From the NCBI RefSeq assembly GCF_002237555.1, contig NZ_CP022540.1:1434501-1498500 (forward strand): a stretch of 64,000 nt of DNA, in the 5' to 3' direction. A program made the translations under genes and the position numbers. Every line of letters starts with the position of its first letter. The first letter of the stretch is position 1. Shown piece by piece: positions 1-64,000 of the stretch. Source of the stretch: Antarctobacter heliothermus (GTDB lineage: Bacteria; Pseudomonadota; Alphaproteobacteria; Rhodobacterales; Rhodobacteraceae). The notes beneath the pieces are model-generated. The model saw only the letters and a program-made list of their open reading frames with translations. It ran no database searches and was not told the origin of the DNA.

Positions 1-295
1 CTGTCCGAGTGGAGGTCTGGTTAACTTGTTGTAAATTATATAATATTCATAAGGCGGGAGACGCGCTATTGCCCAATCGCGTTGGGCGCACACAGTTCTG
101 TCGCCTACTAAGCAATCTAGAGGCGCGCCGTTCAGGCCATCGGTGAATCACGGGGGGCCAGACAACATCGGGCCGCCTATGTGGTGCAAGGACTGCGATT
201 CGAAGGGACAGGGGAGGCCCGGATGAGCCCCCAGAGCATCTGAATCGGGACCAACAAAAGGGCCCGTTCCTGCGCAGACAGCGCCAAGGAGGGGT
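1..295. other. No gene recognised at window start
   Basis: No convincing reading frame, RNA gene or repeat was found in these 295 bases. The first 60 bases are AT-rich compared with what follows. The stretch lies beyond the 3' end of the RidA-family gene on the minus strand, so it would hold that operon's terminator, but no clear hairpin plus T-run is visible. Confidence 0.5.
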
Positions 296-754
296 CTAGG
301 TAACCCCCGGAACGGCGCTCATGGCGATTGTCGCCTCCAGCATGACAGGGGCATTTCGCGGCAAACGACTGACCCCAAGGACTGTTCTGGGGTGGCGACC
401 AGATGGGCCGAGCCTTGCAATAATCGTCTCCGATGCAGCATCGGCGACGCTTGAAATGTCAAAGCCTCCTTCCGCGACCGCGACATAGACCTGCAAGCGC
501 AGGACGCGGTCCACGGTCTCATCGGGCAGGCGTTCGGCCTCTAGCCACGCAAGGACCTGCCCGGCGGCAAGGCGCGCGCTTTCGCAGGCAGTGACCATGT
601 CGATGTCTTCGCCGCACCGACCGGCTGCGAAGATGGTTCTTGGGTCGGTCTTGGGGATCTGGCTGGCCAGCAGCAAAACACGACCGTGACGTGCCGCCAT
701 CAGATATTGATACTCGGTCCCGATAGGTTCCGGCAGGACATTGCTCTGACTCAT
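296..754 (-). CDS. RidA/YjgF-YER057c-UK114 family protein
   Basis: This is a 152-residue member of the RidA family. These small cytoplasmic trimeric proteins hydrolyse reactive enamine/imine intermediates from amino-acid metabolism, though many paralogues have other or unknown substrates. The C-terminal signature is visible: an arginine in PRTVLGVSRLP followed by VMLEATIAM, where the Arg and Glu belong to the active-site cleft. I start at the ATG whose last base overlaps the TGA of the upstream permease gene; a GTG one codon earlier is also possible. It is the last gene of a minus-strand unit with a TAXI-type TRAP transporter, suggesting it cleans up by-products of the imported substrate's breakdown (inference). 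Confidence 0.85.
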   Translation of the reverse strand: MSQSNVLPEPIGTEYQYLMAARHGRVLLLASQIPKTDPRTIFAAGRCGEDIDMVTACESARLAAGQVLAWLEAERLPDETVDRVLRLQVYVAVAEGGFDISSVADAASETIIARLGPSGRHPRTVLGVSRLPRNAPVMLEATIAMSAVPGVT

Positions 755-2658
755 CACGTCACACTTTCATTTGTATGCAGAACACGACGCTGAAGGCCGT
801 AGACGCCAATTAGCAGGAGGACGCCAGCCAATGAGGTCCAGATACCCGGATGGACCATCAGAACCGCTGTGAGGATCAATCCGCCCCGCGCCAGCCATGA
901 CAGCGACGCGCCGAACAGCCAGCCGATCACGACCGCTGACAGGGCGCCAACCGCGACAACAGACCGGCCCAATGTGTAGATGAGATCGACAGAGACTTCG
1001 GGCGTCAAAAGAACGGTATTCGACACGAACATGAACGGAACGATGTAGATCGGCAGGCCGATCAGGAAGGCGGTCCATCCGACGCGGCTGGCCTTTTCGC
1101 CAGCAATGGGCGCGGCGGCGTAGGCCGCCACCGCCAAGGGCGGTGTGATCTGGCCGAGGACGGCATAGTAAAAGACGAACATATGCGCGGCCAGCGGGTC
1201 GGCCCCTAGCTTGACCAACGCGGGGGCCACCAGCGTCGCCTGCACGATATAGGCGGCCGTTGTCGGCATCCCCATGCCAAAGATGAACGCGGCAATCATG
1301 GCGAGCACCAGCGCCATATCCAGCGATCCGCCCGCAAACCCGGTCACGACGGAACTGAACTTGAACCCCAGCCCAGAGATTTGGACAATACCGACAATGA
1401 TCCCGGCAGAGGCGCAGGCAACGGCCACCACGGCAGCCCCTTCAACACCCAGCCGGATACCGGCAACCACCTGCCGCCAACCGACAAAGGTGGATGGGCG
1501 CAGGTAGGGCACGACCAAGGCAGCAATCACCCCAAAAAAGGCGCTGTAGCCCGGCGAATACCCTTGCAGCATCAGCGTCACCAGCAGGACCACTGGCAAG
1601 AGAAAGGTCCATCCACTGGCCAGTACCCGGCGCGTTGATCCCGCCTCGGCCTTGTCCAGCGGCTTGAGACCCAATTTCAGCGAGGCAAGGTGAACGGCCA
1701 ACAGAAGGGCCACATAGAACAGTGCTGCTGGTAGAAACGCGGCAGCGACCACCTCTAGATACGGAATGCCCAGAATTGCGGCCATCAAAAAGGCGGCAGC
1801 GCCCATGATCGGCGGCGTGATCTGCCCGCCTGTCGAGGCAATCGCCTCAACCGCGCCAGCGAAACGGCGCGGGTAGCCCAGTTTCAGCATCATCGGGATG
1901 GTCAGCGATCCGGTTGTGGCCACGTTGGCCACCGAACTGCCCGACATCATGCCCATCAGACCGCTGGCCACCACGGCAATTTTCGCAGGTCCGCCACGGG
2001 TTTGCCCGGTCATCGCACGCGTGATGGTGATAAAGAAATCGCCGCCGCCGGCAACCTGGAGAACAGCACCGAACATAACAAAGAGAAAAATGTACTCCGC
2101 CGACACGCCAAGCGCGGTGCCAAAGACGCCCTCAAAGCTGAAATACATCTGGTCGACAAACTCGCTCAACCCGACGCCGCCATGGGCAAGGGGGCGCAGC
2201 CAACTGACAAACCGCAACTCAGGACCGACAAAGGCGTAGGCAATGAAGATCAGGCAAAGCCAGACAATCGCCATGCCCAATGCCCGACGCGTTGCCTCTA
2301 GAATCACGACCAAAGCGCCTAACGCGATGAACAGCTCAACCCCGGTGGCCTCTTGGGTCCATGGTGGGCGCACCACGATAGAGGGTTCGAATAGGACTGC
2401 GTAGCCGAGCGTGACGACTGCCAGCGCGCCCAGTATCAGATCAATGGCGGCCCCCGCCCGGTTACGGGCGGCAGGCATCAGCAGCAAGATTACCACCACC
2501 GCCAGCAGGGCGTGAACCGCTCTGAGGACCAGATTTGGTGCCAGCCAAAATGGCGAGGCCGCGGCAAGATGAAAGGCGGCCATAGTCAAAGCCAGCACGG
2601 TGATTGCCCCGTTCCGGCGCACGGACCCCTTGTCTTGCCCTGCCGCGGTCTCTGTCAT
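754..2658 (-). CDS. TRAP transporter fused permease, TAXI type (4TM/12TM)
   Basis: The product is a 634-residue integral membrane protein in which the small (4TM, DctQ-like) and large (12TM, DctM-like) TRAP subunits are fused, as is usual for TAXI-type TRAP systems. Many hydrophobic segments run along its length. The DctM core is recognisable from stretches such as GLMGMMSGSSVANVATTG near residue 235 and FGMGMPTTAAYIV near residue 465. It would use an ion gradient to import an organic acid or amino acid delivered by the periplasmic binding protein. The start ATG is 3 bases beyond the binding-protein stop codon, so the two are co-transcribed, and its TGA overlaps the RidA-family start. Confidence 0.9.
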   Translation of the reverse strand: MTETAAGQDKGSVRRNGAITVLALTMAAFHLAAASPFWLAPNLVLRAVHALLAVVVILLLMPAARNRAGAAIDLILGALAVVTLGYAVLFEPSIVVRPPWTQEATGVELFIALGALVVILEATRRALGMAIVWLCLIFIAYAFVGPELRFVSWLRPLAHGGVGLSEFVDQMYFSFEGVFGTALGVSAEYIFLFVMFGAVLQVAGGGDFFITITRAMTGQTRGGPAKIAVVASGLMGMMSGSSVANVATTGSLTIPMMLKLGYPRRFAGAVEAIASTGGQITPPIMGAAAFLMAAILGIPYLEVVAAAFLPAALFYVALLLAVHLASLKLGLKPLDKAEAGSTRRVLASGWTFLLPVVLLVTLMLQGYSPGYSAFFGVIAALVVPYLRPSTFVGWRQVVAGIRLGVEGAAVVAVACASAGIIVGIVQISGLGFKFSSVVTGFAGGSLDMALVLAMIAAFIFGMGMPTTAAYIVQATLVAPALVKLGADPLAAHMFVFYYAVLGQITPPLAVAAYAAAPIAGEKASRVGWTAFLIGLPIYIVPFMFVSNTVLLTPEVSVDLIYTLGRSVVAVGALSAVVIGWLFGASLSWLARGGLILTAVLMVHPGIWTSLAGVLLLIGVYGLQRRVLHTNESVT

Positions 2659-2661
2659 GGT

Positions 2662-3675
2662 TTATGCCCCGAGTTTGGAGTCAGAGACGGGGATGCCCAT
2701 CTCTTCGTAAAAGGTTACGGCGCCGGGATGCAGCGGAATGATCATGCCGCGTCCAACAGTTTCCTCCGAGATGTTCCCCAACAGCGAATGCACCGCCTTG
2801 AAGTCATCCAGGTTTTCCCACAGCTGCTTGACGACCGCATAGGCAAAATCGTCTGGCATCTCAGCCGCAGCAAACAGGATCGTATTGGTGCCAACAGTGT
2901 TGGCAGGGATGTCCTGACCGCCGAACAGTCCGGCGGGGAGCGAGACCTTTTCAAAGCCTGCGCCGCTGTCTTCCATGAACTTGTCCAGAACGGCGTCGTC
3001 AAAGGACAGGGCGCGCATCGGACGCACGGTTTCGTTCTGCATCACCGTCGGGTGCGGCCACAGCGACAGCCACATCACTGCATCCAGCTGACCGTTGCGC
3101 AGCGCCTCGTGCGACTCGCTCCAGCTCAGGGGGTGCAATTTGCCTCCGTCCGCCTCGATGTCGTCGGTTGTCATGCCAGCGGCGGCCAGCAGGTTCTCAA
3201 ACGCCAGCCAAGAGGTCTGGCCGGGCTGGCCCGCGCTGACCTGTTTGCCACGCAGATCGTCAAGCGTGCGAATGTCACTATCGCCGTCGACCCAGATTTG
3301 AATGGCGCTTTGCATGATGTTCATCAGGCCGCGCGCGTTCTGTACGGGAGAGTCCGGTGTGGCCGGATCGCGGCCTTCCCAGGCGTCCAGCGCATTGTTG
3401 GCAGAGGTGATGCCCAAATCCGCCTTGCCGTCGCGGACCCGCAACAGGTTGGGGCCAGAGCCGCCGGGCTGAACGTCGATGATCGTTGACGGAAAGACAC
3501 GCGACAGGATATCGGCCATGCCGGTGCCAACGATGCCAAAGACACCGCCCGAGGGGCCGCCGCCGATGGTCAGAAAGTCGGGTGCCTGTGCAAGGGCCAA
3601 ACGCGGCATGGCGGCAAGGGGCAGCGCGGCAACTGCCGTGGCAAGCAATCTGCGGCGGGTGATTGAGTCGGTCAT
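2662..3675 (-). CDS. TAXI family TRAP solute-binding protein
   Basis: This is the periplasmic binding component (337 aa) of the TRAP transporter encoded just downstream. The N-terminus from the chosen ATG has a twin-arginine-like signal (TRRRLLATAVAAL) and a likely cleavage after ALA near residue 28. The mature part opens with LTIGGGPSGGVFGIVGTGMA, typical of TAXI proteins. I chose this ATG rather than upstream in-frame codons because GGAGA sits at ribosome-binding distance and the signal peptide then begins correctly. The substrate cannot be read from sequence; other TAXI proteins are linked to glutamate and related compounds. Its promoter region holds the dyad at 3783-3801. Confidence 0.88.
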   Translation of the reverse strand: MTDSITRRRLLATAVAALPLAAMPRLALAQAPDFLTIGGGPSGGVFGIVGTGMADILSRVFPSTIIDVQPGGSGPNLLRVRDGKADLGITSANNALDAWEGRDPATPDSPVQNARGLMNIMQSAIQIWVDGDSDIRTLDDLRGKQVSAGQPGQTSWLAFENLLAAAGMTTDDIEADGGKLHPLSWSESHEALRNGQLDAVMWLSLWPHPTVMQNETVRPMRALSFDDAVLDKFMEDSGAGFEKVSLPAGLFGGQDIPANTVGTNTILFAAAEMPDDFAYAVVKQLWENLDDFKAVHSLLGNISEETVGRGMIIPLHPGAVTFYEEMGIPVSDSKLGA

Positions 3676-3782
3676 TCGGGTCTCCATCATCAATAGCACG
3701 GGATCGTCCGTGCGGCCGTTGGTAACTGCCCCATAGGAGACGCGCGCGCGATGCTTCAATCAATTAAGAACTTGTGTCTTCA

Positions 3783-3801
3783 ACTTCAGGAAAACTGAAG
3801 T
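3783..3801. promoter_or_regulatory. Putative LysR operator (copy 1) before the TRAP operon
   Basis: A 7-bp inverted repeat, ACTTCAG-GAAAA-CTGAAGT, overlaps the lysR stop codon and lies about 110 bases upstream of the binding-protein start. Its core has the T-N11-A form of LysR boxes. The same sequence with one mismatch over 17 bases recurs at 4709-4725 on the other side of the lysR gene. No T-run follows it on the lysR strand, so an operator is more likely than a terminator. Confidence 0.5.
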
Positions 3802-4703
3802 CATATGCCTGCAATCGTGCCAGCCTCTCGTGCGCGCGCGATTCCATCCACCACAGCGGCTTCAAAGGCGCTGGCAACGGGGGACATTTCCGATTTCACC
3901 CGTGTCAGAATTTCGACGTGCCGCCGTGCGGATGAATCCGCAAGAGGCACAAAGAGCAAACCAGGGCCCAACCCTTCCAGGGCGAGCCGTGGCAAGACCG
4001 TGACACCCACCCCGGCGCGGACCATCCCCAAAACAGAGGCGGTGTTGCGAATCCGCAGGTTCGCGGCCTCATCAATGGCGCGAAAAGCATCATTTTCTAT
4101 GACGTCGCCCGATGCGTTTGAGATGACCGGATGCGCCAGAAGATCCGCCCAAGCCAGTGGTTTTGTCACTTTTGCCAGCGGATGATCCACAGAACAGATC
4201 ACGCCGAAAGGTTCTGAAAACAACGAAACACGCCGCAGCGCGCCACTGGGTCTTTTGCAAGACCCAATGCCGATGTCGATGCGCCCCATCTCTAGTTCAC
4301 GTTGTACCGTCGGGGAATCCATGTCCCGAACCTGAATAACCACATTCGGTCGCACGCTGAGAAACTTTTGCACCACATCTGGCAGGATGGCTGTTGTTAC
4401 AGACGGGACGGCACCAATGCGGACACTGCCGCTGCGGGCCTGCGTCAGTTTCATGATGCTGTCGATGCAGTGGTCGTAATGCACAGTGCCTGCTCGCGCC
4501 TCCGCCAGCACCAGTTGACCCAAGGTTGTCAGACGGTTTTTGCGGTCACTCTCGAAGAGGGGCGCGCCCAGATGATCCGTCAACTGTTTGAGCGACATCG
4601 ACACGGCAGAGGGTGTGCGCCCCAGTCGGCTGGCGGCGTCGTTCAGATTGCCCAGTTCCGCCACGGCCACATAGCAGCGGAGCATCTCGATCTTGATTGC
4701 CAT
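3801..4703 (-). CDS. LysR-family transcriptional regulator
   Basis: This is a 300-residue LysR-type regulator of full family length. The N-terminal winged helix-turn-helix is clear (residues about 1-60; NLNDAASRLGRTPSAVSMSLKQL is the recognition region). It is followed by a periplasmic-binding-protein-like effector domain beginning near residue 92 (SVRIGAVPSVT). The gene sits between the minus-strand TRAP operon and the divergent dipeptidase gene. Matching dyad sites occur in both intergenic regions, so it probably controls both units and itself. The effector is unknown but is likely the compound imported by the TRAP system. Confidence 0.9.
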   Translation of the reverse strand: MAIKIEMLRCYVAVAELGNLNDAASRLGRTPSAVSMSLKQLTDHLGAPLFESDRKNRLTTLGQLVLAEARAGTVHYDHCIDSIMKLTQARSGSVRIGAVPSVTTAILPDVVQKFLSVRPNVVIQVRDMDSPTVQRELEMGRIDIGIGSCKRPSGALRRVSLFSEPFGVICSVDHPLAKVTKPLAWADLLAHPVISNASGDVIENDAFRAIDEAANLRIRNTASVLGMVRAGVGVTVLPRLALEGLGPGLLFVPLADSSARRHVEILTRVKSEMSPVASAFEAAVVDGIARAREAGTIAGI

Positions 4704-4708
4704 AGCGT

Positions 4709-4760
4709 TTCAGTTTTCCTCAAGTCCGGTTCAGAGGTTTGAGTGTGACTGAAGTTTTCT
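4709..4760. promoter_or_regulatory. Putative LysR operators (copy 2 and half-site) in divergent promoter
   Basis: TTCAGTTTTCCTCAAGT at 4709-4725 matches the complement of the 3783-3801 dyad at 16 of 17 bases. A second partial copy, ACTGAAGTTTTCTTC, lies at about 4748-4762. Both sit between the divergent lysR (start 4703) and dipeptidase (start 4806) genes, the usual place for a LysR activator and autorepressor to bind. Confidence 0.5.
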
Positions 4761-4805
4761 TCCCGCGCCATAGTGCGGGTGACCCGCAACAACAGAGTGA
4801 CCGTC

Positions 4806-5792
4806 ATGCCCCAATCCTATCGGATCGACTGCCTGCAATATGCCAACTGGTCGGAAAAGCTGTTCTCTCAGATGCGCGAAGGTGGGTTGGATGCTGTCCA
4901 TGTGACCATTGCCTACCACGAAGACTTTCGTGCCACGGCGGCGAATGTTGCCGACTGGAACCTGCGGTTTCAGCGCCACAGCGATCTGATCTTTAAGGGG
5001 CGCACCGGTGACGATGTGCGACGCGCCCGCGAAACGGGACGAACCGCCATTTTTCTCGGCCTGCAAACGCCCGCCCCGATCGAGGCGGATATTGGCCTGA
5101 TCGAGGTTCTGCACGAAATGGGCGTGCGGTTTATGCAACTGACCTACAACAACCAATCGCTGCTGGCGACGGGATGTTATGAGGCAGAGGATTCCGGAAT
5201 TACGCGCATGGGGCGTCAGACCATAGCCGAGATGAACCGCATCGGTCTGGTCGTGGATATGTCCCATTCTGCCGACCGCTCGACCCTTGAGGCGATTGAA
5301 ATTTCGCAACGGCCCATCGCGATCACGCACGCCAATCTGTCATCGTGGCACCCCGCGCGGCGCAACAAATCGGATGAGGTTCTGCGGGCGCTCGCGCAAT
5401 CCGGCGGGATGCTCGGCTTTTCGCTGTACCCGCATCACCTGAAGGACGGCAGCAATTGCACGCTGGATTCGTTTTGTGAAATGGCTGCTCGGGCCGCGGA
5501 TTTGATGGGGCCAGAGCTGATCGGCATTGGCAGTGATTTGTGTCAGGATCAGCCTGACAGTGTTGTCGAATGGATGCGTGTCGGGCGCTGGACCCGTGAA
5601 ATGGACTATGGCGAAGGGTCTGCCAGCGCCGCAGGATTTCCGCCGCAGCCAAAGTGGTTTCAAGACAGCCGCGACTTTGCCGGGATAGAGGCGGGGCTTC
5701 GTCGCGCGGGTTTCTCTGACACGGAGGCCGCAGGAGTCATGGGCGACAACTGGCTGCGCTTTTTCGATGAGAACTTTGGCCCGGCGACATGA
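4806..5792 (+). CDS. Peptidase M19 (membrane/renal dipeptidase) family protein, variant metal site
   Basis: The product (328 aa) belongs to the amidohydrolase-fold M19 family, whose classical members cleave dipeptides with two zinc ions. Visible family blocks are GLQTP, FMQLTYNNQ, VVDMSHSADRS (His ligand), ITHANLSS (His ligand) and IGIGSDL. The N-terminal HxD zinc pair usually found just after the start (DGHND-type) is absent; the corresponding stretch reads IDCLQYANWSE. It may therefore act on another substrate or bind one metal. I start at the second in-frame start because the protein then aligns with family N-termini; a GTG at 4773 is possible. It overlaps the HutD-family gene by ATGA, so the two are translated together. 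Confidence 0.8.
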   Translation: MPQSYRIDCLQYANWSEKLFSQMREGGLDAVHVTIAYHEDFRATAANVADWNLRFQRHSDLIFKGRTGDDVRRARETGRTAIFLGLQTPAPIEADIGLIEVLHEMGVRFMQLTYNNQSLLATGCYEAEDSGITRMGRQTIAEMNRIGLVVDMSHSADRSTLEAIEISQRPIAITHANLSSWHPARRNKSDEVLRALAQSGGMLGFSLYPHHLKDGSNCTLDSFCEMAARAADLMGPELIGIGSDLCQDQPDSVVEWMRVGRWTREMDYGEGSASAAGFPPQPKWFQDSRDFAGIEAGLRRAGFSDTEAAGVMGDNWLRFFDENFGPAT

Positions 5793-6352
5793 GCACGCCG
5801 ATCCGGGTCGTTCGCACCGACGATTGGACAGAGATGCCTTGGCTCAACGGCGGCGGCACCACGTCGGAAATTGCAGCGCACAAAGAGGGCGACGCTTGGC
5901 TCTGGCGTTTGAGCACGGCCATCGTCGCCCAAGATGGCCCTTATTCTCAGTTCCCCGGCCTGACGAGGATCAGCACCGTGATCGCAGGCGCGGGGACCGA
6001 TGTTGCGGACAAGTCCGGGGGCGACTGGCAGCGGATCACGCCATTTGCCCCGATCCGTCTGGAGGGCCACAGACAGGTTCAGGGACGCCTCGTGGACGGT
6101 CCGATCCGGTTCTTGAACCTGTTTTTCGATCCTACGCGGCTCTTTGCCAGCGTGGCCGTGACCCAACTGGACGGTGACCGTATGACAGATCCGCATGAAA
6201 CCATGGTTTTTTGCGTAGAAGGTCAGTGTGACATCGGAACGTCCCCCGGCGTCGGGGTCAAGGCGATGGATCTGGCGTGTTGCGTCCCGGCCAGTCAGCG
6301 TTTGTCTGGGCGGGCATCCCTAGTATTGATCAGCCTAAACTGGATACGATAA
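5789..6352 (+). CDS. HutD/Ves family protein
   Basis: This is a 187-residue cupin-like protein of the HutD family. The N-terminal signature is clear: MPWLNGGGTTSEIA followed by WLWRLSTAIVAQDGPYSQFPG. HutD proteins are associated with histidine-utilisation operons and have been proposed to limit pathway intermediates; their biochemistry is poorly defined. Here no other hut gene is present. The partner is the M19 homologue, whose TGA overlaps this ATG, so the histidine link should not be assumed. About 250 bases downstream an IS5-family element begins, and the intervening sequence holds no gene I can support. Confidence 0.82.
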   Translation: MSTPIRVVRTDDWTEMPWLNGGGTTSEIAAHKEGDAWLWRLSTAIVAQDGPYSQFPGLTRISTVIAGAGTDVADKSGGDWQRITPFAPIRLEGHRQVQGRLVDGPIRFLNLFFDPTRLFASVAVTQLDGDRMTDPHETMVFCVEGQCDIGTSPGVGVKAMDLACCVPASQRLSGRASLVLISLNWIR

Positions 6353-6604
6353 GCTTCTGGCATAGAAGCACCGGCAATTAGGTGGCCCGGAGATCTCGTG
6401 CGACAGCGCGTGGAAGGTGCAGAAAGTGGCGGGCGAAGCTACGAAAACTGGTGCTCCGCCCCCACGTTGTCTCGATACTCGTCCGACTGGCAAAGACAGC
6501 GGGTTGGCCGATGTACGAGGGATTTCTGGGGGGCAGTCTCACCTATGAAGCAAGACCCAAACTGTCAGGAGATACTGCGCGATAAATGACGCCCAAGAGA
6601 GGTT

Positions 6605-7480
6605 AGGTTCAGGACCCACTGATTTCAGATCTGTTGCGCGATTCACGGCTCCGAAACCGGAGCGGTGACATGTCTGGTCTTTTCTGGCTAAGCGAAGCGC
6701 AGTTGGCGCGCCTTGAGCCCTGTTTCCCGAAGTCCCACGGCAAGCCACGCGTTGATGACCTGTGCCAGTTGAGTGGTATTATTTTCGTAAACCGCAATGG
6801 CTTAGGTTGGCGAGATGCACCGAGAGAGTATGGCCCGCACAAGACATTGTATATCCGATGGTTGCGTTGGAGCGACAAAGGCATCTTCGCCCAGAGGATG
6901 GTGGGACTGGCGGCTGAGCACTGCGAAAAGACGACGGTCATGATCGACGCAACTTACCTGAAGGCACATCGCACCGCGTCCCGTCTGGGCGCGAAAAAAG
7001 GGCGCGTGGCCGTCTGATCGGGCGCACCAAGGGCGGGATGAACACGAAGTTTCACGCCATTTGCGGCAGTCTGGGACGTCCAATCAACTTTTTCGTCTTC
7101 GCAGGGCAGGGCAGCGATTACATCGGGGCGCGGGCTCTTTTGAGCACGTTGCCACAGGTCAAATGGTTGCTTGGGGACCGGGGCTACGACTCTGACTGGT
7201 TCCGGGCAGCCTTGCAAGACAAAGGCACACGCGCCTGCATCCCCGGTAGACGGCTACGGAAAACGCCAGTCAAATACGACAAGCGTCGATACAAACGACG
7301 CAACCGCCTCTTTCGTGACATTGCTACGCAATGCACTGCTGGGCGGTGATCGAAATCATGTTTGGGCGGCTCAAGGATTGGCGGCGCGGCGCAACTAGAT
7401 ACGACAGATGCCCCAAAGCCTTCTTCTCTGCATTCACTCTCGCTGCAACCGTCATCTATTGGCTATAAGTCCTGAGCCTT
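6605..7480 (+). mobile_element. IS5-family (IS427-like) insertion sequence, inactivated
   Basis: The element is bounded by imperfect inverted repeats, AGGTTCAGGAC at 6605-6615 and the complement of AAGGCTCAGGAC at 7469-7480. Its size (about 880 bp), two-frame transposase and A6G frameshift signal fit the IS427 group of IS5. A 41-base insertion in the second frame breaks the transposase, so it should not move by itself. I could not define a target-site duplication. Confidence 0.7.
6670..7468 (+). pseudogene. IS5-family transposase, two-frame, broken near the C-terminus
   Basis: The first frame (6670-7017) encodes a typical N-terminal half (FWLSEAQLARLEP ... MIDATYLKAHRTAS). An A6 run at 6994-6999 allows the -1 shift normal for this IS group into the second frame (LIGRTKGGMNTKFHAICG ... 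LLGDRGYDSDWFR ... KYDKRRYKRRNR). There the expected continuation (IEIMFGRLKDW ... TVIYWL, stop at 7466-7468) is displaced by 41 extra bases at about 7308-7348. These introduce a shift of 2 and an early stop. The catalytic D and D are present, but the E-containing tail (IEIMFGR) is out of frame. Confidence 0.75.
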
Positions 7481-7489
7481 GGAAACGCC

Positions 7490-7690
7490 CACAGCGGCTC
7501 TCGACCGGCTCCTCAAACAGGGGAAGATTGAGGATGTTGCGACGACCGTTTGAATCCGCCTTGAGCGCCTCGTAGTAGCTGGACCAGTTCGTCGTGCGGT
7601 AGCGGGCGGGGGACGGCTTGTGAATGCAGCGCGTCTAACCGCAGGAATTCGCGACGTGCATTTTCCACGGTCAGAGTTCTGCAACAACGG
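7490..7690 (-). pseudogene. Remnant of an IS5-type transposase N-terminus
   Basis: Read on the minus strand, about 7570-7625 encodes HKPSPARYRTTNWSSYYEALK, which resembles the N-terminus of IS5/IS903-type transposases (RYRTTNW-YN-ALK). The similarity stops after about 25 residues, and the following sequence looks unrelated. It lies directly against the right end of the IS5 element and the 3' end of the hydantoinase A gene. I treat it as a scrap of an older insertion. Confidence 0.45.
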
Positions 7691-7696
7691 CCACGA

Positions 7697-9775
7697 TCAA
7701 TGTGACTGATCCGTCAAGACCCACATATGTTTATCCGTCAATTCGATCTGCCACCCCGGGGGAACAAGGATCGCCGTTGTTTCTTCTTCTATGACCGCCG
7801 GGCCTTTGACGATCTGTCCGTGTTTGGCAGCCTTGCCCGCAAAAATTGGCGTTTGTGTCGTTATTTCGGCAGAAAACCAGCAAGCACGGGGTGGCAGTTC
7901 CCAAACGGCCTCTCGGTCTTCGGCGCTTTGTTTGTCGGGTGTGAAAACTTTGGTCACGGTGTTCTCTCGTTTTCCGAAGGCGACTAAATTGAGCCCCATG
8001 ACCTCAAGATCCGATTGAGGGTCAGAAAATGTATAGGCTGCCTCATGAAGTTCATGAAAGCTTTCGGTGATGGCGCCTATCCAATCTTCTTTGTTAAGCG
8101 CTGTCTGTACGTTTAGACGCAATTCTCCGATTTCGCCAACATAACGCAATTCCATATCCATCTCGATTTCAACTCGATCAGGATCGAACCCTTCTCGTGC
8201 CAGATCACGAAACGCTTCGGCGCGCATTTGTTCAAATGCCGTGCGCAGATCACCGATGTTGCAATCCTTCAATAGTGCCGAAAGGCTGCTGGAATAGTCG
8301 TGCCGTACATCCGTAATCGCTGCCCCGAAAGAACAGAGGACCGACGACACCCGAGGCACCAGCACTTCCTTGACTCCGATACTCTGTGCAATGGCCGCAG
8401 CGTGTGCCGGACTGCATCCGCCACCGCAAACAATCGTGAAATCACGAATATCATGACCCTTTTCGCTGGAAATCGATCGGACGGCATTGGCCATATTTTC
8501 ATTGATTATCGAGAAAACGGAATGTGCGGCGGCCTGTGCGGAAACACCGAGCGGGTCACCAATTTCCTTCTTCAGCACATCTATTGACTTGCTGTAGTTG
8601 AGTTTGATCGAGCCTCCCAGCACAGCATCGGGTGAAAAGTATCCAAGCGCCAGGTTTGCATCCGTGACTGTCGGAGCAATACCGCCTCTATTATAGCATG
8701 CTGGCCCCGGATAGCTTTCGGCACTTTGCGGGCCGACGTTCAGGATCCCGGCATCGTCTATATGCGCGATAGAGCCGCCACCTGCCCCTATGGTCAGCAC
8801 GTTTACCATCGGCAAACCCACGCGGTAGCGATGTACATCAACATTGCGCCGGGTTTCGATCTTGCCGTCGTTCACAAGGCTGACATCGAGACTAGTGCCC
8901 CCCATGTCCAAAGAAATCACATTCCTGTTTCCGACTTGTTCTGAAAAGAACAAGGCCGCACTGGGACCGGCGGCAGGGCCAGAATCCAAAGCGAGAACAG
9001 GCCGCTTTTTCAGCAAGTCACTTGAGGTCGTGCCGCCGTTGCACTGAATGTATCGCAATGCTCGGTCAAAACCGACTTGGGCGATGTTGGCTTCAAGCGT
9101 ATCAAGGTAATTCGTGAGCAACGGGGCAAGTGCCGCGCAAAGCGCAGCCGTTGAAAAGCGAGGATATTCGCGGATTTGTGACAGAACTTCGGACGACATG
9201 AACACCGGTACGCCCGGCATTTCCTGCTCTATTATGTCACGCACCCTGATTTCATGTACAGGATTCTTGATCGACCAGATCAATCCGATGACAACCGCCT
9301 CGACTCCCTCCCTCTTGAAGATGTCCGCCGCCGCCCTGACATCATCCTCGCACAGCGGAGTCAGAACGCTACCATCATTGAGCACTCTTTCACTAACGCC
9401 CAACCTCAGCTGGCGCGGCACCAACGGTTTTGGCGGCGCGTAGCTATAATCGTAGAGCTTTTCCTTTAGCCCTTCGCGAAGTTCCAGAATGTCGCGGAAT
9501 CCGGCCGTCGCAATCATGCCCGTCTTTGCCAGCTTGTGCTGGATGACTGCATTCGTTGCGATGGTGGTGCCATGCACGATTAAGTCGATCGACTGCATTA
9601 AAATTTCAGGGTCGATACCACTTTGTTTTGACAGTTTCGACAAGCCGTCGAGGATGACACCCGCAATGTTCTTTGGGTTTGAAGGGACTTTTGTGATGGC
9701 CAACTCACCGAGATCGCTCAACAGAACAAAATCGGTGAAGGTGCCGCCGATATCAACGCCAATGCGATATTTCAT
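7697..9775 (-). CDS. Hydantoinase/oxoprolinase family protein, A subunit
   Basis: This is a 692-residue HyuA-type subunit of ATP-dependent N-methylhydantoinase / 5-oxoprolinase-like enzymes, which open cyclic amide rings such as hydantoins. The actin-like ATPase fold is visible in two phosphate-binding motifs: IGVDIGGTFTDFVLL at the N-terminus and VISLDMGGTSLDVSLV near residue 290. A GGGCSPAHA stretch appears near residue 435. Length is normal. The gene overlaps the B-subunit stop by 4 bases (GTGA/ATGA type), so A and B are translated together and presumably form one complex. Together with the neighbouring ABC importer, the pair suggests uptake and opening of a cyclic ureide or oxoproline-like compound; the substrate is inference. 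Confidence 0.9.
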   Translation of the reverse strand: MKYRIGVDIGGTFTDFVLLSDLGELAITKVPSNPKNIAGVILDGLSKLSKQSGIDPEILMQSIDLIVHGTTIATNAVIQHKLAKTGMIATAGFRDILELREGLKEKLYDYSYAPPKPLVPRQLRLGVSERVLNDGSVLTPLCEDDVRAAADIFKREGVEAVVIGLIWSIKNPVHEIRVRDIIEQEMPGVPVFMSSEVLSQIREYPRFSTAALCAALAPLLTNYLDTLEANIAQVGFDRALRYIQCNGGTTSSDLLKKRPVLALDSGPAAGPSAALFFSEQVGNRNVISLDMGGTSLDVSLVNDGKIETRRNVDVHRYRVGLPMVNVLTIGAGGGSIAHIDDAGILNVGPQSAESYPGPACYNRGGIAPTVTDANLALGYFSPDAVLGGSIKLNYSKSIDVLKKEIGDPLGVSAQAAAHSVFSIINENMANAVRSISSEKGHDIRDFTIVCGGGCSPAHAAAIAQSIGVKEVLVPRVSSVLCSFGAAITDVRHDYSSSLSALLKDCNIGDLRTAFEQMRAEAFRDLAREGFDPDRVEIEMDMELRYVGEIGELRLNVQTALNKEDWIGAITESFHELHEAAYTFSDPQSDLEVMGLNLVAFGKRENTVTKVFTPDKQSAEDREAVWELPPRACWFSAEITTQTPIFAGKAAKHGQIVKGPAVIEEETTAILVPPGWQIELTDKHMWVLTDQSH

Positions 9776-11535
9776 TTTCTACGAAGCTCTCTGGTGGCCT
9801 GGATGTCGGGTTCGAACGTATTGGGGTCGATCACACAGCCGTAATCGAGGCGTGCACCGCCAACAGAGACATAGCCATTGCGCACATCCTCCACGACTTT
9901 GTCGAGTGGCCTTCCGAACGGATCGCCAACGCCGCCCCCGCCTGGCGGGCGCATCTCAAAAGACCCGTTTTTTTGCGCGTGCAGCCTGCTGGCTCCGTTC
10001 GCCGCGCGACGTGTGCCGTCGGCATCGATGGCAAAGCGTTGCCCGATTTTCGGCGCCATCAGCGTGGATTTTGCCCCCGCAACCGATACAGGTGGCAAAT
10101 GTTCGATCGTACCGTGAAAACGGCTGGTTTGTTCGTGGTCGATCGCTTCCCAAGAACAATCCATCCCCAAGCCTCCACGCCAATGGCCTGCCCCGGCGCT
10201 GTCGGTGCGGTACTCCATGCTGTGAAATCTGATCGGCAGTTCGTGTTCGACGAGTTCTATGGATTCACGCTGGACCGCACCGCCTGTGCCTTCTGATCCG
10301 ACAGCAGACCAGCCATCCCCACCCCAGGTTGCGCCTGAACCACCTGCTGCCGCATTGGGATGATAATGCGCATAGAACGTATCGGTATCCGGATCGACGC
10401 CGGACAGGGTCGTAGGAGAGGCCGCGCACCATCCCGCAGTCTTGTTCTCGTCCGCGATCACCTCTGTAAAGGCCATGCGCACGCTGTCGATGATCTCGTT
10501 AAAGGGCTGTGACGTGCACCCCAGTACGGCCGCAGGCGGCACTTGGGCATTCACGATTGTTCCCAGTGGACCATAGTCGATTTCGATCGTGCGAAAGATC
10601 CCGTCATTGAACGGGGGCTTCAGTCGAAGGGAAATTGCTGCAGAATGATAGACTGCGGCCTGCGTTGCACCAAAGGGTGAGTTTCGCACATCCCGCAACT
10701 GCGGCGGGGCGCTCAGTGAGATTTTCAACTGGTCGCCGAAGACTTTCAGTTCTGTTTTGATCTCGTAATTGTGGTCCCCCTCGCGGGCGGACATGAATGC
10801 GCTGCCATGATAGACACCGTCTTGCAGCTGCATGATCGCTTTCCGGGCCTTTTGTTCATTGCGGTCATAAAGCTCTTCGACGCAGTTTTTGAAGGTCTCA
10901 AGGCCATATCTTGAGAGCAAGGCCCTCATGCGTTTTTCGGCAACCGTGCAGGCGGCCATCATCGACAGCATGTCGCTGCGCTGCTGCTTCTGAAAACGGA
11001 AATTGTCGAATAGCAGGTCGAGGATGTCTTGCCGGTTCTGCCCTTTTTCAATGATCTTTATTGGCGCCAGTCTTAGACCCTCGCCGTATACATCAGTCTG
11101 GGCTCTGCGCAGGTCAGCCATCGCGACACCGCCTATATCCAGCCAATGCGCGCGGATAACGGTCCAGCAAAACAATTCGTCGCCTTCGAAAATGGGTCGC
11201 AAAAGTGCGACATCATTCAGGTGGGTCCCTCCGCAAACCGGATCATTGCAAAGGAAAACATCCTCTGCATAGACGCGGCCCTCGAATGCCTTCGCAACAG
11301 CGCGACACACAAGTGGGATACTTCCGACCTGTACGGGTAGCTCCGCATCACCCTGAACCAGTTGCCGGCCATCCCAGTCGCAAAGCGAACAAGAGAAGTC
11401 CTTTGCGAGTTTGAAGACGGCGCTTCTGGCTGTCCTGATGACGACGCTGCTCATCTCGTCGACCACCGAAGACAAGGCGCCCGAAATAGTGGACAAAGTT
11501 GTAATGTCAGTGGCGTTTGGCGTTTTCTCTAGCAT
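9772..11535 (-). CDS. Hydantoinase/oxoprolinase family protein, B subunit
   Basis: The product is the 587-residue HyuB-type subunit paired with HyuA. Family blocks include SSVVDEMSSVVIRTARS near the N-terminus, DPVCGGTHLNDVALLRPIF (a metal-site region) near residue 115, and the C-terminal glycine-rich PPGGGGVGDPFGR. The start is the ATG at 11535. A GTG 17 codons upstream would also be in frame, but the family N-terminus fits the shorter form better. It is first in the hyuBA unit. About 95 bases upstream lies the conserved operator module at 11604-11644, which suggests control by the LysR regulator encoded at 15733-16659. Confidence 0.88.
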   Translation of the reverse strand: MLEKTPNATDITTLSTISGALSSVVDEMSSVVIRTARSAVFKLAKDFSCSLCDWDGRQLVQGDAELPVQVGSIPLVCRAVAKAFEGRVYAEDVFLCNDPVCGGTHLNDVALLRPIFEGDELFCWTVIRAHWLDIGGVAMADLRRAQTDVYGEGLRLAPIKIIEKGQNRQDILDLLFDNFRFQKQQRSDMLSMMAACTVAEKRMRALLSRYGLETFKNCVEELYDRNEQKARKAIMQLQDGVYHGSAFMSAREGDHNYEIKTELKVFGDQLKISLSAPPQLRDVRNSPFGATQAAVYHSAAISLRLKPPFNDGIFRTIEIDYGPLGTIVNAQVPPAAVLGCTSQPFNEIIDSVRMAFTEVIADENKTAGWCAASPTTLSGVDPDTDTFYAHYHPNAAAGGSGATWGGDGWSAVGSEGTGGAVQRESIELVEHELPIRFHSMEYRTDSAGAGHWRGGLGMDCSWEAIDHEQTSRFHGTIEHLPPVSVAGAKSTLMAPKIGQRFAIDADGTRRAANGASRLHAQKNGSFEMRPPGGGGVGDPFGRPLDKVVEDVRNGYVSVGGARLDYGCVIDPNTFEPDIQATRELRRK

Positions 11536-11603
11536 GAAAGGTCCATTTTCCGGCAGCGTAAGAACGTCGTGTCTTGCAACAATCACACTGCAGGTGGAAT
11601 AAA

Positions 11604-11644
11604 TTCAAATTGAAAGAAGTGCCGTTTGAATAGGCCGGCCTTAT
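11604..11644 (-). promoter_or_regulatory. LysR-type operator module upstream of hyuBA
   Basis: Read on the minus strand: dyad ATAAGGCCGGCCTAT (11644-11630; T-N11-A form), an 18-base spacer, then AATTTGAA (11611-11604). The same module with the same spacing precedes the permease gene at 15651-15691, and a weaker copy precedes the binding-protein gene. This positional repeat across three promoters of one cluster is strong evidence for a shared regulator site. Confidence 0.6.
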
Positions 11645-11683
11645 GAGCGTAGGGCGGTCCAGCGTCCCATCTGACCGATCACA

Positions 11684-12673
11684 TCAATCGTCCAAATGGC
11701 ACGCGACCATGTGGCCATCCGATGAAGTCGGCCGCATTTGTGGCACCACAGATCGACATTCCTCGTGGACAAACGGACACTGTGCAGCATAACGGCAGCC
11801 CGTTGTGCCCCCTGCATCTTTTGGGGCATCAGGCGCAGCCCGCACGGTTCGGCCTTTTCGCCTCATCATTTTCATCGAGGGGACTGCGGCGAGCAAGGAT
11901 TTCGTATAGGGGTGTTTAGGTGATTTGAACAACGATATCCGGTCACCGACTTCGACGATTCGCCCCATGTACATGACTGCTATCCGGTCGCACATGTATT
12001 GGACCACACCCAAATCATGGGAGATGAAGAGATAGGTCAGTTTGAGTTCTGTCTGGAGCGTCCGCAGCAGGTTTAGGACCTGGGCCTGTATGGCCACGTC
12101 AAGTGCCGACACAGGTTCATCGCAAAGAACAAGTTTAGGGCCGGAGGCCAGAGCGCGGGCAATTCCGACACGCTGGCGCTGTCCGCCAGAAAACTGGTGC
12201 GGAAAAAGGTTGAACTGATCCGGCCTCAACCCGACCTTTGCCAGTAAATCCCTGGCTTTTTCATCGCGAAGTTGTGGTGAATGAAGGTTCATCACATCCA
12301 TCGGTTCGCGAACGATCGCACCAATGCGCGTCCGCGGATTGAGCGATGAGTAGGGATCCTGAAAGATGAACTGAAAGTCCTGTCGGATCTTCGTCAGTGC
12401 CTTTGCGCTCAACCCGCATAGTTCTTGTCCGTCGAAGAGGATTGATCCTGACTCCGCCTGAACCAACTGCATGATTGCCAATGCTGTGGTCGACTTACCA
12501 GAGCCACTTTCACCGACGATACCAAAGGTTTCGCCCCGTTCGATACTGAACGACACATTGTCCACTGCTTTGACGGGGTGGGATTTCCCGAAAATCCCCT
12601 CGGATTTCTGCGAGAAACTTACGTTCAGGTCAGTTACCTTGAGCAAAGGGGGTGAAACGTTGTTTTCAACCAT
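11684..12673 (-). CDS. Peptide/nickel-type ABC transporter ATP-binding protein (DppF-like)
   Basis: This is a 329-residue ATPase subunit of an oligopeptide/dipeptide-type importer. Walker A is GESGSGKS at residues 54-61, the ABC signature is FSGGQRQRVGIARAL, and Walker B is LVLCDEPVSALD, followed by an H-loop in LFISHDLGVVQY. The C-terminal cysteine cluster (GCRYAAQCPFVHEEC) is typical of oligo_HPY tails of this family, which can bind an iron-sulfur cluster. Its start overlaps the preceding ATPase gene by 8 bases. It is the last gene of the permease-ATPase operon. Confidence 0.93.
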   Translation of the reverse strand: MVENNVSPPLLKVTDLNVSFSQKSEGIFGKSHPVKAVDNVSFSIERGETFGIVGESGSGKSTTALAIMQLVQAESGSILFDGQELCGLSAKALTKIRQDFQFIFQDPYSSLNPRTRIGAIVREPMDVMNLHSPQLRDEKARDLLAKVGLRPDQFNLFPHQFSGGQRQRVGIARALASGPKLVLCDEPVSALDVAIQAQVLNLLRTLQTELKLTYLFISHDLGVVQYMCDRIAVMYMGRIVEVGDRISLFKSPKHPYTKSLLAAVPSMKMMRRKGRTVRAAPDAPKDAGGTTGCRYAAQCPFVHEECRSVVPQMRPTSSDGHMVACHLDD

Positions 12674-13682
12674 TTCCAGCTGTCCTCTGCCCTTGTGGAT
12701 GCCAGCAAATCAGCTGATGCCCGCCCTCGAACACATGCAGCGGTGGATCACGATCCCAGCACTCAGATGTGGCAAAGCCGCAGCGCGCGGCAAAAGCACA
12801 CCCAGTCCCGACATCCATCAACGAAGGTACGACACCGGGGATCTCTTCAAGAAACGGTCTTTCCGATCCGGGATCTGTATCGATCTGCGGCACGCAGTTC
12901 ACCAACCCTTGGGTATAGGGGTGTTGCGGCGCGGACAGGACCTGTGTGACTGCGCCCTGTTCCACGATCCGCCCCGCATACATCACCGCCACACGCGATG
13001 CCATCTCGGCCACTACGCCCATGTCGTGAGTGATCAGGAAAATGGATGTTCCGACCTCATTTTGCATCTTTTCCAGCAAATCGAAAATCTGCGCCTGTAC
13101 CGTGACATCAAGCGCGGTCGTCGGCTCATCCGCGATTAGAACCAGTGGCTCACAGGCCAGCGCAATTGCAATCATCACCCTTTGGCGCATACCGCCGGAA
13201 AACTGGTGTGGGTAATCATTAAAACGCTTTTGCGGAAAAGGAATATCGACGGCGGTCAACATCTCAATGGCATGAGCATCAGCCTTTTTCCGGTCCCAGC
13301 CGCGATGAACCCGGATCGTTTCCGAAATTTGTTCACCCACGGTCAGGACAGGATTGAGTGACGTCATCGGCTCTTGGAAAATCATCGAGATATCGTTGCC
13401 ACGGACAGCACTCATAGCCTTTTCTGAAAGCTCGAGAAGATCCTTGCCTGACAGGGCTATCCTGCCGCCGGTCACCCGTCCGTTTGGTTGCGGCAGCAAC
13501 CCCATGATGGACAGGGCTGACATGCTCTTGCCGCTCCCCGATTCCCCGACGATCCCAAGCGTTTCACCCCGCTTGAGGTCAAAGCTGACCCCATTCAGCA
13601 CTGTCATCGTGCCTCGCCGGGTCTTGAATTCTACCGACAAGCGATCAACGTGAAGCACGGTTTGCTCTTTTTCTCGGGTCAT
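12666..13682 (-). CDS. Peptide/nickel-type ABC transporter ATP-binding protein (DppD-like)
   Basis: The product is the second ATPase (338 aa) of the same importer; DppD and DppF types form a heterodimer. Visible motifs are Walker [10 protein letters not shown]-loop [11 protein letters not shown], signature [15 protein letters not shown], Walker [15 protein letters not shown] and a C-terminal cysteine motif [15 protein letters not shown]. It starts one base after the DppC-like stop codon region and overlaps the DppF-like gene by 8 bases, indicating a tightly coupled operon. Confidence 0.93.
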
Positions 13683-13683
13683 C

Positions 13684-14562
13684 TCAACGCTCCCTCAGCT
13701 TGGGGTTCAGCGCATCGTTCAGGCCATCACCAATAAGGCTCACGCTCAACACGGTAAGAAAGATGGCAAAGCCCGGGAATGTCACAGTCCACCAGCCATC
13801 CAGAAGATAGGGGCGGTTCTGTCCGATCATCAAACCCCAACTCATCACGTTGGCATCGCCAAGTCCCAGAAAACTCAAACCAGATTCAAACAAGATCGAT
13901 ACGCCGATGGCCAGGGTCGCCGACACAATTAGCGGCGGCATGGCATTGGGCAAAATGACCCGCCAGATGATCCGCGTATTGCTGGACCCGATCACTTTGG
14001 CCGATGCGACGTATTCCAGATTGCGCAACTGCATGAACTCAGCCCGGGCCAGCCGCGCGGTTTGCGGCCATACAACCAGTCCGATAGCCACGATGATCGT
14101 ATAGACGGAGGGCGAAAACAGCGTGACAAGTGCCATAGCGAACAACAATGCCGGAAGGACTTGGAAAAACTCGGTCACCCGCATCAGGACGTCATCGACC
14201 GTCTTGCCGTAAAACCCGGCAAAGGCACCTACCAGAAGCCCGATAATCACGGTGATGCCCGCAGCACAACAACCGATCAGGATGGTAACCCGACCTCCGT
14301 TGATCAGACCGGCGACAACATCGCGCCCCAGAAAGTCAGTGCCGAGCGGTAAATTGGGATTGGTAAGCGGCGGGATTAATGGGCTCGCAATCATCGAGTA
14401 GGGGTCCACACCGTACAGGCTGGGCCCGACTGCTGTTATCAGCAGAATGAAGCCAAGTATGATTAGCCCCGATAGTGCTGCCTTATTCTGCCGAAACACC
14501 CGCCACCCTTCGAGGAAAGGTTGTTCCGCTGCAGTCACTGAGTGGTTCTCGTTGCGTGTCAT
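13684..14562 (-). CDS. Peptide/nickel-type ABC transporter permease (DppC-like)
   Basis: This is a 292-residue inner-membrane permease with an N-terminal soluble stretch and about six hydrophobic segments. The DppC-type LGTDFLGRDVVAGLINGGRVTI motif region lies near residues 74-95, and the EAA coupling loop (EFMQLRNLEYVASAKVIGSS) follows mid-protein. It forms the translocation pore with the DppB-like subunit encoded 10 bases upstream. Confidence 0.92.
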   Translation of the reverse strand: MTRNENHSVTAAEQPFLEGWRVFRQNKAALSGLIILGFILLITAVGPSLYGVDPYSMIASPLIPPLTNPNLPLGTDFLGRDVVAGLINGGRVTILIGCCAAGITVIIGLLVGAFAGFYGKTVDDVLMRVTEFFQVLPALLFAMALVTLFSPSVYTIIVAIGLVVWPQTARLARAEFMQLRNLEYVASAKVIGSSNTRIIWRVILPNAMPPLIVSATLAIGVSILFESGLSFLGLGDANVMSWGLMIGQNRPYLLDGWWTVTFPGFAIFLTVLSVSLIGDGLNDALNPKLRER

Positions 14563-14572
14563 GTACCTGTCA

Positions 14573-15556
14573 TTAACCTTGAGATTTTTTGATGCGCGGA
14601 TCTGCCAGCCGATAGCAAAGATCGGTCAGAAAGTTTGCCGTGATCACGACGATCGAGGAGATCAGCAAGAGGCCGAGAACCGTGGGATAGTCACGCGCAA
14701 GAATGGAATCATATGCCAATGTTCCAAGTCCAGGCCAACTGAACACAGTTTCCACCAGTACCGCGCCCGAAATCAGATTGCCGAACTGCATGCCTGCCAG
14801 TGTGATCACCGGAAGTATCGCGTTCCGCAAAGCATGTTTGAATATCACGGTCTGTTTTGGCATGCCCTTGGCCCGCGCCGTGCGGATGTAGTCAGAGCCG
14901 AGTACTTCTAACATGCTGGCGCGCGATATGCGGGAGTACTGTGCAATATAGATCGTCGACAATGTAAAGGCGGGCAGGACAAGGTGATGTGCGATGTCCA
15001 ACGACTGAACCATTAATCCACCGTCCAGTCCGAAAGTCATCATTCCCTGCGCCGGAAACACGGGAATCAGCCAAGCGAACAGGATGATCATCATAATCCC
15101 TGTCCAAAACACCGGCGCCGCATATCCCACCAGAGAAAGAACGGTAATGATCGCGCTACCGATGCCGCGCGGTGAAACGGATGCGAATACGCCCAGAAGG
15201 GTTCCGGTCACTGACGAGAAAAACAATGCAGTCAGCACCAGTAGCATTGTGGGCCAAAGGTGCCGCAGGATCAGCTCCGTGACGGGGGCGTTGTTAAAGA
15301 AAGAGACACCCAGATCCCCGTGCAACACCCGCACGATGTACCGAAGCAACTGTTCGTGAACAGGCAGGTCCAGTCCGTAAAGCTCGCGTAGGCGTGCCTG
15401 CAACTCAGGAGTGGCACCTCCCATTTCCGCGGCCAAAATATCCACCGGATCGCCGGGTGCCAGATGAATGAGAAGAAAATTCAGTACAATGACCATAACG
15501 ATCAGAACAACCGAAAAGGCCAGCCGTTTCAGTACTGCACTCGCGATGTTCAACAT
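14573..15556 (-). CDS. Peptide/nickel-type ABC transporter permease (DppB-like)
   Basis: The product is a 327-residue permease with the DppB/NikB layout: a first hydrophobic helix (LAFSVVLIVMVIVLNFLLIHLAPGDP), conserved LYGLDLP near residue 60, and the EAA loop SDYIRTARAKGMPKQTVIFKHALRNA. It is the first gene of the dppBCDF-like operon. The operator module at 15651-15691 lies about 95-135 bases upstream of its start. The binding protein is not in this operon but in a divergent transcript at 16939. Confidence 0.92.
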   Translation of the reverse strand: MLNIASAVLKRLAFSVVLIVMVIVLNFLLIHLAPGDPVDILAAEMGGATPELQARLRELYGLDLPVHEQLLRYIVRVLHGDLGVSFFNNAPVTELILRHLWPTMLLVLTALFFSSVTGTLLGVFASVSPRGIGSAIITVLSLVGYAAPVFWTGIMMIILFAWLIPVFPAQGMMTFGLDGGLMVQSLDIAHHLVLPAFTLSTIYIAQYSRISRASMLEVLGSDYIRTARAKGMPKQTVIFKHALRNAILPVITLAGMQFGNLISGAVLVETVFSWPGLGTLAYDSILARDYPTVLGLLLISSIVVITANFLTDLCYRLADPRIKKSQG

Positions 15557-15650
15557 ATGTTTCGCCTATCGTCCGGTGCGAGCAGGTACATGTTGCCACG
15601 CGACCTTTCCCGATTTTCCTTGGCCAAGCGTATGAAGCACCCGTAACAAG

Positions 15651-15691
15651 TTCAAATTCACTTGATTGGTCGCTGTATAGGTTGGCCTTAT
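15651..15691 (-). promoter_or_regulatory. LysR-type operator module upstream of the permease operon
   Basis: On the minus strand: dyad ATAAGGCCAACCTAT (15691-15677), an 18-base spacer, then AATTTGAA (15658-15651). Dyad, spacer length and downstream box match the copy before hyuBA. The downstream box extends to TTTGAACTTGTT and may overlap the -35 region; if so, the dyad is at the usual upstream position for an activating LysR protein. Confidence 0.6.
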
Positions 15692-15732
15692 GTGGATCCG
15701 TTTCGCCGCCGCTTCCGGCTAAGGACTTGGCC

Positions 15733-16659
15733 TTACTTCGGCTCGATCGGATACGCTTTTAGAAAGTCCTCGATCGCAGCGGCGAACAGATCAATCAGGT
15801 CGTTCACGATCAGCGACTCCCGTCCGCCGGAAGGCGTACACAGATCTATGCTCATCGGATACTGCGGCGACATCGGGCGGATTTCTACAGCACCCGTGCT
15901 GCTGAACAGTTCACCAAGAAACGGATTAGCAACGCCGATTCCGAGGCCCTGAGCGATCATCGCACATACCGTCTCACCGAGGTTGGCTTCAAAGAAACCA
16001 GTCGATTGCGTCTTCTGCTCGGCGCGTTGCGCGAGCACGTCGTCGCGAAAGGCGTTGGGAGTCGATAACAGTACAAGAGGTTCATCCTTGAAATCCTGCG
16101 TCGTTATCGTCTTTTTTGCAGTTAGCGGATGGTCCGGCGGCATCACGCAGACCATGGGCAACTGGTAGGACTTCCATGTCTTCAGCTCGGGGGACGGGGC
16201 CGTTTTGCCCAATATTACCCCCAGATCGCATCGACCGCGTGACAACATGTCGATCGACCGATGCAGTCTCGTGGACTGAAGGTTGATTTCAAGGTTAGGT
16301 CGCTCTTTCAGATAGGGTGCCAGAACGCTAGCCGCGAACGAACCTGAAAGCGCAGGAGAACAGGCGAGCGTAATCTTTCCCCGGGCACGGCTTCGGATTT
16401 CGGACGCCACCTGATCAATCTGGTTCAACCCAGAAAAGATCTCGTTTGCATAAAAATTCAGCAGATAGGCCTCTTCCGTCGGCACCAATCGCCTATTGTT
16501 GCGATCAAAGAGCTTGAGGCCGGAGAAATGCTCAAGGTTTGAAATCAACTGGCTCAACGCAGGTTGGGAAATCGCTATGTTTTCAGCAGCCTTGTTGGCA
16601 TTGCCAGCCTGAATAACCGCGTCGAGCGCCCTCAACTGCCTAAGCGTGATCTTGGACAT
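15733..16659 (-). CDS. LysR-family transcriptional regulator of the ABC/hydantoinase cluster
   Basis: This is a 308-residue LysR-type regulator with the DNA-binding domain at residues about 3-62 (AENIAISQPALSQLISNLEHFSGLKLF) and an effector domain starting near residue 90 (GKITLACSPALSG). It is placed between the permease operon and the divergent binding-protein gene. Three T-N11-A operator modules with constant spacing lie before hyuBA, the permease operon and the binding-protein gene. This makes it the best candidate for a local regulator coordinating uptake and ring-opening. Confidence 0.9.
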   Translation of the reverse strand: MSKITLRQLRALDAVIQAGNANKAAENIAISQPALSQLISNLEHFSGLKLFDRNNRRLVPTEEAYLLNFYANEIFSGLNQIDQVASEIRSRARGKITLACSPALSGSFAASVLAPYLKERPNLEINLQSTRLHRSIDMLSRGRCDLGVILGKTAPSPELKTWKSYQLPMVCVMPPDHPLTAKKTITTQDFKDEPLVLLSTPNAFRDDVLAQRAEQKTQSTGFFEANLGETVCAMIAQGLGIGVANPFLGELFSSTGAVEIRPMSPQYPMSIDLCTPSGGRESLIVNDLIDLFAAAIEDFLKAYPIEPK

Positions 16660-16757
16660 ACATCGTTCCTTTTGAAGGGGCCTGACACGCCAACATGCGG
16701 GTTTTACACCGCTTTTCGCCTGAGCGGGGCGTACCGATGGTTTAGTACAGTATGTAT

Positions 16758-16798
16758 ATAAGGTTGGGTTATGTCATGCCCAATCAGTAAAATTAGAC
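16758..16798 (+). promoter_or_regulatory. LysR-type operator module upstream of the binding-protein gene
   Basis: On the plus strand: dyad ATAAGGTTGGGTTAT (16758-16772), an 18-base spacer, then AATTAGAC (16791-16798), which matches the AATTTGAA box of the other two copies at 6 of 8 bases. It lies between lysR (start 16659) and the solute-binding protein (start 16939), so it could serve both activation and autoregulation. Confidence 0.5.
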
Positions 16799-16938
16799 AT
16801 TCTGTCGCCCGTACTTCTACCTTGTTAATGTACGCGGGCGCTCCGAGCGGCTTGCTGTCAGAACCATTAATTTCGTCAGTGCCCAGTTCTGGTAAAACAG
16901 CGATTTGTCCGACAGCCCAAATCTCAAGGAGATATAAC

Positions 16939-18537
16939 ATGCAAGTATCTGGAGTGCTGAGAAGCGCAAGGACAACTCTGCTTACGGCGGCTGTCCTGGC
17001 CGGGACTTTGGCCATTTCCGCCACGGCAGAGCCGAAACCGGGAGGGACATTGAATGTTACGAGCATCTCGAAGTGGCGGACGCTGAATTCTGCCGTTCAG
17101 TCCGGGACGGCAACGGGATTGCCCGCGTCCCAAATCTTTGCAGGCTTGCTTCGCGTTGACGAAGCCCTTCAGCCGCAGCCCTATCTCGCTGAAAGTTGGA
17201 GCATCGCTGAAGACGGGCTGTCCGTCACCTTCAAGCTGGTCGAAGATGCGAGATTTCATGACGGGGAGTTGATTACCTCGGAAGACGTCAAGTTCTCGCT
17301 GTTGGCATCCAAAACAAATCACCCGTTTGGCATGGCCATGTTCGGCACCGTGACGGATGTTGCCACACCTGACCCGCAAACGGCCGTTTTCGAACTTTCT
17401 GCGCCGACACCGTCGTTGCTGGCGTCGCTTCAACCGCTCTTCATGCCCGTCTTGCCAAGCCATGTTCTGGATGACGGACAGGAACTGAACACGCACCCGC
17501 GCAACAACGAAGACGTCGTCGGATCAGGCCCGTTTAAGGTCGCGAGCCATGTGCCGGGCGAAAAGCTGGAATTGGTGCGAAACGACGACTACTTCATCGA
17601 GGGCCGGCCCTATCTGGACAAAATCCTGTATACCCGTTCCAGAAATACAACGACACAGGTGCTCGAACTTGACCGAGGCGCGCTGGATTACTACCCGGTG
17701 GCGTTCCTCAGCTCTCAGGACTTTTCCCGGCTAAAAAAGAATCCGGAACTGACGGTTCATCAAGGCGGACACGGTGCGATGGGTCCGATTTTTTTCCTGG
17801 AATACAATCTGAGGCAAAAACCATTTGATCGGCTTGAGGTCCGTCAAGCGCTTGCCCACGCGATCGACAAAACACGGATGGTCCAGATTCTGGCCGGTGG
17901 CGACGAAGAAGCCATAACCTTTATCCACAAGGACAATCCTTTCTACAGTGACGATGTCCCGGTGTACGAATTCGACCTCGATAAGGCAGCCGCTATGCTG
18001 GATGAGGCGGGACTCACTGCAGGCAGCGATGGAATTCGTTTTTCTTTCGCTCTCGAAATGCCGACTTGGGGCCGCAACCGTCAAACCATTATTGCCGAAA
18101 CCATCAAGCAGACATTCAAGGAGATCGGTGTCGAGGTGGACATCCGCACCCACCCGGACTTTGGCTCTTGGGTCAACCGGGTAACAAGTTTCGAGTATGA
18201 CGCAACGCTCAACGAAACTCTCGGCTATTCGGACCCTGTTATCGGTGTCCACCGTTCGTTTCTCTGCTCCAACATCCGGCCTGTCATCTGGTCAAACACC
18301 GAAGGGTATTGCAACGAAGAGGTCGACAAGCTCCTGCAATTGGCATCGACCACTTACGACATTGACGAGCGCAAAGACTATTACGCCCAGTTTCAAAAAA
18401 CAGTCGTCGAGGAGCTTGCTTTGACACCGATGCTGGTGCCTAGCTTCTGGACCGTCTTCAATTCTGACGTAAAGAACATTCCGCTGGAAGGTTGGGGGGC
18501 ATATGGCCCGTGGGACAACGTTTATCTTGATCGATAG
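16939..18537 (+). CDS. ABC transporter substrate-binding protein, peptide/nickel family (SBP_bac_5)
   Basis: The product is the periplasmic binding protein (532 aa) for the ABC importer encoded divergently. The signal peptide is LLTAAVLAGTLAISATAEP with cleavage likely after ATA. The family pattern follows: PKPGGTLNV, LAESWSIAEDGLSVTFKL, DGELITSEDVKFS, GSGPFKV, and DRLEVRQALAHAIDK. I start at the ATG preceded by AAGGAGATATAAC; longer in-frame extensions lack a ribosome site and would bury the signal peptide. An iron-type alcohol dehydrogenase follows about 100 bases later. Confidence 0.9.
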   Translation: MQVSGVLRSARTTLLTAAVLAGTLAISATAEPKPGGTLNVTSISKWRTLNSAVQSGTATGLPASQIFAGLLRVDEALQPQPYLAESWSIAEDGLSVTFKLVEDARFHDGELITSEDVKFSLLASKTNHPFGMAMFGTVTDVATPDPQTAVFELSAPTPSLLASLQPLFMPVLPSHVLDDGQELNTHPRNNEDVVGSGPFKVASHVPGEKLELVRNDDYFIEGRPYLDKILYTRSRNTTTQVLELDRGALDYYPVAFLSSQDFSRLKKNPELTVHQGGHGAMGPIFFLEYNLRQKPFDRLEVRQALAHAIDKTRMVQILAGGDEEAITFIHKDNPFYSDDVPVYEFDLDKAAAMLDEAGLTAGSDGIRFSFALEMPTWGRNRQTIIAETIKQTFKEIGVEVDIRTHPDFGSWVNRVTSFEYDATLNETLGYSDPVIGVHRSFLCSNIRPVIWSNTEGYCNEEVDKLLQLASTTYDIDERKDYYAQFQKTVVEELALTPMLVPSFWTVFNSDVKNIPLEGWGAYGPWDNVYLDR

Positions 18538-18639
18538 AGGGTTTCGCAAGTTGGAAAGCTCGGAGGTCTCGCTGCTTGCCTGCGCGAGATCGACGAGCGA
18601 CCTTCTACCGCTACCCACACCAGCAAAGAAGTTTGACGC

Positions 18640-19785
18640 ATGATACCGACCGCTAACTGGACCTACCCGACCGCCATCCGTTTTGGGGCGGGGCGGATCT
18701 CTGAGATTGCCGAAGCCTGTGCCGCAACTGGCATGAAACGGCCCTTGCTGGTGACAGACAAGGGATTGGCCAATCTCGCGATAACGCATGCCACACTCGA
18801 CCTGATGGAGGCTGCGGGCCTGGGTCGCGCGGTCTTTTCGGACGTCGACCCCAATCCAACCGATCAAAATGCAGAGGCGGGCGTCAAATTCTTTCGTGAC
18901 GGTGGCCACGACGGTGTGATCGCCTTTGGCGGCGGGTCCGCGCTCGACTTGGGCAAGGTACTGGCTTTTATGGCAGGCCAAACCGAGGCCCTTTGGTACT
19001 ATGGTGGTCTAACTGCATGGAATACCCGGGCGAATGCCGACGGGATCGTGCCGATTATCGCGGTTCCCACAACCGCTGGAACCGGTTCAGAGGTCGGGCG
19101 GGCCAGTGTTATCACCAACTCCGAAACGCACGAAAAACAGTTCATTTTCCACCCCAAGCTTTTGCCAAGTGTGGTGATCTGCGATCCTGAACTGACCGCC
19201 GGGATGCCGCAGATGATCACAGCCGGCACCGGCATGGACGCATTTGCCCATTGCCTCGAAGCATTTTCCTCGCCGAACTACCACCCGATGAGCCAAGGGA
19301 TCGCTCTCGAAGGCATGCGACTTGTCAAAGACTATCTGCCCCGCGCCTTCGCGGATGGAAATGACATCGAAGCACGCGCGCACATGATGTCAGCCGCCCT
19401 TATGGGTGCCACGGCGTTTCAAAAAGGGTTGGGTGCCATTCATGCGATCAGTCACCCGATCGGGGCGGTACATCACACCCATCACGGCACCACCAATGCG
19501 GTGGTCATGCAACCGGTATTGCGGTTCAACAGGGAAGCGGTGGAAGAACGGCTAGAACAGGCTGCGGCCTATCTTGGCATTGCAGGAGGCTTTGATGGCT
19601 TTTTTGGTTTTGTGGGCGAATTGAACAGGTCGTTGGCCGTCCCACTTAACCTCACCGATCTTGGTGTCGTCGATCCTGATATAGACGCCTTGGTCTCGTC
19701 CGCATTGGCCGATCCGTCTGTGTCCAATAATCCGGTCAAGATGAACGCGGAAAATACTCGTGCCTTATTGCTGGAGTGTTTTTGA
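18640..19785 (+). CDS. Iron-containing alcohol dehydrogenase family protein
   Basis: This is a 381-residue group III (iron-activated) alcohol dehydrogenase. The NAD(P) phosphate region GVIAFGGGSALDLGK (near residue 91) and GTGSEVGRASV (near residue 147) are clear. The metal ligands are visible in the Asp of TGMDAFAHCLEA, the His of the same block, HAISHPIGAVHH, and HTHHGTTNAVVM. It probably oxidises an alcohol or reduces an aldehyde related to the imported substrate. It lies in the same direction as the binding-protein gene, about 100 bases downstream, and may share its transcript. An IS remnant begins 12 bases after its stop codon. Confidence 0.9.
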   Translation: MIPTANWTYPTAIRFGAGRISEIAEACAATGMKRPLLVTDKGLANLAITHATLDLMEAAGLGRAVFSDVDPNPTDQNAEAGVKFFRDGGHDGVIAFGGGSALDLGKVLAFMAGQTEALWYYGGLTAWNTRANADGIVPIIAVPTTAGTGSEVGRASVITNSETHEKQFIFHPKLLPSVVICDPELTAGMPQMITAGTGMDAFAHCLEAFSSPNYHPMSQGIALEGMRLVKDYLPRAFADGNDIEARAHMMSAALMGATAFQKGLGAIHAISHPIGAVHHTHHGTTNAVVMQPVLRFNREAVEERLEQAAAYLGIAGGFDGFFGFVGELNRSLAVPLNLTDLGVVDPDIDALVSSALADPSVSNNPVKMNAENTRALLLECF

Positions 19786-19796
19786 GGGGGGCTGTT

Positions 19797-20595
19797 GGGC
19801 TCTGTTGCGGAACCCATGCTTTAGACGTGCCTCTCCGCCCCTCGGCTGTGTTTCAAAAGCCGGGTGAAGGCCGAGCTTCCCCCTTTCCGAGGGCGGACTT
19901 ATCCAACAGCGTCCGTGACGGCTATGCCGAGCGCCGTGTAGTCATTGAGCACGGCGATATGGATCTAAAGATCCGCGACGTGGTGGCCGAAATCCCGCGC
20001 CATGAGGTGCTGTCCCAGCAGCTTCATGCAATGCATCCGCTGTCCGAGAGGTTGCGTTTTGACGCGGCTCTGGCGTTAGTATCTGCTCCATCGTTGCCAC
20101 AAGGCTCCTCCGTTGACAGGAGGCCCGAAAATTTTCTTTCCGCAACGCGGCACCGGCGGTGAGGGTCTGCCACGGCTTGGCATTCTTCCGTGGCGGAATG
20201 ACAGCCTGCCCTTCAACCCGCGATACGGGATATTTACGGCCAGCGGCCTCTGCGGCGGCTCAGAGTGCTGATGTCGGGCAGAGACCAGTCCAAGCCGACC
20301 AGCCCCAAAAAAGACTCTCGAAGAAGCCGGTCGTTTGGTGGAGCGTCATGCCGAACCGCACTTTCATTGAAAGGCACGTCTGGAATGGCAGCCTCGCCAT
20401 TATAGGTCCGCTGGCGGCGACGCCTGCCTGCCAGCGCGGCATCCCAGCTTATCTCGGGGTCGAGCCAACCTCTCGGGATATTGCTTTGCAAAGCCCTGCC
20501 GGTCAATGGATCGTCAGCGAGCCCCGGCGCTTCAGCGCTTTGCTATAGGCCGGCCAATTCCTGGTCTTGTAGGTCGGGTGTGTCGGTCTGCTCAT
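19797..20595 (-). pseudogene. Decayed IS903-like (IS5 family) transposase gene
   Basis: On the minus strand the sequence starts with MSRPTHPTYKTRNWPAYSKALKRRGSLTI (20595 leftwards), the usual N-terminus of IS903-type transposases, then hits a stop. The reading continues in other frames (GWLDPEISWDAA, PDISTLSRRRG). After a gap where the catalytic centre should be, it ends with the C-terminal block IPPRKNAKPWQTLTAG and LNDYTALGIAVTDAVG. The left boundary at 19797 carries GGCTCTGTTGCGGAAC, a plausible terminal repeat. The middle third is deleted and several frameshifts and stops are present, so this is a relic. Confidence 0.7.
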
Positions 20596-20667
20596 GCAGC
20601 CTAGCTACCATGCTGGAATCACGAGATGAATCCATCATAGGACTTGTGCAACATGTATAACCGCCCC

Positions 20668-20910
20668 TTGCGCAAGAGATATTTTCAGAGCTGATTTTGT
20701 CGCGTCATCGGGTGCTGACATGTATCCGGCCTCGTGTGCGGCCATCTTCGTGCCGCGGGCCCGTATGGTGTTCGAGGGTCGGGTCCAGATCAAAGCCGCG
20801 TGCTCGAAGGCACTCTGTTGCACACTGGTTCTCCCAATCCCGTCTCACGACGATTGCGCCAAACTGCTCCTTGCCCTCTTCCGCTCCGACGTCCTCGCGC
20901 CCCTGACGGC
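20668..20910 (-). ncRNA. Candidate bridge/seek RNA region of the IS1111-type element
   Basis: This 3' noncoding segment between transposase stop and subterminal repeat is where IS1111-group elements are known to encode the guide RNA that pairs with donor and target DNA. I cannot fold it reliably by eye. The call rests on position, length and element type only; precise RNA ends are unknown. Confidence 0.3.
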
Positions 20911-21939
20911 TTACACCGCCACGGCCGGAGCTTTGTAGACGCCACCTCGGGCCATCAGGGCCCAAACGATGCGCGCCATTTTGTTCGCCAGCGCCACCCG
21001 CACCAACATTGGTGGCTTGTGCGTCAGCATGCGGCCAAGCCAGGTGCCGGGCTTGGCCGCCGCGTGGACATGCCGCTTTATGATGACGCTGTTAGCCCCG
21101 ATGATGAGCAAGCGTCGCAAAGATCGTTCGCCCATTCGGGTCGTGGCCCCGAGCCGTTGCTTGCCACCGGTCGAATGCTGTCGTGGCACTAGACCAAGCC
21201 ATGCCGCAAAGTCTCGGGCCTTACGGAAAGTCTCGGGCGGCGGGGCCAACACCGCGATGGCCGTGGCGATAAGTGGACCAATGCCCGGGATAGTCATCAG
21301 CCGTCGGGCCACGTCATTCTCTTTTGCCCGGCGGGCGATCTCGGCATCCAACTTCCCAATCTCTGCCTCGAGGTGGGCGAGTGCCAGAACCAGCACCTTC
21401 AAAGTGGCGATGGCATCGGTGGGTATGCTGCTGTCCGGGTTCTCAACGATGGCGATGAGTTTTGACGCGTTGGCCGCCCCCTGCGGCACGATCTGCCCGA
21501 ATTCAGTCAGGTGGCCACGTAGGGCATTGATCGCCTGTGTCCGCTGCCGGATCAGCAATTCCCGTACGCGGAAGATCATCGCCGCGCCTTGGGCCTCTTC
21601 GCTCTTCACCGGCACAAAACGCATGGTTGGGCGAACTGCCGCTTCACAAATAGCCTCGGCATCTGCCGCATCGTTTTTCTGGCGCTTGACGAAGGGCTTG
21701 ACGTAAGCAGGTGGGATCAGCCGAATGTCATGCCCCAATTTGCCGATCTCGCGCCCCCAAAAGTGGGCGCTGCCGCATGCTTCCATCGCGACAATGCAAG
21801 GCGGCAGCTGGCTGAAGAACTCCAACACCTGCATTCTCCTCAGCTTCTTGCGCAGAACTGCACGACCCGACGCATCAGCGCCATGCACCTGAAACACATT
21901 CTTTGCCAGATCGACTCCGACCGTGATAATCTCCGACAT
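20911..21939 (-). CDS. IS110-family (IS1111 group) transposase
   Basis: The product is a 342-residue RNA-guided DEDD recombinase of an IS1111-type element. The N-terminal RuvC-like domain shows Asp in VGVDLAKNVFQVHG, Glu in VAMEACGSAHFWGRE and Asp in KNDAADAEAI. The C-terminal Transposase_20 domain shows LMTIPGIGPLIATAIAV with the downstream serine region. I start at the ATG preceded by GGGGAG; an earlier in-frame start adds 14 residues without family support. No frameshift or stop is present, so it is probably functional. Confidence 0.92.
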   Translation of the reverse strand: MSEIITVGVDLAKNVFQVHGADASGRAVLRKKLRRMQVLEFFSQLPPCIVAMEACGSAHFWGREIGKLGHDIRLIPPAYVKPFVKRQKNDAADAEAICEAAVRPTMRFVPVKSEEAQGAAMIFRVRELLIRQRTQAINALRGHLTEFGQIVPQGAANASKLIAIVENPDSSIPTDAIATLKVLVLALAHLEAEIGKLDAEIARRAKENDVARRLMTIPGIGPLIATAIAVLAPPPETFRKARDFAAWLGLVPRQHSTGGKQRLGATTRMGERSLRRLLIIGANSVIIKRHVHAAAKPGTWLGRMLTHKPPMLVRVALANKMARIVWALMARGGVYKAPAVAV

Positions 21940-22086
21940 GACCGCTCCCCTTTGTGGATCCTCACAGACCCACCTTGGCACACAGATGCCGTCGGGGGGC
22001 GGTTACATCATCAGAGCTATAAAAGTGGGTGAAGCCAAAATAAATCTGTACCAGTCTTTCCATAACAACATGATGGATCGACTTGA

Positions 22087-22106
22087 TGGTGCCAGGAGAG
22101 GACTCG
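22087..22106. repeat. att site, distal end of island (tRNA-Leu 3' duplicate)
   Basis: TGGTGCCAGGAGAGGACTCG repeats the 3' end of tRNA-Leu, including the CCA, at 30223-30243 in the same orientation, apart from one missing C. This is the expected footprint of tyrosine-integrase insertion at a tRNA 3' end and defines the far border of the island. Confidence 0.75.
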
Positions 22107-22163
22107 CGAAAACGTCGCAATCCTTTGAAATCAGATAGTTAACCGCCGTGTGGTTTTGCGATC

Positions 22164-22335
22164 TACCCCAGTACGTACCCCAGGGACTGAAACAAATTGT
22201 GAGGTTCGAGTACCGAACCCCGGTTCTAAGGGCGAGCGTCGCCGTAGGCGGCGCGAGAATCACCTGCGAGAGCAGGTGAAGTCACGGTCGCAGACGAGAT
22301 GTTTTCGGTCAACTATGTTCCGGCATGTTCAGCTA
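22164..22335. repeat. Candidate integrase arm-type sites, distal end
   Basis: TACCCCA occurs at 22164-22170 and 22176-22182 (12-base period), and the 13-mer GCATGTTCAGCTA at 22323-22335. The same two words occur beside the integrase at 30088-30145. The paired occurrence at both ends suggests arm-type binding sites of the island integrase; the 13-mer's role is less certain. Confidence 0.45.
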
Positions 22336-22352
22336 CGTTTCCACATACATGA

Positions 22353-22389
22353 CCCCCATACGGGTTGGGGGTGCCGTATGGGGGTTTTT
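22353..22389 (+). terminator. Rho-independent terminator-like hairpin
   Basis: A perfect 11-bp stem, CCCCCATACGG (22353-22363) and CCGTATGGGGG (22374-22384), with a 10-base loop is followed by TTTTT. No obvious gene ends just upstream on this strand. It may insulate the island's recombinase from transcription entering from the left. Confidence 0.6.
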
Positions 22390-22425
22390 GGGTTTTGATT
22401 CCGGCACTCATGGTCATTCGCAATT

Positions 22426-22552
22426 TTTGAAAACGGGGTTTGCCGAGGTGCCGAGATCGAACCCGCGAGTGAGGGGCGGTGAGCGAAGGGGTGAAACCCC
22501 GTTCGCCCTCACACGGCCTCGAGCCTCGTGTCCGGCAAACCCCGTTTTCAAA
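22426..22552. repeat. 127-nt element bounded by a 20-bp perfect inverted repeat
   Basis: TTTGAAAACGGGGTTTGCCG (22426-22445) is exactly complementary to CGGCAAACCCCGTTTTCAAA (22533-22552). A second hairpin lies inside: GTGAG-CGAA-GGGGT / ACCCC-TTCG-CTCAC at about 22480-22511. The whole block can fold as one long branched stem. It lies 115 bases upstream of the 46-codon gene that precedes the serine recombinase. It encodes no recognisable protein. Possible natures are a MITE-like insertion, a structured regulatory RNA or a recombination/replication site; sequence alone does not decide. Confidence 0.75.
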
Positions 22553-22667
22553 TCCCAAGTAGGTACATTTTCGCCGATCTGCCGCATCCATGCCAGACCC
22601 GCTCAGTTGCACCTGGCGCAGCTCAACCGCCCTACCGACCTCCGCCTCTGATCCATAGAATGAGGTG

Positions 22668-22808
22668 ATGGATCCCTTCCTTCAACGTCACCTCGACCTT
22701 TGCCAGCGCAGCTTTGAAGACATGCTGCGTGATGGTTCTTGGCCGTGGCTGGATTCGCCAAATTCTGAAGATCTGGTAGAGTCCAAGGATAACAGCCACG
22801 ATCTATGA
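22668..22808 (+). CDS. Small protein translationally coupled to the serine recombinase
   Basis: This is a 46-codon gene whose TGA overlaps the recombinase ATG (ATGA), with GAGGTG immediately before its own ATG. The product is acidic with several aromatic residues (MDPFLQRHLDLCQRSF ... GSWPWLDSPNSED). The coupling and clean ribosome site argue that it is a real gene, perhaps a recombination directionality or regulatory partner, but I know no assigned function. Short proteins of this look in front of recombinases seem familiar from related bacteria; that is recollection, not a search. Confidence 0.6.
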   Translation: MDPFLQRHLDLCQRSFEDMLRDGSWPWLDSPNSEDLVESKDNSHDL

Positions 22809-24301
22809 AGCCGTGTTTTGGATACATCCGAGTGTCCTCCCAGAAGCAAGGCGATGGGGTGTCACTCGACGCACAGAAAGATGCCATTACGGAATTTGCG
22901 AGTCGTGAGAACCTCACCATCATTAAGTGGTTTGAAGAGAAGGAAACCGCCGCCAAGGCCGGGCGCACTGTGTTCGGTCAGATGATGAGGGAGCTAAAGC
23001 GCGGCGGCGCGGCTGGTCTCATCATTCACCGGATTGATCGCTCGGCCCGGAACTTCCGCGACTGGGGTGCGATCGGCGAACTATCCGACGCTGGCGTCGA
23101 TGTTCACTTCGCCACCGAAAGCCTCGACTTCCGCTCTCGTGGTGGTCGCCTGGTCGCGGACATTCAGATGGCGGTCGCCGCCGGCTATTGCCGCAACCTC
23201 TCGATTGAGGCGCGGAAAGGCATCAACGGGCGTCTGAAGCAGGGGTTTTACCCGTTCAATGCTCCGATTGGCTACCTGAACCAGGGTGGTGGCCAGTTGA
23301 AAAGCTTGGATCCGGTGCGGGCGCCGCTGATCAAACAGCTCTTCGAGTTGTACCTGACCGGCGAGCATTCGATCAGATCGTTGCACCAGGAAATGGTCGC
23401 ACGCGGCTTCACCAGCCGAGGTGGCAAGCCGATCTCACGCCGAACCGTTGAGAACATCCTCCAGAACCAGTTCTATTGTGGCCTGACGCAGAACGGCCGC
23501 ACGGGTGAAATTTTCCAAGGCAAGCACGAACCGCTGATCTCGGTGGCGGACTTCGAAAGGGTCGATGCCATCAAGCAAGGCCGGTACACCAAGAAGAAGA
23601 CCAAGCATGATCATTTGCTGCCCAAGCTTTTTGCCTGTGCCGCCTGCGAAACCGTGCTGACGCCAGAGCGCCAGAAGGGCCGTGTCTACTACCGCTGTCA
23701 TACAGCTGGGTGTGTTGGGAAGACGGTGCGCGAGGAGCAGCTGGAAATTGCCATCGTAGCGCAGCTGTCCCAGTTGCAGTTCAGCGATGAGGACATTGCC
23801 ACGCTGCGCCGTCAGTATGAAACGTGGAATGTGCCAGTGAAACTGCAGGCCGAGCGAAAGCACCTCGAGTTGCAACTGGCGGATGTGAAGGATCGCCAAG
23901 CCAGGCTGACCGACTATCTGTTGGATGGAACGCTTGATCGTGACGCCTACACGGAAAAGAAGCAAGCGCTGCAGATTGAGATCGCTCGACTGGAAGAAGA
24001 GTATCGGAACCTGGACAATAAAAAGCTTTCGACCGTTGATGTCGAGAAATTCTTCGAACTTATGAAAAGCCTTGCCGGGCTTTATATTTCAGCAAAACCA
24101 CCGATCAAACGGGGTATCGTTGAAAACTGTTTTTCGAACCGGGTGTGGACCGGAGAAAACGTTGAACTAGAGCCGTCTGATCGTTTGATTCGGGCAAGAA
24201 CTGACGTGCTTGCCCCATGTGGCGGGGGTACCCGAGACACTTTTCGAACTTTCATCCAACTCTTTGACAGCTGCGGAAATTGCAATGCTCTAGATGGCTA
24301 G
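22805..24301 (+). CDS. Large serine recombinase
   Basis: This is a 498-residue site-specific recombinase. The N-terminal resolvase domain has the catalytic serine in GYIRVSS (Ser11/12) and the arginines in HRIDRSARNFRDW. The Recombinase domain follows (GINGRLKQGFYPFNAPIGYL ... VENILQNQFYCGLTQNG). Next come a zinc ribbon with cysteines in FACAACETVL and YRCHTAGC, and a coiled-coil segment (about residues 345-420). All expected parts are present, so it may be active. It lies inside an island whose adjacent-to-tRNA integrase is of the unrelated tyrosine type, so it may belong to a nested element or act on its own target. Confidence 0.9.
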   Translation: MKPCFGYIRVSSQKQGDGVSLDAQKDAITEFASRENLTIIKWFEEKETAAKAGRTVFGQMMRELKRGGAAGLIIHRIDRSARNFRDWGAIGELSDAGVDVHFATESLDFRSRGGRLVADIQMAVAAGYCRNLSIEARKGINGRLKQGFYPFNAPIGYLNQGGGQLKSLDPVRAPLIKQLFELYLTGEHSIRSLHQEMVARGFTSRGGKPISRRTVENILQNQFYCGLTQNGRTGEIFQGKHEPLISVADFERVDAIKQGRYTKKKTKHDHLLPKLFACAACETVLTPERQKGRVYYRCHTAGCVGKTVREEQLEIAIVAQLSQLQFSDEDIATLRRQYETWNVPVKLQAERKHLELQLADVKDRQARLTDYLLDGTLDRDAYTEKKQALQIEIARLEEEYRNLDNKKLSTVDVEKFFELMKSLAGLYISAKPPIKRGIVENCFSNRVWTGENVELEPSDRLIRARTDVLAPCGGGTRDTFRTFIQLFDSCGNCNALDG

Positions 24302-24345
24302 GAAAATGTCTGGTAATGTAAAGTAACGAATTGAGGGAAATTGAT

Positions 24346-26530
24346 ATGAAAAAGCTGAAAATTAATCTTGAAAATTGCTATGGTATTGGAAGCTTCGATC
24401 ACCTTTTCGATTTTTCAAAATCATCAACGTTCATAGTGTATGCGCCAAATGGAACGATGAAGTCCTCTTTAGCTCGGACTCTTCGCTTTTTCGCCGACCG
24501 AAAGACAGATCCGCCATGCGATCGATTTTTTCCAGATCGAGTTCCCAAATTCGAATTGATCCTTGATGATCAGCTCACTGAGGGTAATGTCGACATCTTG
24601 GTTGTTGATCCGGAGCAACCTGATTATGATGCAGCACACAAAATAAGCTCATTCGTGGCAAGTAAGGAGCTGAAGCGTGCGTATGACGCGATATACGAAG
24701 ACCTAGAGAAGAAAAAGACTGAGTTTGTTCGCAAGTTGAAGAGGACATCGCAAAGTACTGACTGTGAAAATGAATTCTTTGACGCATTCCAAAATGATGA
24801 TCAGCAAAATTTCTTCGATTTGTTGACGGTGGCCTTTCAAGCGCTCGGCGAAGATACTAGGCTTTACAAGTTCAGGTACAACGATGTTTTCGACAGGAAA
24901 GGCAACGTGAAGAAGTTCCTTGAGAAAAAACCAAGAATACCTGGATCAGTACATTGACTTATATACAGGGCTGCTTCGTCAATCGACAGTGTTCAATAGC
25001 TCGGAGAAATCTTTTGGGACATATCAAGCAGATCAGATTGTTAAGTCTATTGCCGACAACTCGTTTTTTGAGGCAGGCCACAGAATTGAACTGGCCGGAA
25101 ATAAGGTCGTGGGGTCTTCTGAGGATCTACAAGAAATTGTTGCCGAAGAGATCAATCGAATTGTTGGTGACCCTGAACTAAAGAAAATTTTTGACAAGGT
25201 TGACAAGGCTATCGGGGCAAACGTCGAGCTTCGCTCGTTTAAAACACTGATTGAAAAGGAGAACCCTCTTCTTGTTGAGCTCAGGGATTACGAAAAGTTC
25301 AGAAAAGATGTTTGGCTTGGCTATCTCATTGAACTGAAATCTGACCTTCAGGAGATCTGTGAGTTCTACGAGGCACAGAAGGACGGACTCAAGAAGATTT
25401 TCGACGAGGCCAAGAAAGAGGTGTCAATTTGGCAGGAGCTAGTCACGACATTCAACTCTCGATTTTATGTGCCGTTTGAAGTTTCTCTCTCCAACCAGGA
25501 GGATGTAATCCTAAAGGAAGATGGGGCAAATTTGGAGTTTGCTTATTCCGATCGAAAACAAGAGTCGGTAAGCTGTGAAAGAAATGCACTTCTAAACACA
25601 ATCAGCAAAGGCGAGCAGCGGGCCTTCTATATACTTCAAGTGCTCTTTGAGATCGAATCGCGAAGAAGCAAAGCGGCAAGCTGTCTTATTGTATTCGACG
25701 ACATTGCGGACTCCTTCGACTATAAAAACAAGTACGCGATCATCGAATACATAAAGGACCTGCATGAATCCTCGGACTTCAATATCTTAATTCTTACCCA
25801 CAATTTTGATTTCTACAGGACTGTTGCATCGCGCCTCTACTTAAGCAGACGGCATGCGGTTCTTATGGGAGCGAAGGATGATGATGGCATCGTACAACTT
25901 CTTCGGGGACAATACGTGAACGATGCTTTTGAGCATCTTTCTGGCCGAATTTCCGAAGAAAAGGTATTTGTGACGTTGATCCCGTTCCTGAGGAATCTTG
26001 TGCAGTATTCGGGGCAAGAAGATTCCGACGATTTTCTGACGCTCACGAAGTGCCTTCACTTGAAGGATGGATCTGGAGCAATACTGGCCGAAGACGTTGT
26101 TCAGATTTGGCGGAATCGGTTTGGCCGATACCAAACCGAGAAATTCGAATTCGGACAAGAACCCGTCATAGACATGATATTCCGTCTAGCTGACGCGATT
26201 GTTTTGGAAGGTGACGCTGTTGACGAAATAGTCCTTGAGAACAAGGTAACATTGGCGATAGCAGTTCGGTTGAAAGCGGAAGACTTCATGATCGCATCCA
26301 TCGAAGACTTAGACCTCGATCAGATTGCCAGTGTTCAAACCGCTGGGTTACTAAAACAGTACAAGGACTGCCCCGCATATGACCCTGAAGCAGGCAAAAT
26401 CTTGAACAAGGTCTCCCTGATGACTCCGGAGAACATTCACCTGAACGCCTTCATGTACGAGCCACTGATTGATATGTCGGTCAGGCATTTGACCGATCTC
26501 TATGATGAGGCGAAGACATTGGGAGCCTAG
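24346..26530 (+). pseudogene. P-loop (ABC/SMC-like) ATPase gene split by a +1 indel in an A6 run
   Basis: Two frames together encode one ATPase. The first (24346-24957) contains a variant Walker A, APNGTMKSS, at residues 33-41 (Met in place of the last Gly). The second continues with an ABC-like signature SKGEQRAFYIL, Walker B CLIVFDDIADSFD and H-loop ILTHNFDFYRT. The shift falls at AAAAAA 24925-24930. Removing one A restores KKFLEKNQEYLDQYIDLY and one 727-residue protein of exact codon length. AT-rich codon use sets it apart from the chromosome. The frame change could be mutation, polymerase slippage or a sequencing error. The start is the ATG after GAGGGA. Ten bases separate it from the Mrr-STAND gene, so the two form an operon. 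No nuclease domain was recognised in it. Confidence 0.75.
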
Positions 26531-26540
26531 TGGTAAGTGT

Positions 26541-28813
26541 ATGACAAGATTCAAAAACCTATCTCATATCGACTTCGAAGAGCTATGCCGAGACATCCTT
26601 GGAGCAGAAACTGGGGTGCGTTTTTCCGCGTTTGGTCCAGGCCCGGACGGCGGCGTTGATGGCAGGCACTCAAAAGGAGAAGAAGCCACAGTTCTCCAGT
26701 GCAAGCACTATGCAGGTTCAACATTTTCAAATCTCAAGGCTTCAGTGAAAAAAGAAGTTCTGAAGTTGTCGGCCTTGAAGCCAAAACGATATTTACTGTG
26801 CACATCGCACTCACTCACACCGCAAAAAAGTGATGAAATCGCTGAACTGATTGGTGACTATCTTCAGAGCCCGGAAGATGTTTGGGGGCAAGAAGACCTC
26901 GAGGAGGCTATTCGACGCCACCCCGAAATTGAAAAATCTCATATGAAGCTATGGCTGTCGAGTACCGCTGTTTTGGAGCGGATTCTGCATTCCGGATTGG
27001 AAACATACACTCAAGCGACAAAGGACGAAATTCTAGGCGATCTCAAAGTTTACGTCCGAAACCCTAGTTTTGATGAGGCTGTGAAAAAACTTGAGCGCGA
27101 GAAAATCCTGATAGTCTCTGGTCCGCCTGGTGTTGGCAAAACTACGTTGGCGCGAATGGTGGCCTATCACTACCTCAACGATGGCTGGAACTTTTATGCG
27201 ATTAATTCACTGGAAGATGGATTCTCGAAGATCGATGACAGCAAGCCAACGATTTTCTTCTTCGACGATTTTCCTGGACGAATTGAACTGGATCGTCAGT
27301 CACTGCTTCAAAGAGACACCGCGTTGGCAACCTTCGTTCGAAGGGTAAGAAACTCAAAGAACGCTCGTTTCATCCTTACTACCCGCGCACACATTTTCGA
27401 AGAGGCACGGAACCTGTCTGATCACGTCGATGACCGAAGGCTGCAACTGGCGAAATACTTGCTTGACGTAGGTAGTTATACACGGGAGATAAAGTCTCAT
27501 ATTCTATTTAACCACCTGTCTGTGTCCAGCCTGAGTCAGGGTCATTTTTCGTCACTCTTGGAAGATGATTGGCTTAAGAAAATAGTGGACCACAAAAACT
27601 ATAACCCCCGTTTGATCGCCTCTGTATCGAGCGATTGCCTGGATGATGTCGTTGCAATCAATTACCCAAAGTACATCTATCACGCGCTAGAGAATCCTGA
27701 TCTAGTTTGGAGTAAGCCATACAGGTCTTTAGATATGAGGTTGCAGAACCTCCTGGTCGCTCTCTTTTTGGAAATCAGATCGGACAGGAAATTGACGAGC
27801 TGAGGGAAAACTACTCAGAGTTACACAGAACAGTCAGCGCTTACTACTCTCAGCCAACAAAACCAGGGGATTTCGAGACAGCGCTTCGAGCGCTTGAATC
27901 AGGGTTTATTTCAATCTCTGGCAAAAGGGTGATCTCCATTAATCCGTCTGTAAGGGATTTTCTGAAAGCTTACCTGACTGAAAGAGAGTACTTGAACCTA
28001 CTCCCCCAGACGGCTCGACGTGTTGATTGGGCTGCTTCGGTTTGGAGGCACGTCAAGGGTCAACTAAAAACGCACCCTCCAGAGGTTAAGAAGTTTGTAC
28101 AGTTGTTTAAGGGTGTCGCCAATCGCATTGAAGAAACGCCATCTCAGCGACATGTCAAATCCAGCAGCAACTTCTATTCAGTTTATTCAGATGATCTTTC
28201 TCTTTCAGGCAGACTTGAACTTCTGTTTGATTGGTGGGAGCAGTCTGAGGACGAATACTTTCTCGATAGATGTCTTGAGGTTCTGGCGTCTGGGAAAGTA
28301 GAGTTGGTACCATGGCGCGACGGTCGGGTATTAGCTGAGTTGCATTGGCAGGTATCCAACTTTGTTGATTCTGAGATCGCCCAAAAGGATAAACTCTTGA
28401 GGCTGATCGAACAGAGACTTGTTCATACAATTGAGGGAGGGCTGCCTGTTGATGAAATTCTATCGATCGTCGAGGCGGTGGACGAATTCATGGCTGACAC
28501 GGCTCCCGACGAGGTTACCGAAGCACTCGAAGGTGTCGTTGGATACGAATTCAGTGAGACCGAAGAGGCAATAGGTCACCTCAACACGGAAAGCGAACTT
28601 TCCGAACACATGGAACACCTTGAGCAGTTGGCAAAGGTGACAGGTATTAATCCAGATTCTGCGCTTAAGGTCGTGTCGGAGAAACTGGTTCAGTACGAAA
28701 GGCCTGACTACGATGAGCATAGGGGAAGCTTCACCCGTCCAAAGCAAAGCCAGCGTACTGAGTTCAGCGATGAGGCCTTGGTCAGTCTATTCTCGAACCT
28801 GGTTGATCGTTGA
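26541..28813 (+). pseudogene. Mrr-like nuclease fused to a STAND NTPase, split by an indel in a T5 run
   Basis: Restored, this is a 757-residue protein. Residues about 5-115 form an Mrr-type PD-(D/E)xK nuclease (FEELCRDILG ... GPDGGVDG ... LQCKHY, catalytic Asp36/40 and Gln53-x-Lys55). A predicted nSTAND3-type NTPase follows (Walker A GPPGVGKT at 194-201, Walker B IFFFDDFPG, Arg-rich RFILTTRAH sensor) and then a helical C-terminal region likely to sense a partner. The frame changes at TTTTT 27765-27769: the first frame stops at 27801-27803, while adding one T gives FFGNQIGQEIDELRENY and reads to 28813. Nuclease-STAND proteins of this kind act in anti-phage defence (Avs and relatives); this length is shorter than classical Avs proteins. 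Encoded with the ATPase gene 10 bases upstream. Confidence 0.75.
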
Positions 28814-28866
28814 AGGCTCCTGATCAGAGTGCTGTTTTTCAGAAAGGAGAAGTGTTCCAGGAGATG

Positions 28867-30057
28867 TTAGACATCCGTGATTTTGAAAGTTTCGAAAAGA
28901 TCCGCCCACTCCCGCATCAACTCCACCCGCTGCTCCCAATACGTCGCTCGATTGTACGTTCGACGGATCGCGTTCTTGTCCTGGTGGGCCAGCGCTGCCT
29001 CGATCACATCCGGGTCATAGCTCCGGTTGTTGAGGATCGTGCTGGCCGTAGCGCGGAAGCCGTGGGCGGTCACCTCGTCTTTCGTGTATCCCATCCGGCG
29101 CAGCGTAGAGTTGAATGCATCCTCAGACAGCCACTTCCGGTTGGAATGGATCGACGGGAACATCAACTCAACACCGTCGATTATCGGCCAGTTCCGCTCC
29201 ACAATGGCCATGGCTGGTTCTGAGAGCGGCACAATGTGTTCACGACGCATCTTGGTGCGCTCGGACGGGATCGTCCACATTCGCTTGTCTCGGTCGATTT
29301 CCTGCTTCCTGGCGCCCCGCACTTCTCCTGGGCGCGTCATGGTGAGGATCTGGAACATGAGGGCATCTTTGATCACGCCAGCACCGGTGTATTCCTCAAG
29401 GTCGCGCAGGAACTGGCCGAAGGCTGTCTCGTCGGTGATGGCGGCGCGATTGGTCACCTTAACCGGCAGCAAGGCTTCCTTCACCGCGTTGGTCGGGTCG
29501 GTCTCGGCCCGCAGCGTGACGATTGCTAGACGGAAGACACCAGAGAGTGTGCCGCGCAGCTTTTTCGCGGTCTCGCGCCGTCCGCTGTGTTCGACCTTTT
29601 TCAGGAGGTGCAGGATCTCTGCCGAGGTGATCTCGGCAATCGGTCGGTCATGCAGTGCCTCGGCCAGTGTATGGATGTGCCACCGCTTCTTCTTGAGCGT
29701 GATCTCGGCGAGTTCACGGTCTTCAGCTTGCTGCAGGTACTCTTCAGCAACGAGAAGGAAGGTGGTCCGGGCTTTTGTCTCCGCCTCGATCTCATCCAGA
29801 CGCTTCTGCACGGTCGGATCAGTACCTTCCGCCAGCTGCACGCGGATGGCGTCACGTTTCGCTCTGGCTTCTCGCAGCGACACGTCGGGGTACGATCCGT
29901 GCGCCAGCAATCGCTCCTTGCCTCGGAACGTGTACTTCTGCCGCCAGAGCTTGGAGCCGTTTGGGTTCACCAAGACGAATAGGCCGAGGGAATCGTAGAG
30001 CTTGTACGGTTTCTCCGCCGTCTTTGCCTTCTTGATTTTGAGGTCAGTGAGCGCCAC
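28867..30057 (-). CDS. Tyrosine-type site-specific integrase (DUF4102/P4-like)
   Basis: The product is a 396-residue integrase that would insert and excise the island at tRNA-Leu. It has an N-terminal DUF4102 arm-binding domain (ALTDLKIKKAKTAEKPYKLYD), a core-binding domain, and a catalytic domain with Arg in TMTRPGEVRGARK, His-x-x-Arg in TAHGFRATAST, His in LAHQDKNAIR and Tyr in the RTYNRATY region. I choose the GTG preceded by GGAGGTGATACCCCA instead of the earlier ATG; family N-termini begin at this point. It reads away from the tRNA, in the orientation usual for tRNA-borne islands. All catalytic residues are present. Confidence 0.9.
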   Translation of the reverse strand: MALTDLKIKKAKTAEKPYKLYDSLGLFVLVNPNGSKLWRQKYTFRGKERLLAHGSYPDVSLREARAKRDAIRVQLAEGTDPTVQKRLDEIEAETKARTTFLLVAEEYLQQAEDRELAEITLKKKRWHIHTLAEALHDRPIAEITSAEILHLLKKVEHSGRRETAKKLRGTLSGVFRLAIVTLRAETDPTNAVKEALLPVKVTNRAAITDETAFGQFLRDLEEYTGAGVIKDALMFQILTMTRPGEVRGARKQEIDRDKRMWTIPSERTKMRREHIVPLSEPAMAIVERNWPIIDGVELMFPSIHSNRKWLSEDAFNSTLRRMGYTKDEVTAHGFRATASTILNNRSYDPDVIEAALAHQDKNAIRRTYNRATYWEQRVELMREWADLFETFKITDV

Positions 30058-30087
30058 TGGGGTATCACCTCCACCATTCCCGCCTGA

Positions 30088-30145
30088 TACCCCAGAACCG
30101 TACCCCAAAGTGGTGGGGTATTGGGTGGGGTAGCATGTTCAGCTA
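30088..30145. repeat. Candidate integrase arm-type sites, tRNA-proximal end
   Basis: TACCCCA lies at 30088-30094 and 30101-30107, and its complement TGGGGTA at 30114-30120 and 30126-30132. All four are spaced 12-13 bases apart. GCATGTTCAGCTA follows at 30133-30145. These words recur near the distal end of the island. The cluster overlaps the region just upstream of the integrase start, so integrase binding could also regulate its own gene. Confidence 0.5.
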
Positions 30146-30222
30146 TGGGCAGGATGATAGTCGCAAACCCCAAGAAAACCTAGGCTTTGAGGGTAGTTAT
30201 GAGCAGCTATGTGAGGGGTAAG

Positions 30223-30308
<86 letters not shown>

Positions 30309-30458
30309 ACAGGTGCGTGAGGAGGGCGTTTACGCTTGCCTGCGCGGGGTGTCAACGCGGTTTTTGAAAGAATGTCTGCGCGGCAAACGGGCGCCTTGCC
30401 GGGGCGGCGCTGGCCCGGTATTCCTGCATCCGCAGGCTTGGCTACAGGAGAGCGTCCC

Positions 30459-31442
30459 ATGTCCAAACTCGTCACCATATATGGCGGCTCGGGATTCGTC
30501 GGGCGTTACATCGCCCGCCGCATGGCCAAGGAGGGCTGGCGCGTGCGCGTTGCCGTCCGGCGGCCCAATGAGGCGATCTTTGTGCGCCCTTATGGCGTTG
30601 TCGGTCAGGTAGAGCCTGTGTTCTGCAACATCCGCGACGATGACAGTGTCCGTCGCGTGATGCAGGGCGCAGATGCGGTCGTGAACTGCGTTGGCACCTT
30701 CGACAAGGGCGGCAAGAACAACTTTGACGCGGTCCAGAACGAGGGGGCGGAACGAATCGCGCGCCTGGCAATGGAAGAAGGCGTGGCACAGTTGGTGCAT
30801 CTTTCGGCCATCGGTGCGGATCAGGAAGGCGATAGCCTTTATGCCAAGAGCAAGGGATTGGGCGAAGAGGGGGTTCTGAAACACTTCCCGCAGGCCGTGA
30901 TCCTGCGTCCTTCGGTGATCTTCGGACCAGAGGACCAGTTCTTTAACCGCTTCGCCGGCATGACCCGCTTTGGTCCGATCCTGCCGGTTGTCGGCGGGGG
31001 CACCCGGTTCCAGCCGGTCTATGTGGATGACGTCGCGCAGGCCGCTGTCAAAGGCGCGCAGGGAACGGCACAGCCGGGTATCTACGAACTGGGCGGCCCG
31101 GATGTCATGACGTTCAGCGACCTGATGCGGCTGATGCTGACCGTGATTCGCCGCCGCCGTCTGATCGTGAACATCCCCTTCTTTGCCGCGTCGATCATTG
31201 GTTCGGTGTCGGACCTTGTGCAAAGCCTCTCGCTGGGTCTGATTCCGGCGCAGATCACCGCCGATCAGGTCCGTACCCTGCGCCATGACAATGTGGTGAC
31301 GGGAGAGGCCAAAGGCTTTGCTGATCTGGATATCGTGCCCGATGCTGTCGGGGCGGTGCTCCCGGACTATCTGTGGCGGTTCCGTCCGTCCGGTCAGTAT
31401 CTGGCGATCAAGGAATCTGCGCAGAACCTGCGCCCGCACTGA
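30459..31442 (+). CDS. NDUFA9-like NAD(P)-binding epimerase/dehydratase family protein
   Basis: This is a 327-residue atypical short-chain dehydrogenase resembling the complex I accessory subunit NDUFA9/39 kDa. The Rossmann glycine motif is [18 protein letters not shown] (residues 6-23). [10 protein letters not shown] and [10 protein letters not shown] occupy the places of the usual catalytic segment, and [19 protein letters not shown] follows. Such proteins bind NADPH and are linked to respiratory-complex assembly in alphaproteobacteria. I start at the ATG preceded by AGGAG; an upstream in-frame extension overlaps the tRNA side and has no support. A strong hairpin follows the stop. Confidence 0.87.
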
Positions 31443-31453
31443 CCGCCGACAAT

Positions 31454-31485
31454 CCAGCCGGGACCGACCGTCCTGTCCCGGCTGG
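31454..31485 (+). terminator. Terminator-like hairpin after the NDUFA9-like gene
   Basis: A perfect 11-bp stem, CCAGCCGGGAC and GTCCCGGCTGG, with a 10-base loop begins 12 bases after the stop codon. No T-run follows, so termination may need another factor. It also lies beyond the end of the convergent DUF6455 genes and could serve both sides. Confidence 0.5.
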
Positions 31486-31527
31486 AACCGCCTCGACACA
31501 AGCAGGGACAACCTCCTGGCGCCCGCT

Positions 31528-31791
31528 CTAGGCGCGGCGCCGTAGGTTGGACAAAATCGTGCTGTTGCAGCAACCGGGTGGCGGCGTCGGGGTCAGGTTG
31601 GTCTGACTGGCCAGCCAGCGTTCGCAAGCCGTGACCAACGCGCATCCCCGGCAGCGGGTGACCATTCCGGCATAGGTGTCGGGCGCAAGGCTGCCTGTCT
31701 TCATCGCGTCGTTCAGGTTCAGTCCCATGACGCGCGCCACGCTTCGCGTCATAAAGAAATGCCGGGCGGGATCGCCAAGCGTCAGGGTCAT
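31528..31791 (-). CDS. DUF6455 family small protein (paralogue 1)
   Basis: This is an 87-residue cysteine-rich small protein with the pattern CRGCALVTACERW (Cys-x2-Cys-x5-Cys) and a further C-terminal CC. The pattern is shared with the two genes upstream. Function is unknown; the conserved cysteines could bind a metal or iron-sulfur cluster (inference). The start is the ATG preceded by AGGAG, with a GTG one codon earlier. It is third in a minus-strand run of three paralogues. Confidence 0.75.
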   Translation of the reverse strand: MTLTLGDPARHFFMTRSVARVMGLNLNDAMKTGSLAPDTYAGMVTRCRGCALVTACERWLASQTNLTPTPPPGCCNSTILSNLRRRA

Positions 31792-31801
31792 CACATTTCT
31801 C

Positions 31802-32086
31802 CTAGGGTGCCGTGTCTTGCGTCGCGGCCTTCAATGCGGCAAGGCGCTTGCGGTTCACGCAGGGGGAGGGCAGGGAGCGAGTGTCGCCCCCGGGGCTATC
31901 CAGCCAATGACCGCATCCCTCGGCCCAACTGCATCCCCGACAACGGCTCACCAGTCCCGCCCAGTCGGCCTGACTCAGCAGGCCCTCATTGACGGCGCGC
32001 ACCAGATCGACGCCGGTGGCTTTGGCCATCCGCTGAACACGCCAATAGTGGGTCGTCTCATCGCCAAGAGGCTGCGGGTTGCTCAT
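31802..32086 (-). CDS. DUF6455 family small protein (paralogue 2)
   Basis: A 94-residue protein with the same core as its neighbours: RMAKATGVDL ... LVSRCRGCSWAEGCGHWLDSP. The CRGC-x5-C-x-H/W layout and a distal Cys (SPCVNRKRL) are kept. It is the middle gene of three. Spacing to both neighbours is only a few bases to ten bases, so they form one transcript. Confidence 0.78.
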   Translation of the reverse strand: MSNPQPLGDETTHYWRVQRMAKATGVDLVRAVNEGLLSQADWAGLVSRCRGCSWAEGCGHWLDSPGGDTRSLPSPCVNRKRLAALKAATQDTAP

Positions 32087-32089
32087 GTC

Positions 32090-32347
32090 TCAGTCCTGTT
32101 TCAGGGCGCGAAACAGCGTGGCGTTGCGGCAATACGCGGGGGTGTCCGTCGCCGTTGCCGTCTGCGCCTCCAGCCAATGTTCGCATTTTTCGACAGATTT
32201 ACATGCCGTACACCCCAGTACCGCGTCCTCAAGGTCTGACATCGACAGCTTGCCGCGCAGCATCTGTTCCTCAAGATCGACGCCGTACGCCTGTGCCATG
32301 TTGTCGACAAGCGCGGCGTGCCGTTTGAGCGTGGTCTGACTTTGCAT
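32090..32347 (-). CDS. DUF6455 family small protein (paralogue 3)
   Basis: An 85-residue member and the first of the tandem set. The core reads NMAQAYGVDLEE ... VLGCTACKSVEKCEHWLEAQ with a distal Cys in AYCRNATLF. I start at the ATG after GGGGGACCGACCC rather than the earlier in-frame ATG. Its sequence differs from the other two outside the cysteine core, suggesting old duplications and separate roles. Confidence 0.78.
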   Translation of the reverse strand: MQSQTTLKRHAALVDNMAQAYGVDLEEQMLRGKLSMSDLEDAVLGCTACKSVEKCEHWLEAQTATATDTPAYCRNATLFRALKQD

Positions 32348-32440
32348 GGGTCGGTCCCCCTGGTTCTGGTCCAATGGGGCAAGGATGGCGGCTTGGGGCC
32401 GACAGTGCCTTGATGCAGGTCAACGTAGCGTCAGCGGGAC

Positions 32441-33151
32441 CTACTGCCCGGCAAGCGCCGCAGCGGTGTCGCGCACGATCTGCATGCGGGCGGCATTGGG
32501 CGGATGGCTGCCCAGAAACCTGTTGCCCGGATCGGGGATGCGGGCAAAGAACTTGGCCCCGTTCACCGGATCATAGCCGGCGCGATAGGCGATGATCGTG
32601 CCCAGCTGATCCGCCTCCAACTCGAATTCCTTGGAATAGGTGCGCGCGCCCACGGCGGCGCCCAGTTGTTCGGCGTTGCGCACCGCCTCTGCCTCGGCTC
32701 CGCTGATGGCGGCAATCCCGGCAAAGACCACTGCGCCGATGGTGGCGCTTTCGCGGGTCTTGGCCAGATGATCCAGAATGTGGTGCGCCGCCTCATGCCC
32801 CATCACAAAGGCCAGTTCATCCGCGTTGCGCACGGAATTGATCATGCCGATATTGAACGCCAGAATAGGCCGCCCGTACCGGTCCACCGTCTGAAAGGCG
32901 TTGGGCGCTAGGTCTGCCCGGTCATCCACGACGATTTGGAAATCGCAATTCAATCCGCTCGTCCGCTTGCGGCATTCTCGCTCGGCCAGCGGCTCGACGG
33001 TCTCGACCACTTCGACAAACTGCCGCGCGGCCTGGTTGGCGCGCACCTGCGCCTCGGACCCGCCCACCAACGAGGGCGCGGGAGTGGGCAGGGACATCGG
33101 CGCGCAGGCCGACAGCAGCGCACAGACGATGATCAGGGGCAGACGGTACAT
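32441..33151 (-). CDS. M48 family metalloprotease lipoprotein
   Basis: The product is a 236-residue periplasmic zinc protease. The signal ends with a lipobox (LSAC, Cys16), so it should be lipid-anchored. The HEAAH zinc motif is at residues 119-123 and the third ligand Glu lies in SKEFELEADQLG. The pattern matches Oma1/BepA/LoiP-type M48 peptidases that degrade misfolded outer-membrane or periplasmic proteins, but without TPR repeats. SHPPNAARM near the C-terminus is a common M48 tail motif. Confidence 0.88.
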   Translation of the reverse strand: MYRLPLIIVCALLSACAPMSLPTPAPSLVGGSEAQVRANQAARQFVEVVETVEPLAERECRKRTSGLNCDFQIVVDDRADLAPNAFQTVDRYGRPILAFNIGMINSVRNADELAFVMGHEAAHHILDHLAKTRESATIGAVVFAGIAAISGAEAEAVRNAEQLGAAVGARTYSKEFELEADQLGTIIAYRAGYDPVNGAKFFARIPDPGNRFLGSHPPNAARMQIVRDTAAALAGQ

Positions 33152-33262
33152 ATACGGTCCAGACAGGCGATGAGTGCTAAAGATATCTATGCCGCATTCG
33201 CGTCCTGCGCCAGACAGTCGCGTTCACTTGGCGGTGTTGCGCCGGTGGTCTATCTTTCACCC

Positions 33263-33661
33263 ATGCATGAAAAAACGACGGTCATCTACAACGACACTTG
33301 CCCGATCTGTTCGCGTGAGGTGGACGGCTATCGCCGCATGACCGCGCAGGACGGGCTGGATGTCGCCTTTTGCGGCTTGTCCGATGGCACGCAGGCGGAG
33401 CACGGGCTGACCAAGGACGCCGCCGCGCGGCGCTTTCATGTGATCCAGAACGGCGTGCTCCTCAGCGGGATGCCCGCGTTTGCCGCGCTTTGGCAGGAAA
33501 TGCCGCGCTTGCGCTGGCTGGCGTGGCTGGTCCGGCGTCCGGGTCTGCGGCAATTGACCGGGGTCTTGTACGATCACGCCATGGCGCCGCTGCTCTACCG
33601 AATGCACCTGCGTCGTCAACGCCGCCAAGAATCGGTTTCCGACCCCGCCGCTCCGCGATAG
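33263..33661 (+). CDS. DUF393 (thiol-disulfide oxidoreductase DCC) family protein
   Basis: A 132-residue protein beginning with the DCC-type signature VIYNDTCPICSREVDGY, containing a redox-like CPIC pair. Members are predicted thiol-disulfide oxidoreductases; substrates are unknown. The start is the ATG that places this motif at the usual position. A longer form from 33171 is possible but neither has a strong ribosome site. Confidence 0.78.
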   Translation: MHEKTTVIYNDTCPICSREVDGYRRMTAQDGLDVAFCGLSDGTQAEHGLTKDAAARRFHVIQNGVLLSGMPAFAALWQEMPRLRWLAWLVRRPGLRQLTGVLYDHAMAPLLYRMHLRRQRRQESVSDPAAPR

Positions 33662-33670
33662 CCTGCAGAC

Positions 33671-33901
33671 ATGTTTAGTGTAGAGCACGATTTCGACGCC
33701 ACCGTTGTCACCCTTGTGGATGAGGGCAAAGCGCCTCTGAAAGAGGACGTGGTCATTTCCAGCTTTGAGGAATGCGTGACGGTCGAACAATATGACGCCC
33801 GCACCGACCGCGTGGAAAAGATCACCCTGTCGATTTCCCAGATGCGCGACCTTGTCGCCGCCGTTAGCATGCCCGAAGGCGTCTACCGCCGCGACGACTA
33901 A
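33671..33901 (+). CDS. Conserved small hypothetical protein
   Basis: A 76-residue acidic protein (MFSVEHDFDATVVTLVDEGK ... MPEGVYRRDD) 9 bases after the DUF393 gene, same strand. Base composition and codon use look like a real gene, and it ends just before the convergent DUF167 gene. I do not recognise a domain and no signal or membrane segment is visible. Confidence 0.6.
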   Translation: MFSVEHDFDATVVTLVDEGKAPLKEDVVISSFEECVTVEQYDARTDRVEKITLSISQMRDLVAAVSMPEGVYRRDD

Positions 33902-33907
33902 GACGGT

Positions 33908-34165
33908 TTAGTCCGCGATCCGGAACAGCTTGTCGCGCGAGGTCTCGCCGCGCAGCAGTTCCAGCCGCGACTTGGGCACGCCCAATGCCTTGGCCAGCAG
34001 CTTGATCACCGCCGCGTTGGCCTTGCCGCCCTCGGGCACGGTGGTCACGGTCACACGCAGCCCGGTCTCGTCCCGCAGGACCGCGTTGCGCGCGGCCTTG
34101 GGCGTGACGCGCACGGCCAATGTTGTTCCGGGGATGGCAAGGTCGCTCAGATCGGGCAGTTTCAT
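33908..34165 (-). CDS. DUF167 / YggU family protein
   Basis: An 85-residue protein of the DUF167 (YggU) family with the diagnostic block VRVTPKAARN ... GLRVTVTTVPEGGKANAAVIKLLAKALGVPKSRLELLRG. It is a small conserved alpha-beta fold without an established biochemical role. I start at the ATG after GGAGAGCC; a start four codons earlier is also in frame. Confidence 0.88.
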   Translation of the reverse strand: MKLPDLSDLAIPGTTLAVRVTPKAARNAVLRDETGLRVTVTTVPEGGKANAAVIKLLAKALGVPKSRLELLRGETSRDKLFRIAD

Positions 34166-34264
34166 GGCTCTCCGCATACAGCTTGTGTGGCGACGCGCAA
34201 GAAAAGCGGTTGAATCCTGCGCCTAGGGGCCTGACATAACACGCGAGTGATTGAAGGAGACGCC

Positions 34265-34843
34265 ATGCCCACCCCAAATCTCGCCGCGATGGAGTTTCTG
34301 CTCAGCCGCCGCTCGCGCCCTGCCAAGACATTGACCGGCCCTGCGCCCGATGACGCCGCGCTGATGCCACTGCTGACGGCGGCAGCACGCACTCCGGACC
34401 ATGGTAAGCTGGAACCCTGGCGCTTTATTGTGCTGCGCGAGAGGGCCTTGCGCCGGTTGGCGGGCGAGGTCGCGGCCTGTGGTGAACGGTTGGGTAAAAG
34501 CGCCGAGGACATCGCCAAGGCGCGTGACGCCTATGACCGCAGCCCGCTGGTCGTGGTGGTTGTCGAGGTGCAAAAAGACAGCCCCAAGATCCCGCCGCTG
34601 GAACAGACTTATGCCGCCGGGGCCGCCTGTTTGGCGCTGCTGAATGCCGCGCTGGCCTCTGGCTGGGGGGCGAACTGGCTCTCGGGATGGGCCAGCCATG
34701 ACCGTGGTTTTGTCGAGGGCGCGCTGGGTCTGGCCCCGCATGAGAAAATCGCAGGCCTGATCCATATCGGCACAGAAGGGTCCGCACCGCCAGAGCGTCC
34801 GCGTCCCGATCTGGAGGCGATCACCACCTGGGTAACGGAATGA
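34265..34843 (+). CDS. Nitroreductase family protein (YdjA-like)
   Basis: This is a 192-residue FMN-dependent oxidoreductase of the nitroreductase family. The N-terminal RRSRPAKTLTGPAPDDAAL and TPDHGKLEPWRFIV regions bind FMN, and AAGAACLALLNAALASGWGANWLSG is the usual central helix. The physiological substrate is not known. A good site (GAAGGAG) precedes the ATG. Its stop overlaps the next gene's ATG (ATGA). Confidence 0.88.
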   Translation: MPTPNLAAMEFLLSRRSRPAKTLTGPAPDDAALMPLLTAAARTPDHGKLEPWRFIVLRERALRRLAGEVAACGERLGKSAEDIAKARDAYDRSPLVVVVVEVQKDSPKIPPLEQTYAAGAACLALLNAALASGWGANWLSGWASHDRGFVEGALGLAPHEKIAGLIHIGTEGSAPPERPRPDLEAITTWVTE

Positions 34844-35529
34844 TTTTCGGCGCGGTGTCGCGGGCCATCGCGCAGCTGCCCGACCCGCGCTTTCGCGGTG
34901 TGCTCATTCGTGGGGTCGGCATAACGCTTGCCACCCTGATCGCGGCTGTTTTCGTGGTCTTTCAAATGGTGGGCTGGCTGATCGGTGACGACGCCAGCCT
35001 GCCGCTGATCGGCACGGTGTCCTGGTTGGACGATGCCGCCAGCTGGGCCTCTGTGCCGGTGATGCTGGTGCTGTCGGCCTTTTTGATGATCCCGGTCGCC
35101 TCGGCCATCACTTCGCTATTTCTCGAAGAGGTGGCTCAAGCTGTCGAGGACCGCCACTACCCCGGCCTTGGATCCGCCACGCCGGTCAGTTTTGCCGACG
35201 GCCTGCGCGATTCGTTGGGTTTTCTTGGCACATTGGTAGTGGCCAACCTGCTGGCATTTGTACTGTACCTGCTGTTTGCACCACTGGCGCCGTTCATCTT
35301 CTGGGCGCTGAACGGGTTCCTTTTGGGGCGGGAATATTTCACGCTTGCCGCCATGCGCCGGGTCGGCCGGGTAGAGGCGCGCAAACTACGCCGCCGCCAC
35401 ATCGGCGCGATCTGGGCCACGGGTGTCATCATGGCCGTGCCGCTGACCATTCCGATCGTCAACCTGTTGGTCCCGGTACTGGGGGCGGCTGCCTTTACCC
35501 ATGTTTTCCACCGGGTGACGACGCGCTAA
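34840..35529 (+). CDS. EI24 domain-containing (CysZ-like) membrane protein
   Basis: A 229-residue polytopic membrane protein with about four to five hydrophobic helices and the EI24/CysZ region (VMLVLSAFLMIPVASAITSLFLEEVAQAVEDRHYP ... FLLGREYFTLAAMRR). CysZ homologues carry sulfate in other bacteria, but this subgroup lacks assigned transport activity. Translation is coupled to the nitroreductase gene. It ends 11 bases before the convergent DUF1467 gene. Confidence 0.8.
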   Translation: MIFGAVSRAIAQLPDPRFRGVLIRGVGITLATLIAAVFVVFQMVGWLIGDDASLPLIGTVSWLDDAASWASVPVMLVLSAFLMIPVASAITSLFLEEVAQAVEDRHYPGLGSATPVSFADGLRDSLGFLGTLVVANLLAFVLYLLFAPLAPFIFWALNGFLLGREYFTLAAMRRVGRVEARKLRRRHIGAIWATGVIMAVPLTIPIVNLLVPVLGAAAFTHVFHRVTTR

Positions 35530-35540
35530 AGCCCCTTGCC

Positions 35541-35830
35541 TCACTTGACGTGAGAGCTGCCGTCCATGCGGTTGAACATCCAGCCGTCGATGTCGCGCAC
35601 CGTCACAACCTCGAAAATGATGATAGAGGCCACAACCGCCCAGATCACCGCCGCCATGCCGGTGGTGATCCACGCCTTGCGTTTCAGGTTGTGCACCTCG
35701 GGGCTGCCGGCATGGGTGCCTGGCACCACCGCGCCAACGTCGCCCTGAGTCTTCAGCCGGATCGGGATCACGACCAGAAAGGTCATGAACCAGATTACGG
35801 CATACAGCACGATGCCCGACATAATGCCCA

Positions 35831-35831
<1 letters not shown>
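35541..35831 (-). CDS. DUF1467 family membrane protein
   Basis: A 96-residue protein with two membrane helices (GIVLYAVIWFMTFLVVIPI and TGMAAVIWAVVASIIIFEV) and the characteristic RLKTQGDVG between them. Function is unknown. It is translationally coupled (TGATG) to methylmalonyl-CoA epimerase upstream, an association I recall from other Rhodobacterales. Confidence 0.82.
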
Positions 35832-36235
<404 letters not shown>

Positions 36236-36369
36236 CTCAACTTCTCCATGGCTGGTGTCGAATGAGGTTATGGCGTTTGGGCCACGACCGGACAAGGCGG
36301 TGCGACCCTTAACCGCTTGTTCACCGTGTCGCGGCAAATTGGTGAGCGACTCGTAAAGGAGCGCCTGCC

Positions 36370-37089
36370 ATGGACGACACACAAAAGCTATCTCCACACC
36401 TGCGTCCCACTGCGACGCGCCCCCTGCTGGGGCTGACGATCCTCGTGGTTGAGGACAGCCGATACTCCTGCGATGCCATGCGCCTGCTTTGCCTGCGCTC
36501 AGGCGCGCGGATTCGCCGGGCGGATTGCCTGAAATCGGCGCGCCGCCATTTGCAGGTCTACCGCCCCAGCGTTGTGGTCATCGACCTTGGTCTGCCGGAC
36601 GGGTCGGGGGCCGAACTGATCGCCGAACTGGGCGTCGCCTGCCCGCGTGTTGACGTGATCCTTGGCACCAGCGGCGACAGTTTTGCCGAAGAGGTGGCGC
36701 TCGCCGCCGGGGCAGACGGGTTCCTGCCCAAACCAGTGTCCTCTGTCGTCGGCTTCCAGAACGCGATCCTCAGCGCGCTGCCAATCGAACGACGCCCCAC
36801 CGGCCCGCGCCTTGTCTGCGATGAACCCGTCCTGCCTGATCCGCTGGCCTACCGCGATGATATGGCCCACGCCGCTGACGTGCTCTCGGTTGCGCGGGGT
36901 GATGAACGCAATCTGACCTACCTGACGCAGTTCCTTGCCGGGGTGGCGCGCAGCGCGGGGGACGGCATCCTGCAAAAGGCGGCAGAGGATCTGGCCGATG
37001 CCCGCGCCGCCGGACAGCCGGTCACATCCAACCTCGCCCGCGTCTCCGCACTGGTGCAGGACCGCGTGGCCGACCGCATGGCGATCTGA
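36370..37089 (+). CDS. Response regulator with unrecognised C-terminal region
   Basis: This is a 239-residue protein with an N-terminal receiver domain: acidic pair ED at 28-29, phosphoacceptor Asp72 in VVIDLGLPDGSG, Thr100 and Lys121 (LPKP). Residues 135-239 are helical and contain no DNA-binding motif that I recognise, so output may be by protein contact. No histidine kinase gene is adjacent. It is divergent from mce with a 134-base gap. Confidence 0.82.
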   Translation: MDDTQKLSPHLRPTATRPLLGLTILVVEDSRYSCDAMRLLCLRSGARIRRADCLKSARRHLQVYRPSVVVIDLGLPDGSGAELIAELGVACPRVDVILGTSGDSFAEEVALAAGADGFLPKPVSSVVGFQNAILSALPIERRPTGPRLVCDEPVLPDPLAYRDDMAHAADVLSVARGDERNLTYLTQFLAGVARSAGDGILQKAAEDLADARAAGQPVTSNLARVSALVQDRVADRMAI

Positions 37090-37096
37090 CCCGCGG

Positions 37097-38323
37097 CTAC
37101 AGCAACAGCTCTGGATCGTCGCCCATATCCAGACCGGGGAATATCGTGGTCTCCAGCGCGGTGCGCTCGACCCCGTAGAGACCGCGCAACAACCACGCCA
37201 GATGCGCCCGCAGGTCGCGCGTCGGCATGACATCGCGGCGCTTGTACAGTGCTGCCTCGTCCAGTCCGGGCCAGTCGGTGATCACCCGTCCGCCGCGCAC
37301 AGCGCCGCCCGCCAGCACCATCACCCCGCCAGAGCCGTGATCGGTGCCGCCGGTGCCGTTCCAGCGCGCCGTGCGGCCGAACTCTGTCACCGCAACCACG
37401 GTTGTCTGGCCCCACGCCCCGGCACCCAACGTCTCTTTCAGCGTCGTCACCGACTGCGCCAGTTGTGTCAGAGCACGGGGCAGATGGTGTGCCTGCGCCC
37501 TGTGCGTGTCCCACCCCGTCAGCGAATAACAGGCGATCCGCGCCGCGCCGCGCAACTGTTCACCGGCGAATCGCGCCAGCGCCGCACCGGGCCTCTGTCG
37601 GTCCTTTCCGCTCATCATGTCATCGCGCATGGCGGCCATCATGTCGCCCATGCTGCCGGTAAATTCCACACCGTCGCCATCGCCCCCCGCAAGGGCCATG
37701 GCCGTGTCCAGTGCCGCCGCCATCGCCGGGTCGGCCTGCATCACCCGCCGGGTCAGCAGAACCGCCTGTGGTGACAGCCGCAAATCGGCCTCCGGGGTCC
37801 AACGGTTCACCTGGGCGGGGCCTTGCAGGATGCGCAATGGCTCGCCGCCGATGGCATAGGCAGTCTCTGCCGTGGCATCGGGCATCCGTTGCACCAGCCG
37901 GTTCAGCCAGCCATCTCCCGGCAGCGGAGCATCAGAGGCGGCAACCCCCGCCTCCAACAGGTCCTGACCGTCGAAATGGCTGCGCTTGTCGCGGTAGGGG
38001 ATCGACACCGCATGGGCAAACCCCAACTCTCCGGCACGCCACAGCGGGGCCAGCGGCGACAGCGCGCCGTGCATGGCAAACCGCCCGTCCAGATCAAGCG
38101 CCCCGCCACCGTCCAGATCCGGCGCGGGCCGCCCCAGCGTGGCAAAATCGGGGTCGCCATAGGGACTGACAGCAGCCAGTCCGTCCATGCCGCCGCGCAG
38201 GATGATCACCACCAGCCGGTGCTCGCCCGGCGTCGCGGCAAAGCTGACCGGCGTCACCAGCGGGCTGGCGGCCAAGGAACAACCCAGCGCGGCGCTGCGG
38301 GTCAGGAAACTCCGTCTGTCCAT
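37097..38323 (-). CDS. DUF1501 family protein, Tat-exported
   Basis: A 408-residue protein with an N-terminal twin-arginine signal (MDRRSFLTRSAALGCSLAAS). The body is DUF1501-like, part of the alkaline-phosphatase/sulfatase superfamily (LVVIILRGGMDGLAAVSPYGDP; TTVVAVTEFGRTARWNGTGGTDHGSGGVMVLAG). It is nearly always paired with a DUF1800 gene, as here 3 bases upstream. Substrate and function are unknown; export to the periplasm is likely. Confidence 0.88.
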   Translation of the reverse strand: MDRRSFLTRSAALGCSLAASPLVTPVSFAATPGEHRLVVIILRGGMDGLAAVSPYGDPDFATLGRPAPDLDGGGALDLDGRFAMHGALSPLAPLWRAGELGFAHAVSIPYRDKRSHFDGQDLLEAGVAASDAPLPGDGWLNRLVQRMPDATAETAYAIGGEPLRILQGPAQVNRWTPEADLRLSPQAVLLTRRVMQADPAMAAALDTAMALAGGDGDGVEFTGSMGDMMAAMRDDMMSGKDRQRPGAALARFAGEQLRGAARIACYSLTGWDTHRAQAHHLPRALTQLAQSVTTLKETLGAGAWGQTTVVAVTEFGRTARWNGTGGTDHGSGGVMVLAGGAVRGGRVITDWPGLDEAALYKRRDVMPTRDLRAHLAWLLRGLYGVERTALETTIFPGLDMGDDPELLL

Positions 38324-38326
38324 GCT

Positions 38327-39700
38327 CTACATCCTCTGAAACGCGGGGGAGGCCAGCACCACACCGATCCCGTCGGCGCGGGTCTCGGCGGCACTGGCGG
38401 CGAAACGCACCTCTTCGGGCGCGCGCGCACCTAGGGCGGTCACAACAAAATCACGCGGGTCCGGCAGGGCGTCCAGCATCAGTTGCGGCAGGGTGAACCC
38501 CCATTGCAGCCGCGCGGCCATTCCCTGCGGCGTGATCCACGCCGCATCCGCCTCTGGCAACCCGTCCGGCCCCGACGGCTGTTGCCAGACCTGTCCCATC
38601 AGGCGCAGCGGGTCCATCAACAGCATCTGCGCACGAGCGGCCAGCGCCTTGGACGGCACGTCCAGCGCACGACAGGCAGAGGCGATGAAATCCAGCGGCA
38701 TCTTGACGTCACCCGGCGCAGGGGCCCACGCGGCGGGATGGTCCAGCATTGCGCGGTAAACCTCTGGCAGGTCGCCACCAGTCTCGTGCCACACTCCGGC
38801 TATGGCCGTGACCAGCGCCGGATCGGGGGTATCACCCAGAAAATGCACCGCCAGCTTGTGCGCGATATGCTGTGCCGTTGCCGGATGGCGGGCCAGATCG
38901 CGCAGGACGGCGTGGATGTCGTCAATCGTCGGTTTGCCGCCGCCATAGGCCTTGCCCAGCACGGTTTCCGGTCCGGGTTCCGCCAGCGGCGGGCGAAACT
39001 CGGTGCCCGCCTGTTCGGTAAACGCCAGCCCGGTCAGCAGTTCCGCCAGTTGCCGCACGTCGTCTTGGGTATACGGCCCGTCGACGCCCAGCGTGTGCAG
39101 CTCCAGCAACTCCCGCGCGAGGTTTTCGTTCATACCCGTCTTGCCGGGAAACCGCAGTGCCTGTGGTGAGTTCGGCCCGGCAGAGGCCTGCTGATCAAGG
39201 TAATGCAGCATCAAGGGGTGGGTGGCGGTGGCGATCAGCATATCCTCGAACCGCCCGGCCAGATGCGGGCGGATGGCCGATTCGATATACGGGGACGTCG
39301 CCACCTGCAGCACGCTGGCTTTGCCATGTGCGGTGAAATGATCGGCCCAAAAACTCTCCAACCGTTCACGCATCGGGGTGTCGCTGGCGACGCGGCGCGA
39401 CACATGCGCGACCAGCCAGCCACGGCGCGCCTTGCGTCCTTCGCGGGTGATGTTGACCATGGCCTGATGGGCCTCATCCCCGATGCGCGTGCCCTTGGCA
39501 GACTTGCTGAGACGGAACAGCGCATTCGTCGGCGTCACGCGCTTGGCCAGAAAAATCTCGAACGGCTCAATGGGAAAGGTTTCGGCGACAGGGTCAGGGC
39601 CGGTCAATCCATCAAGGATCGCGGCAATGCTGTCTGGCGCGGCGATCCGGGGGGATCGACCGCACCCAAAGCGGATATCGGCAAGGATCGGATCGAACAT
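38327..39700 (-). CDS. DUF1800 family protein
   Basis: This is a 457-residue DUF1800 protein, the usual partner of DUF1501. Recognisable blocks are ESFWADHFTAHGK, MLHYLDQ, GMNENLARELLELHTLGVDGPYTQDDV and AHKLAVHFLGDTPD. No clear signal peptide is visible in this version. The two genes are separated by 3 bases, so they are co-expressed. Confidence 0.88.
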   Translation of the reverse strand: MFDPILADIRFGCGRSPRIAAPDSIAAILDGLTGPDPVAETFPIEPFEIFLAKRVTPTNALFRLSKSAKGTRIGDEAHQAMVNITREGRKARRGWLVAHVSRRVASDTPMRERLESFWADHFTAHGKASVLQVATSPYIESAIRPHLAGRFEDMLIATATHPLMLHYLDQQASAGPNSPQALRFPGKTGMNENLARELLELHTLGVDGPYTQDDVRQLAELLTGLAFTEQAGTEFRPPLAEPGPETVLGKAYGGGKPTIDDIHAVLRDLARHPATAQHIAHKLAVHFLGDTPDPALVTAIAGVWHETGGDLPEVYRAMLDHPAAWAPAPGDVKMPLDFIASACRALDVPSKALAARAQMLLMDPLRLMGQVWQQPSGPDGLPEADAAWITPQGMAARLQWGFTLPQLMLDALPDPRDFVVTALGARAPEEVRFAASAAETRADGIGVVLASPAFQRM

Positions 39701-39737
39701 GGGTTTGCCTCAACATTGCTATTGGCAATGTAGAGGA

Positions 39738-39764
39738 TGCGGGGCGGTTTTACATCGCCCCGCA
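39738..39764. terminator. Hairpin between aspS and the DUF1800 gene
   Basis: TGCGGGGCG (39738-39746) and CGCCCCGCA (39756-39764) form a perfect 9-bp stem with a 9-base loop just beyond the aspS stop. There is no T-run, so it may be a factor-dependent terminator or mRNA stabiliser. Confidence 0.4.
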
Positions 39765-39811
39765 CGCATTGCGTGTCCGCCGTTTCGGCGGAATGGTGCC
39801 TTGAGCGGCGG

Positions 39812-41806
39812 CTATTCCTGCGGAATGACGCGCAGGCCCAGTTCCATCAGTTGCTCCGAGGACGGGTCCGACGGGGCGCTCATCATCAGGTCTTCGGCGC
39901 GCTGGTTCATCGGGAACATGATGACCTCACGGATGTTCGATGTGCCGGCCAGCAGCATCACGATCCGGTCGATGCCTGCAGCACAGCCACCGTGCGGCGG
40001 CGCGCCGTAGTGGAACGCGTTGAACAGCGCACCAAAGCGCGATTTGACCTCATCGGCGCCGTAACCGGCAATCTCGAACGCCTTCAGCATCACCTCTGGC
40101 TTGTGGTTCCGGATCGCGCCGGACACCAGCTCATAGCCGTTGCAGGCCAGATCATACTGATAGCCCAACACCTTCAGCGGATCGCCTTGCAGCGCCTCCA
40201 TCCCGCCCTGCGGCATGGAAAACGGATTGTGCTCGAAATCGATCTTGCCGGTTTCCTCGTCCTTTTCGTAGATCGGGAAATCCACGATCCACGCAAAGGC
40301 AAAGCGGTTTTCGTCGGTCAGGTTCAGTTCCGTGCCCAGCACGTCCCGCGCCTTGCCTGCGACCCGCTGAAAACTGGCCGGTTTGCCGCCAAGGAAAAAC
40401 GCCGCGTCGCCGACGCCAAGGCCCAGCTGCTGGCGGATCGCCTCGGTCCGTTCGGGGCCGATGTTCTTGGCCAGCGGGCCAGCGGGTTCTGGTTCGCCCA
40501 TTTGAGGAAAATGGATTCGCCTTTGATCTGCCGCGATCCTAAGATCGAGTGGGTCACCTTTTTCGATCAGATCCGCTATCTTACAAACTTTTGTTAGCCC
40601 CTCTGCGACCTCTGCTGAGTTCTCTTGTGCGAGCAATTCATTCAGTCGGTCGCGGTCCACTCTCTTGGTGTCCAACCAACCATTGATTTCGTCTGCTGTA
40701 GAGTTGGGCGTTTGGCGGGAGCGCCAGAAAATATACCCCATCCCCGGCAGGCCCTCTTTCTGGGCAAAGGCGTTCATGCGGTCACAGAACTTGCGGCTGC
40801 CGCCACCCGGCGCGGGAATGGCGCGGATCTCGGTGCCGTCCTGCTCCAGCAGTTTGGCAAAGATGGCGAAACCGGAGCCTGCGAAATGTTCGGACACCAC
40901 CTGCATCTCGATCGGGTTGCGCAGGTCGGGCTTGTCGGTGCCGTATTTCAGCGCCGCTTCGGCATAGGGAATCTGCGGCCAAGTCGCCGGATCATCCACC
41001 GACTTGCCGCCGCCGAATTCCTCAAACACGCCTGCAATCACCGGAGCAACCGTATCGAACACATCCTGTTGCTCGACAAAGCTCATCTCCATGTCCAACT
41101 GATAGAAATCGGTCGGAGAGCGGTCAGCGCGCGGGTCTTCGTCGCGGAAACAGGGCGCGATCTGGAAATACTTGTCGAACCCGCTGACCATGATCAGCTG
41201 CTTGAACTGCTGCGGGGCCTGCGGCAGGGCGTAGAACTTGCCCGGCTGCTGGCGCGACGGCACCAGAAAGTCGCGCGCGCCCTCGGGCGACGATGCGGTG
41301 ATGATCGGGGTCTGATACTCGCGGAAATCCTTGGCCCACATCTGCTTGCGGATGAATGCCACAACATCGGACCGCAGCGTCATCGACGACTGCATCGCCT
41401 CGCGGCGCAGGTCGAGATAGCGGTATTTCAGGCGGGTTTCCTCGGGGTATTCCTGATCGCCAAAGACGATCAGCGGCAGTTCATCGGCGCTGCCCAGCAC
41501 CTCCAGTTCGCGCACGAACACTTCGATCTCGCCGGTGGGCAGGTTCGGGTTCACAAGGCTGGCATCGCGCGCCAGCACGTTGCCGTCGATGCGGATACAC
41601 CATTCCGAGCGCACCTTTTCCAGCGCGGCAAAGGCCGGGCTGTCCGCATCGGCGATCACCTGAGTGATGCCGTAATGGTCGCGCAGATCGATGAAAAGCA
41701 CGCCGCCGTGGTCGCGGATGCGATGTACCCAGCCAGCCAGGCGGACGGTATCCCCCACCTGGTCCTTGGTCAGATCGGCGCAGGTGTGGCTGCGATAGGC
41801 GTGCAT
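39812..41806 (-). CDS. aspS: Aspartyl-tRNA synthetase with an in-frame 73-residue insertion
   Basis: AspRS charges tRNA-Asp. The N-terminal OB-fold anticodon domain ([23 protein letters not shown]), class II motif 2 region ([24 protein letters not shown]) and motif 3 ([19 protein letters not shown]) are intact. At 664 residues it is about 74 longer than the usual bacterial enzyme (about 590). The excess is one block, residues about 363-436, inside the GAD domain between MGYIFWR and [14 protein letters not shown]. The block's DNA is about 49% GC against about 71% in the adjacent 120 bases (hand count). The frame is kept, so the enzyme is probably functional with an extra surface module. Confidence 0.93.
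40501..40720 (-). other. AT-rich in-frame insertion within aspS (GAD domain)
   Basis: About 220 bases encoding a charged, helical-looking segment ([20 protein letters not shown] ... [19 protein letters not shown]) interrupt a normally continuous part of AspRS. It contains no stop codon, and I see no direct repeats at its edges. It may be an acquired protein module, similar in concept to in-frame palindromic elements known in Rickettsia, although no palindrome of that kind is evident. Confidence 0.65.
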
Positions 41807-41959
41807 GTCGGGCCCCTTTGGATATGCGCAAAAGACAGGCGCGATACATCCCGAGGGGCGCAGGAAGTCAAGGGAGCAGGCTTTAATTGGCGAGAATCGG
41901 GGGAACCTTGTACCCTAGCCAGCTGAAAGAGGCGCTGAAACGGCGAATGGGGGTCCACA

Positions 41960-43198
41960 ATGTCTGAGTCTCTTCTGCTGAACATGTTGCGCCGGATGGT
42001 GCGCCTCGGCCGGTTGACCGTCACGCTGCCCAGCGGCCGGACAGAAAGCGTCGGCTCAGGGCAGGGCGACAGCGTTCAGGTAGTCCTGACCGGCGACGAC
42101 ACCATACGCCGCCTGCTGATGCGGCCCAGCCTTGCGCTGGGAGAGTGTTATACCGACGGCACCCTGCGCATCGAAGACGACGATCTGCCGGGCCTGCTGA
42201 ACCTGTTGGCCGCCAACCAAAGCTTTGCCCAGATGCCGCTCTGGTACAGCGTGCCGCGCCGCATTCAGGGTGCATTGCGCGGATTTCTGCAACGCAACAC
42301 GCCGTTCAGTGCGCGCCGCAATGTTGCGCATCACTATGACTTGTCCGACGACCTGTACCGGCTCTTTCTGGATGCGGACATGCAGTATTCCTGCGCCTAT
42401 TTCGCCCGTCCCGACATGACGCTGGAACAGGCGCAAGCCGCGAAAAAGGCGCATATCGCGCAAAAACTGCTGATCGAACCGGGCATGAAGGTGCTGGACA
42501 TCGGTTGCGGCTGGGGCGGCATGGCGCTGACACTGGCGCGCGACTATGGCGCATATGTCACCGGCGTGACGCTGTCGGAAAACCAGTTGGCCACCGCGCA
42601 GGCGCGCGCCAAGGCAGAGGGGCTGGAGGACCGCGTGACCTTTCGCCTGCTCGATTACCGGCGGCTTGACGAACGGTTTGCCCGCATTGTCAGCGTCGGC
42701 ATGTTGGAACACGTCGGCGTGCCGCACTACGCCGAGTATTTCGGCAAGGTCCGCGACCTGATGGCCGATGACGGGGTGGCGGTGATCCACTCTATCGTCA
42801 AGAACGGCCCGCCGCGTCCGAACAACGCCTGGATCGACAAATATATCTTTCCCGGCAGCTACGCGCCCTCCGCGTCAGAGATTTACCGCGCCATCGAAAA
42901 CAGTTGGCTTCACCAGTCCGACGATGAGGCGCTACGCATCCACTACGCGCTGACGCTCAAGGCGTGGCGCGCGCGGCTGGAGGCGCAGCAGGACAGGGTC
43001 GAGGTCATGTTTGACGCCAAATTCATGCGGATGTGGCGGTTCTATCTGGCCTCGATGGAGGTGGCATTCCAGTCGGGCAACCTGCATGTGCAGCAGTGGC
43101 AACTTGCCAAATCCCTGTCCACGGTGCCGATCACGCGGGACTACCTGTATTCTGCGGCGCGCGCGGATCACCCGAACTGGCGCGACGCGGCGGAATAG
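41960..43198 (+). CDS. Cyclopropane-fatty-acyl-phospholipid synthase family methyltransferase
   Basis: The product is a 412-residue SAM-dependent enzyme that methylenates unsaturated acyl chains in membrane phospholipids. The SAM motif VLDIGCGWGGMALTLA and the CFA blocks (NVAHHYDLSDDLYRLFLDADMQYSCAYF, FARIVSVGMLEHVG, IDKYIFPGS) are intact. Length and C-terminal aromatic segments are normal. In this lineage close relatives can make other modified lipids, so product identity is not certain. Confidence 0.9.
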   Translation: MSESLLLNMLRRMVRLGRLTVTLPSGRTESVGSGQGDSVQVVLTGDDTIRRLLMRPSLALGECYTDGTLRIEDDDLPGLLNLLAANQSFAQMPLWYSVPRRIQGALRGFLQRNTPFSARRNVAHHYDLSDDLYRLFLDADMQYSCAYFARPDMTLEQAQAAKKAHIAQKLLIEPGMKVLDIGCGWGGMALTLARDYGAYVTGVTLSENQLATAQARAKAEGLEDRVTFRLLDYRRLDERFARIVSVGMLEHVGVPHYAEYFGKVRDLMADDGVAVIHSIVKNGPPRPNNAWIDKYIFPGSYAPSASEIYRAIENSWLHQSDDEALRIHYALTLKAWRARLEAQQDRVEVMFDAKFMRMWRFYLASMEVAFQSGNLHVQQWQLAKSLSTVPITRDYLYSAARADHPNWRDAAE

Positions 43199-43253
43199 CC
43201 GTGCAACGGTGGTCTCATGTGTCCCCGCCCGGACGTGATTCGGGGTCCGTCGC

Positions 43254-43928
43254 CTAGAATGGGCGCACCACGTTGCCCGAATAAAAATAGACGCCCAGTC
43301 CCAGTGCAAACAGGATCACGCCAGACAGCGAATGCAGCACAATCGCCTCGGCGAAATTGCCGCGCCGCTCATAGGCCCATGCAAAGACCAGCCCTCCGCA
43401 AAAGGTCATCGCCGCGACGATCCAGTTCCAGTACATCAGGTGCGCCAGCGAAAAGAGCGCAGCGTTCAGCACCAGCGGCGGCCAGTTTCCGCCCGGCAGC
43501 AGCTCGCCGTAACGGCGAAAGAACAGTGGCCGGAACACCAATTCCTGCGGCAAGGCGGACAACAGCGGATAGAGCAACGCAATCATCAGCATCAGCCACG
43601 GGTTGATACGCAGCAGGGCAAACGCCGCCTCTGGCGCGGTCAGTTTGACCACCGTCAGCCCGGCCACAGCGGTGACCGCGCCGAATCCCGCCACCAGCCG
43701 CCAGTCGATGGTGCGCGCACCTTCGGTCAGCGACCGCCATGCGAATCCCGGTGTCAGGTGCAACAGCACCAGACCCAGCGCGCTAAAGCCGAACAGCAGC
43801 GGAAACATCATGTCGGGCGACACGCCCACGGCGATCCCCGCCGGGATCACGGCAAACAGGCCGACAAACTCGATCCACAGCCGGACCCGGCGCGCCGCAC
43901 CGCCGCCGTCTTCTGACACAATGGACAT
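43254..43928 (-). CDS. CPBP family intramembrane metalloprotease
   Basis: A 224-residue membrane protein with about six to eight hydrophobic helices. The CPBP/Abi motif 1 reads LPQELVFRPLFFRRYG, so the usual EExxxR has Gln in the first position. Motif 2 (FSLAHLMYWNW) keeps its His. The change could lower or alter protease activity. The start is the ATG after GGAGCC. The reading frame stays open far upstream across carB, but only this part has protein-like character. Confidence 0.8.
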   Translation of the reverse strand: MSIVSEDGGGAARRVRLWIEFVGLFAVIPAGIAVGVSPDMMFPLLFGFSALGLVLLHLTPGFAWRSLTEGARTIDWRLVAGFGAVTAVAGLTVVKLTAPEAAFALLRINPWLMLMIALLYPLLSALPQELVFRPLFFRRYGELLPGGNWPPLVLNAALFSLAHLMYWNWIVAAMTFCGGLVFAWAYERRGNFAEAIVLHSLSGVILFALGLGVYFYSGNVVRPF

Positions 43929-44093
43929 CTCGGCGGCTCCTTGCTCTGCGCGCTTGCCAGAGATAGGCACGACGTGGCGGCGTACCACCCCGTTCGAGGC
44001 TTGCGCTCGAAGGCGCGCCGCGTATAACGCCGACAATTTGCGAATAGACACCTCCGGGGCTGCCGTCTCCCGGGGCTGAGCATGGAGCGCCCG

Positions 44094-47000
44094 ATGCCGA
44101 AGAGAACCGATATCCAGTCGATCATGATCATCGGAGCGGGTCCCATCATTATCGGACAGGCCTGCGAGTTCGATTATTCCGGCGCTCAGGCCTGCAAGGC
44201 GCTGCGCGAAGAGGGCTACCGGGTCATTCTGGTCAACTCGAACCCGGCCACGATCATGACAGACCCCGGTCTGGCCGATGCCACCTATATCGAGCCGATC
44301 ACACCCGAGGTTGTCGCGCGCATCATCGAAAAGGAACGCCCCGACGCGCTTCTGCCCACAATGGGCGGACAGACGGGCCTGAACACCTCGCTCGCGCTTG
44401 AGGAAATGGGCGTGCTGGAGAAATTCGGCGTCGAGATGATCGGCGCCAAGCGTGAGGCCATCGAGATGGCCGAGGACCGCAAGCTCTTCCGCGAGGCGAT
44501 GGACCGCATCGGCCTTGAGAACCCCAAGGCCACCATCGTCACCGCGCCCAAGAACGCCAAGGGCAAGTTCGATCTGGATGCTGGCGTGTCGATCGCACTG
44601 GAAACGCTGGAATATGTCGGCTTGCCCGCCATCATCCGCCCCGCCTTTACCCTTGGCGGCACCGGCGGCGGCGTGGCCTATAACCGCGAGGATTACATCC
44701 ACTACTGCCGCACCGGCATGGATGCCTCTCCTGTGGGTCAGATCCTTGTGGATGAGTCGCTGCTGGGCTGGAAAGAGTTCGAGATGGAGGTCGTCCGCGA
44801 CAAGGCGGACAACGCGATCATCGTCTGCGCCATCGAAAACGTCGATCCGATGGGCGTTCACACCGGCGATTCGATCACCGTTGCCCCGGCGCTGACGCTG
44901 ACCGACAAGGAATACCAGATCATGCGCAACGGCTCCATCGCCGTGCTGCGTGAGATCGGCGTCGAAACCGGCGGCTCGAACGTGCAGTGGGCGGTGAACC
45001 CCGAAAACGGCCGCATGGTCGTGATCGAGATGAACCCGCGTGTCAGCCGCTCCTCCGCTCTGGCGTCGAAGGCGACCGGTTTCCCCATCGCCAAGATCGC
45101 CGCCAAGCTGGCCATCGGCTACACGCTGGATGAGCTGGACAACGACATCACCAAGGTCACGCCAGCCAGCTTTGAGCCGACCATCGACTATGTCGTCACC
45201 AAGATCCCCAAGTTTGCCTTCGAAAAATTCCCCGGCGCACAGCCGCTGCTGACCACCGCGATGAAATCCGTGGGTGAGGCGATGGCCATCGGCCGCACCA
45301 TCCACGAATCGCTGCAAAAGGCGCTCGCCTCGATGGAATCCGGCCTGACCGGCTTTGATGAGGTCGACATCCCCGGTGTTGGCGTTGACGCATGGTCGAT
45401 CCCCGCCGACAAATCCGCCGTCATCAAGGCCATCGGCCAGCAAACCCCCGACCGGATGCGCACCATTGCGCAGGCCATGCGCCACGGCCTGACCGATGAC
45501 GAAATCCACGGCACCACCATGTTTGACCCGTGGTTCCTTGCCCGCATCCGCGAGATCGTCGAGGCCGAGGCCGAGATCCGCGCAAACGGCCTGCCGCAGG
45601 ATGCCGACGGCATGCGCGCGCTCAAGATGATGGGCTTTACCGATGCGCGCCTCGCCAAGCTGACCGGCTTTGCCGAAAAAGACGTGCGCAGCCGCCGCCA
45701 CGCGCAGGGCGTCACCGCCGTCTTCAAACGCATCGACACCTGCGCGGCCGAGTTTGAGGCGCAAACCCCCTACATGTACTCCACCTACGAAGAGCCCATG
45801 ATGGGCGAGGTGGAATGTGAGGCGCGCCCTAGCGACCGCAAAAAGGTCGTCATCCTCGGTGGTGGCCCCAACCGCATCGGGCAGGGGATCGAATTCGATT
45901 ACTGCTGCTGCCACGCCTGCTTTGCCCTGACCGACGCGGGCTATGAAACCATCATGATCAACTGCAACCCGGAAACCGTGTCGACCGACTACGACACCTC
46001 GGACCGGTTGTACTTTGAGCCGCTGACCTTTGAACACGTCATGGAAATCCTGCGGGTCGAGCTGGAAAATGGCACCCTGCACGGCGTCATCGTGCAGTTC
46101 GGCGGCCAGACCCCGCTGAAACTCGCCAACGCGCTAGAGGCAGAGGGCATCCCGATCCTTGGCACCACGCCCGACGCCATCGACCTTGCCGAAGACCGCG
46201 AACGCTTTCAGGCGCTGGTCAACCAACTTGGCCTGAAACAGCCGCGCAACGGCATCGCCTCGACCGACGCACAGGCGCTGGCCATCGCCGAGGACATCGG
46301 CTTTCCGCTGGTGATCCGCCCCTCTTACGTTCTGGGCGGCCGCGCGATGGAAATCGTCCGCGATATGGACCACCTGCGCCGCTACATCTCAGAGGCGGTT
46401 GTGGTGTCCGGCGACAGCCCCGTGCTGCTGGACAGCTACCTGTCCGGTGCGGTCGAACTGGACGTTGACGCGCTCTGCGACGGGCAGAACGTCCACGTCG
46501 CGGGCATCATGCAGCACATCGAAGAGGCGGGCGTTCACTCGGGCGATTCCGCCTGCTCGCTGCCGCCCTATTCGCTGGGCAAACCGATCCTGCAAGAGAT
46601 CGAAAAACAGACCCACGCGCTGGCCAAGGCCCTGAATGTCGTCGGCCTGATGAACGTCCAATTCGCCATCAAACCCAATGAGGCCGGCGAGGATGAGATC
46701 TACCTGATTGAGGTCAACCCCCGCGCCAGCCGCACCGTGCCTTTCGTCGCCAAGGCGACCGACAGCGCCATCGCCTCCATCGCCGCCCGCATCATGGCGG
46801 GTGAGCCGCTGTCCAACTTCCCCCTCCGCGCGGGCTATGCCGAAGACACCGACTACGACACCGATGTGCCGATGGCCGACCCGATGACATTGGCCGATCC
46901 GAACATGCCGTGGTTCTCTGTCAAAGAGGCGGTGCTGCCCTTCGCCCGCTTCCCCGGTGTCGACACGATCCTTGGCCCGGAAATGCGCTCCACCGGTGAG

Positions 47001-47465
47001 GTCATGGGCTGGGACCGCTCGTTCCCGCGCGCCTTCCTCAAGGCGCAAATGGGCGCAGGCACCATCCTGCCACAAGAGGGCGCGGTGTTCTTCTCCATCA
47101 AGGATGAGGACAAGACCCCCCAGATCGCCGAAACCGCGCGCGTCCTTGTGGACCTTGGGTTCACCATCGTGGCCACTCAGGGCACCGCGACCTTCCTGGA
47201 GGCGCACGGGATCGCCTGCGAACTGGTCAAAAAGGTCTACGAAGGCCGCCCCAACGTGGTCGACTTGATGAAGGACGGCGGCATCCAACTGGTGATGAAC
47301 ACCACCGAAGGCGCCGCCGCCGTGGCCGACAGCCGCGAAATCCGCTCTGTCGCGCTCTACGACAAGATCCCCTACTACACGACCGCCGCGGGCGCCCATG
47401 CGGCGGCCTTGGCGATGAAAGAGCGTGAAGAGGGTGAGTTGGTGGTGAAAAGCTTGCAGGGGTGA
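44094..47465 (+). CDS. carB: Carbamoyl-phosphate synthase large subunit
   Basis: The product makes carbamoyl phosphate for pyrimidine and arginine synthesis together with CarA (not in this window). The duplicated ATP-grasp architecture is complete: first half from [30 protein letters not shown], second half from [33 protein letters not shown], and the allosteric MGS domain at the C-terminus ([27 protein letters not shown]). Length (1,123 aa) is slightly above the usual about 1,075-1,100. I choose the ATG at the conserved MPKRTDI; one four codons earlier is in frame. Confidence 0.95.
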
Positions 47466-47707
47466 GGCGTTTGGGTCGGATTGCTCAAATCTTTGGCTGG
47501 GTCGCCATAGTTGTTGGAGGACTTCGAGTTCTCATGGCAGTGTGGGTTGCGACTTCGTTTGAAGGCGAGGCTTACACGAACGCGATTGGTCAATACCTTG
47601 GAAGTGCAGAGAACACCGGGGAAGCGATAGACAAAGGAACTGTCTCGCTTCTTGTCGGGTTTGCATTTGTTTTGCTGGGTACCCTCGTGCGACGCAGCAG
47701 GGCGTAG
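47462..47707 (+). CDS. Small membrane protein coupled to carB
   Basis: An 81-residue protein starting at a GTG that overlaps the carB TGA. It has two hydrophobic helices ([20 protein letters not shown] and [18 protein letters not shown]). I do not recognise a family. Its 3' part lies opposite the long tail of the convergent DUF3592 reading frame, one reason to suspect that tail is not real. Confidence 0.55.
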
Positions 47708-48651
47708 CGAAACCCCAATTGGCGCCTAGCAACTGCTATTTGTCCTATCAACGATGCACCTGCCTCAAGCGCGGAACACGGGCCGGAAGCCCGCCGGGCG
47801 AGCACCTGACCGGCATCGTCGCAGCGAAGGCGCGCCGATCCTTGACGGATTGTCCAAAGCGAGGCTGGCACACATCCCACAAAACACCGTAGGGCGGGCT
47901 TCAGCCCGCCACCTCCTCCGCCCCCCCCCACCCGCAGAGACCTCTGCACCTCCCAGATCATCGCCAAATTCGCCACGCCAAACCCCACCGGCGACACCAA
48001 CATCGACGCCATCGCCAAAGGCAGGCTCACCCATCCAATATGCGGCAAGGCCCAAGCCTCGACCGCGTACCGCAGCCAGATCGACAGGGTAAAGAACGAC
48101 ACTGCCGCGCAGATCATCAAAATCACCGACACCACCCGCACCCATCGCGGCAATGGCCCGGCCTTGGGTCGGACGCGCGGTTCCGGCGCTGTACTCTCCA
48201 CCCGTCGGGCCTTTCGCCAGCGTTGCACCGGCGGTACGATCAGGCATCCGGCAAAGAACAGCAGAAACATCCACGCCAGCGCCATGTTCCGGCTTTCGAA
48301 CAGCGGGTCCAGTTGGATGCTGCGCGGATCGTCGGGCAGATAGCGCAGCGCGACGCGCGTGCCTTGTTCCATCGCGCGCAGGAAATCCCGCGTGACCTGC
48401 GTTTCGACCGTGATCCTGCGGCCCGCAGCCTCAAACGTTACGGTGGCATAGTACCGAAGGCGGGGCGGCTTATCCGGTTGCGTGTTGGTCCTTTGACTGC
48501 GGCCAGAGACAAAGACCGCTGTCGCGTCCACCCCATCACGCTCAAACCGCGTGGCGCGGGTTGAGGCGCTGTAGATCATGGCCAGCAGGACAAGGAACAA
48601 CAGCGCGAACAGACCGGCGACGATCAGAGGGATCGGTTTGCGCGTCTCCAT
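47590..48651 (-). CDS. DUF3592-like membrane protein with a questionable tail
   Basis: The first about 240 residues look like a DUF3592 protein: an N-terminal helix (LIVAGLFALLFLVLLAMIYSAS), an extracytoplasmic domain (YYATVTFEAAGRRITVETQVTR ... LPDDPRSIQLDPLFESRN) and further helices. After MIWEVQRSLRV comes a run of nine C on the plus strand (47931-47939, a poly-Gly), then a tail of about 110 residues translated from a palindromic repeat and antisense of the carB-linked gene. A one-base change in the C9 tract would stop the protein at 47901. I report the full open frame but regard the C-terminus as doubtful. Confidence 0.6.
   Translation of the reverse strand: METRKPIPLIVAGLFALLFLVLLAMIYSASTRATRFERDGVDATAVFVSGRSQRTNTQPDKPPRLRYYATVTFEAAGRRITVETQVTRDFLRAMEQGTRVALRYLPDDPRSIQLDPLFESRNMALAWMFLLFFAGCLIVPPVQRWRKARRVESTAPEPRVRPKAGPLPRWVRVVSVILMICAAVSFFTLSIWLRYAVEAWALPHIGWVSLPLAMASMLVSPVGFGVANLAMIWEVQRSLRVGGGGGGGGLKPALRCFVGCVPASLWTIRQGSARLRCDDAGQVLARRASGPCSALEAGASLIGQIAVARRQLGFRYALLRRTRVPSKTNANPTRSETVPLSIASPVFSALPRY
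47893..47910. repeat. REP-like palindrome
   Basis: GGCGGGCT-TC-AGCCCGCC is a perfect 8-bp-arm palindrome of the type often found as extragenic repeats in proteobacteria (GCGGGCTGAAGCCCGC). It lies next to the C9 tract, within the suspicious tail of the DUF3592-like frame. Confidence 0.6.
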
Positions 48652-48750
48652 CGTGTTGTCCTGTGGTCTGTGTTGGCGTTCTGGGCGGCGCAAGACTATC
48701 AGGAACGCCCGGGAAAAGCACCGCTGGCCAAAGGCCATTCCCCGCTCAAA

Positions 48751-48823
48751 TCCTAACACTTCGTAAATTCGTCTCTGTAACCCATTGATTTTCCATATCC
48801 GCCCCCGTGTCCACGCGTGGACA
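48751..48823 (+). promoter_or_regulatory. Conserved 73-nt element with 16-bp palindrome upstream of gpmI
   Basis: The element starts with TCCTAACA, continues with CTCTGTAACCCATTGATTTT and ends in the perfect palindrome TGTCCACGCGTGGACA (48808-48823), 79 bases before the gpmI start. A second copy with the same length and 51 of 73 identical positions lies upstream of rnr (57978-58050, opposite strand). It may be a promoter with an operator, the TTGATT resembling a -35 box; the binding factor is unknown. Confidence 0.6.
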
Positions 48824-48902
48824 GCCCGGATGTTATCCCTCTCCACATCTGATTGCCGCGCTGTTAAACCCATCCCAGCAGCATTTTCGGAGGGCTTATT
48901 CC

Positions 48903-50408
48903 ATGAAACCCGTCATCCTCACTATTCTCGACGGCTGGGGCCTGCGCGAGGACGCGGAACACAACGCGCCCAAGCTGGCCAAGACCCCCACGATGGACCG
49001 CCTCACCGCGACCTGCCCGCATGCCACGCTGATCACCCACGGCCCCGACGTCGGCCTGCCCACGGGCCAGATGGGCAACTCAGAGGTGGGCCACACAAAT
49101 ATCGGCGCGGGCCGGGTGGTCGCCATGGACCTCGGCCAGATTGACCTCGCCATCGAGGACGGGTCCTTTTTCCAGAACACCGAGATCCTCAGCTTTGCCG
49201 AGACAGTCAAAAATGCGGGCGGCACGGCACATCTGATGGGGCTGACCTCCGACGGGGGCGTCCACGCCCACACCGATCACATCCTCGCCGCCGCCAAGGC
49301 CCTGACTGATCAAGGGCTGTCCGTCGCCATCCACGTCATCACCGACGGCCGCGACGTGCCGCCCACCTCTGCCGGGGACCAGATCGCTGCGTTCGAGGCC
49401 GCCTTGCCCGAAGGCGCCAAAATCGTCAGCGTGAGCGGGCGCTACTACGCGATGGACCGCGACACGCGCTGGGACCGCGTCGAAAAAGCCTATCGCGCCA
49501 TGGTCGAAGGCGACGCGCCATCGCAGCCTGACGTCCTCACCGGGATCAAGGCCAGCTACGCCGACGACAAGGCCGATGAATTCATTCTGCCCTTCATTGT
49601 CGACGGCTACACCGGAATCGCCGAGGGCGACGGCGTATTCTTTCTCAACTTTCGCGCGGATCGCGCGCGGGAAATCCTGTCCGCTATCGGTGACCCAGAG
49701 TTCGACGGCTTCGCCCGTACGCTCAAACCCCTGTCGGGCCTGTTGGGCATGGTGGACTATTCCAAGGCACATGGTGCCTACATGACCACGGCCTATCCTA
49801 AACAAACCATCGTCAACACGCTGGGCGAATGGGTGGCCAAACAGGGCAAGACGCAGTTCCGTCTGGCCGAGACAGAGAAATATCCACACGTCACTTTCTT
49901 TCTGAATGGCGGCAAGGAAACGCCGGAACCGCATGAGGACCGCTTTATGCCCAAGTCGCCCAAGGTGGCGACCTATGACCTGCAGCCAGAGATGTCGGCG
50001 GGCGAAGTGACAGAGAAATTCCTTGAGGCCATCGACCACGGTTATGACCTGATCGTGGTGAACTTTGCCAACCCTGACATGGTCGGCCACACTGGCGATT
50101 TGCAAGCTGCGATGAAAGCCTGTGAAGCGGTGGATGCGGGCCTTGGCCAAGTGGTTGCCAAGCTGGAGGAAACCGGCGGCGCGCTACTGGTCATTGCCGA
50201 TCACGGCAATTGCGAAACCATGGTCGATCCTGAAACCGGCGGGCCGCACACCGCGCATACCACCAATCTAGTCCCGGTGATCCTGTTCGGCGGGCCAGAG
50301 GCCGCGCAGCTGCGTGACGGACGGCTGGCGGATGTCGCGCCGACGCTGTTGCAACTGATGGATCTGCCGCAGCCCGAGGAAATGACCGGGGTGAGCCTGA
50401 TCAAGTGA
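48903..50408 (+). CDS. gpmI: 2,3-bisphosphoglycerate-independent phosphoglycerate mutase
   Basis: The product is a 501-residue glycolytic enzyme interconverting 3- and 2-phosphoglycerate through a phosphoserine intermediate with two Mn ions. Asp10 (ILDGWG) and Ser60 (GQMGNSEVGHTNIGAGR) mark the active site. Later ligands are in NFRADRARE, NFANPDMVGHTGD and IADHGNCE. Start after CGGAGGGC. It opens a unit with the EnvC-type activator (ATGA/GTGA overlap) and ctpA, under the 73-nt element. Confidence 0.95.
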   Translation: MKPVILTILDGWGLREDAEHNAPKLAKTPTMDRLTATCPHATLITHGPDVGLPTGQMGNSEVGHTNIGAGRVVAMDLGQIDLAIEDGSFFQNTEILSFAETVKNAGGTAHLMGLTSDGGVHAHTDHILAAAKALTDQGLSVAIHVITDGRDVPPTSAGDQIAAFEAALPEGAKIVSVSGRYYAMDRDTRWDRVEKAYRAMVEGDAPSQPDVLTGIKASYADDKADEFILPFIVDGYTGIAEGDGVFFLNFRADRAREILSAIGDPEFDGFARTLKPLSGLLGMVDYSKAHGAYMTTAYPKQTIVNTLGEWVAKQGKTQFRLAETEKYPHVTFFLNGGKETPEPHEDRFMPKSPKVATYDLQPEMSAGEVTEKFLEAIDHGYDLIVVNFANPDMVGHTGDLQAAMKACEAVDAGLGQVVAKLEETGGALLVIADHGNCETMVDPETGGPHTAHTTNLVPVILFGGPEAAQLRDGRLADVAPTLLQLMDLPQPEEMTGVSLIK

Positions 50409-51517
50409 AACGTCTTGCGCTCATTCTTGCCCTTTGGGCCGCACAGGTGACCGCGCAGGATGCGGGGGCGCAGGCGCGCGCCGCGGCTGAGGCGCTAGAG
50501 GCCGCGTCAGTCCTGCTCGGCACCGCGGAAGAGGCGCAGGACCGGGTGGCAGCGCTGACCGACACTGTGCGCGCCTATGAGGATGGGCTGGCCGCAATGC
50601 GGGAGGGCCTGCGCGCCGCCACGATCCGCGAAACGGAACTCAGCCGGAGATTGGCGGGGCAGGAGGCAGAGGTGGCCCGCCTGCTGGGCGCACTCATGGC
50701 GGTCGGCGATCGGGCCGCCACACGCACGCTGATCCATCCGGAGGGGCCGCTGGGCGCGGCACGGTCAGGCATGTTGGTGGCAGCCGTGACGCCGGGTTTG
50801 GCGGACAGGGCGTCAGCGCTGCGCGCAGATCTGGAAGAGGTCACAGCCCTACGCTCATTGCAACAGAATGCGGCGGACACGCTGCAATCGGGCTTGAGCG
50901 GCGTGCAAACTGCGCGCACGGCCCTCAGCAAGGCCATCGCCGAACGCACGGATCTGCCGCGCCGCTTTACCGAGGACCCGATCCGAACCGCCATCCTGAT
51001 CTCGGCCACGGAGACGTTGCAGGGTTTTGCCTCGGGGCTGGCGGAAATCTCCGAGGACGACAGCGCACCGCCGCTGCCGGCCATTGAGGACCGCAAAGGC
51101 GCGCTGCCGCTGCCGGTGCGCGGCGTGATTCTGCATGAGGCAGGTGACCGCGACGCCGCAGGTGTGTCGCGCCCCGGAATCGTTGTGGCCACACGCCCCG
51201 GCGCACTGGTCACATCGCCCACGGCGGCAACCATTCGCTACGCTGGTCCGCTGCTGGACTACGGTCTGGTCGTAATCCTTGAACCTCAGGCCGACCTGAT
51301 GTTTGTTCTGGCCGGACTGGACACCACGTTTGGCGAAGCCGGGCAGGTTGTGCCCGCTGGATCGCCGGTCGGGCTGATGGGGGGCGCGGCAGGCAATAAT
51401 TTGTCACCTTCAGGTGAGGGGGCTGGCGCAGGCCGGTCCGAAACGCTCTATATAGAGGTCAGAGAGGGCGACGTGCCCGAAGATCCACTGCGGTGGTTCA
51501 CAACCGACAAGGGATGA
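50405..51517 (+). CDS. Murein hydrolase activator EnvC family protein
   Basis: A 370-residue periplasmic protein with a signal peptide (LALILALWAAQVTAQD), a long alanine-rich coiled coil (about residues 20-200) and a C-terminal degenerate LytM domain (GIVVATRPGALVTSPTAATIRYAG, VVILEPQADLMFVLAGL). EnvC-type proteins switch on amidases during cell division rather than cutting peptidoglycan themselves; metal ligands of active M23 peptidases are indeed lacking. It starts with GTG overlapping the gpmI stop by 4 bases. Confidence 0.85.
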   Translation: MKRLALILALWAAQVTAQDAGAQARAAAEALEAASVLLGTAEEAQDRVAALTDTVRAYEDGLAAMREGLRAATIRETELSRRLAGQEAEVARLLGALMAVGDRAATRTLIHPEGPLGAARSGMLVAAVTPGLADRASALRADLEEVTALRSLQQNAADTLQSGLSGVQTARTALSKAIAERTDLPRRFTEDPIRTAILISATETLQGFASGLAEISEDDSAPPLPAIEDRKGALPLPVRGVILHEAGDRDAAGVSRPGIVVATRPGALVTSPTAATIRYAGPLLDYGLVVILEPQADLMFVLAGLDTTFGEAGQVVPAGSPVGLMGGAAGNNLSPSGEGAGAGRSETLYIEVREGDVPEDPLRWFTTDKG

Positions 51518-51524
51518 TTGAGGT

Positions 51525-52862
51525 ATGAGGAAATTCGTGATGGCCGCAGTGGGCGGCACGCTGGCGTCCGTCGTGGCGACCACCCAACTGGTGGGGCCGC
51601 TGCTGGCGCAAGAAGGGGCACGCCCGCAAAGCGTCTATGAACAGCTTGACCTGTTCGGCGACATCTTTGAACGCATTCGCGCGCAATATGTCGAGGAGGT
51701 TGATGAAAAGGACCTGATCGAGGCAGCCATCAACGGGATGCTCACCTCACTTGATCCGCATTCGGGCTATTTGGCCCCCGAGGATGCCGCCGACATGCGT
51801 GTGCAGACTCGTGGTGAATTCGGCGGTCTGGGCATCGAAGTCACGCAGGAAGACGGCTTTGTCAAAGTGGTCTCGCCCATGGATGGCACTCCGGCAGACG
51901 CGGCGGGCATGGAGGCTGGTGATTTCATCACCCATGTTGACGGCGAAAGCGTGCTGGGCCTGACACTGGATGAAGCGGTGGACATGATGCGTGGGCCGGT
52001 CGGCTCTGAGATCGTGATCACCGTGGTGCGCGAAGGCGTCGAGGAACCCTTTGATGTCTCAATCATCCGCGATACCATCAAGCTCACTGCGGTGCGGACC
52101 CGTACAGAGGGTGAAACCGTGGTGCTGCGCGTCACGACCTTCAACGACCAGACGTTTGCCAACCTTGCCGATGGACTGGCCAAACAGGTCGAAGAAGCGG
52201 GCGGCATCGACAAGATCAACGGCTTTGTCGTCGATCTGCGCAACAACCCGGGTGGCTTGCTGAATCAGGCGATCATGGTGTCCGATGCGTTCCTCGACAA
52301 AGGTGAGATCGTGTCGACCCGTGGCCGCGATCCCGCCGATGGCGACCGCTACAACGCCCAGCCGGGCGATCTGGCCGAAGGCAAGCCGCTGGTGGTGCTG
52401 ATCAATGGCGGCTCTGCCTCTGCGTCCGAGATTGTCGCCGGTGCGCTGCAGGATCACCGCCGTGCTATCGTCGTGGGCACCAAATCGTTTGGCAAAGGCT
52501 CTGTCCAGACGGTGATGCCGCTGCGCGGCAATGGCGCGATGCGCCTGACGACCTCGCGTTACTACACACCCTCGGGCCGGTCGATTCAGGCGCTGGGCGT
52601 GTCGCCCGACATCGTGGTCGAACAGCCGCGCCGTGATCCCAACGCGGTGGAAGAAGAAGAACCCGCGAACCCGTTCCGCCGCACCGAGGCGGACCTGCGC
52701 GGCAGCCTCGACAACGACTCGCTGACGCCGGAAGAGATCGAGCAGATCCAAGCAGACCGCGCCAAGGCAGAGGCCGCCGCCAAACTGCGTGAAGAGGATT
52801 ATCAACTGGCCTACGCCATCGACATCCTCAAGGGGCTGTCGGCTCTGGCACCCAGGGACTGA
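51525..52862 (+). CDS. ctpA: Carboxyl-terminal processing protease (S41)
   Basis: The product is a 445-residue exported serine protease. It has an N-terminal signal/anchor (MRKFVMAAVGGTLASVVAT), a PDZ domain (residues about 95-175; FGGLGIEVTQEDGFVKVVSPMDGTPA) and a catalytic S41 domain with Ser in NGGSASASEIVAGAL and Lys in GTKSFGKGSVQT. Such proteases trim or destroy periplasmic proteins, including cell-wall hydrolases; proximity to the EnvC-type gene fits this. Operon with gpmI; a terminator follows. Confidence 0.93.
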   Translation: MRKFVMAAVGGTLASVVATTQLVGPLLAQEGARPQSVYEQLDLFGDIFERIRAQYVEEVDEKDLIEAAINGMLTSLDPHSGYLAPEDAADMRVQTRGEFGGLGIEVTQEDGFVKVVSPMDGTPADAAGMEAGDFITHVDGESVLGLTLDEAVDMMRGPVGSEIVITVVREGVEEPFDVSIIRDTIKLTAVRTRTEGETVVLRVTTFNDQTFANLADGLAKQVEEAGGIDKINGFVVDLRNNPGGLLNQAIMVSDAFLDKGEIVSTRGRDPADGDRYNAQPGDLAEGKPLVVLINGGSASASEIVAGALQDHRRAIVVGTKSFGKGSVQTVMPLRGNGAMRLTTSRYYTPSGRSIQALGVSPDIVVEQPRRDPNAVEEEEPANPFRRTEADLRGSLDNDSLTPEEIEQIQADRAKAEAAAKLREEDYQLAYAIDILKGLSALAPRD

Positions 52863-52884
52863 CGCGACACCTTTGACGATTTTG

Positions 52885-52917
52885 AACCGGCGGCCTTTGG
52901 GTCGCCGGTTTTTCTTT
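52885..52917 (+). terminator. Rho-independent terminator of the gpmI-ctpA unit
   Basis: CCGGCG...CGCCGG stem (52887-52892 and 52903-52908, extendable inward by GCC/GGT), then TTTTTCTTT. It begins about 25 bases after the ctpA stop and separates this unit from rppH. Confidence 0.8.
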
Positions 52918-53034
52918 GACTGCCACCGGGGGCAAGACAGGCGCTAATCTTAGTGATCCGGCCCTGAAACGGGGGTTTCGAACAAACCGCCCCTGCGCTA
53001 GCTTCCCTGCAAATCAACCCGACGAAAGCCCGCC

Positions 53035-53520
53035 ATGACCCCCGAACAGATTGCCGCCTTGCCGTATCGCCGCAACGTTGGCGTCATGCTGGTCAACACC
53101 CGGGGCCAGGCCTTTGTCGGCCAGCGGATCGACAGTGACATTCCCGCTTGGCAGATGCCACAGGGCGGGATCGACAAAGGCGAAGATCCCAAGGATGCCG
53201 CGCTGCGCGAACTTGAAGAAGAAACCGGCGTGCCCCGCGACCTTGTCACCGTCGAGGCCGAAACCGATGGCTGGATCGCCTACGATCTGCCGCATGACAT
53301 CGTGCCAAGGATCTGGAAAGGCCGCTACAAGGGACAGGAACAGAAATGGTTCCTGCTGCGCTTTCACGGCACGGACGATCAGGTGCGTCTGGACGCCGAC
53401 GATCATCAGGAGTTTTCCGAATGGTGCTGGATGTCGGCGGACGAGGTGGTCTCGCAGATCGTGCCGTTCAAACGCATGGTCTACGAACAGGTGATCAACG
53501 CGTTCCGGAAACATCTCTGA
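53035..53520 (+). CDS. rppH: RNA pyrophosphohydrolase (Nudix)
   Basis: This 161-residue Nudix enzyme removes pyrophosphate from 5' triphosphorylated RNA, starting decay. The Nudix box [23 protein letters not shown] (residues 44-66) is intact, and YRRNVGVML at the N-terminus and QKWFLLRF are typical of RppH. The TGA overlaps the ATG of the next gene (TGATG). Confidence 0.93.
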
Positions 53521-54002
53521 TGCGCTGGCTGACATGTATCCTGTCGCTTCTGGCAACCCCAGCGTTGTCCTTGTCTTGCCTGCCGCCAGACCCAGTGCGG
53601 GATTTCCATGCGGCGGATACAGCTGACACACGATGGGGCATCGCGGTCGGACGGCTCGACTTTGACGAAAACCGGCTGCCCAAGGTCGACTGGAACCGAC
53701 AAGATGCGGTGCCGCCGCAAACCGACTTGCGCGCCACGATGGTCGGCCACGCGCTGGACCCTAGCGGCTACAACACGGTGTTTCAGGCCAACGTGACGCT
53801 GCGGGTGCTGTGCTTTGGCCCGTGGTGCGCCGCCCCCAAAAGCGGTGCCCGCTACCTGGCCTTCATCAAACACGAAAACGGTATGCGGGTGGTGCAGGCT
53901 GAACCCTGCGGAAATTGGCTGTACATCAACCCGCGTCGCGAAGATCTCGACCGCGTTCACAAATGCCTCGTCGGTGGTCCCTGCGCAGAGCGCGACTTCT
54001 AA
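53520..54002 (+). CDS. Secreted hypothetical protein coupled to rppH
   Basis: A 160-residue protein with a clear signal peptide ([20 protein letters not shown]). After it come several cysteines (CLPPDP, VLCFGPWCAAPKSG, EPCGNW, HKCLVGGPC) that could form disulfides in the periplasm. ATG overlaps the rppH TGA. I do not recognise a functional family; the FGPWCAAP segment may be a useful search handle. Confidence 0.65.
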   Translation: MRWLTCILSLLATPALSLSCLPPDPVRDFHAADTADTRWGIAVGRLDFDENRLPKVDWNRQDAVPPQTDLRATMVGHALDPSGYNTVFQANVTLRVLCFGPWCAAPKSGARYLAFIKHENGMRVVQAEPCGNWLYINPRREDLDRVHKCLVGGPCAERDF

Positions 54003-54040
54003 ACCAAACTGCGGTCCCGGCTTCTTCTGTCCTAAAATAT

Positions 54041-54070
54041 CCCGGGGGGGCCGGGGGCCAGAGCCCCCCG
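54041..54070. repeat. G/C-run palindromic intergenic repeat
   Basis: CGGGGGGG, CCGGGGG and GCCCCCCG form a G/C-only foldback between two convergent genes. I recall similar sequences as common extragenic repeats in Rhodobacteraceae. It could end transcription from both sides. Confidence 0.5.
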
Positions 54071-54112
54071 TCGGATCGCCGGGCCGCAGGCACGGCGAAA
54101 CCGCTCACAGAC

Positions 54113-55498
54113 TTAGCGCAAACGTTTGAGGATCGCGGGTGAGGCATAACCGTCCGGCACCAACCCCTTTGACTGTTGAAAATTGCGCACCGCCTCGACG
54201 GTGAGCGGGCCGATCTTGGCGTCGATCCCTTCGGTGTCAAACCCCGCTGCGGTCAGACGTTTCTGCAACTCGATGCGCTCCTGAAAGGTCAACGCCCGGT
54301 CCTCGCGTGGCCAGCTACCGCTGAACGGGGCACCGCCTGCAATCCGGTCCGCCAGATGGCCCACGCCGATCACATAGGCGTCGGCGGTGTTATAGGTCTC
54401 GATCACCTCGAAATTTTCAAAGATCAAAAAGGCCGTGCCCTGATGGCCGGCTGGTAGGAGCACAGAGGCGGGACCGAAGTCCTTGACCGGCTCACCGTCC
54501 ACGCCCACCACGCCTTTGCGTGCCCAGGCAGAGGGCAGGCGGGTGACCTCGCGCTTGGCCTCCAGATAGTCGAAACCTTTGGGCAGCGTCACCTCGACCC
54601 CCCAAGGCACGCCCGTCTTCCAGCCGTTGGCTTTCAGGTAGTTGGCGGTGGACGCCAGCGCGTCGGCGGGATCGTCATCCCAGATATTGCGCCTCCCGTC
54701 GCCATCGTGATCGACGGCAAGCCGCTGGAACGATCCCGGCATGAACTGCGTGTGCCCCATGGCCCCGGCCCAGGATCCTTTCAGCCTGTCGGGTGTCGTG
54801 TCGCCTTGTTGCAGGATCTTCAGCGCGTCGATCACCTGTTCCTCAAAGAACTCCGCGCGCCGCGCATCATAGGCCAGGCTCGCCATGCTCTGGATGACCG
54901 GGGTTGATCCGCGAAAGGTGCCATAGGCGGACTCCAAGCCCCAGATCGCCACGACAACCTCTTTCTGGACGCCGTAGTTCTCCTCGATCTGGTCCAGCAG
55001 CGCAGCGTTCTTGCGCAGGGCGGCCTTGCCGTTGCGAACGCGGGCGTCCGATGCGGCGCTGTCGAGGTAGACCCAGATCGTCTTGGTAAATTCCGATTGG
55101 TTGCGGTCCCGTTCGACCACTTTGCGATCGAACGCCACATCCTTGAAGGCGCGATCAAAGGTTTCTGCGCGCACGCCCTGTTCCAGGGCCCGGGGCCGAA
55201 ACTCTTGCACCCAAGCGGCAAACCCGGCCTGCGTGCCGGTGATCCGAGCAGACAGCGCCGCCTCAGCCTGTAGCGCGGCGGGGCGCAGCGTAGGGCGCAG
55301 CGACAGGGCAGGCGCAAAGGCACCGTCTGTCAGGGTGGCGGCGCGGGCGACCACCTCTTCCTCTGGCGGGATAGTGGCGGGCGTCAGGGACGTTTCGCCC
55401 CGCGCAACGGGGCGCAAAGACCTGTCGACTGCCTCGGCCGAAACTACGGGGGCGGTCAAAAGCAGGGCGATCAGTCCGAAATACGCGCGATACATCAT
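54113..55498 (-). CDS. Lytic murein transglycosylase (MltB-like) with peptidoglycan-binding domain
   Basis: The product is a 461-residue exported enzyme cleaving peptidoglycan glycan strands. Order: signal peptide (YFGLIALLLTAPVVSA); SLT_2 catalytic domain (FAAWVQEFRPRALEQGV ... ATNYLKANGWKTGVPW) with the likely catalytic Glu in IWGLESAYGTFRG and GAMGHTQFMPGSFQ; C-terminal PG_binding_1 domain (LQKRLTAAGFDTEGIDAKIGPLT). Two adjacent ATG codons are possible starts. No lipobox is seen. Confidence 0.9.
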   Translation of the reverse strand: MMYRAYFGLIALLLTAPVVSAEAVDRSLRPVARGETSLTPATIPPEEEVVARAATLTDGAFAPALSLRPTLRPAALQAEAALSARITGTQAGFAAWVQEFRPRALEQGVRAETFDRAFKDVAFDRKVVERDRNQSEFTKTIWVYLDSAASDARVRNGKAALRKNAALLDQIEENYGVQKEVVVAIWGLESAYGTFRGSTPVIQSMASLAYDARRAEFFEEQVIDALKILQQGDTTPDRLKGSWAGAMGHTQFMPGSFQRLAVDHDGDGRRNIWDDDPADALASTANYLKANGWKTGVPWGVEVTLPKGFDYLEAKREVTRLPSAWARKGVVGVDGEPVKDFGPASVLLPAGHQGTAFLIFENFEVIETYNTADAYVIGVGHLADRIAGGAPFSGSWPREDRALTFQERIELQKRLTAAGFDTEGIDAKIGPLTVEAVRNFQQSKGLVPDGYASPAILKRLR

Positions 55499-55613
55499 GG
55501 CTACGATCCTGCTGCTCTTTTGTTTTACAGCAGCTTAACCCGAGCCGGGTCACTTGCGAAGACGGAACCGGTGTGGGGCGCGGTTTCCTGCCGCCGCGCC
55601 CCGCGCGACAGCC

Positions 55614-57914
55614 TCAGTTCTTTTCCCGACGCTGCCGCGATACCTTGCGCTTGGTCTTGGCGTCCTTGGTCTTGGCCTTGGCCAGCTTGCGACGGGGGGA
55701 AGTTCCCGGCTTGCCGCGCCCACGCCCGCGTCCGCGCGCCTGACGACCGCCTTGCACGCTCTGGTATTCGTCGTCGTCAAGTTCCAGCAATTCAAAAGCA
55801 ATGCCGCCGGTCACGGGAGCCGCTTCGACCAGTTTCACTCGCGCCCGCATTCCCAGACCGATAATTCGCCCCGTGCTGCCGCCCATCAAGGTGCCTGCGT
55901 CGCGGTCAAAGTGGAAATACTCGTTGCCCAGTGTACCGATGGGCACCAGACCGTCAGCCCCGGTTTCATCCAGTTTGACGAACAGGCCGAACTTGGCAAT
56001 GCCGGATACGCGGCCCGTGAATTCCGCCCCCAGCCGCTCCGACAGAAATGCGGCCAGATAGCGGTCGGTGGTGTCGCGTTCGGCCATCATCGACCGGCGT
56101 TCCGTGTCGCTGATATGCTGCGCCGTTGTTTCCAGCCGTTCGATATCCTGCACGCTCAACCCGTCGTCACCCCATTTATGCGCCGTGACCAGCGCCCGGT
56201 GCACGATCAGGTCCGAATAGCGCCGGATCGGAGAGGTGAAATGCCCGTAGTTCTGCAACGCGAGGCCAAAATGGCCAAAGTTCTTTGGGCTGTAATAGGC
56301 TTGGGTCATCGACCGCAGCGTGGCCAGATTGATCAATTCCGACTCGCCGGTCTTGGCGGCCTGATGCAGCAACTGGTTCAGGTGGTGGGTTTTCAACACC
56401 TGCCCCTTGGCGAGTGTCAGCCCGGCAGATTCCGCGGTGTCGCGCAGCGACTCCAGCTTTTCCTGCGGCGGTTCCTCATGGACGCGGAACAGCAGCGGCG
56501 TGTCCTTGGCGATCAGGGTTTCGGCGGCGGCGACGTTGGCCAGCACCATGAATTCCTCGATCAGCTTGTGGGCGTCCAGCCGGTCGGCGAAATCGACCGA
56601 TGTGACCTTGCCGTCCTCGTCGAGTTTGATCTTGCGTTCCGGCAGGTCCAGATCCAGCGGCTGACGCCGTTCCCGAGCGGCGCGCAATGCGTCGTAGGCG
56701 TCGTAGAGCGGTTTCAGGACCGGCTCCAGCAGCGGGCCGGTCTTATCGTTTGGGGAGCCGTCGATGGCCGCCTGCACCTCTGCATAGTTCAGCGAGGCCG
56801 GCGAGCGCATCAGCCCGCGATAGAACCGCTGGCCCAGCTTGTTGCCTGCTGCGTCGATCCGCATCCGGACAGCGATACAGGCGCGCGGCACGCCCTCATG
56901 CAATGAGCACAGATCCCCTGACAACCGGTCCGGCAGCATTGGCACGACACGGTCAGGAAAATAGGATGAGTTCCCGCGCGACTTTGCCTCGCGGTCCAGC
57001 GCCGAGCCGGGTGTGACGTAGTGGGCGACATCGGCGATGGCGACCCACAGCACATGACCGCCTTCGTTTTGCGGATCGTCGTCCGGTTCGGCAAAGATCG
57101 CGTCGTCGCGGTCGCGGGCGTCGACCGGGTCGATGGTGATCAGCGGCATGTCCCGCAGGTCGGTGCGACCGGACAGGCCCGCCGGTTTCATGCTGTCGGC
57201 CTCTGCCAGCACCTCTGGCGGAAAGTCGTCGGGGATGCCGTGCTGGTGGATCGCGATCAGTGACACGGCGCGCGGGGCGGTCGGGTCGCCCAGACGTTCG
57301 ACGATGCGCGCCCGCGGCAGGCCCATGCGGCCCCGTGCGGGGCCAGCCTGTTCCGCCTCGACCAGTTCACCCTCTTGGGCGCCGCCGGTTGCCTCGGTCT
57401 CGACCATCCATTCCTTGTCCGAGCCCTTGTCGATGGGCATGATCCGCCCGCCCTCGGCGGTCTTGCGGAAGATGCCGACCACGCGGCGCGGGCTGGCGCC
57501 GATTCGGCGGATCAGGCGGGCCTCATAGTTGTGGTCGACCTCATGCACCACCTGCAGACGGGCGAGGATGCGGTCGCCTTCGCCCAGCGCGGGGTCACTG
57601 GCGCGGGGGATCAGCAGGACTGTGGGTTCGACCCCTTCGCCGTGCCATTCCAGCGGCTGCGCAAAGAGATCGCCGTTGGCGTCCGGGGCCTTGACCTGCA
57701 GCACGCTGACGGGCGGCAGGCGGTCGGGGTCGCGGTAGGTTTTCTTGCGCTTTTCAAGATGGCCCTCATCCTCAAGCTCTCGCAGGATGCGCTTGAGATC
57801 AATGCGGTCAGCCCCCTTGATGCCAAAGGCCTTGGCGATGTCACGTTTCGAGGTGAGGGTCGGGTTGGCGGAGATCCAGTCAAGGACCTCTGCCTTTGTG
57901 GGCAGCTTGCTCAT
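55614..57914 (-). CDS. rnr: Ribonuclease R
   Basis: The product is a 766-residue 3'-5' exoribonuclease for structured RNA. It has an N-terminal winged helix (DIAKAFGIKGADRIDLKRILREL), cold-shock-like domains, an RNB catalytic domain (ITIDPVDARDRDDAIFAEPDD with the metal-binding Asp residues) and an S1 domain (EFTGRVSGIAKFGLFVKLDETGADGLVP). The lysine/arginine-rich tail (GRGRGRGKPG ... KRKVSRQRREKN) is typical of RNase R. The start is the ATG giving MSKLPTKAEVLDW; the frame is open upstream, into the conserved 73-nt element. Confidence 0.93.
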   Translation of the reverse strand: MSKLPTKAEVLDWISANPTLTSKRDIAKAFGIKGADRIDLKRILRELEDEGHLEKRKKTYRDPDRLPPVSVLQVKAPDANGDLFAQPLEWHGEGVEPTVLLIPRASDPALGEGDRILARLQVVHEVDHNYEARLIRRIGASPRRVVGIFRKTAEGGRIMPIDKGSDKEWMVETEATGGAQEGELVEAEQAGPARGRMGLPRARIVERLGDPTAPRAVSLIAIHQHGIPDDFPPEVLAEADSMKPAGLSGRTDLRDMPLITIDPVDARDRDDAIFAEPDDDPQNEGGHVLWVAIADVAHYVTPGSALDREAKSRGNSSYFPDRVVPMLPDRLSGDLCSLHEGVPRACIAVRMRIDAAGNKLGQRFYRGLMRSPASLNYAEVQAAIDGSPNDKTGPLLEPVLKPLYDAYDALRAARERRQPLDLDLPERKIKLDEDGKVTSVDFADRLDAHKLIEEFMVLANVAAAETLIAKDTPLLFRVHEEPPQEKLESLRDTAESAGLTLAKGQVLKTHHLNQLLHQAAKTGESELINLATLRSMTQAYYSPKNFGHFGLALQNYGHFTSPIRRYSDLIVHRALVTAHKWGDDGLSVQDIERLETTAQHISDTERRSMMAERDTTDRYLAAFLSERLGAEFTGRVSGIAKFGLFVKLDETGADGLVPIGTLGNEYFHFDRDAGTLMGGSTGRIIGLGMRARVKLVEAAPVTGGIAFELLELDDDEYQSVQGGRQARGRGRGRGKPGTSPRRKLAKAKTKDAKTKRKVSRQRREKN

Positions 57915-57977
57915 GGGAATGAGGTAGCACGGGCGCATGACGGCGTCATGTCGATTCCGCAGCCGTCCAAAAAGAGG

Positions 57978-58050
57978 TGCCCACGCGTGGACAGCAATTC
58001 GGCATAACAAAATCAATAGGTTACAGAGGTGATTTCATCATTTGTTAGGA
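57978..58050 (-). promoter_or_regulatory. Conserved 73-nt element with palindrome upstream of rnr
   Basis: Read on the minus strand: TCCTAACA, then CTCTGTAACCTATTGATTTT, ending in TGTCCACGCGTGGGCA (one mismatch from perfect palindrome), 63 bases before the rnr start. It matches the element before gpmI over the same 73-base length at 51 positions; the central CCACGCGTGG is identical. Confidence 0.6.
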
Positions 58051-58089
58051 AATGCAGGTTTTCGGCCTGCGCGTGAAAACGACTTTCGC

Positions 58090-59169
58090 TTAGGCAGGTG
58101 GCCCGGATGCGGGCGGGACGCGGTGGATCGGAGCGGTCAGGACAGAGGACCATTCGCGTGCGATGCTGGCAAGGATGATGGTCAGAACCGGAGAGCAGAA
58201 GATCAGCAGGCGGCCAATGTTGTTCCCGACCGCTGCGGCGATCCCGACAAACAGGATCACACCGAAGGTCACGCAAAGATCGCGCGTCAGCCAGCGATCG
58301 ACGCGTGGTGCCCTGCGGGTTGCGACCATAAACATCACGGTGGCAAGCAGCACGATGATGGCAAGGTTCTGGGTCAGAAAGACCTGAAAGATGAACTCTC
58401 GGTTGCCAAAGGAAAAGCCCGCCAGCGCGTCGATTAAGGACTGGGGCGAGAGTTGGTGGCCGTATTGGTCATTGGAGAGCGACAGACGCAGCGCAATATG
58501 CGCGCACAGGCTGAGGGTGGCGCTGGCCAGCACCAGCAGTCGGCTCTTTTGCTTGTGCTGCCCACCCGTGATCAGATCGACAAAGACGAGGGCGACAAAG
58601 AGGATCGGAATGAGCTCTCGCTGAAGGGCGGCGGCGAGGATGATCAGCGCCGCGATCAGGGGGAGACCGGCCCGATAGGCCAGATAGGCCGCCGTGAACA
58701 TCAGCAGCGAAAGCCCCTCTGTCAGTCCCGAAAAGGCAAAGAAGAGGATGCTGAAGTTGAACACCATCACGGCGGGTATCCACCACGAGACAAGTTCGGC
58801 CTGCCGCGTTTGGCGGTGCAGATAGGTGCCCAGCAAAGCCGCCGTCAGGGTGACGGACAGGTAATTTACCGTGAGGGCGGAAAAGAAAACGCCGCGCTCA
58901 TAGCCCGTGGCGGCAAAGGCAATGTCCGTGTCGTAGTCAAAGCCCGCTTCATACAGAAGGTTGACGAGCACCGCCTGAATTTGGCGCAAGACCCACGGCG
59001 CGTCTGCCGCGCTGAAATCAAGCGGGCTCAGGTACATCGCGTGGTAGTGGGCGTAATCCGTGCCACCGAAATCCGGGACGTGGAATTTGTAGGCCAGATA
59101 GAACAAAGGAAAGAAGGCGAAGAGGTAGATCAGGCTGCGCGCACCAAAGGAGATCAAAGCTCTTGCCAT
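58090..59169 (-). CDS. Polytopic membrane protein, glycosyltransferase-like
   Basis: A 359-residue protein with about eight to ten hydrophobic helices. After the first helix comes a loop FGGTDYAHYHAMYLSPLDF, which in multi-spanning (GT-C-like) glycosyltransferases is where acidic catalytic residues lie. FFAFSGLTEGLSLLMF and QRELIPILFVALVF are further polar stretches within helices. I assign no substrate. It begins 8 bases after the DUF2064-type gene, in the dapE operon. Confidence 0.6.
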   Translation of the reverse strand: MARALISFGARSLIYLFAFFPLFYLAYKFHVPDFGGTDYAHYHAMYLSPLDFSAADAPWVLRQIQAVLVNLLYEAGFDYDTDIAFAATGYERGVFFSALTVNYLSVTLTAALLGTYLHRQTRQAELVSWWIPAVMVFNFSILFFAFSGLTEGLSLLMFTAAYLAYRAGLPLIAALIILAAALQRELIPILFVALVFVDLITGGQHKQKSRLLVLASATLSLCAHIALRLSLSNDQYGHQLSPQSLIDALAGFSFGNREFIFQVFLTQNLAIIVLLATVMFMVATRRAPRVDRWLTRDLCVTFGVILFVGIAAAVGNNIGRLLIFCSPVLTIILASIAREWSSVLTAPIHRVPPASGPPA

Positions 59170-59177
59170 GGTTTTTC

Positions 59178-59786
59178 CTAGTGATCCAATGCGCGCGGTT
59201 GCGATGGATCGGCCCGGCGCAGGTCGGCCACGGTGTCCACATCCACCAGACTGTCGATCTGTGCCGTGCGCCTGTCGGGGATGGAGGCGATGGTATCGGC
59301 CAGTGCGTGTTCGGTGGACCAGCGCACGCCATCGAACAGCGTTGCGGGGACTTGGGCCGCATTGCGGATGCCGACCAGCCAATAGCCGCCATCCTCTGCC
59401 GGGCCAAAAACCGCGTCGGCAGGCCCCAATGCGCGAAAGGCGCGCCATATGGCGGGGCGGGTGATGCCGGGGATGTCCGCGCCGATGACGCAGACCGCGC
59501 CGGGGGCGGCGGCGCGCATCATGCGGGCCATGCGGTCGCCCAAGGTGCCGCCGCCCTGTGGCAGGCGCAGCAGGTCGGCGGGCCAGACGCGGCTGGCGGT
59601 GGCGGCGCGGTCGGGGCTGACGGCCAGCACCAGATGCCAGCGCGGATCACGCAGTCGGCGCAGCAGGCGCGCGCTTTGGTGATGGAACCACCATTTCGCG
59701 GCGACGGTGCCGATGTCGCGCGCCAGCCGGGTTTTGACCCGACCGGGGCGCGGTTCCTTGACCATGACGATCAGCGTCGGTTTCAC
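59178..59786 (-). CDS. TIGR04282/DUF2064 family glycosyltransferase-like protein
   Basis: A 202-residue nucleotide-diphospho-sugar-transferase-fold protein of the DUF2064 group: VMVKEPRPGRVKTRLARDIG (N-terminal nucleotide-binding), CVIGADIPGI (acidic metal region) and FGPAEDGGYWLVG. Some members are named for arsenosugar biosynthesis, but no arsenic gene is here. It starts with GTG overlapping the GNAT-gene stop by 4 bases. Confidence 0.82.
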   Translation of the reverse strand: MKPTLIVMVKEPRPGRVKTRLARDIGTVAAKWWFHHQSARLLRRLRDPRWHLVLAVSPDRAATASRVWPADLLRLPQGGGTLGDRMARMMRAAAPGAVCVIGADIPGITRPAIWRAFRALGPADAVFGPAEDGGYWLVGIRNAAQVPATLFDGVRWSTEHALADTIASIPDRRTAQIDSLVDVDTVADLRRADPSQPRALDH

Positions 59787-60202
59787 GCCTGCGCCCGCAT
59801 GTTTTGATGTGGAATGCCCGCGTCGTCGTAGACCGGGCCAAAGGCGGCAAAGCCCAGTTTCTCGTAGAACGGCAGCGCGTGGCTTTGTGCGCCAAGAACG
59901 ACGGAGGAAATGTCGGGCTGGCCCTTGAACCAATCCACCCCGAACCGGACCAGTGCCGCGCCAAGGCCGGTGCCGCGCGCCTCAGACAGCACGCAGACCC
60001 GGCCTATGCGGCCCTCTACGCCCTCTTGCCGCAGGCGGGCAGTGCCAAGCGGGGTGTCGTCGATATAAGCCAGCAGGTGGACCGAGCTTTTGTCCAGATC
60101 GTCCCATTCCTCTGCCTCTGGGATGCCTTGTTCGTCGATGAACACGGCGCGTCGCAGGGCGTGGCAGGTGGCAAGGTCGGTGGTCTGTTCGATCCGGATC
60201 AC
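59783..60202 (-). CDS. GNAT family N-acetyltransferase
   Basis: A 139-residue acetyltransferase similar to ElaA/YjcF-type GNAT proteins: [21 protein letters not shown] at the N-terminus and the acetyl-CoA loop [18 protein letters not shown] (R/Q-x-x-G-x-G/A). The acceptor is unknown. GTG start overlapping the dapE stop by 4 bases, and its own stop overlaps the next gene, so expression is coupled. Confidence 0.85.
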
Positions 60203-61338
60203 GCGAAATAATCCTGCAGGATGCGGGTGTAGATCGCCTTGAGCTGGTGCACATGGGCGATTTCGACCCGTTCATCGACCGCGTGCATCCGTTTGCCCAC
60301 AAGGCCAAATTCCACCACCGGGCAGTGGTTTTTGACAAAGCGTGCGTCAGAGGTGCCGCCGGTGGTGGACAATTCCGGCGTGATGTTGGTTTCCAGCGCA
60401 ACGGCGCGCGAAACCAGGTCCGACAGCGGGCCGGGTGGTGTCAGAAAGCTTTCGCCGGAAATCTTGATCTGGACCTCGGTCGTGGTGCCGAATTCGGCGT
60501 CCACCTTGGCCGCCTCTGCGCGCAGCCAGTCCGACAGGGCCGCGCCGGTGTGGGTGTCGTTGAAACGGATGTTGACGGTGGCGCGGGTCTGGGCGGGGAT
60601 CACGTTGGTGGCGGGGTTGCCGGTGTCGATGGTCACAACCGCCAGCGTCGAGGGGTCAAAGTGGTCGGTGCCCTCATCCAGCGTGTGACTTGCCAGCCGG
60701 TCCATCAGGCGGGCCATCGCGGGCATCGGGTTCAGCGCGCGGTGCGGATAGGCGGAATGGCCCTGTTTGCCGGTTGTGGTGAACCATGCGGTGAGCGACC
60801 CGCGCCGCCCGATCTTGATCATCTCCCCCATGGTGTCCGGGCATGTCGGCTCTCCCACCAGACAGACGGTCATCTGTTCGCCGGTGGCGGTCATCCAGTC
60901 CAGCAGGGCGGTGGTGCCGTCCATGGCATCGCCTTCTTCATCGCCGGTGATGGCAAGAACCACGGCCCCGTCGGGGGGCGTGTCGCGGACAAAGTCGATG
61001 GCGGCAGCGGCAAAGGCGGCGACGCCGGATTTCATGTCGGTCGAGCCGCGCCCGTAGAGATAGCCATCGTCGATTTCCGCGCCAAATGGATCAAAGCTCC
61101 AGTCGTCGCGGTTGCCGATGGGGACGACGTCGGTGTGGCCGTTGAAGCCAAAGGTTTTGGCGTGGCCCTTGTCGCCCCAGCGGGCATAGAGGTTGGAAAC
61201 GCCGCCCCGGTCGACGCGAAAGCAGGTGAAGCCTGCGTTCTCCAGCAGCTCATGCAGCAGGATCAGCGCGCCGCCCTCTGCGGGGGTGACAGAGGGGCAT
61301 TGCACAAGGCGGGCGGTGAGGTCGACCGGATCGGTCAT
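60199..61338 (-). CDS. dapE: Succinyl-diaminopimelate desuccinylase
   Basis: A 380-residue M20 metallohydrolase in the lysine/diaminopimelate pathway. The two-zinc centre is recognisable: His in [12 protein letters not shown], Asp in [14 protein letters not shown], Glu pair in [14 protein letters not shown], and the C-terminal His in [11 protein letters not shown]. First gene of a four-gene minus-strand operon (dapE, GNAT, DUF2064, membrane protein). The start follows GGAGCCGCCG. Confidence 0.92.
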
Positions 61339-61457
61339 CGGCGGCTCCTGAGATGGCGGCGTTTTGGTAGGGCTAGCGCGCCTTGGGACGCTTGGCAAAT
61401 GGCGCAGGGGGATTGGCCGTGTTAGGTCTGTGTCAACGGTAAGGGCTGCGGGGCAAA

Positions 61458-62492
61458 ATGGGTTGGATTGCGGTATCGGGGGCGGGTGCGCATTGGGTCG
61501 ATCCGGACTGGCAGGCGGGGGCGGCGGACCGTCTTTTGCCGCGTGGCACTGTGATGGTCGAGGCCACGTTGGGCGGCGGGAAGCGGCCGGAACGGCTGTT
61601 GTCGATTGACCGGGTGTTGCCGTGGCCCGGTAGCCTGTCGCTGACGATGGTGGCGGGGCAGGGGCTGGCGCTGGTGATCTCGCAAGGGGCGCAGGTGTTT
61701 CAGTGCGTGCTGCCGCTGGCGGTGGAACAGCGCGAAGAGGTGCTGCGCATCAGTTTCGCCTGGGACAGTCCGGCGCGGCGTGGGCGGTTTGCGGTCGAAC
61801 GGGCGGATGGCACGGTGCTGGCGGTACAGGACTCCGACGCGCCGTCGCCGCTGACGGGGGGCGATGTGCTGGCCTTGCAGGGGGCGGGCTGTTGCGCGCT
61901 GTCGGATGAGGTCGAACCGCTGGGGCCGGTGCCGACGCTGGCGGGCGACACGCAGGTGGCCACGCCGCAGGGGCCGCGGCGGGTGGCGGATCTGCGCTGT
62001 GGCGATACGGTTGTGACCCATGCGGGCGCGGCGGTGCCGGTGCTGGCGCAGGTCTCAAGGACGGTTCCGGCGATGGGGACGTTCCGCCCGGTGCGGCTGC
62101 AGGTGCCGTATTTCGGGCTGAACAAGGATCTGATCGTGGCCCCCGGTCAGTGCCTTGTGGTGGCGGGGGCGGACGTGTCCTATCTGTTTGGATGTGAGGC
62201 GGTGCTGGTGCCGGCCGCCGGGTTGGTGAACGGGCGCGCAGCGGTGTTTGAGGACAGCGGCCCGCTGGTCACATGGCATCAGGTGCTGTTGCCGGGGCAC
62301 GAGGCGATGGTCTCTGCCGGGGCGGGCATCGAGAGCCTGTATGTCGGGCGGTTGCGGCGGCGGCGGGATTTTCTGCGCGATACGCTGCTGGCGGATGTAC
62401 CTGCGGGGTTGATGCCGGAACACGGCGGCACCGCGCTCAAGGTGCTGGCCCCGTTCGAGGCGGTGACGCTGGCCGAAAGCCGCGCCGCCTGA
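61458..62492 (+). CDS. Hint-domain (Hint_2) protein without the N-terminal catalytic cysteine
   Basis: A 344-residue protein. Residues about 158-300 match the Hint_2 (hedgehog/intein-like) fold: [50 protein letters not shown] and the later [18 protein letters not shown]. In autoprocessing Hint domains the first residue is a nucleophilic Cys (CFxxGT); here the corresponding place reads LAGDTQVAT. Self-splicing is therefore unlikely. Residues 1-150 are a separate beta-rich region. Such proteins are abundant in Rhodobacteraceae, with unknown roles. Confidence 0.78.
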
Positions 62493-62504
62493 ACGCGCCG
62501 CGCG

Positions 62505-62843
62505 TCAGTCGTTGAAGGGCGTCACCTGTGCGACGATCACGGCGTTTTCGGCGCGCGCACGGTCCATCAGCGCGGCCTCTTCGTCGTCGATCTCGTGGCC
62601 TTGGGCCTCACGCTCTTCGCGGGTGCCATAGCCGGTGACGTCCAGCGGGGCCATATCGGCCTGTTTCAGGATCGCCACGGTTTCACGCACGGCCTCTGCC
62701 TCATCCACGCCGGAGGCATAGCACATGAGCGCGGCGCCGGTGGATTTGGCGGGCAGGCCGTCGCCGTTCTTGCGCCCGACCTCGACCAGCAGGGTGTAGA
62801 CCTGTTGTGGTTTCTTGTCGGCTTTGGGCTTTTTGTCGGCCAT
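62505..62843 (-). CDS. Conserved hypothetical protein
   Basis: A 112-residue protein with a lysine-rich start (MADKKPKADKKPQQVYTLLVEVG) and an acidic C-terminal half (YGTREEREAQGHEIDDEEAALMDRARAE). It looks soluble and cytoplasmic; no domain is recognised. The frame is open upstream, but the ATG at 62843 gives a sensible protein. Convergent with the Hint-domain gene, 12 bases apart. Confidence 0.6.
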   Translation of the reverse strand: MADKKPKADKKPQQVYTLLVEVGRKNGDGLPAKSTGAALMCYASGVDEAEAVRETVAILKQADMAPLDVTGYGTREEREAQGHEIDDEEAALMDRARAENAVIVAQVTPFND

Positions 62844-63071
62844 GACGGCACCCCCTTTGGTTGCGGCGAGAGCGATGCGCTTTTGCGTCCCGGCTGTCAA
62901 GCGGCGCACCGTGGTCATTGTGCGTGCAGTTTTGGGCAGAAACGGCCCTATCGCGTAGCTGCCCGGCAACTGTTTTGGTATCGCACGGATTGAATGTTGC
63001 TTGCCACGGTCCTGACGTGGCAAGCAACATGCGCCCGGCGGTTCCAGGGGGCCGCGCAGCCCGGAGACACG

Positions 63072-64000
63072 ATGACCACCTCTTTCCGCAAATATGGCCT
63101 ATTTTTGGCGCTGATCCTGATGCCGTTGTGTGCAAGCGCGCAGACGTTGGTTTTTTCAACTGTAGAGCGCCCGCCCTTTGCGATGAATGCACCAGAGCAT
63201 GACGGGTTCAGCATTGCCCTGATGCAACGGATCGCGGCGCAGATCGGCCGCGACGTGCAGTTTGAGACCGCAGGCAGCTTTGCCGAGATGCTGGACCGCG
63301 TCCGCAACGGCGAGGTCGACGGGGCCATCGCCAATATCTCGATCACCGCCGTGCGGGAGGCGGAGATGGATTTCACCTTGCCGATCTTTGAAAGCGGGGT
63401 GCAGATCATGGTGGCGGGCGCGGCGGAAAACTCTTTCTGGCAGCAGATCTTCACGCTGGAGGTGGCAGCGTACATTCTGCTGGCCATTGCCGCGCTGTTT
63501 GGCGGCGGCATGTTGATGTGGGTCTTTGAGCGCCGCGCCCAGCCCTATTTTGAACGGCCCGCGCGCGAAGCGATGTTCCCGAACTTTTGGTGGGCGCTGA
63601 ACCTAGTGGTCAACGGCGGCTTTGAAGAGCGGATGCCGCGGTCTGCCCTTGGCCGTGTTCTGGGCGTGGTGCTGGTGGTGGCCAGCTTGTTTGGCGTGTC
63701 GATCTTTGTGGCGCGGATCACCGCCGCCATGACCGTCACCGCGCTGACAAGTTCCATCGATTCAATCAACGATCTGGACCGGCGGCGGGTCGGAACGGTC
63801 ACAGGGTCCACCGCAGCGCTGTTTCTGGATGGGCGCGAGGTGCGCCACAACGCCTATCCCGGCTTTGCCGAGATGATCCGAGCCTTTGAAGACGGCGAGG
63901 TCGAGGCGTTGGTGTATGACGGTCCGTTGTTGCGCTATTACCTGCTGCGCTCACCGCAGAGCGACGCCTATGTTCTGGACCGGGTGTTCCGGTCCGAGGA
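63072..64000 (+). CDS. Bacterial glutamate-receptor-like channel / amino-acid-binding protein (cut by window end)
   Basis: At least 309 residues, open to the window end. Order: signal peptide (LFLALILMPLCASAQ); first lobe of a periplasmic amino-acid-binding domain (VFSTVERPPFAMNAPEHDGFSIALMQRIA, VDGAIANISITAVREAEMDFTLP); membrane helix (LEVAAYILLAIAALFGGGMLMWVF); pore-like re-entrant segment (FPNFWWALNLVVNGGFEERMP); second membrane helix (LGRVLGVVLVVASLFGVSIFVA); then the second lobe (INDLDRRRVGTVTGSTAALF). This insertion of a pore within a binding domain is the plan of GluR0-type ligand-gated channels. The filter position lacks the TVGYG potassium signature. Confidence 0.75.
   Translation, partial: MTTSFRKYGLFLALILMPLCASAQTLVFSTVERPPFAMNAPEHDGFSIALMQRIAAQIGRDVQFETAGSFAEMLDRVRNGEVDGAIANISITAVREAEMDFTLPIFESGVQIMVAGAAENSFWQQIFTLEVAAYILLAIAALFGGGMLMWVFERRAQPYFERPAREAMFPNFWWALNLVVNGGFEERMPRSALGRVLGVVLVVASLFGVSIFVARITAAMTVTALTSSIDSINDLDRRRVGTVTGSTAALFLDGREVRHNAYPGFAEMIRAFEDGEVEALVYDGPLLRYYLLRSPQSDAYVLDRVFRSE

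Follow-up and report, generated by a model that had tools for sequence, protein, structure and literature searches.

The two neighbouring genes described here lie in a 64-kb window, by which we mean the whole stretch of DNA analysed, and make up most of the cargo of an integrative element of 8.15 kb. We propose, at a probability of about one half, that they form a two-layer defence cassette in which an Avs-like STAND protein cuts DNA and an RloC/PrrC-like ATPase then cuts RNA, the whole being carried as cargo by a small tRNA-targeted element. In the first layer, the helical C-terminus of the compact STAND protein would recognise an infection signal, its nSTAND3 NTPase would assemble and its N-terminal Mrr domain would cut DNA. 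In the second layer, the SMC/Rad50-type ABC head of the ATPase (family PDC-S46, hereafter S46) would control a C-terminal helical domain whose R-x3-E...H triad would cut RNA, most likely tRNA, as in RloC and PrrC. Broken DNA or a disturbed first layer would be the trigger and a stop of translation the outcome. The observations used are gene content, element boundaries, an empty site, transfer of the pair as a unit, purifying selection, the folds of the ATPase head and the STAND core in predicted models, the invariant triad, linkage of part of the S46 family to restriction-modification genes and one genome (G470) in which a zinc-hook RloC takes the place of the ATPase; from these we infer that DNA and RNA are cut, what triggers the response and that the two proteins act in sequence.

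The first-pass annotation had described two genes at 24346-28813 separated by 10 bases, an ATPase with an APNGTMKSS Walker A, an ABC-like signature and an H-loop, a fusion of Mrr and nSTAND3 domains, and a surrounding tRNA-Leu island. All of this was confirmed, the Walker A lying at 24442-24468 (Table 1). The element has 15-bp repeats at both ends, which are the only two copies within the window, and one of them lies inside the tRNA gene. The same repeat flanks the island of Mameliella sp. CS4 on both sides, and the serine recombinase is 90% identical to its CS4 counterpart. The empty site was demonstrated for the CS4 island in a survey of five other genomes of the genus: G763 and G764 are empty and have a single copy of the repeat at the site, G762 is a 100% match to CS4 itself, and in G761 and G365 the flanking gene was present and no tRNA-Leu was found within the stretch examined. 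In the window, a repeated element lies on the left side of the left attachment repeat, and the gene left of the CS4 island sits about 684 kb away in this genome.

Table 1. Positions of the element, its gene pieces and candidate residues in the window
Feature	Coordinates	Strand	Evidence or remark
Left attachment repeat, 15 bp	22092..22106	.	identical to the copy inside tRNA-Leu
Large serine recombinase, 498 aa, unbroken	22805..24301	+	Pfam Resolvase 3.5e-25, Recombinase 2.6e-16
ATPase, N-terminal piece	24346..24957	+	PADLOC PDLC05023 1.3e-50, profile 1-190
ATPase, C-terminal piece (ABC signature, Walker B, H-loop)	24920..26530	+	PDLC05023 3.7e-193, profile 191-718
Candidate RNase triad	Arg 26267-26269, Glu 26279-26281, His 26438-26440	+	in ATPase C-terminal piece
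Mrr nuclease and nSTAND3 NTPase, N-terminal piece	26541..27803	+	Pfam nSTAND3 2.4e-48, Mrr_cat 5.2e-8
Mrr candidate residues	Asp 26658-26660, Lys 26703-26705	+	in STAND N-terminal piece
P-loop GPPGVGKT	27120-27143	+	in STAND N-terminal piece
STAND C-terminal piece (end of STAND module, helical C-terminal region)	about 27764..28813	+	homology to intact relative
Tyrosine integrase, 413 aa, unbroken	28867..30108	-	Pfam Phage_integrase 2.5e-21, Arm-DNA-bind_3 4.8e-24
tRNA-Leu (CAG), integration site	30223..30308	-	
Right attachment repeat, 15 bp	30229..30243	.	inside tRNA-Leu

Both genes are frameshifted in the window, each consisting of two overlapping reading-frame pieces. Together the ATPase pieces cover positions 1-718 of the 719-position PDC-S46 profile; the N-terminal piece is 95% identical to residues 1-194 of an intact homologue, and the longer piece shares 91% identity with an intact homologue of 727 aa (the intact homologue P0001 matches the model at 1.9e-248). 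The STAND N-terminal piece matches PDC-S73 (PDLC05079) at 9.7e-125 over 6-413 of 752 positions. Its C-terminal piece is 92% identical to residues 409-757 of an intact homologue and gave no PDC-S73 match, nor any Pfam or PADLOC family over 27929-28810; intact relatives match PDC-S73 over 7-748 (P0148) and 8-750 (P0172). Among 12 Mameliella CS4 genes traced in the window, the two of the pair switch frame, whereas 10 are whole. A+T content also peaks at the pair, where G+C is 43-50% compared with 54-65% in the adjoining kilobases. The frame breaks may be real decay or an assembly error, and the local copy may be inactive because both genes are broken or mis-sequenced in this strain.

Mameliella sp. 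CS4 has an intact pair, and so does Thiosulfatihalobacter marinus (L032), there at a tRNA-Cys and with the 92.6% identity confined to the pair; the intergenic gap is 10 bases in both, as in the window. The two genes move together, and the dN/dS values of the intact pair, 0.135 and 0.125, point to purifying selection with no sign of relaxation. It is a unit within one Roseobacteraceae lineage, and related pairings recur. Family-wide, S46 and STAND genes are mostly apart, an outcome that the first-pass annotation had named as refuting its reading. A STAND gene was within the flanks examined in 4 of 80 S46 loci and absent in the other 76, and among 390 genomes the families had 12 and 13 carriers and occurred together in 4. 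The phage record MT836015 (UNVERIFIED), the sole phage record with S46, also carries a STAND gene. We rejected it as an independent case because about 10 kb of it agrees at 99.6% identity with a Pseudomonas plasmid and with two loci in Pseudomonas genomes, the match to one of the latter spanning 7.5 kb.

The STAND side was viewed in a sample of 25 loci drawn from the STAND search hits, with the window, L032 and L039 left out. It comprises 12 of 44 plasmid records, 6 of 12 other-genome order hits and all 8 other-genome phylum hits, one of which is shared with the order set; the weaker order hits G034, G194, G209, G310 and G382 were omitted and the Mrr-only match of G159 (L136) stands outside the count. 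The choice was not blind, S46 being already known in L003 and G054. An SMC/OLD-type ATPase lies within 450 bp of the STAND gene at 12 of the 25 loci, or 13 with a broken fragment in L144, which describes a pattern and is not a test. At 23 of the 25 no S46 was seen within 450 bp. The neighbours vary, and include GajA, TrlF/Ppl-like, OLD-like, YhaN/SbcC-like and Fic genes.

These neighbourhoods bear on the strongest rival explanation, that two independent single-gene defence systems came to share the element through defence-island assembly and have no functional link. The separation of the families, the diversity of STAND neighbours and a Pseudomonas arrangement in which the two genes face each other, rather than forming an operon, all favour it, as does the existence of a separate PADLOC model for each protein. 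Both proteins may indeed work alone, since the families are mostly apart, the STAND neighbours vary and 58 of 80 S46 loci have no restriction-modification gene in their searchable flanks. Against independence are the 10-base spacing, the movement of both genes together between islands that occupy two different tRNA genes, and the recurrence in unrelated genomes of ATPase-before-STAND tandems, in which the ATPase is S46, RloC or S06. We consider this explanation plausible but less likely than not. PDC-S06 occurs in at least three papers among the matches listed.

The first-pass annotation did not recognise the pair as a named system, and we found none either; each protein, however, matches over the full-length profile a PADLOC candidate model of its own (PDC-S46 and PDC-S73). 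These are separate models, not a pair, with no description or mechanism attached, and we take PDC-S to denote a single-gene phage-defence candidate. Our literature search found no paper naming PDC-S46 or PDC-S73, and no title joining RloC with Mrr-STAND was among the matches listed. Like Avs4 (AVAST type 4), the STAND protein combines an Mrr nuclease with a STAND NTPase, but it has 757 aa against 1570 positions in the PADLOC Avs4 model, which matches only residues 179-244, the surroundings of the P-loop (E 0.0049, 12.1 bits), and not over its length. The fold of the STAND core is supported by a predicted model, to which Orc/Cdc6 and NLR chains are about as similar by score as Avs4. In the model of the intact homologue the C-terminal region is mostly helical at middling confidence (pLDDT 76.4, pTM 0.56), and it is the probable sensor. 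The P-loop and the Mrr candidate residues, an Asp and a Lys as expected for the Mrr family, are invariant across 50 aligned STAND relatives.

The ATPase motifs noted at first are conserved across 80 aligned relatives. The Walker A methionine is a family trait (Met in 76, Leu in 4), whereas all 80 have the lysine after it, the last serine, the residues tested in the ABC signature, in the double-D Walker B and in the H-loop, and the C-terminal R-x3-E and H (R641, E645 and H698 in the intact homologue P0001). The homologue search returned 6348 proteins at E 0.001 or better of 7998 scored, a count that may include some outside S46, the best 120 having been listed. AAA_13 matches only one of three intact S46 proteins (P0012, not P0001 or P0032), which counts against the RNase reading. 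The head is predicted to have an SMC/Rad50-type fold: the best 50 matches listed per search for the whole-chain model are SMC, Rad50, MukB, PtuA/retron, Lamassu and ABC transporter chains, and no HEPN chain was among them in either search. The C-terminal profile (A4, 31 sequences) matched nothing in PDB even at E 10.

RloC, an anticodon nuclease (PMC2610378, PMC3874168), is a protein of 658-897 aa with an Arg-X3-Glu-X36-52-His triad and a CXXC zinc hook; it shares with S46 (about 725 aa, within that range) a Rad50-like ABC head, a THN-type H-loop, the C-terminal R-x3-E...H and, for part of the S46 family, linkage to restriction-modification genes. The two also share a slot, for in G470 a zinc-hook RloC lies 4 bases before a PDC-S73-family STAND gene, although only 1 of 15 RloC-type loci has an adjoining STAND gene (1.5-kb flanks). 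S46 differs from RloC in its MKS/MKT Walker A, in the absence of the zinc hook (0 of 80) and in its Glu-His spacing of 50-60, which is inside the published range in 32 relatives and above it in 48. By hhalign against nine RloC proteins the heads align at 98.2% probability and the comparison gives no link between the C-terminal domains (below 1%); the RloC protein L122 itself had no PDB relative by sequence at E 0.01. S46 would work like RloC but is not classed with it, and since the hook is absent and the spacing often exceeds the range, S46 may lack the ability of RloC to sense DNA ends. S46 resembles PrrC of EcoprrI, also an anticodon nuclease, in joining an ABC ATPase to a candidate RNase and in lying inside restriction operons. 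Restriction-modification genes lie within 600 bp of S46 at 16 of 80 loci, and at six (L044, L058, L061, L079, L085, L091) S46 sits between hsdM or hsdS and hsdR. S46 is twice the size of PrrC (341-416 aa; PMC2610378), its partner here is a STAND nuclease, and no PADLOC PrrC model matched it at E 0.1. A further reading, rather unlikely in our estimate, makes the operon a relay: the STAND protein would sense phage and break DNA, and a DNA-break-responsive ABC ATPase would cut tRNA, PDC-S46 being a widespread third ABC-type anticodon nuclease besides PrrC and RloC, without a zinc hook, that partners DNA-cutting systems generally (restriction systems of types I, III and IIG, and in this case a STAND nuclease).

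The first-pass annotation had the ATPase sense or process phage DNA and the STAND protein execute. STAND proteins of this build hold a sensor and a DNA-cutting effector in one chain, so these roles are probably wrong. Such an ATPase would license the nuclease as in Lamassu- or Septu-like systems, and the genes are adjacent and the matches listed for the predicted head include chains of PtuA (Septu, retron) and a single Lamassu chain. However, most S46 loci lack a STAND gene in the flanks examined, S46 often lies beside restriction-modification genes as PrrC does and has its own invariant candidate RNase site, and its slot can hold RloC, a self-contained enzyme; we regard this explanation as improbable. 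PARIS, Septu, Lamassu and retron-PtuAB also set an SMC/OLD-type ATPase beside a nuclease effector, and AriB of PARIS cuts tRNA (PMC12409363, PMC12839542), but their ATPase families and effectors are others: no TOPRIM or HNH partner adjoins the window's pair, and at E 0.1 or better the ATPase hits neither an LmuB nor a PtuA model. That the ATPase is no effector but a silencing or immunity factor for the STAND nuclease, in a role reversal of the silencing of PrrC by restriction proteins, is very improbable: it sits 10 bases upstream and PrrC shows that a protein of this kind can be held silent by its partner (PMC2610378), but the invariant R, E and H and neighbouring C-terminal residues resemble an active site, and nearly all STAND loci viewed have no S46 close by.

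One of the two neighbouring defence genes probably cuts DNA on sensing phage and the other resembles enzymes that stop protein synthesis upon DNA breakage, which would amount to defence in two steps. Because intact pairs occur in environmental bacteria, the hypothesis is directly testable in laboratory E. coli. If the two-layer cassette is correct, a large ATPase family that has no name would gain a function, and 4.5 kb would encode a serial DNA-then-RNA response. It would also mean that ATPases adjoining nucleases in defence islands need not sense for their neighbour. The PrrC principle, in which an RNase that stops translation guards a DNA-cutting system, would then extend from restriction enzymes to STAND immune receptors.

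The ATPase gene and the adjoining STAND gene described in the first-pass annotation were confirmed in the window, and each is split there over two reading frames. The two ATPase pieces cover the PDC-S46 profile of PADLOC end to end (1-190 and 191-718 of 719), and the longer one is 91% identical to an intact S46 relative from Mameliella sp. CS4 (P0001). The unusual MKS Walker A reported in that annotation was also verified and is a trait of the S46 family, with the methionine in 76 and the lysine in all of 80 aligned relatives. The first piece of the STAND protein matches PDC-S73 together with Pfam Mrr_cat and nSTAND3. No Pfam or PADLOC model matched the second piece, which is 92% identical to the remainder of the intact homologue. 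Intact STAND proteins of 757 residues are present in CS4 and Thiosulfatihalobacter marinus.

Positions of the gene pair and of the repeats that bound its element
Feature	Position	Strand	Remark
Pair (ATPase gene + STAND gene)	24346-28813	+	gene spacing 10 bases
15-bp direct repeat, left copy	22092-22106
15-bp direct repeat, right copy	30229-30243		inside tRNA-Leu

The repeats enclose an element of 8152 bp that carries, besides the pair, a serine recombinase and a tyrosine integrase, and the syntenic island of CS4 is bounded by the same 15-bp repeat. In G763 and G764, two of five further genomes from the genus, there is a single repeat copy with the CS4 flanks directly joined, which is an empty integration site. 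The left flank of the element is rearranged in the window's own genome. The stretch at 21600-22020, just left of the element, has four further genome copies at 100% identity and is probably an insertion sequence that altered the original left flank. The G+C content of the pair is 43-50%, versus 54-65% in the neighbouring kilobases. The pair moves as a unit: the stretch that aligns with T. marinus, 24364-28814, is 92.6% identical across 4452 columns, two positions being gapped, whereas the recombinase of T. marinus is only 70% alike and its other flanks do not align to those of the window. The T. marinus copy adjoins tRNA-Cys.

The pair's synonymous distances, 0.19-0.50 for the individual window pieces and 0.21-0.27 when the intact copies are compared with each other, are mostly lower than those between the window and CS4 for the integrase (0.49), the recombinase (0.53) and one flanking gene (0.81). 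The dN/dS values are 0.135 for the ATPase and 0.125 for the STAND protein between intact copies, and 0.06-0.19 for the window pieces. By these ratios, selection maintained both genes up to the very recent past, or else the frame breaks are errors. None of 10 other genes traced from CS4 into the window is split.

The predicted model of the STAND protein (mean pLDDT 76.4) matches Orc/Cdc6, Avs4, CED-4 and plant NLR chains, mostly across the NTPase core. Unlike Avs4, the protein is half that size and does not match the PADLOC Avs4 model over its length. Across 50 STAND relatives, neither the Mrr candidate residues nor the P-loop varies; we take the catalytic assignment from the Mrr family. The N-terminal Mrr domain also occurs in a TIR-domain protein (L028, by Pfam) and, by annotation, in TIR-domain proteins of several rhizobial and roseobacter plasmid records (among H51-H65). 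It matches PADLOC Aga models as well, which are Argonaute-associated.

The S46 and S73 families are mostly not coupled in general. Among 390 genomes of the order, S46 was present in 12, S73-like genes (counted at E 1e-20) in 13 and both in 4. The genes are adjacent in the window and in G054, where S46 lies <100 bp ahead of a gene for a divergent Mrr-like nSTAND3 protein. In G159 the match is to the Mrr part only, ~20 kb from S46 on the same contig, and in G272 the two genes are on separate contigs. Species genomes yielded at least 234 S46 relatives, and in the loci of the best 80 a STAND gene was found in the flanks of four: two in tandem (L032, L039) and two convergent in Pseudomonas, the latter being one near-identical mobile unit. 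Six divergent STAND proteins used as further queries gave no additional STAND gene in these 80 loci. Record MT836015, which bears the label Bacteriophage sp. and comes from fecal samples, shares 99.6% identity with a Pseudomonas plasmid across 10 kb, and its phage label looks wrong.

The neighbours of the STAND gene were examined in 25 loci, all matches from the STAND searches, with distances including the stop codon. An SMC/OLD-type ATPase was found within 450 bp in 12 of them, and in 6 of those 12 it was of the AAA_13/RloC kind (S46 in two, S06 in three, RloC in one). The most telling case is G470 (L164). Its RloC has a zinc hook (CEFC) and the triad, and the gene stops 4 bases upstream of a same-strand PDC-S73 gene; this placement matches the window, where S46 ends 10 bases before the STAND gene. 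On a Sinorhizobium numidicum plasmid, a PDC-S06 ATPase with CxxC is located 55 bp before the STAND gene. At other STAND loci the ATPase is GajA, TrlF/Ppl-like or OLD-like, and the arrangement varies. The converse argument, from RloC loci to the STAND gene, is weak, with a STAND gene next door in 1 of 15 RloC-type loci. At L004, L131 and L148, PDC-S06 ATPases matching an RloC profile form tandems with genes of this Mrr-STAND family. A CxxC motif is present in the two examined for it, L131 and L148, and PDC-S06 may hold RloC relatives.

S46 is often accompanied by restriction-modification genes. Its neighbours were clustered, and a Pfam run on the cluster representatives identified HsdR, HsdM, HsdS, type III Mod and Res, and type IIG-like methylases. 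Of the 80 S46 loci, 16 have a restriction-modification gene no more than 600 bp away and 22 have one somewhere in the flanks. Open frames of this class numbered 25, 9, 6, 5, 1 and 1 per successive kilobase from S46 and then none, with 111-148 flank-kilobases searchable in each of the first nine 1-kb bins. This linkage resembles that of PrrC and, more weakly, that of RloC, for which PMC2610378 reports linkage to type I or III systems in 8 of 73 cases. DUF2130 genes overlap S46 gene ends in two genomes (L094, L077), making DUF2130 another possible partner. In A. baumannii (L005), an S46 gene is near the transfer genes of a conjugative plasmid on which aminoglycoside resistance genes are also found.

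The pair is a real, mobile and selected two-gene defence cassette, of which the ATPase is the probable RNase arm. This probable arm was missed in the first-pass annotation, where it was proposed that the ATPase may sense or process phage DNA and the STAND protein may execute. Avs1-4 nucleases are described as sensing conserved phage proteins and then cutting phage and host DNA (PMC12931631). RloC is activated by linear DNA and DNA-break inducers, and its activation was also seen in a natural host from which the restriction genes had been removed (PMC3874168). Since Avs nucleases cut DNA and RloC responds to breaks, the STAND protein could act as a DNase and the candidate tRNase ATPase could respond to the resulting breaks, and the pair would then give a serial response whose trigger is built in; the order of DNase and then tRNase is one that we infer. 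S46 is without a zinc hook and its trigger may be different from that of RloC. The known kinds varied here are an Avs-like STAND nuclease and a RloC/PrrC-like ABC nuclease, with a possible functional link between the two.
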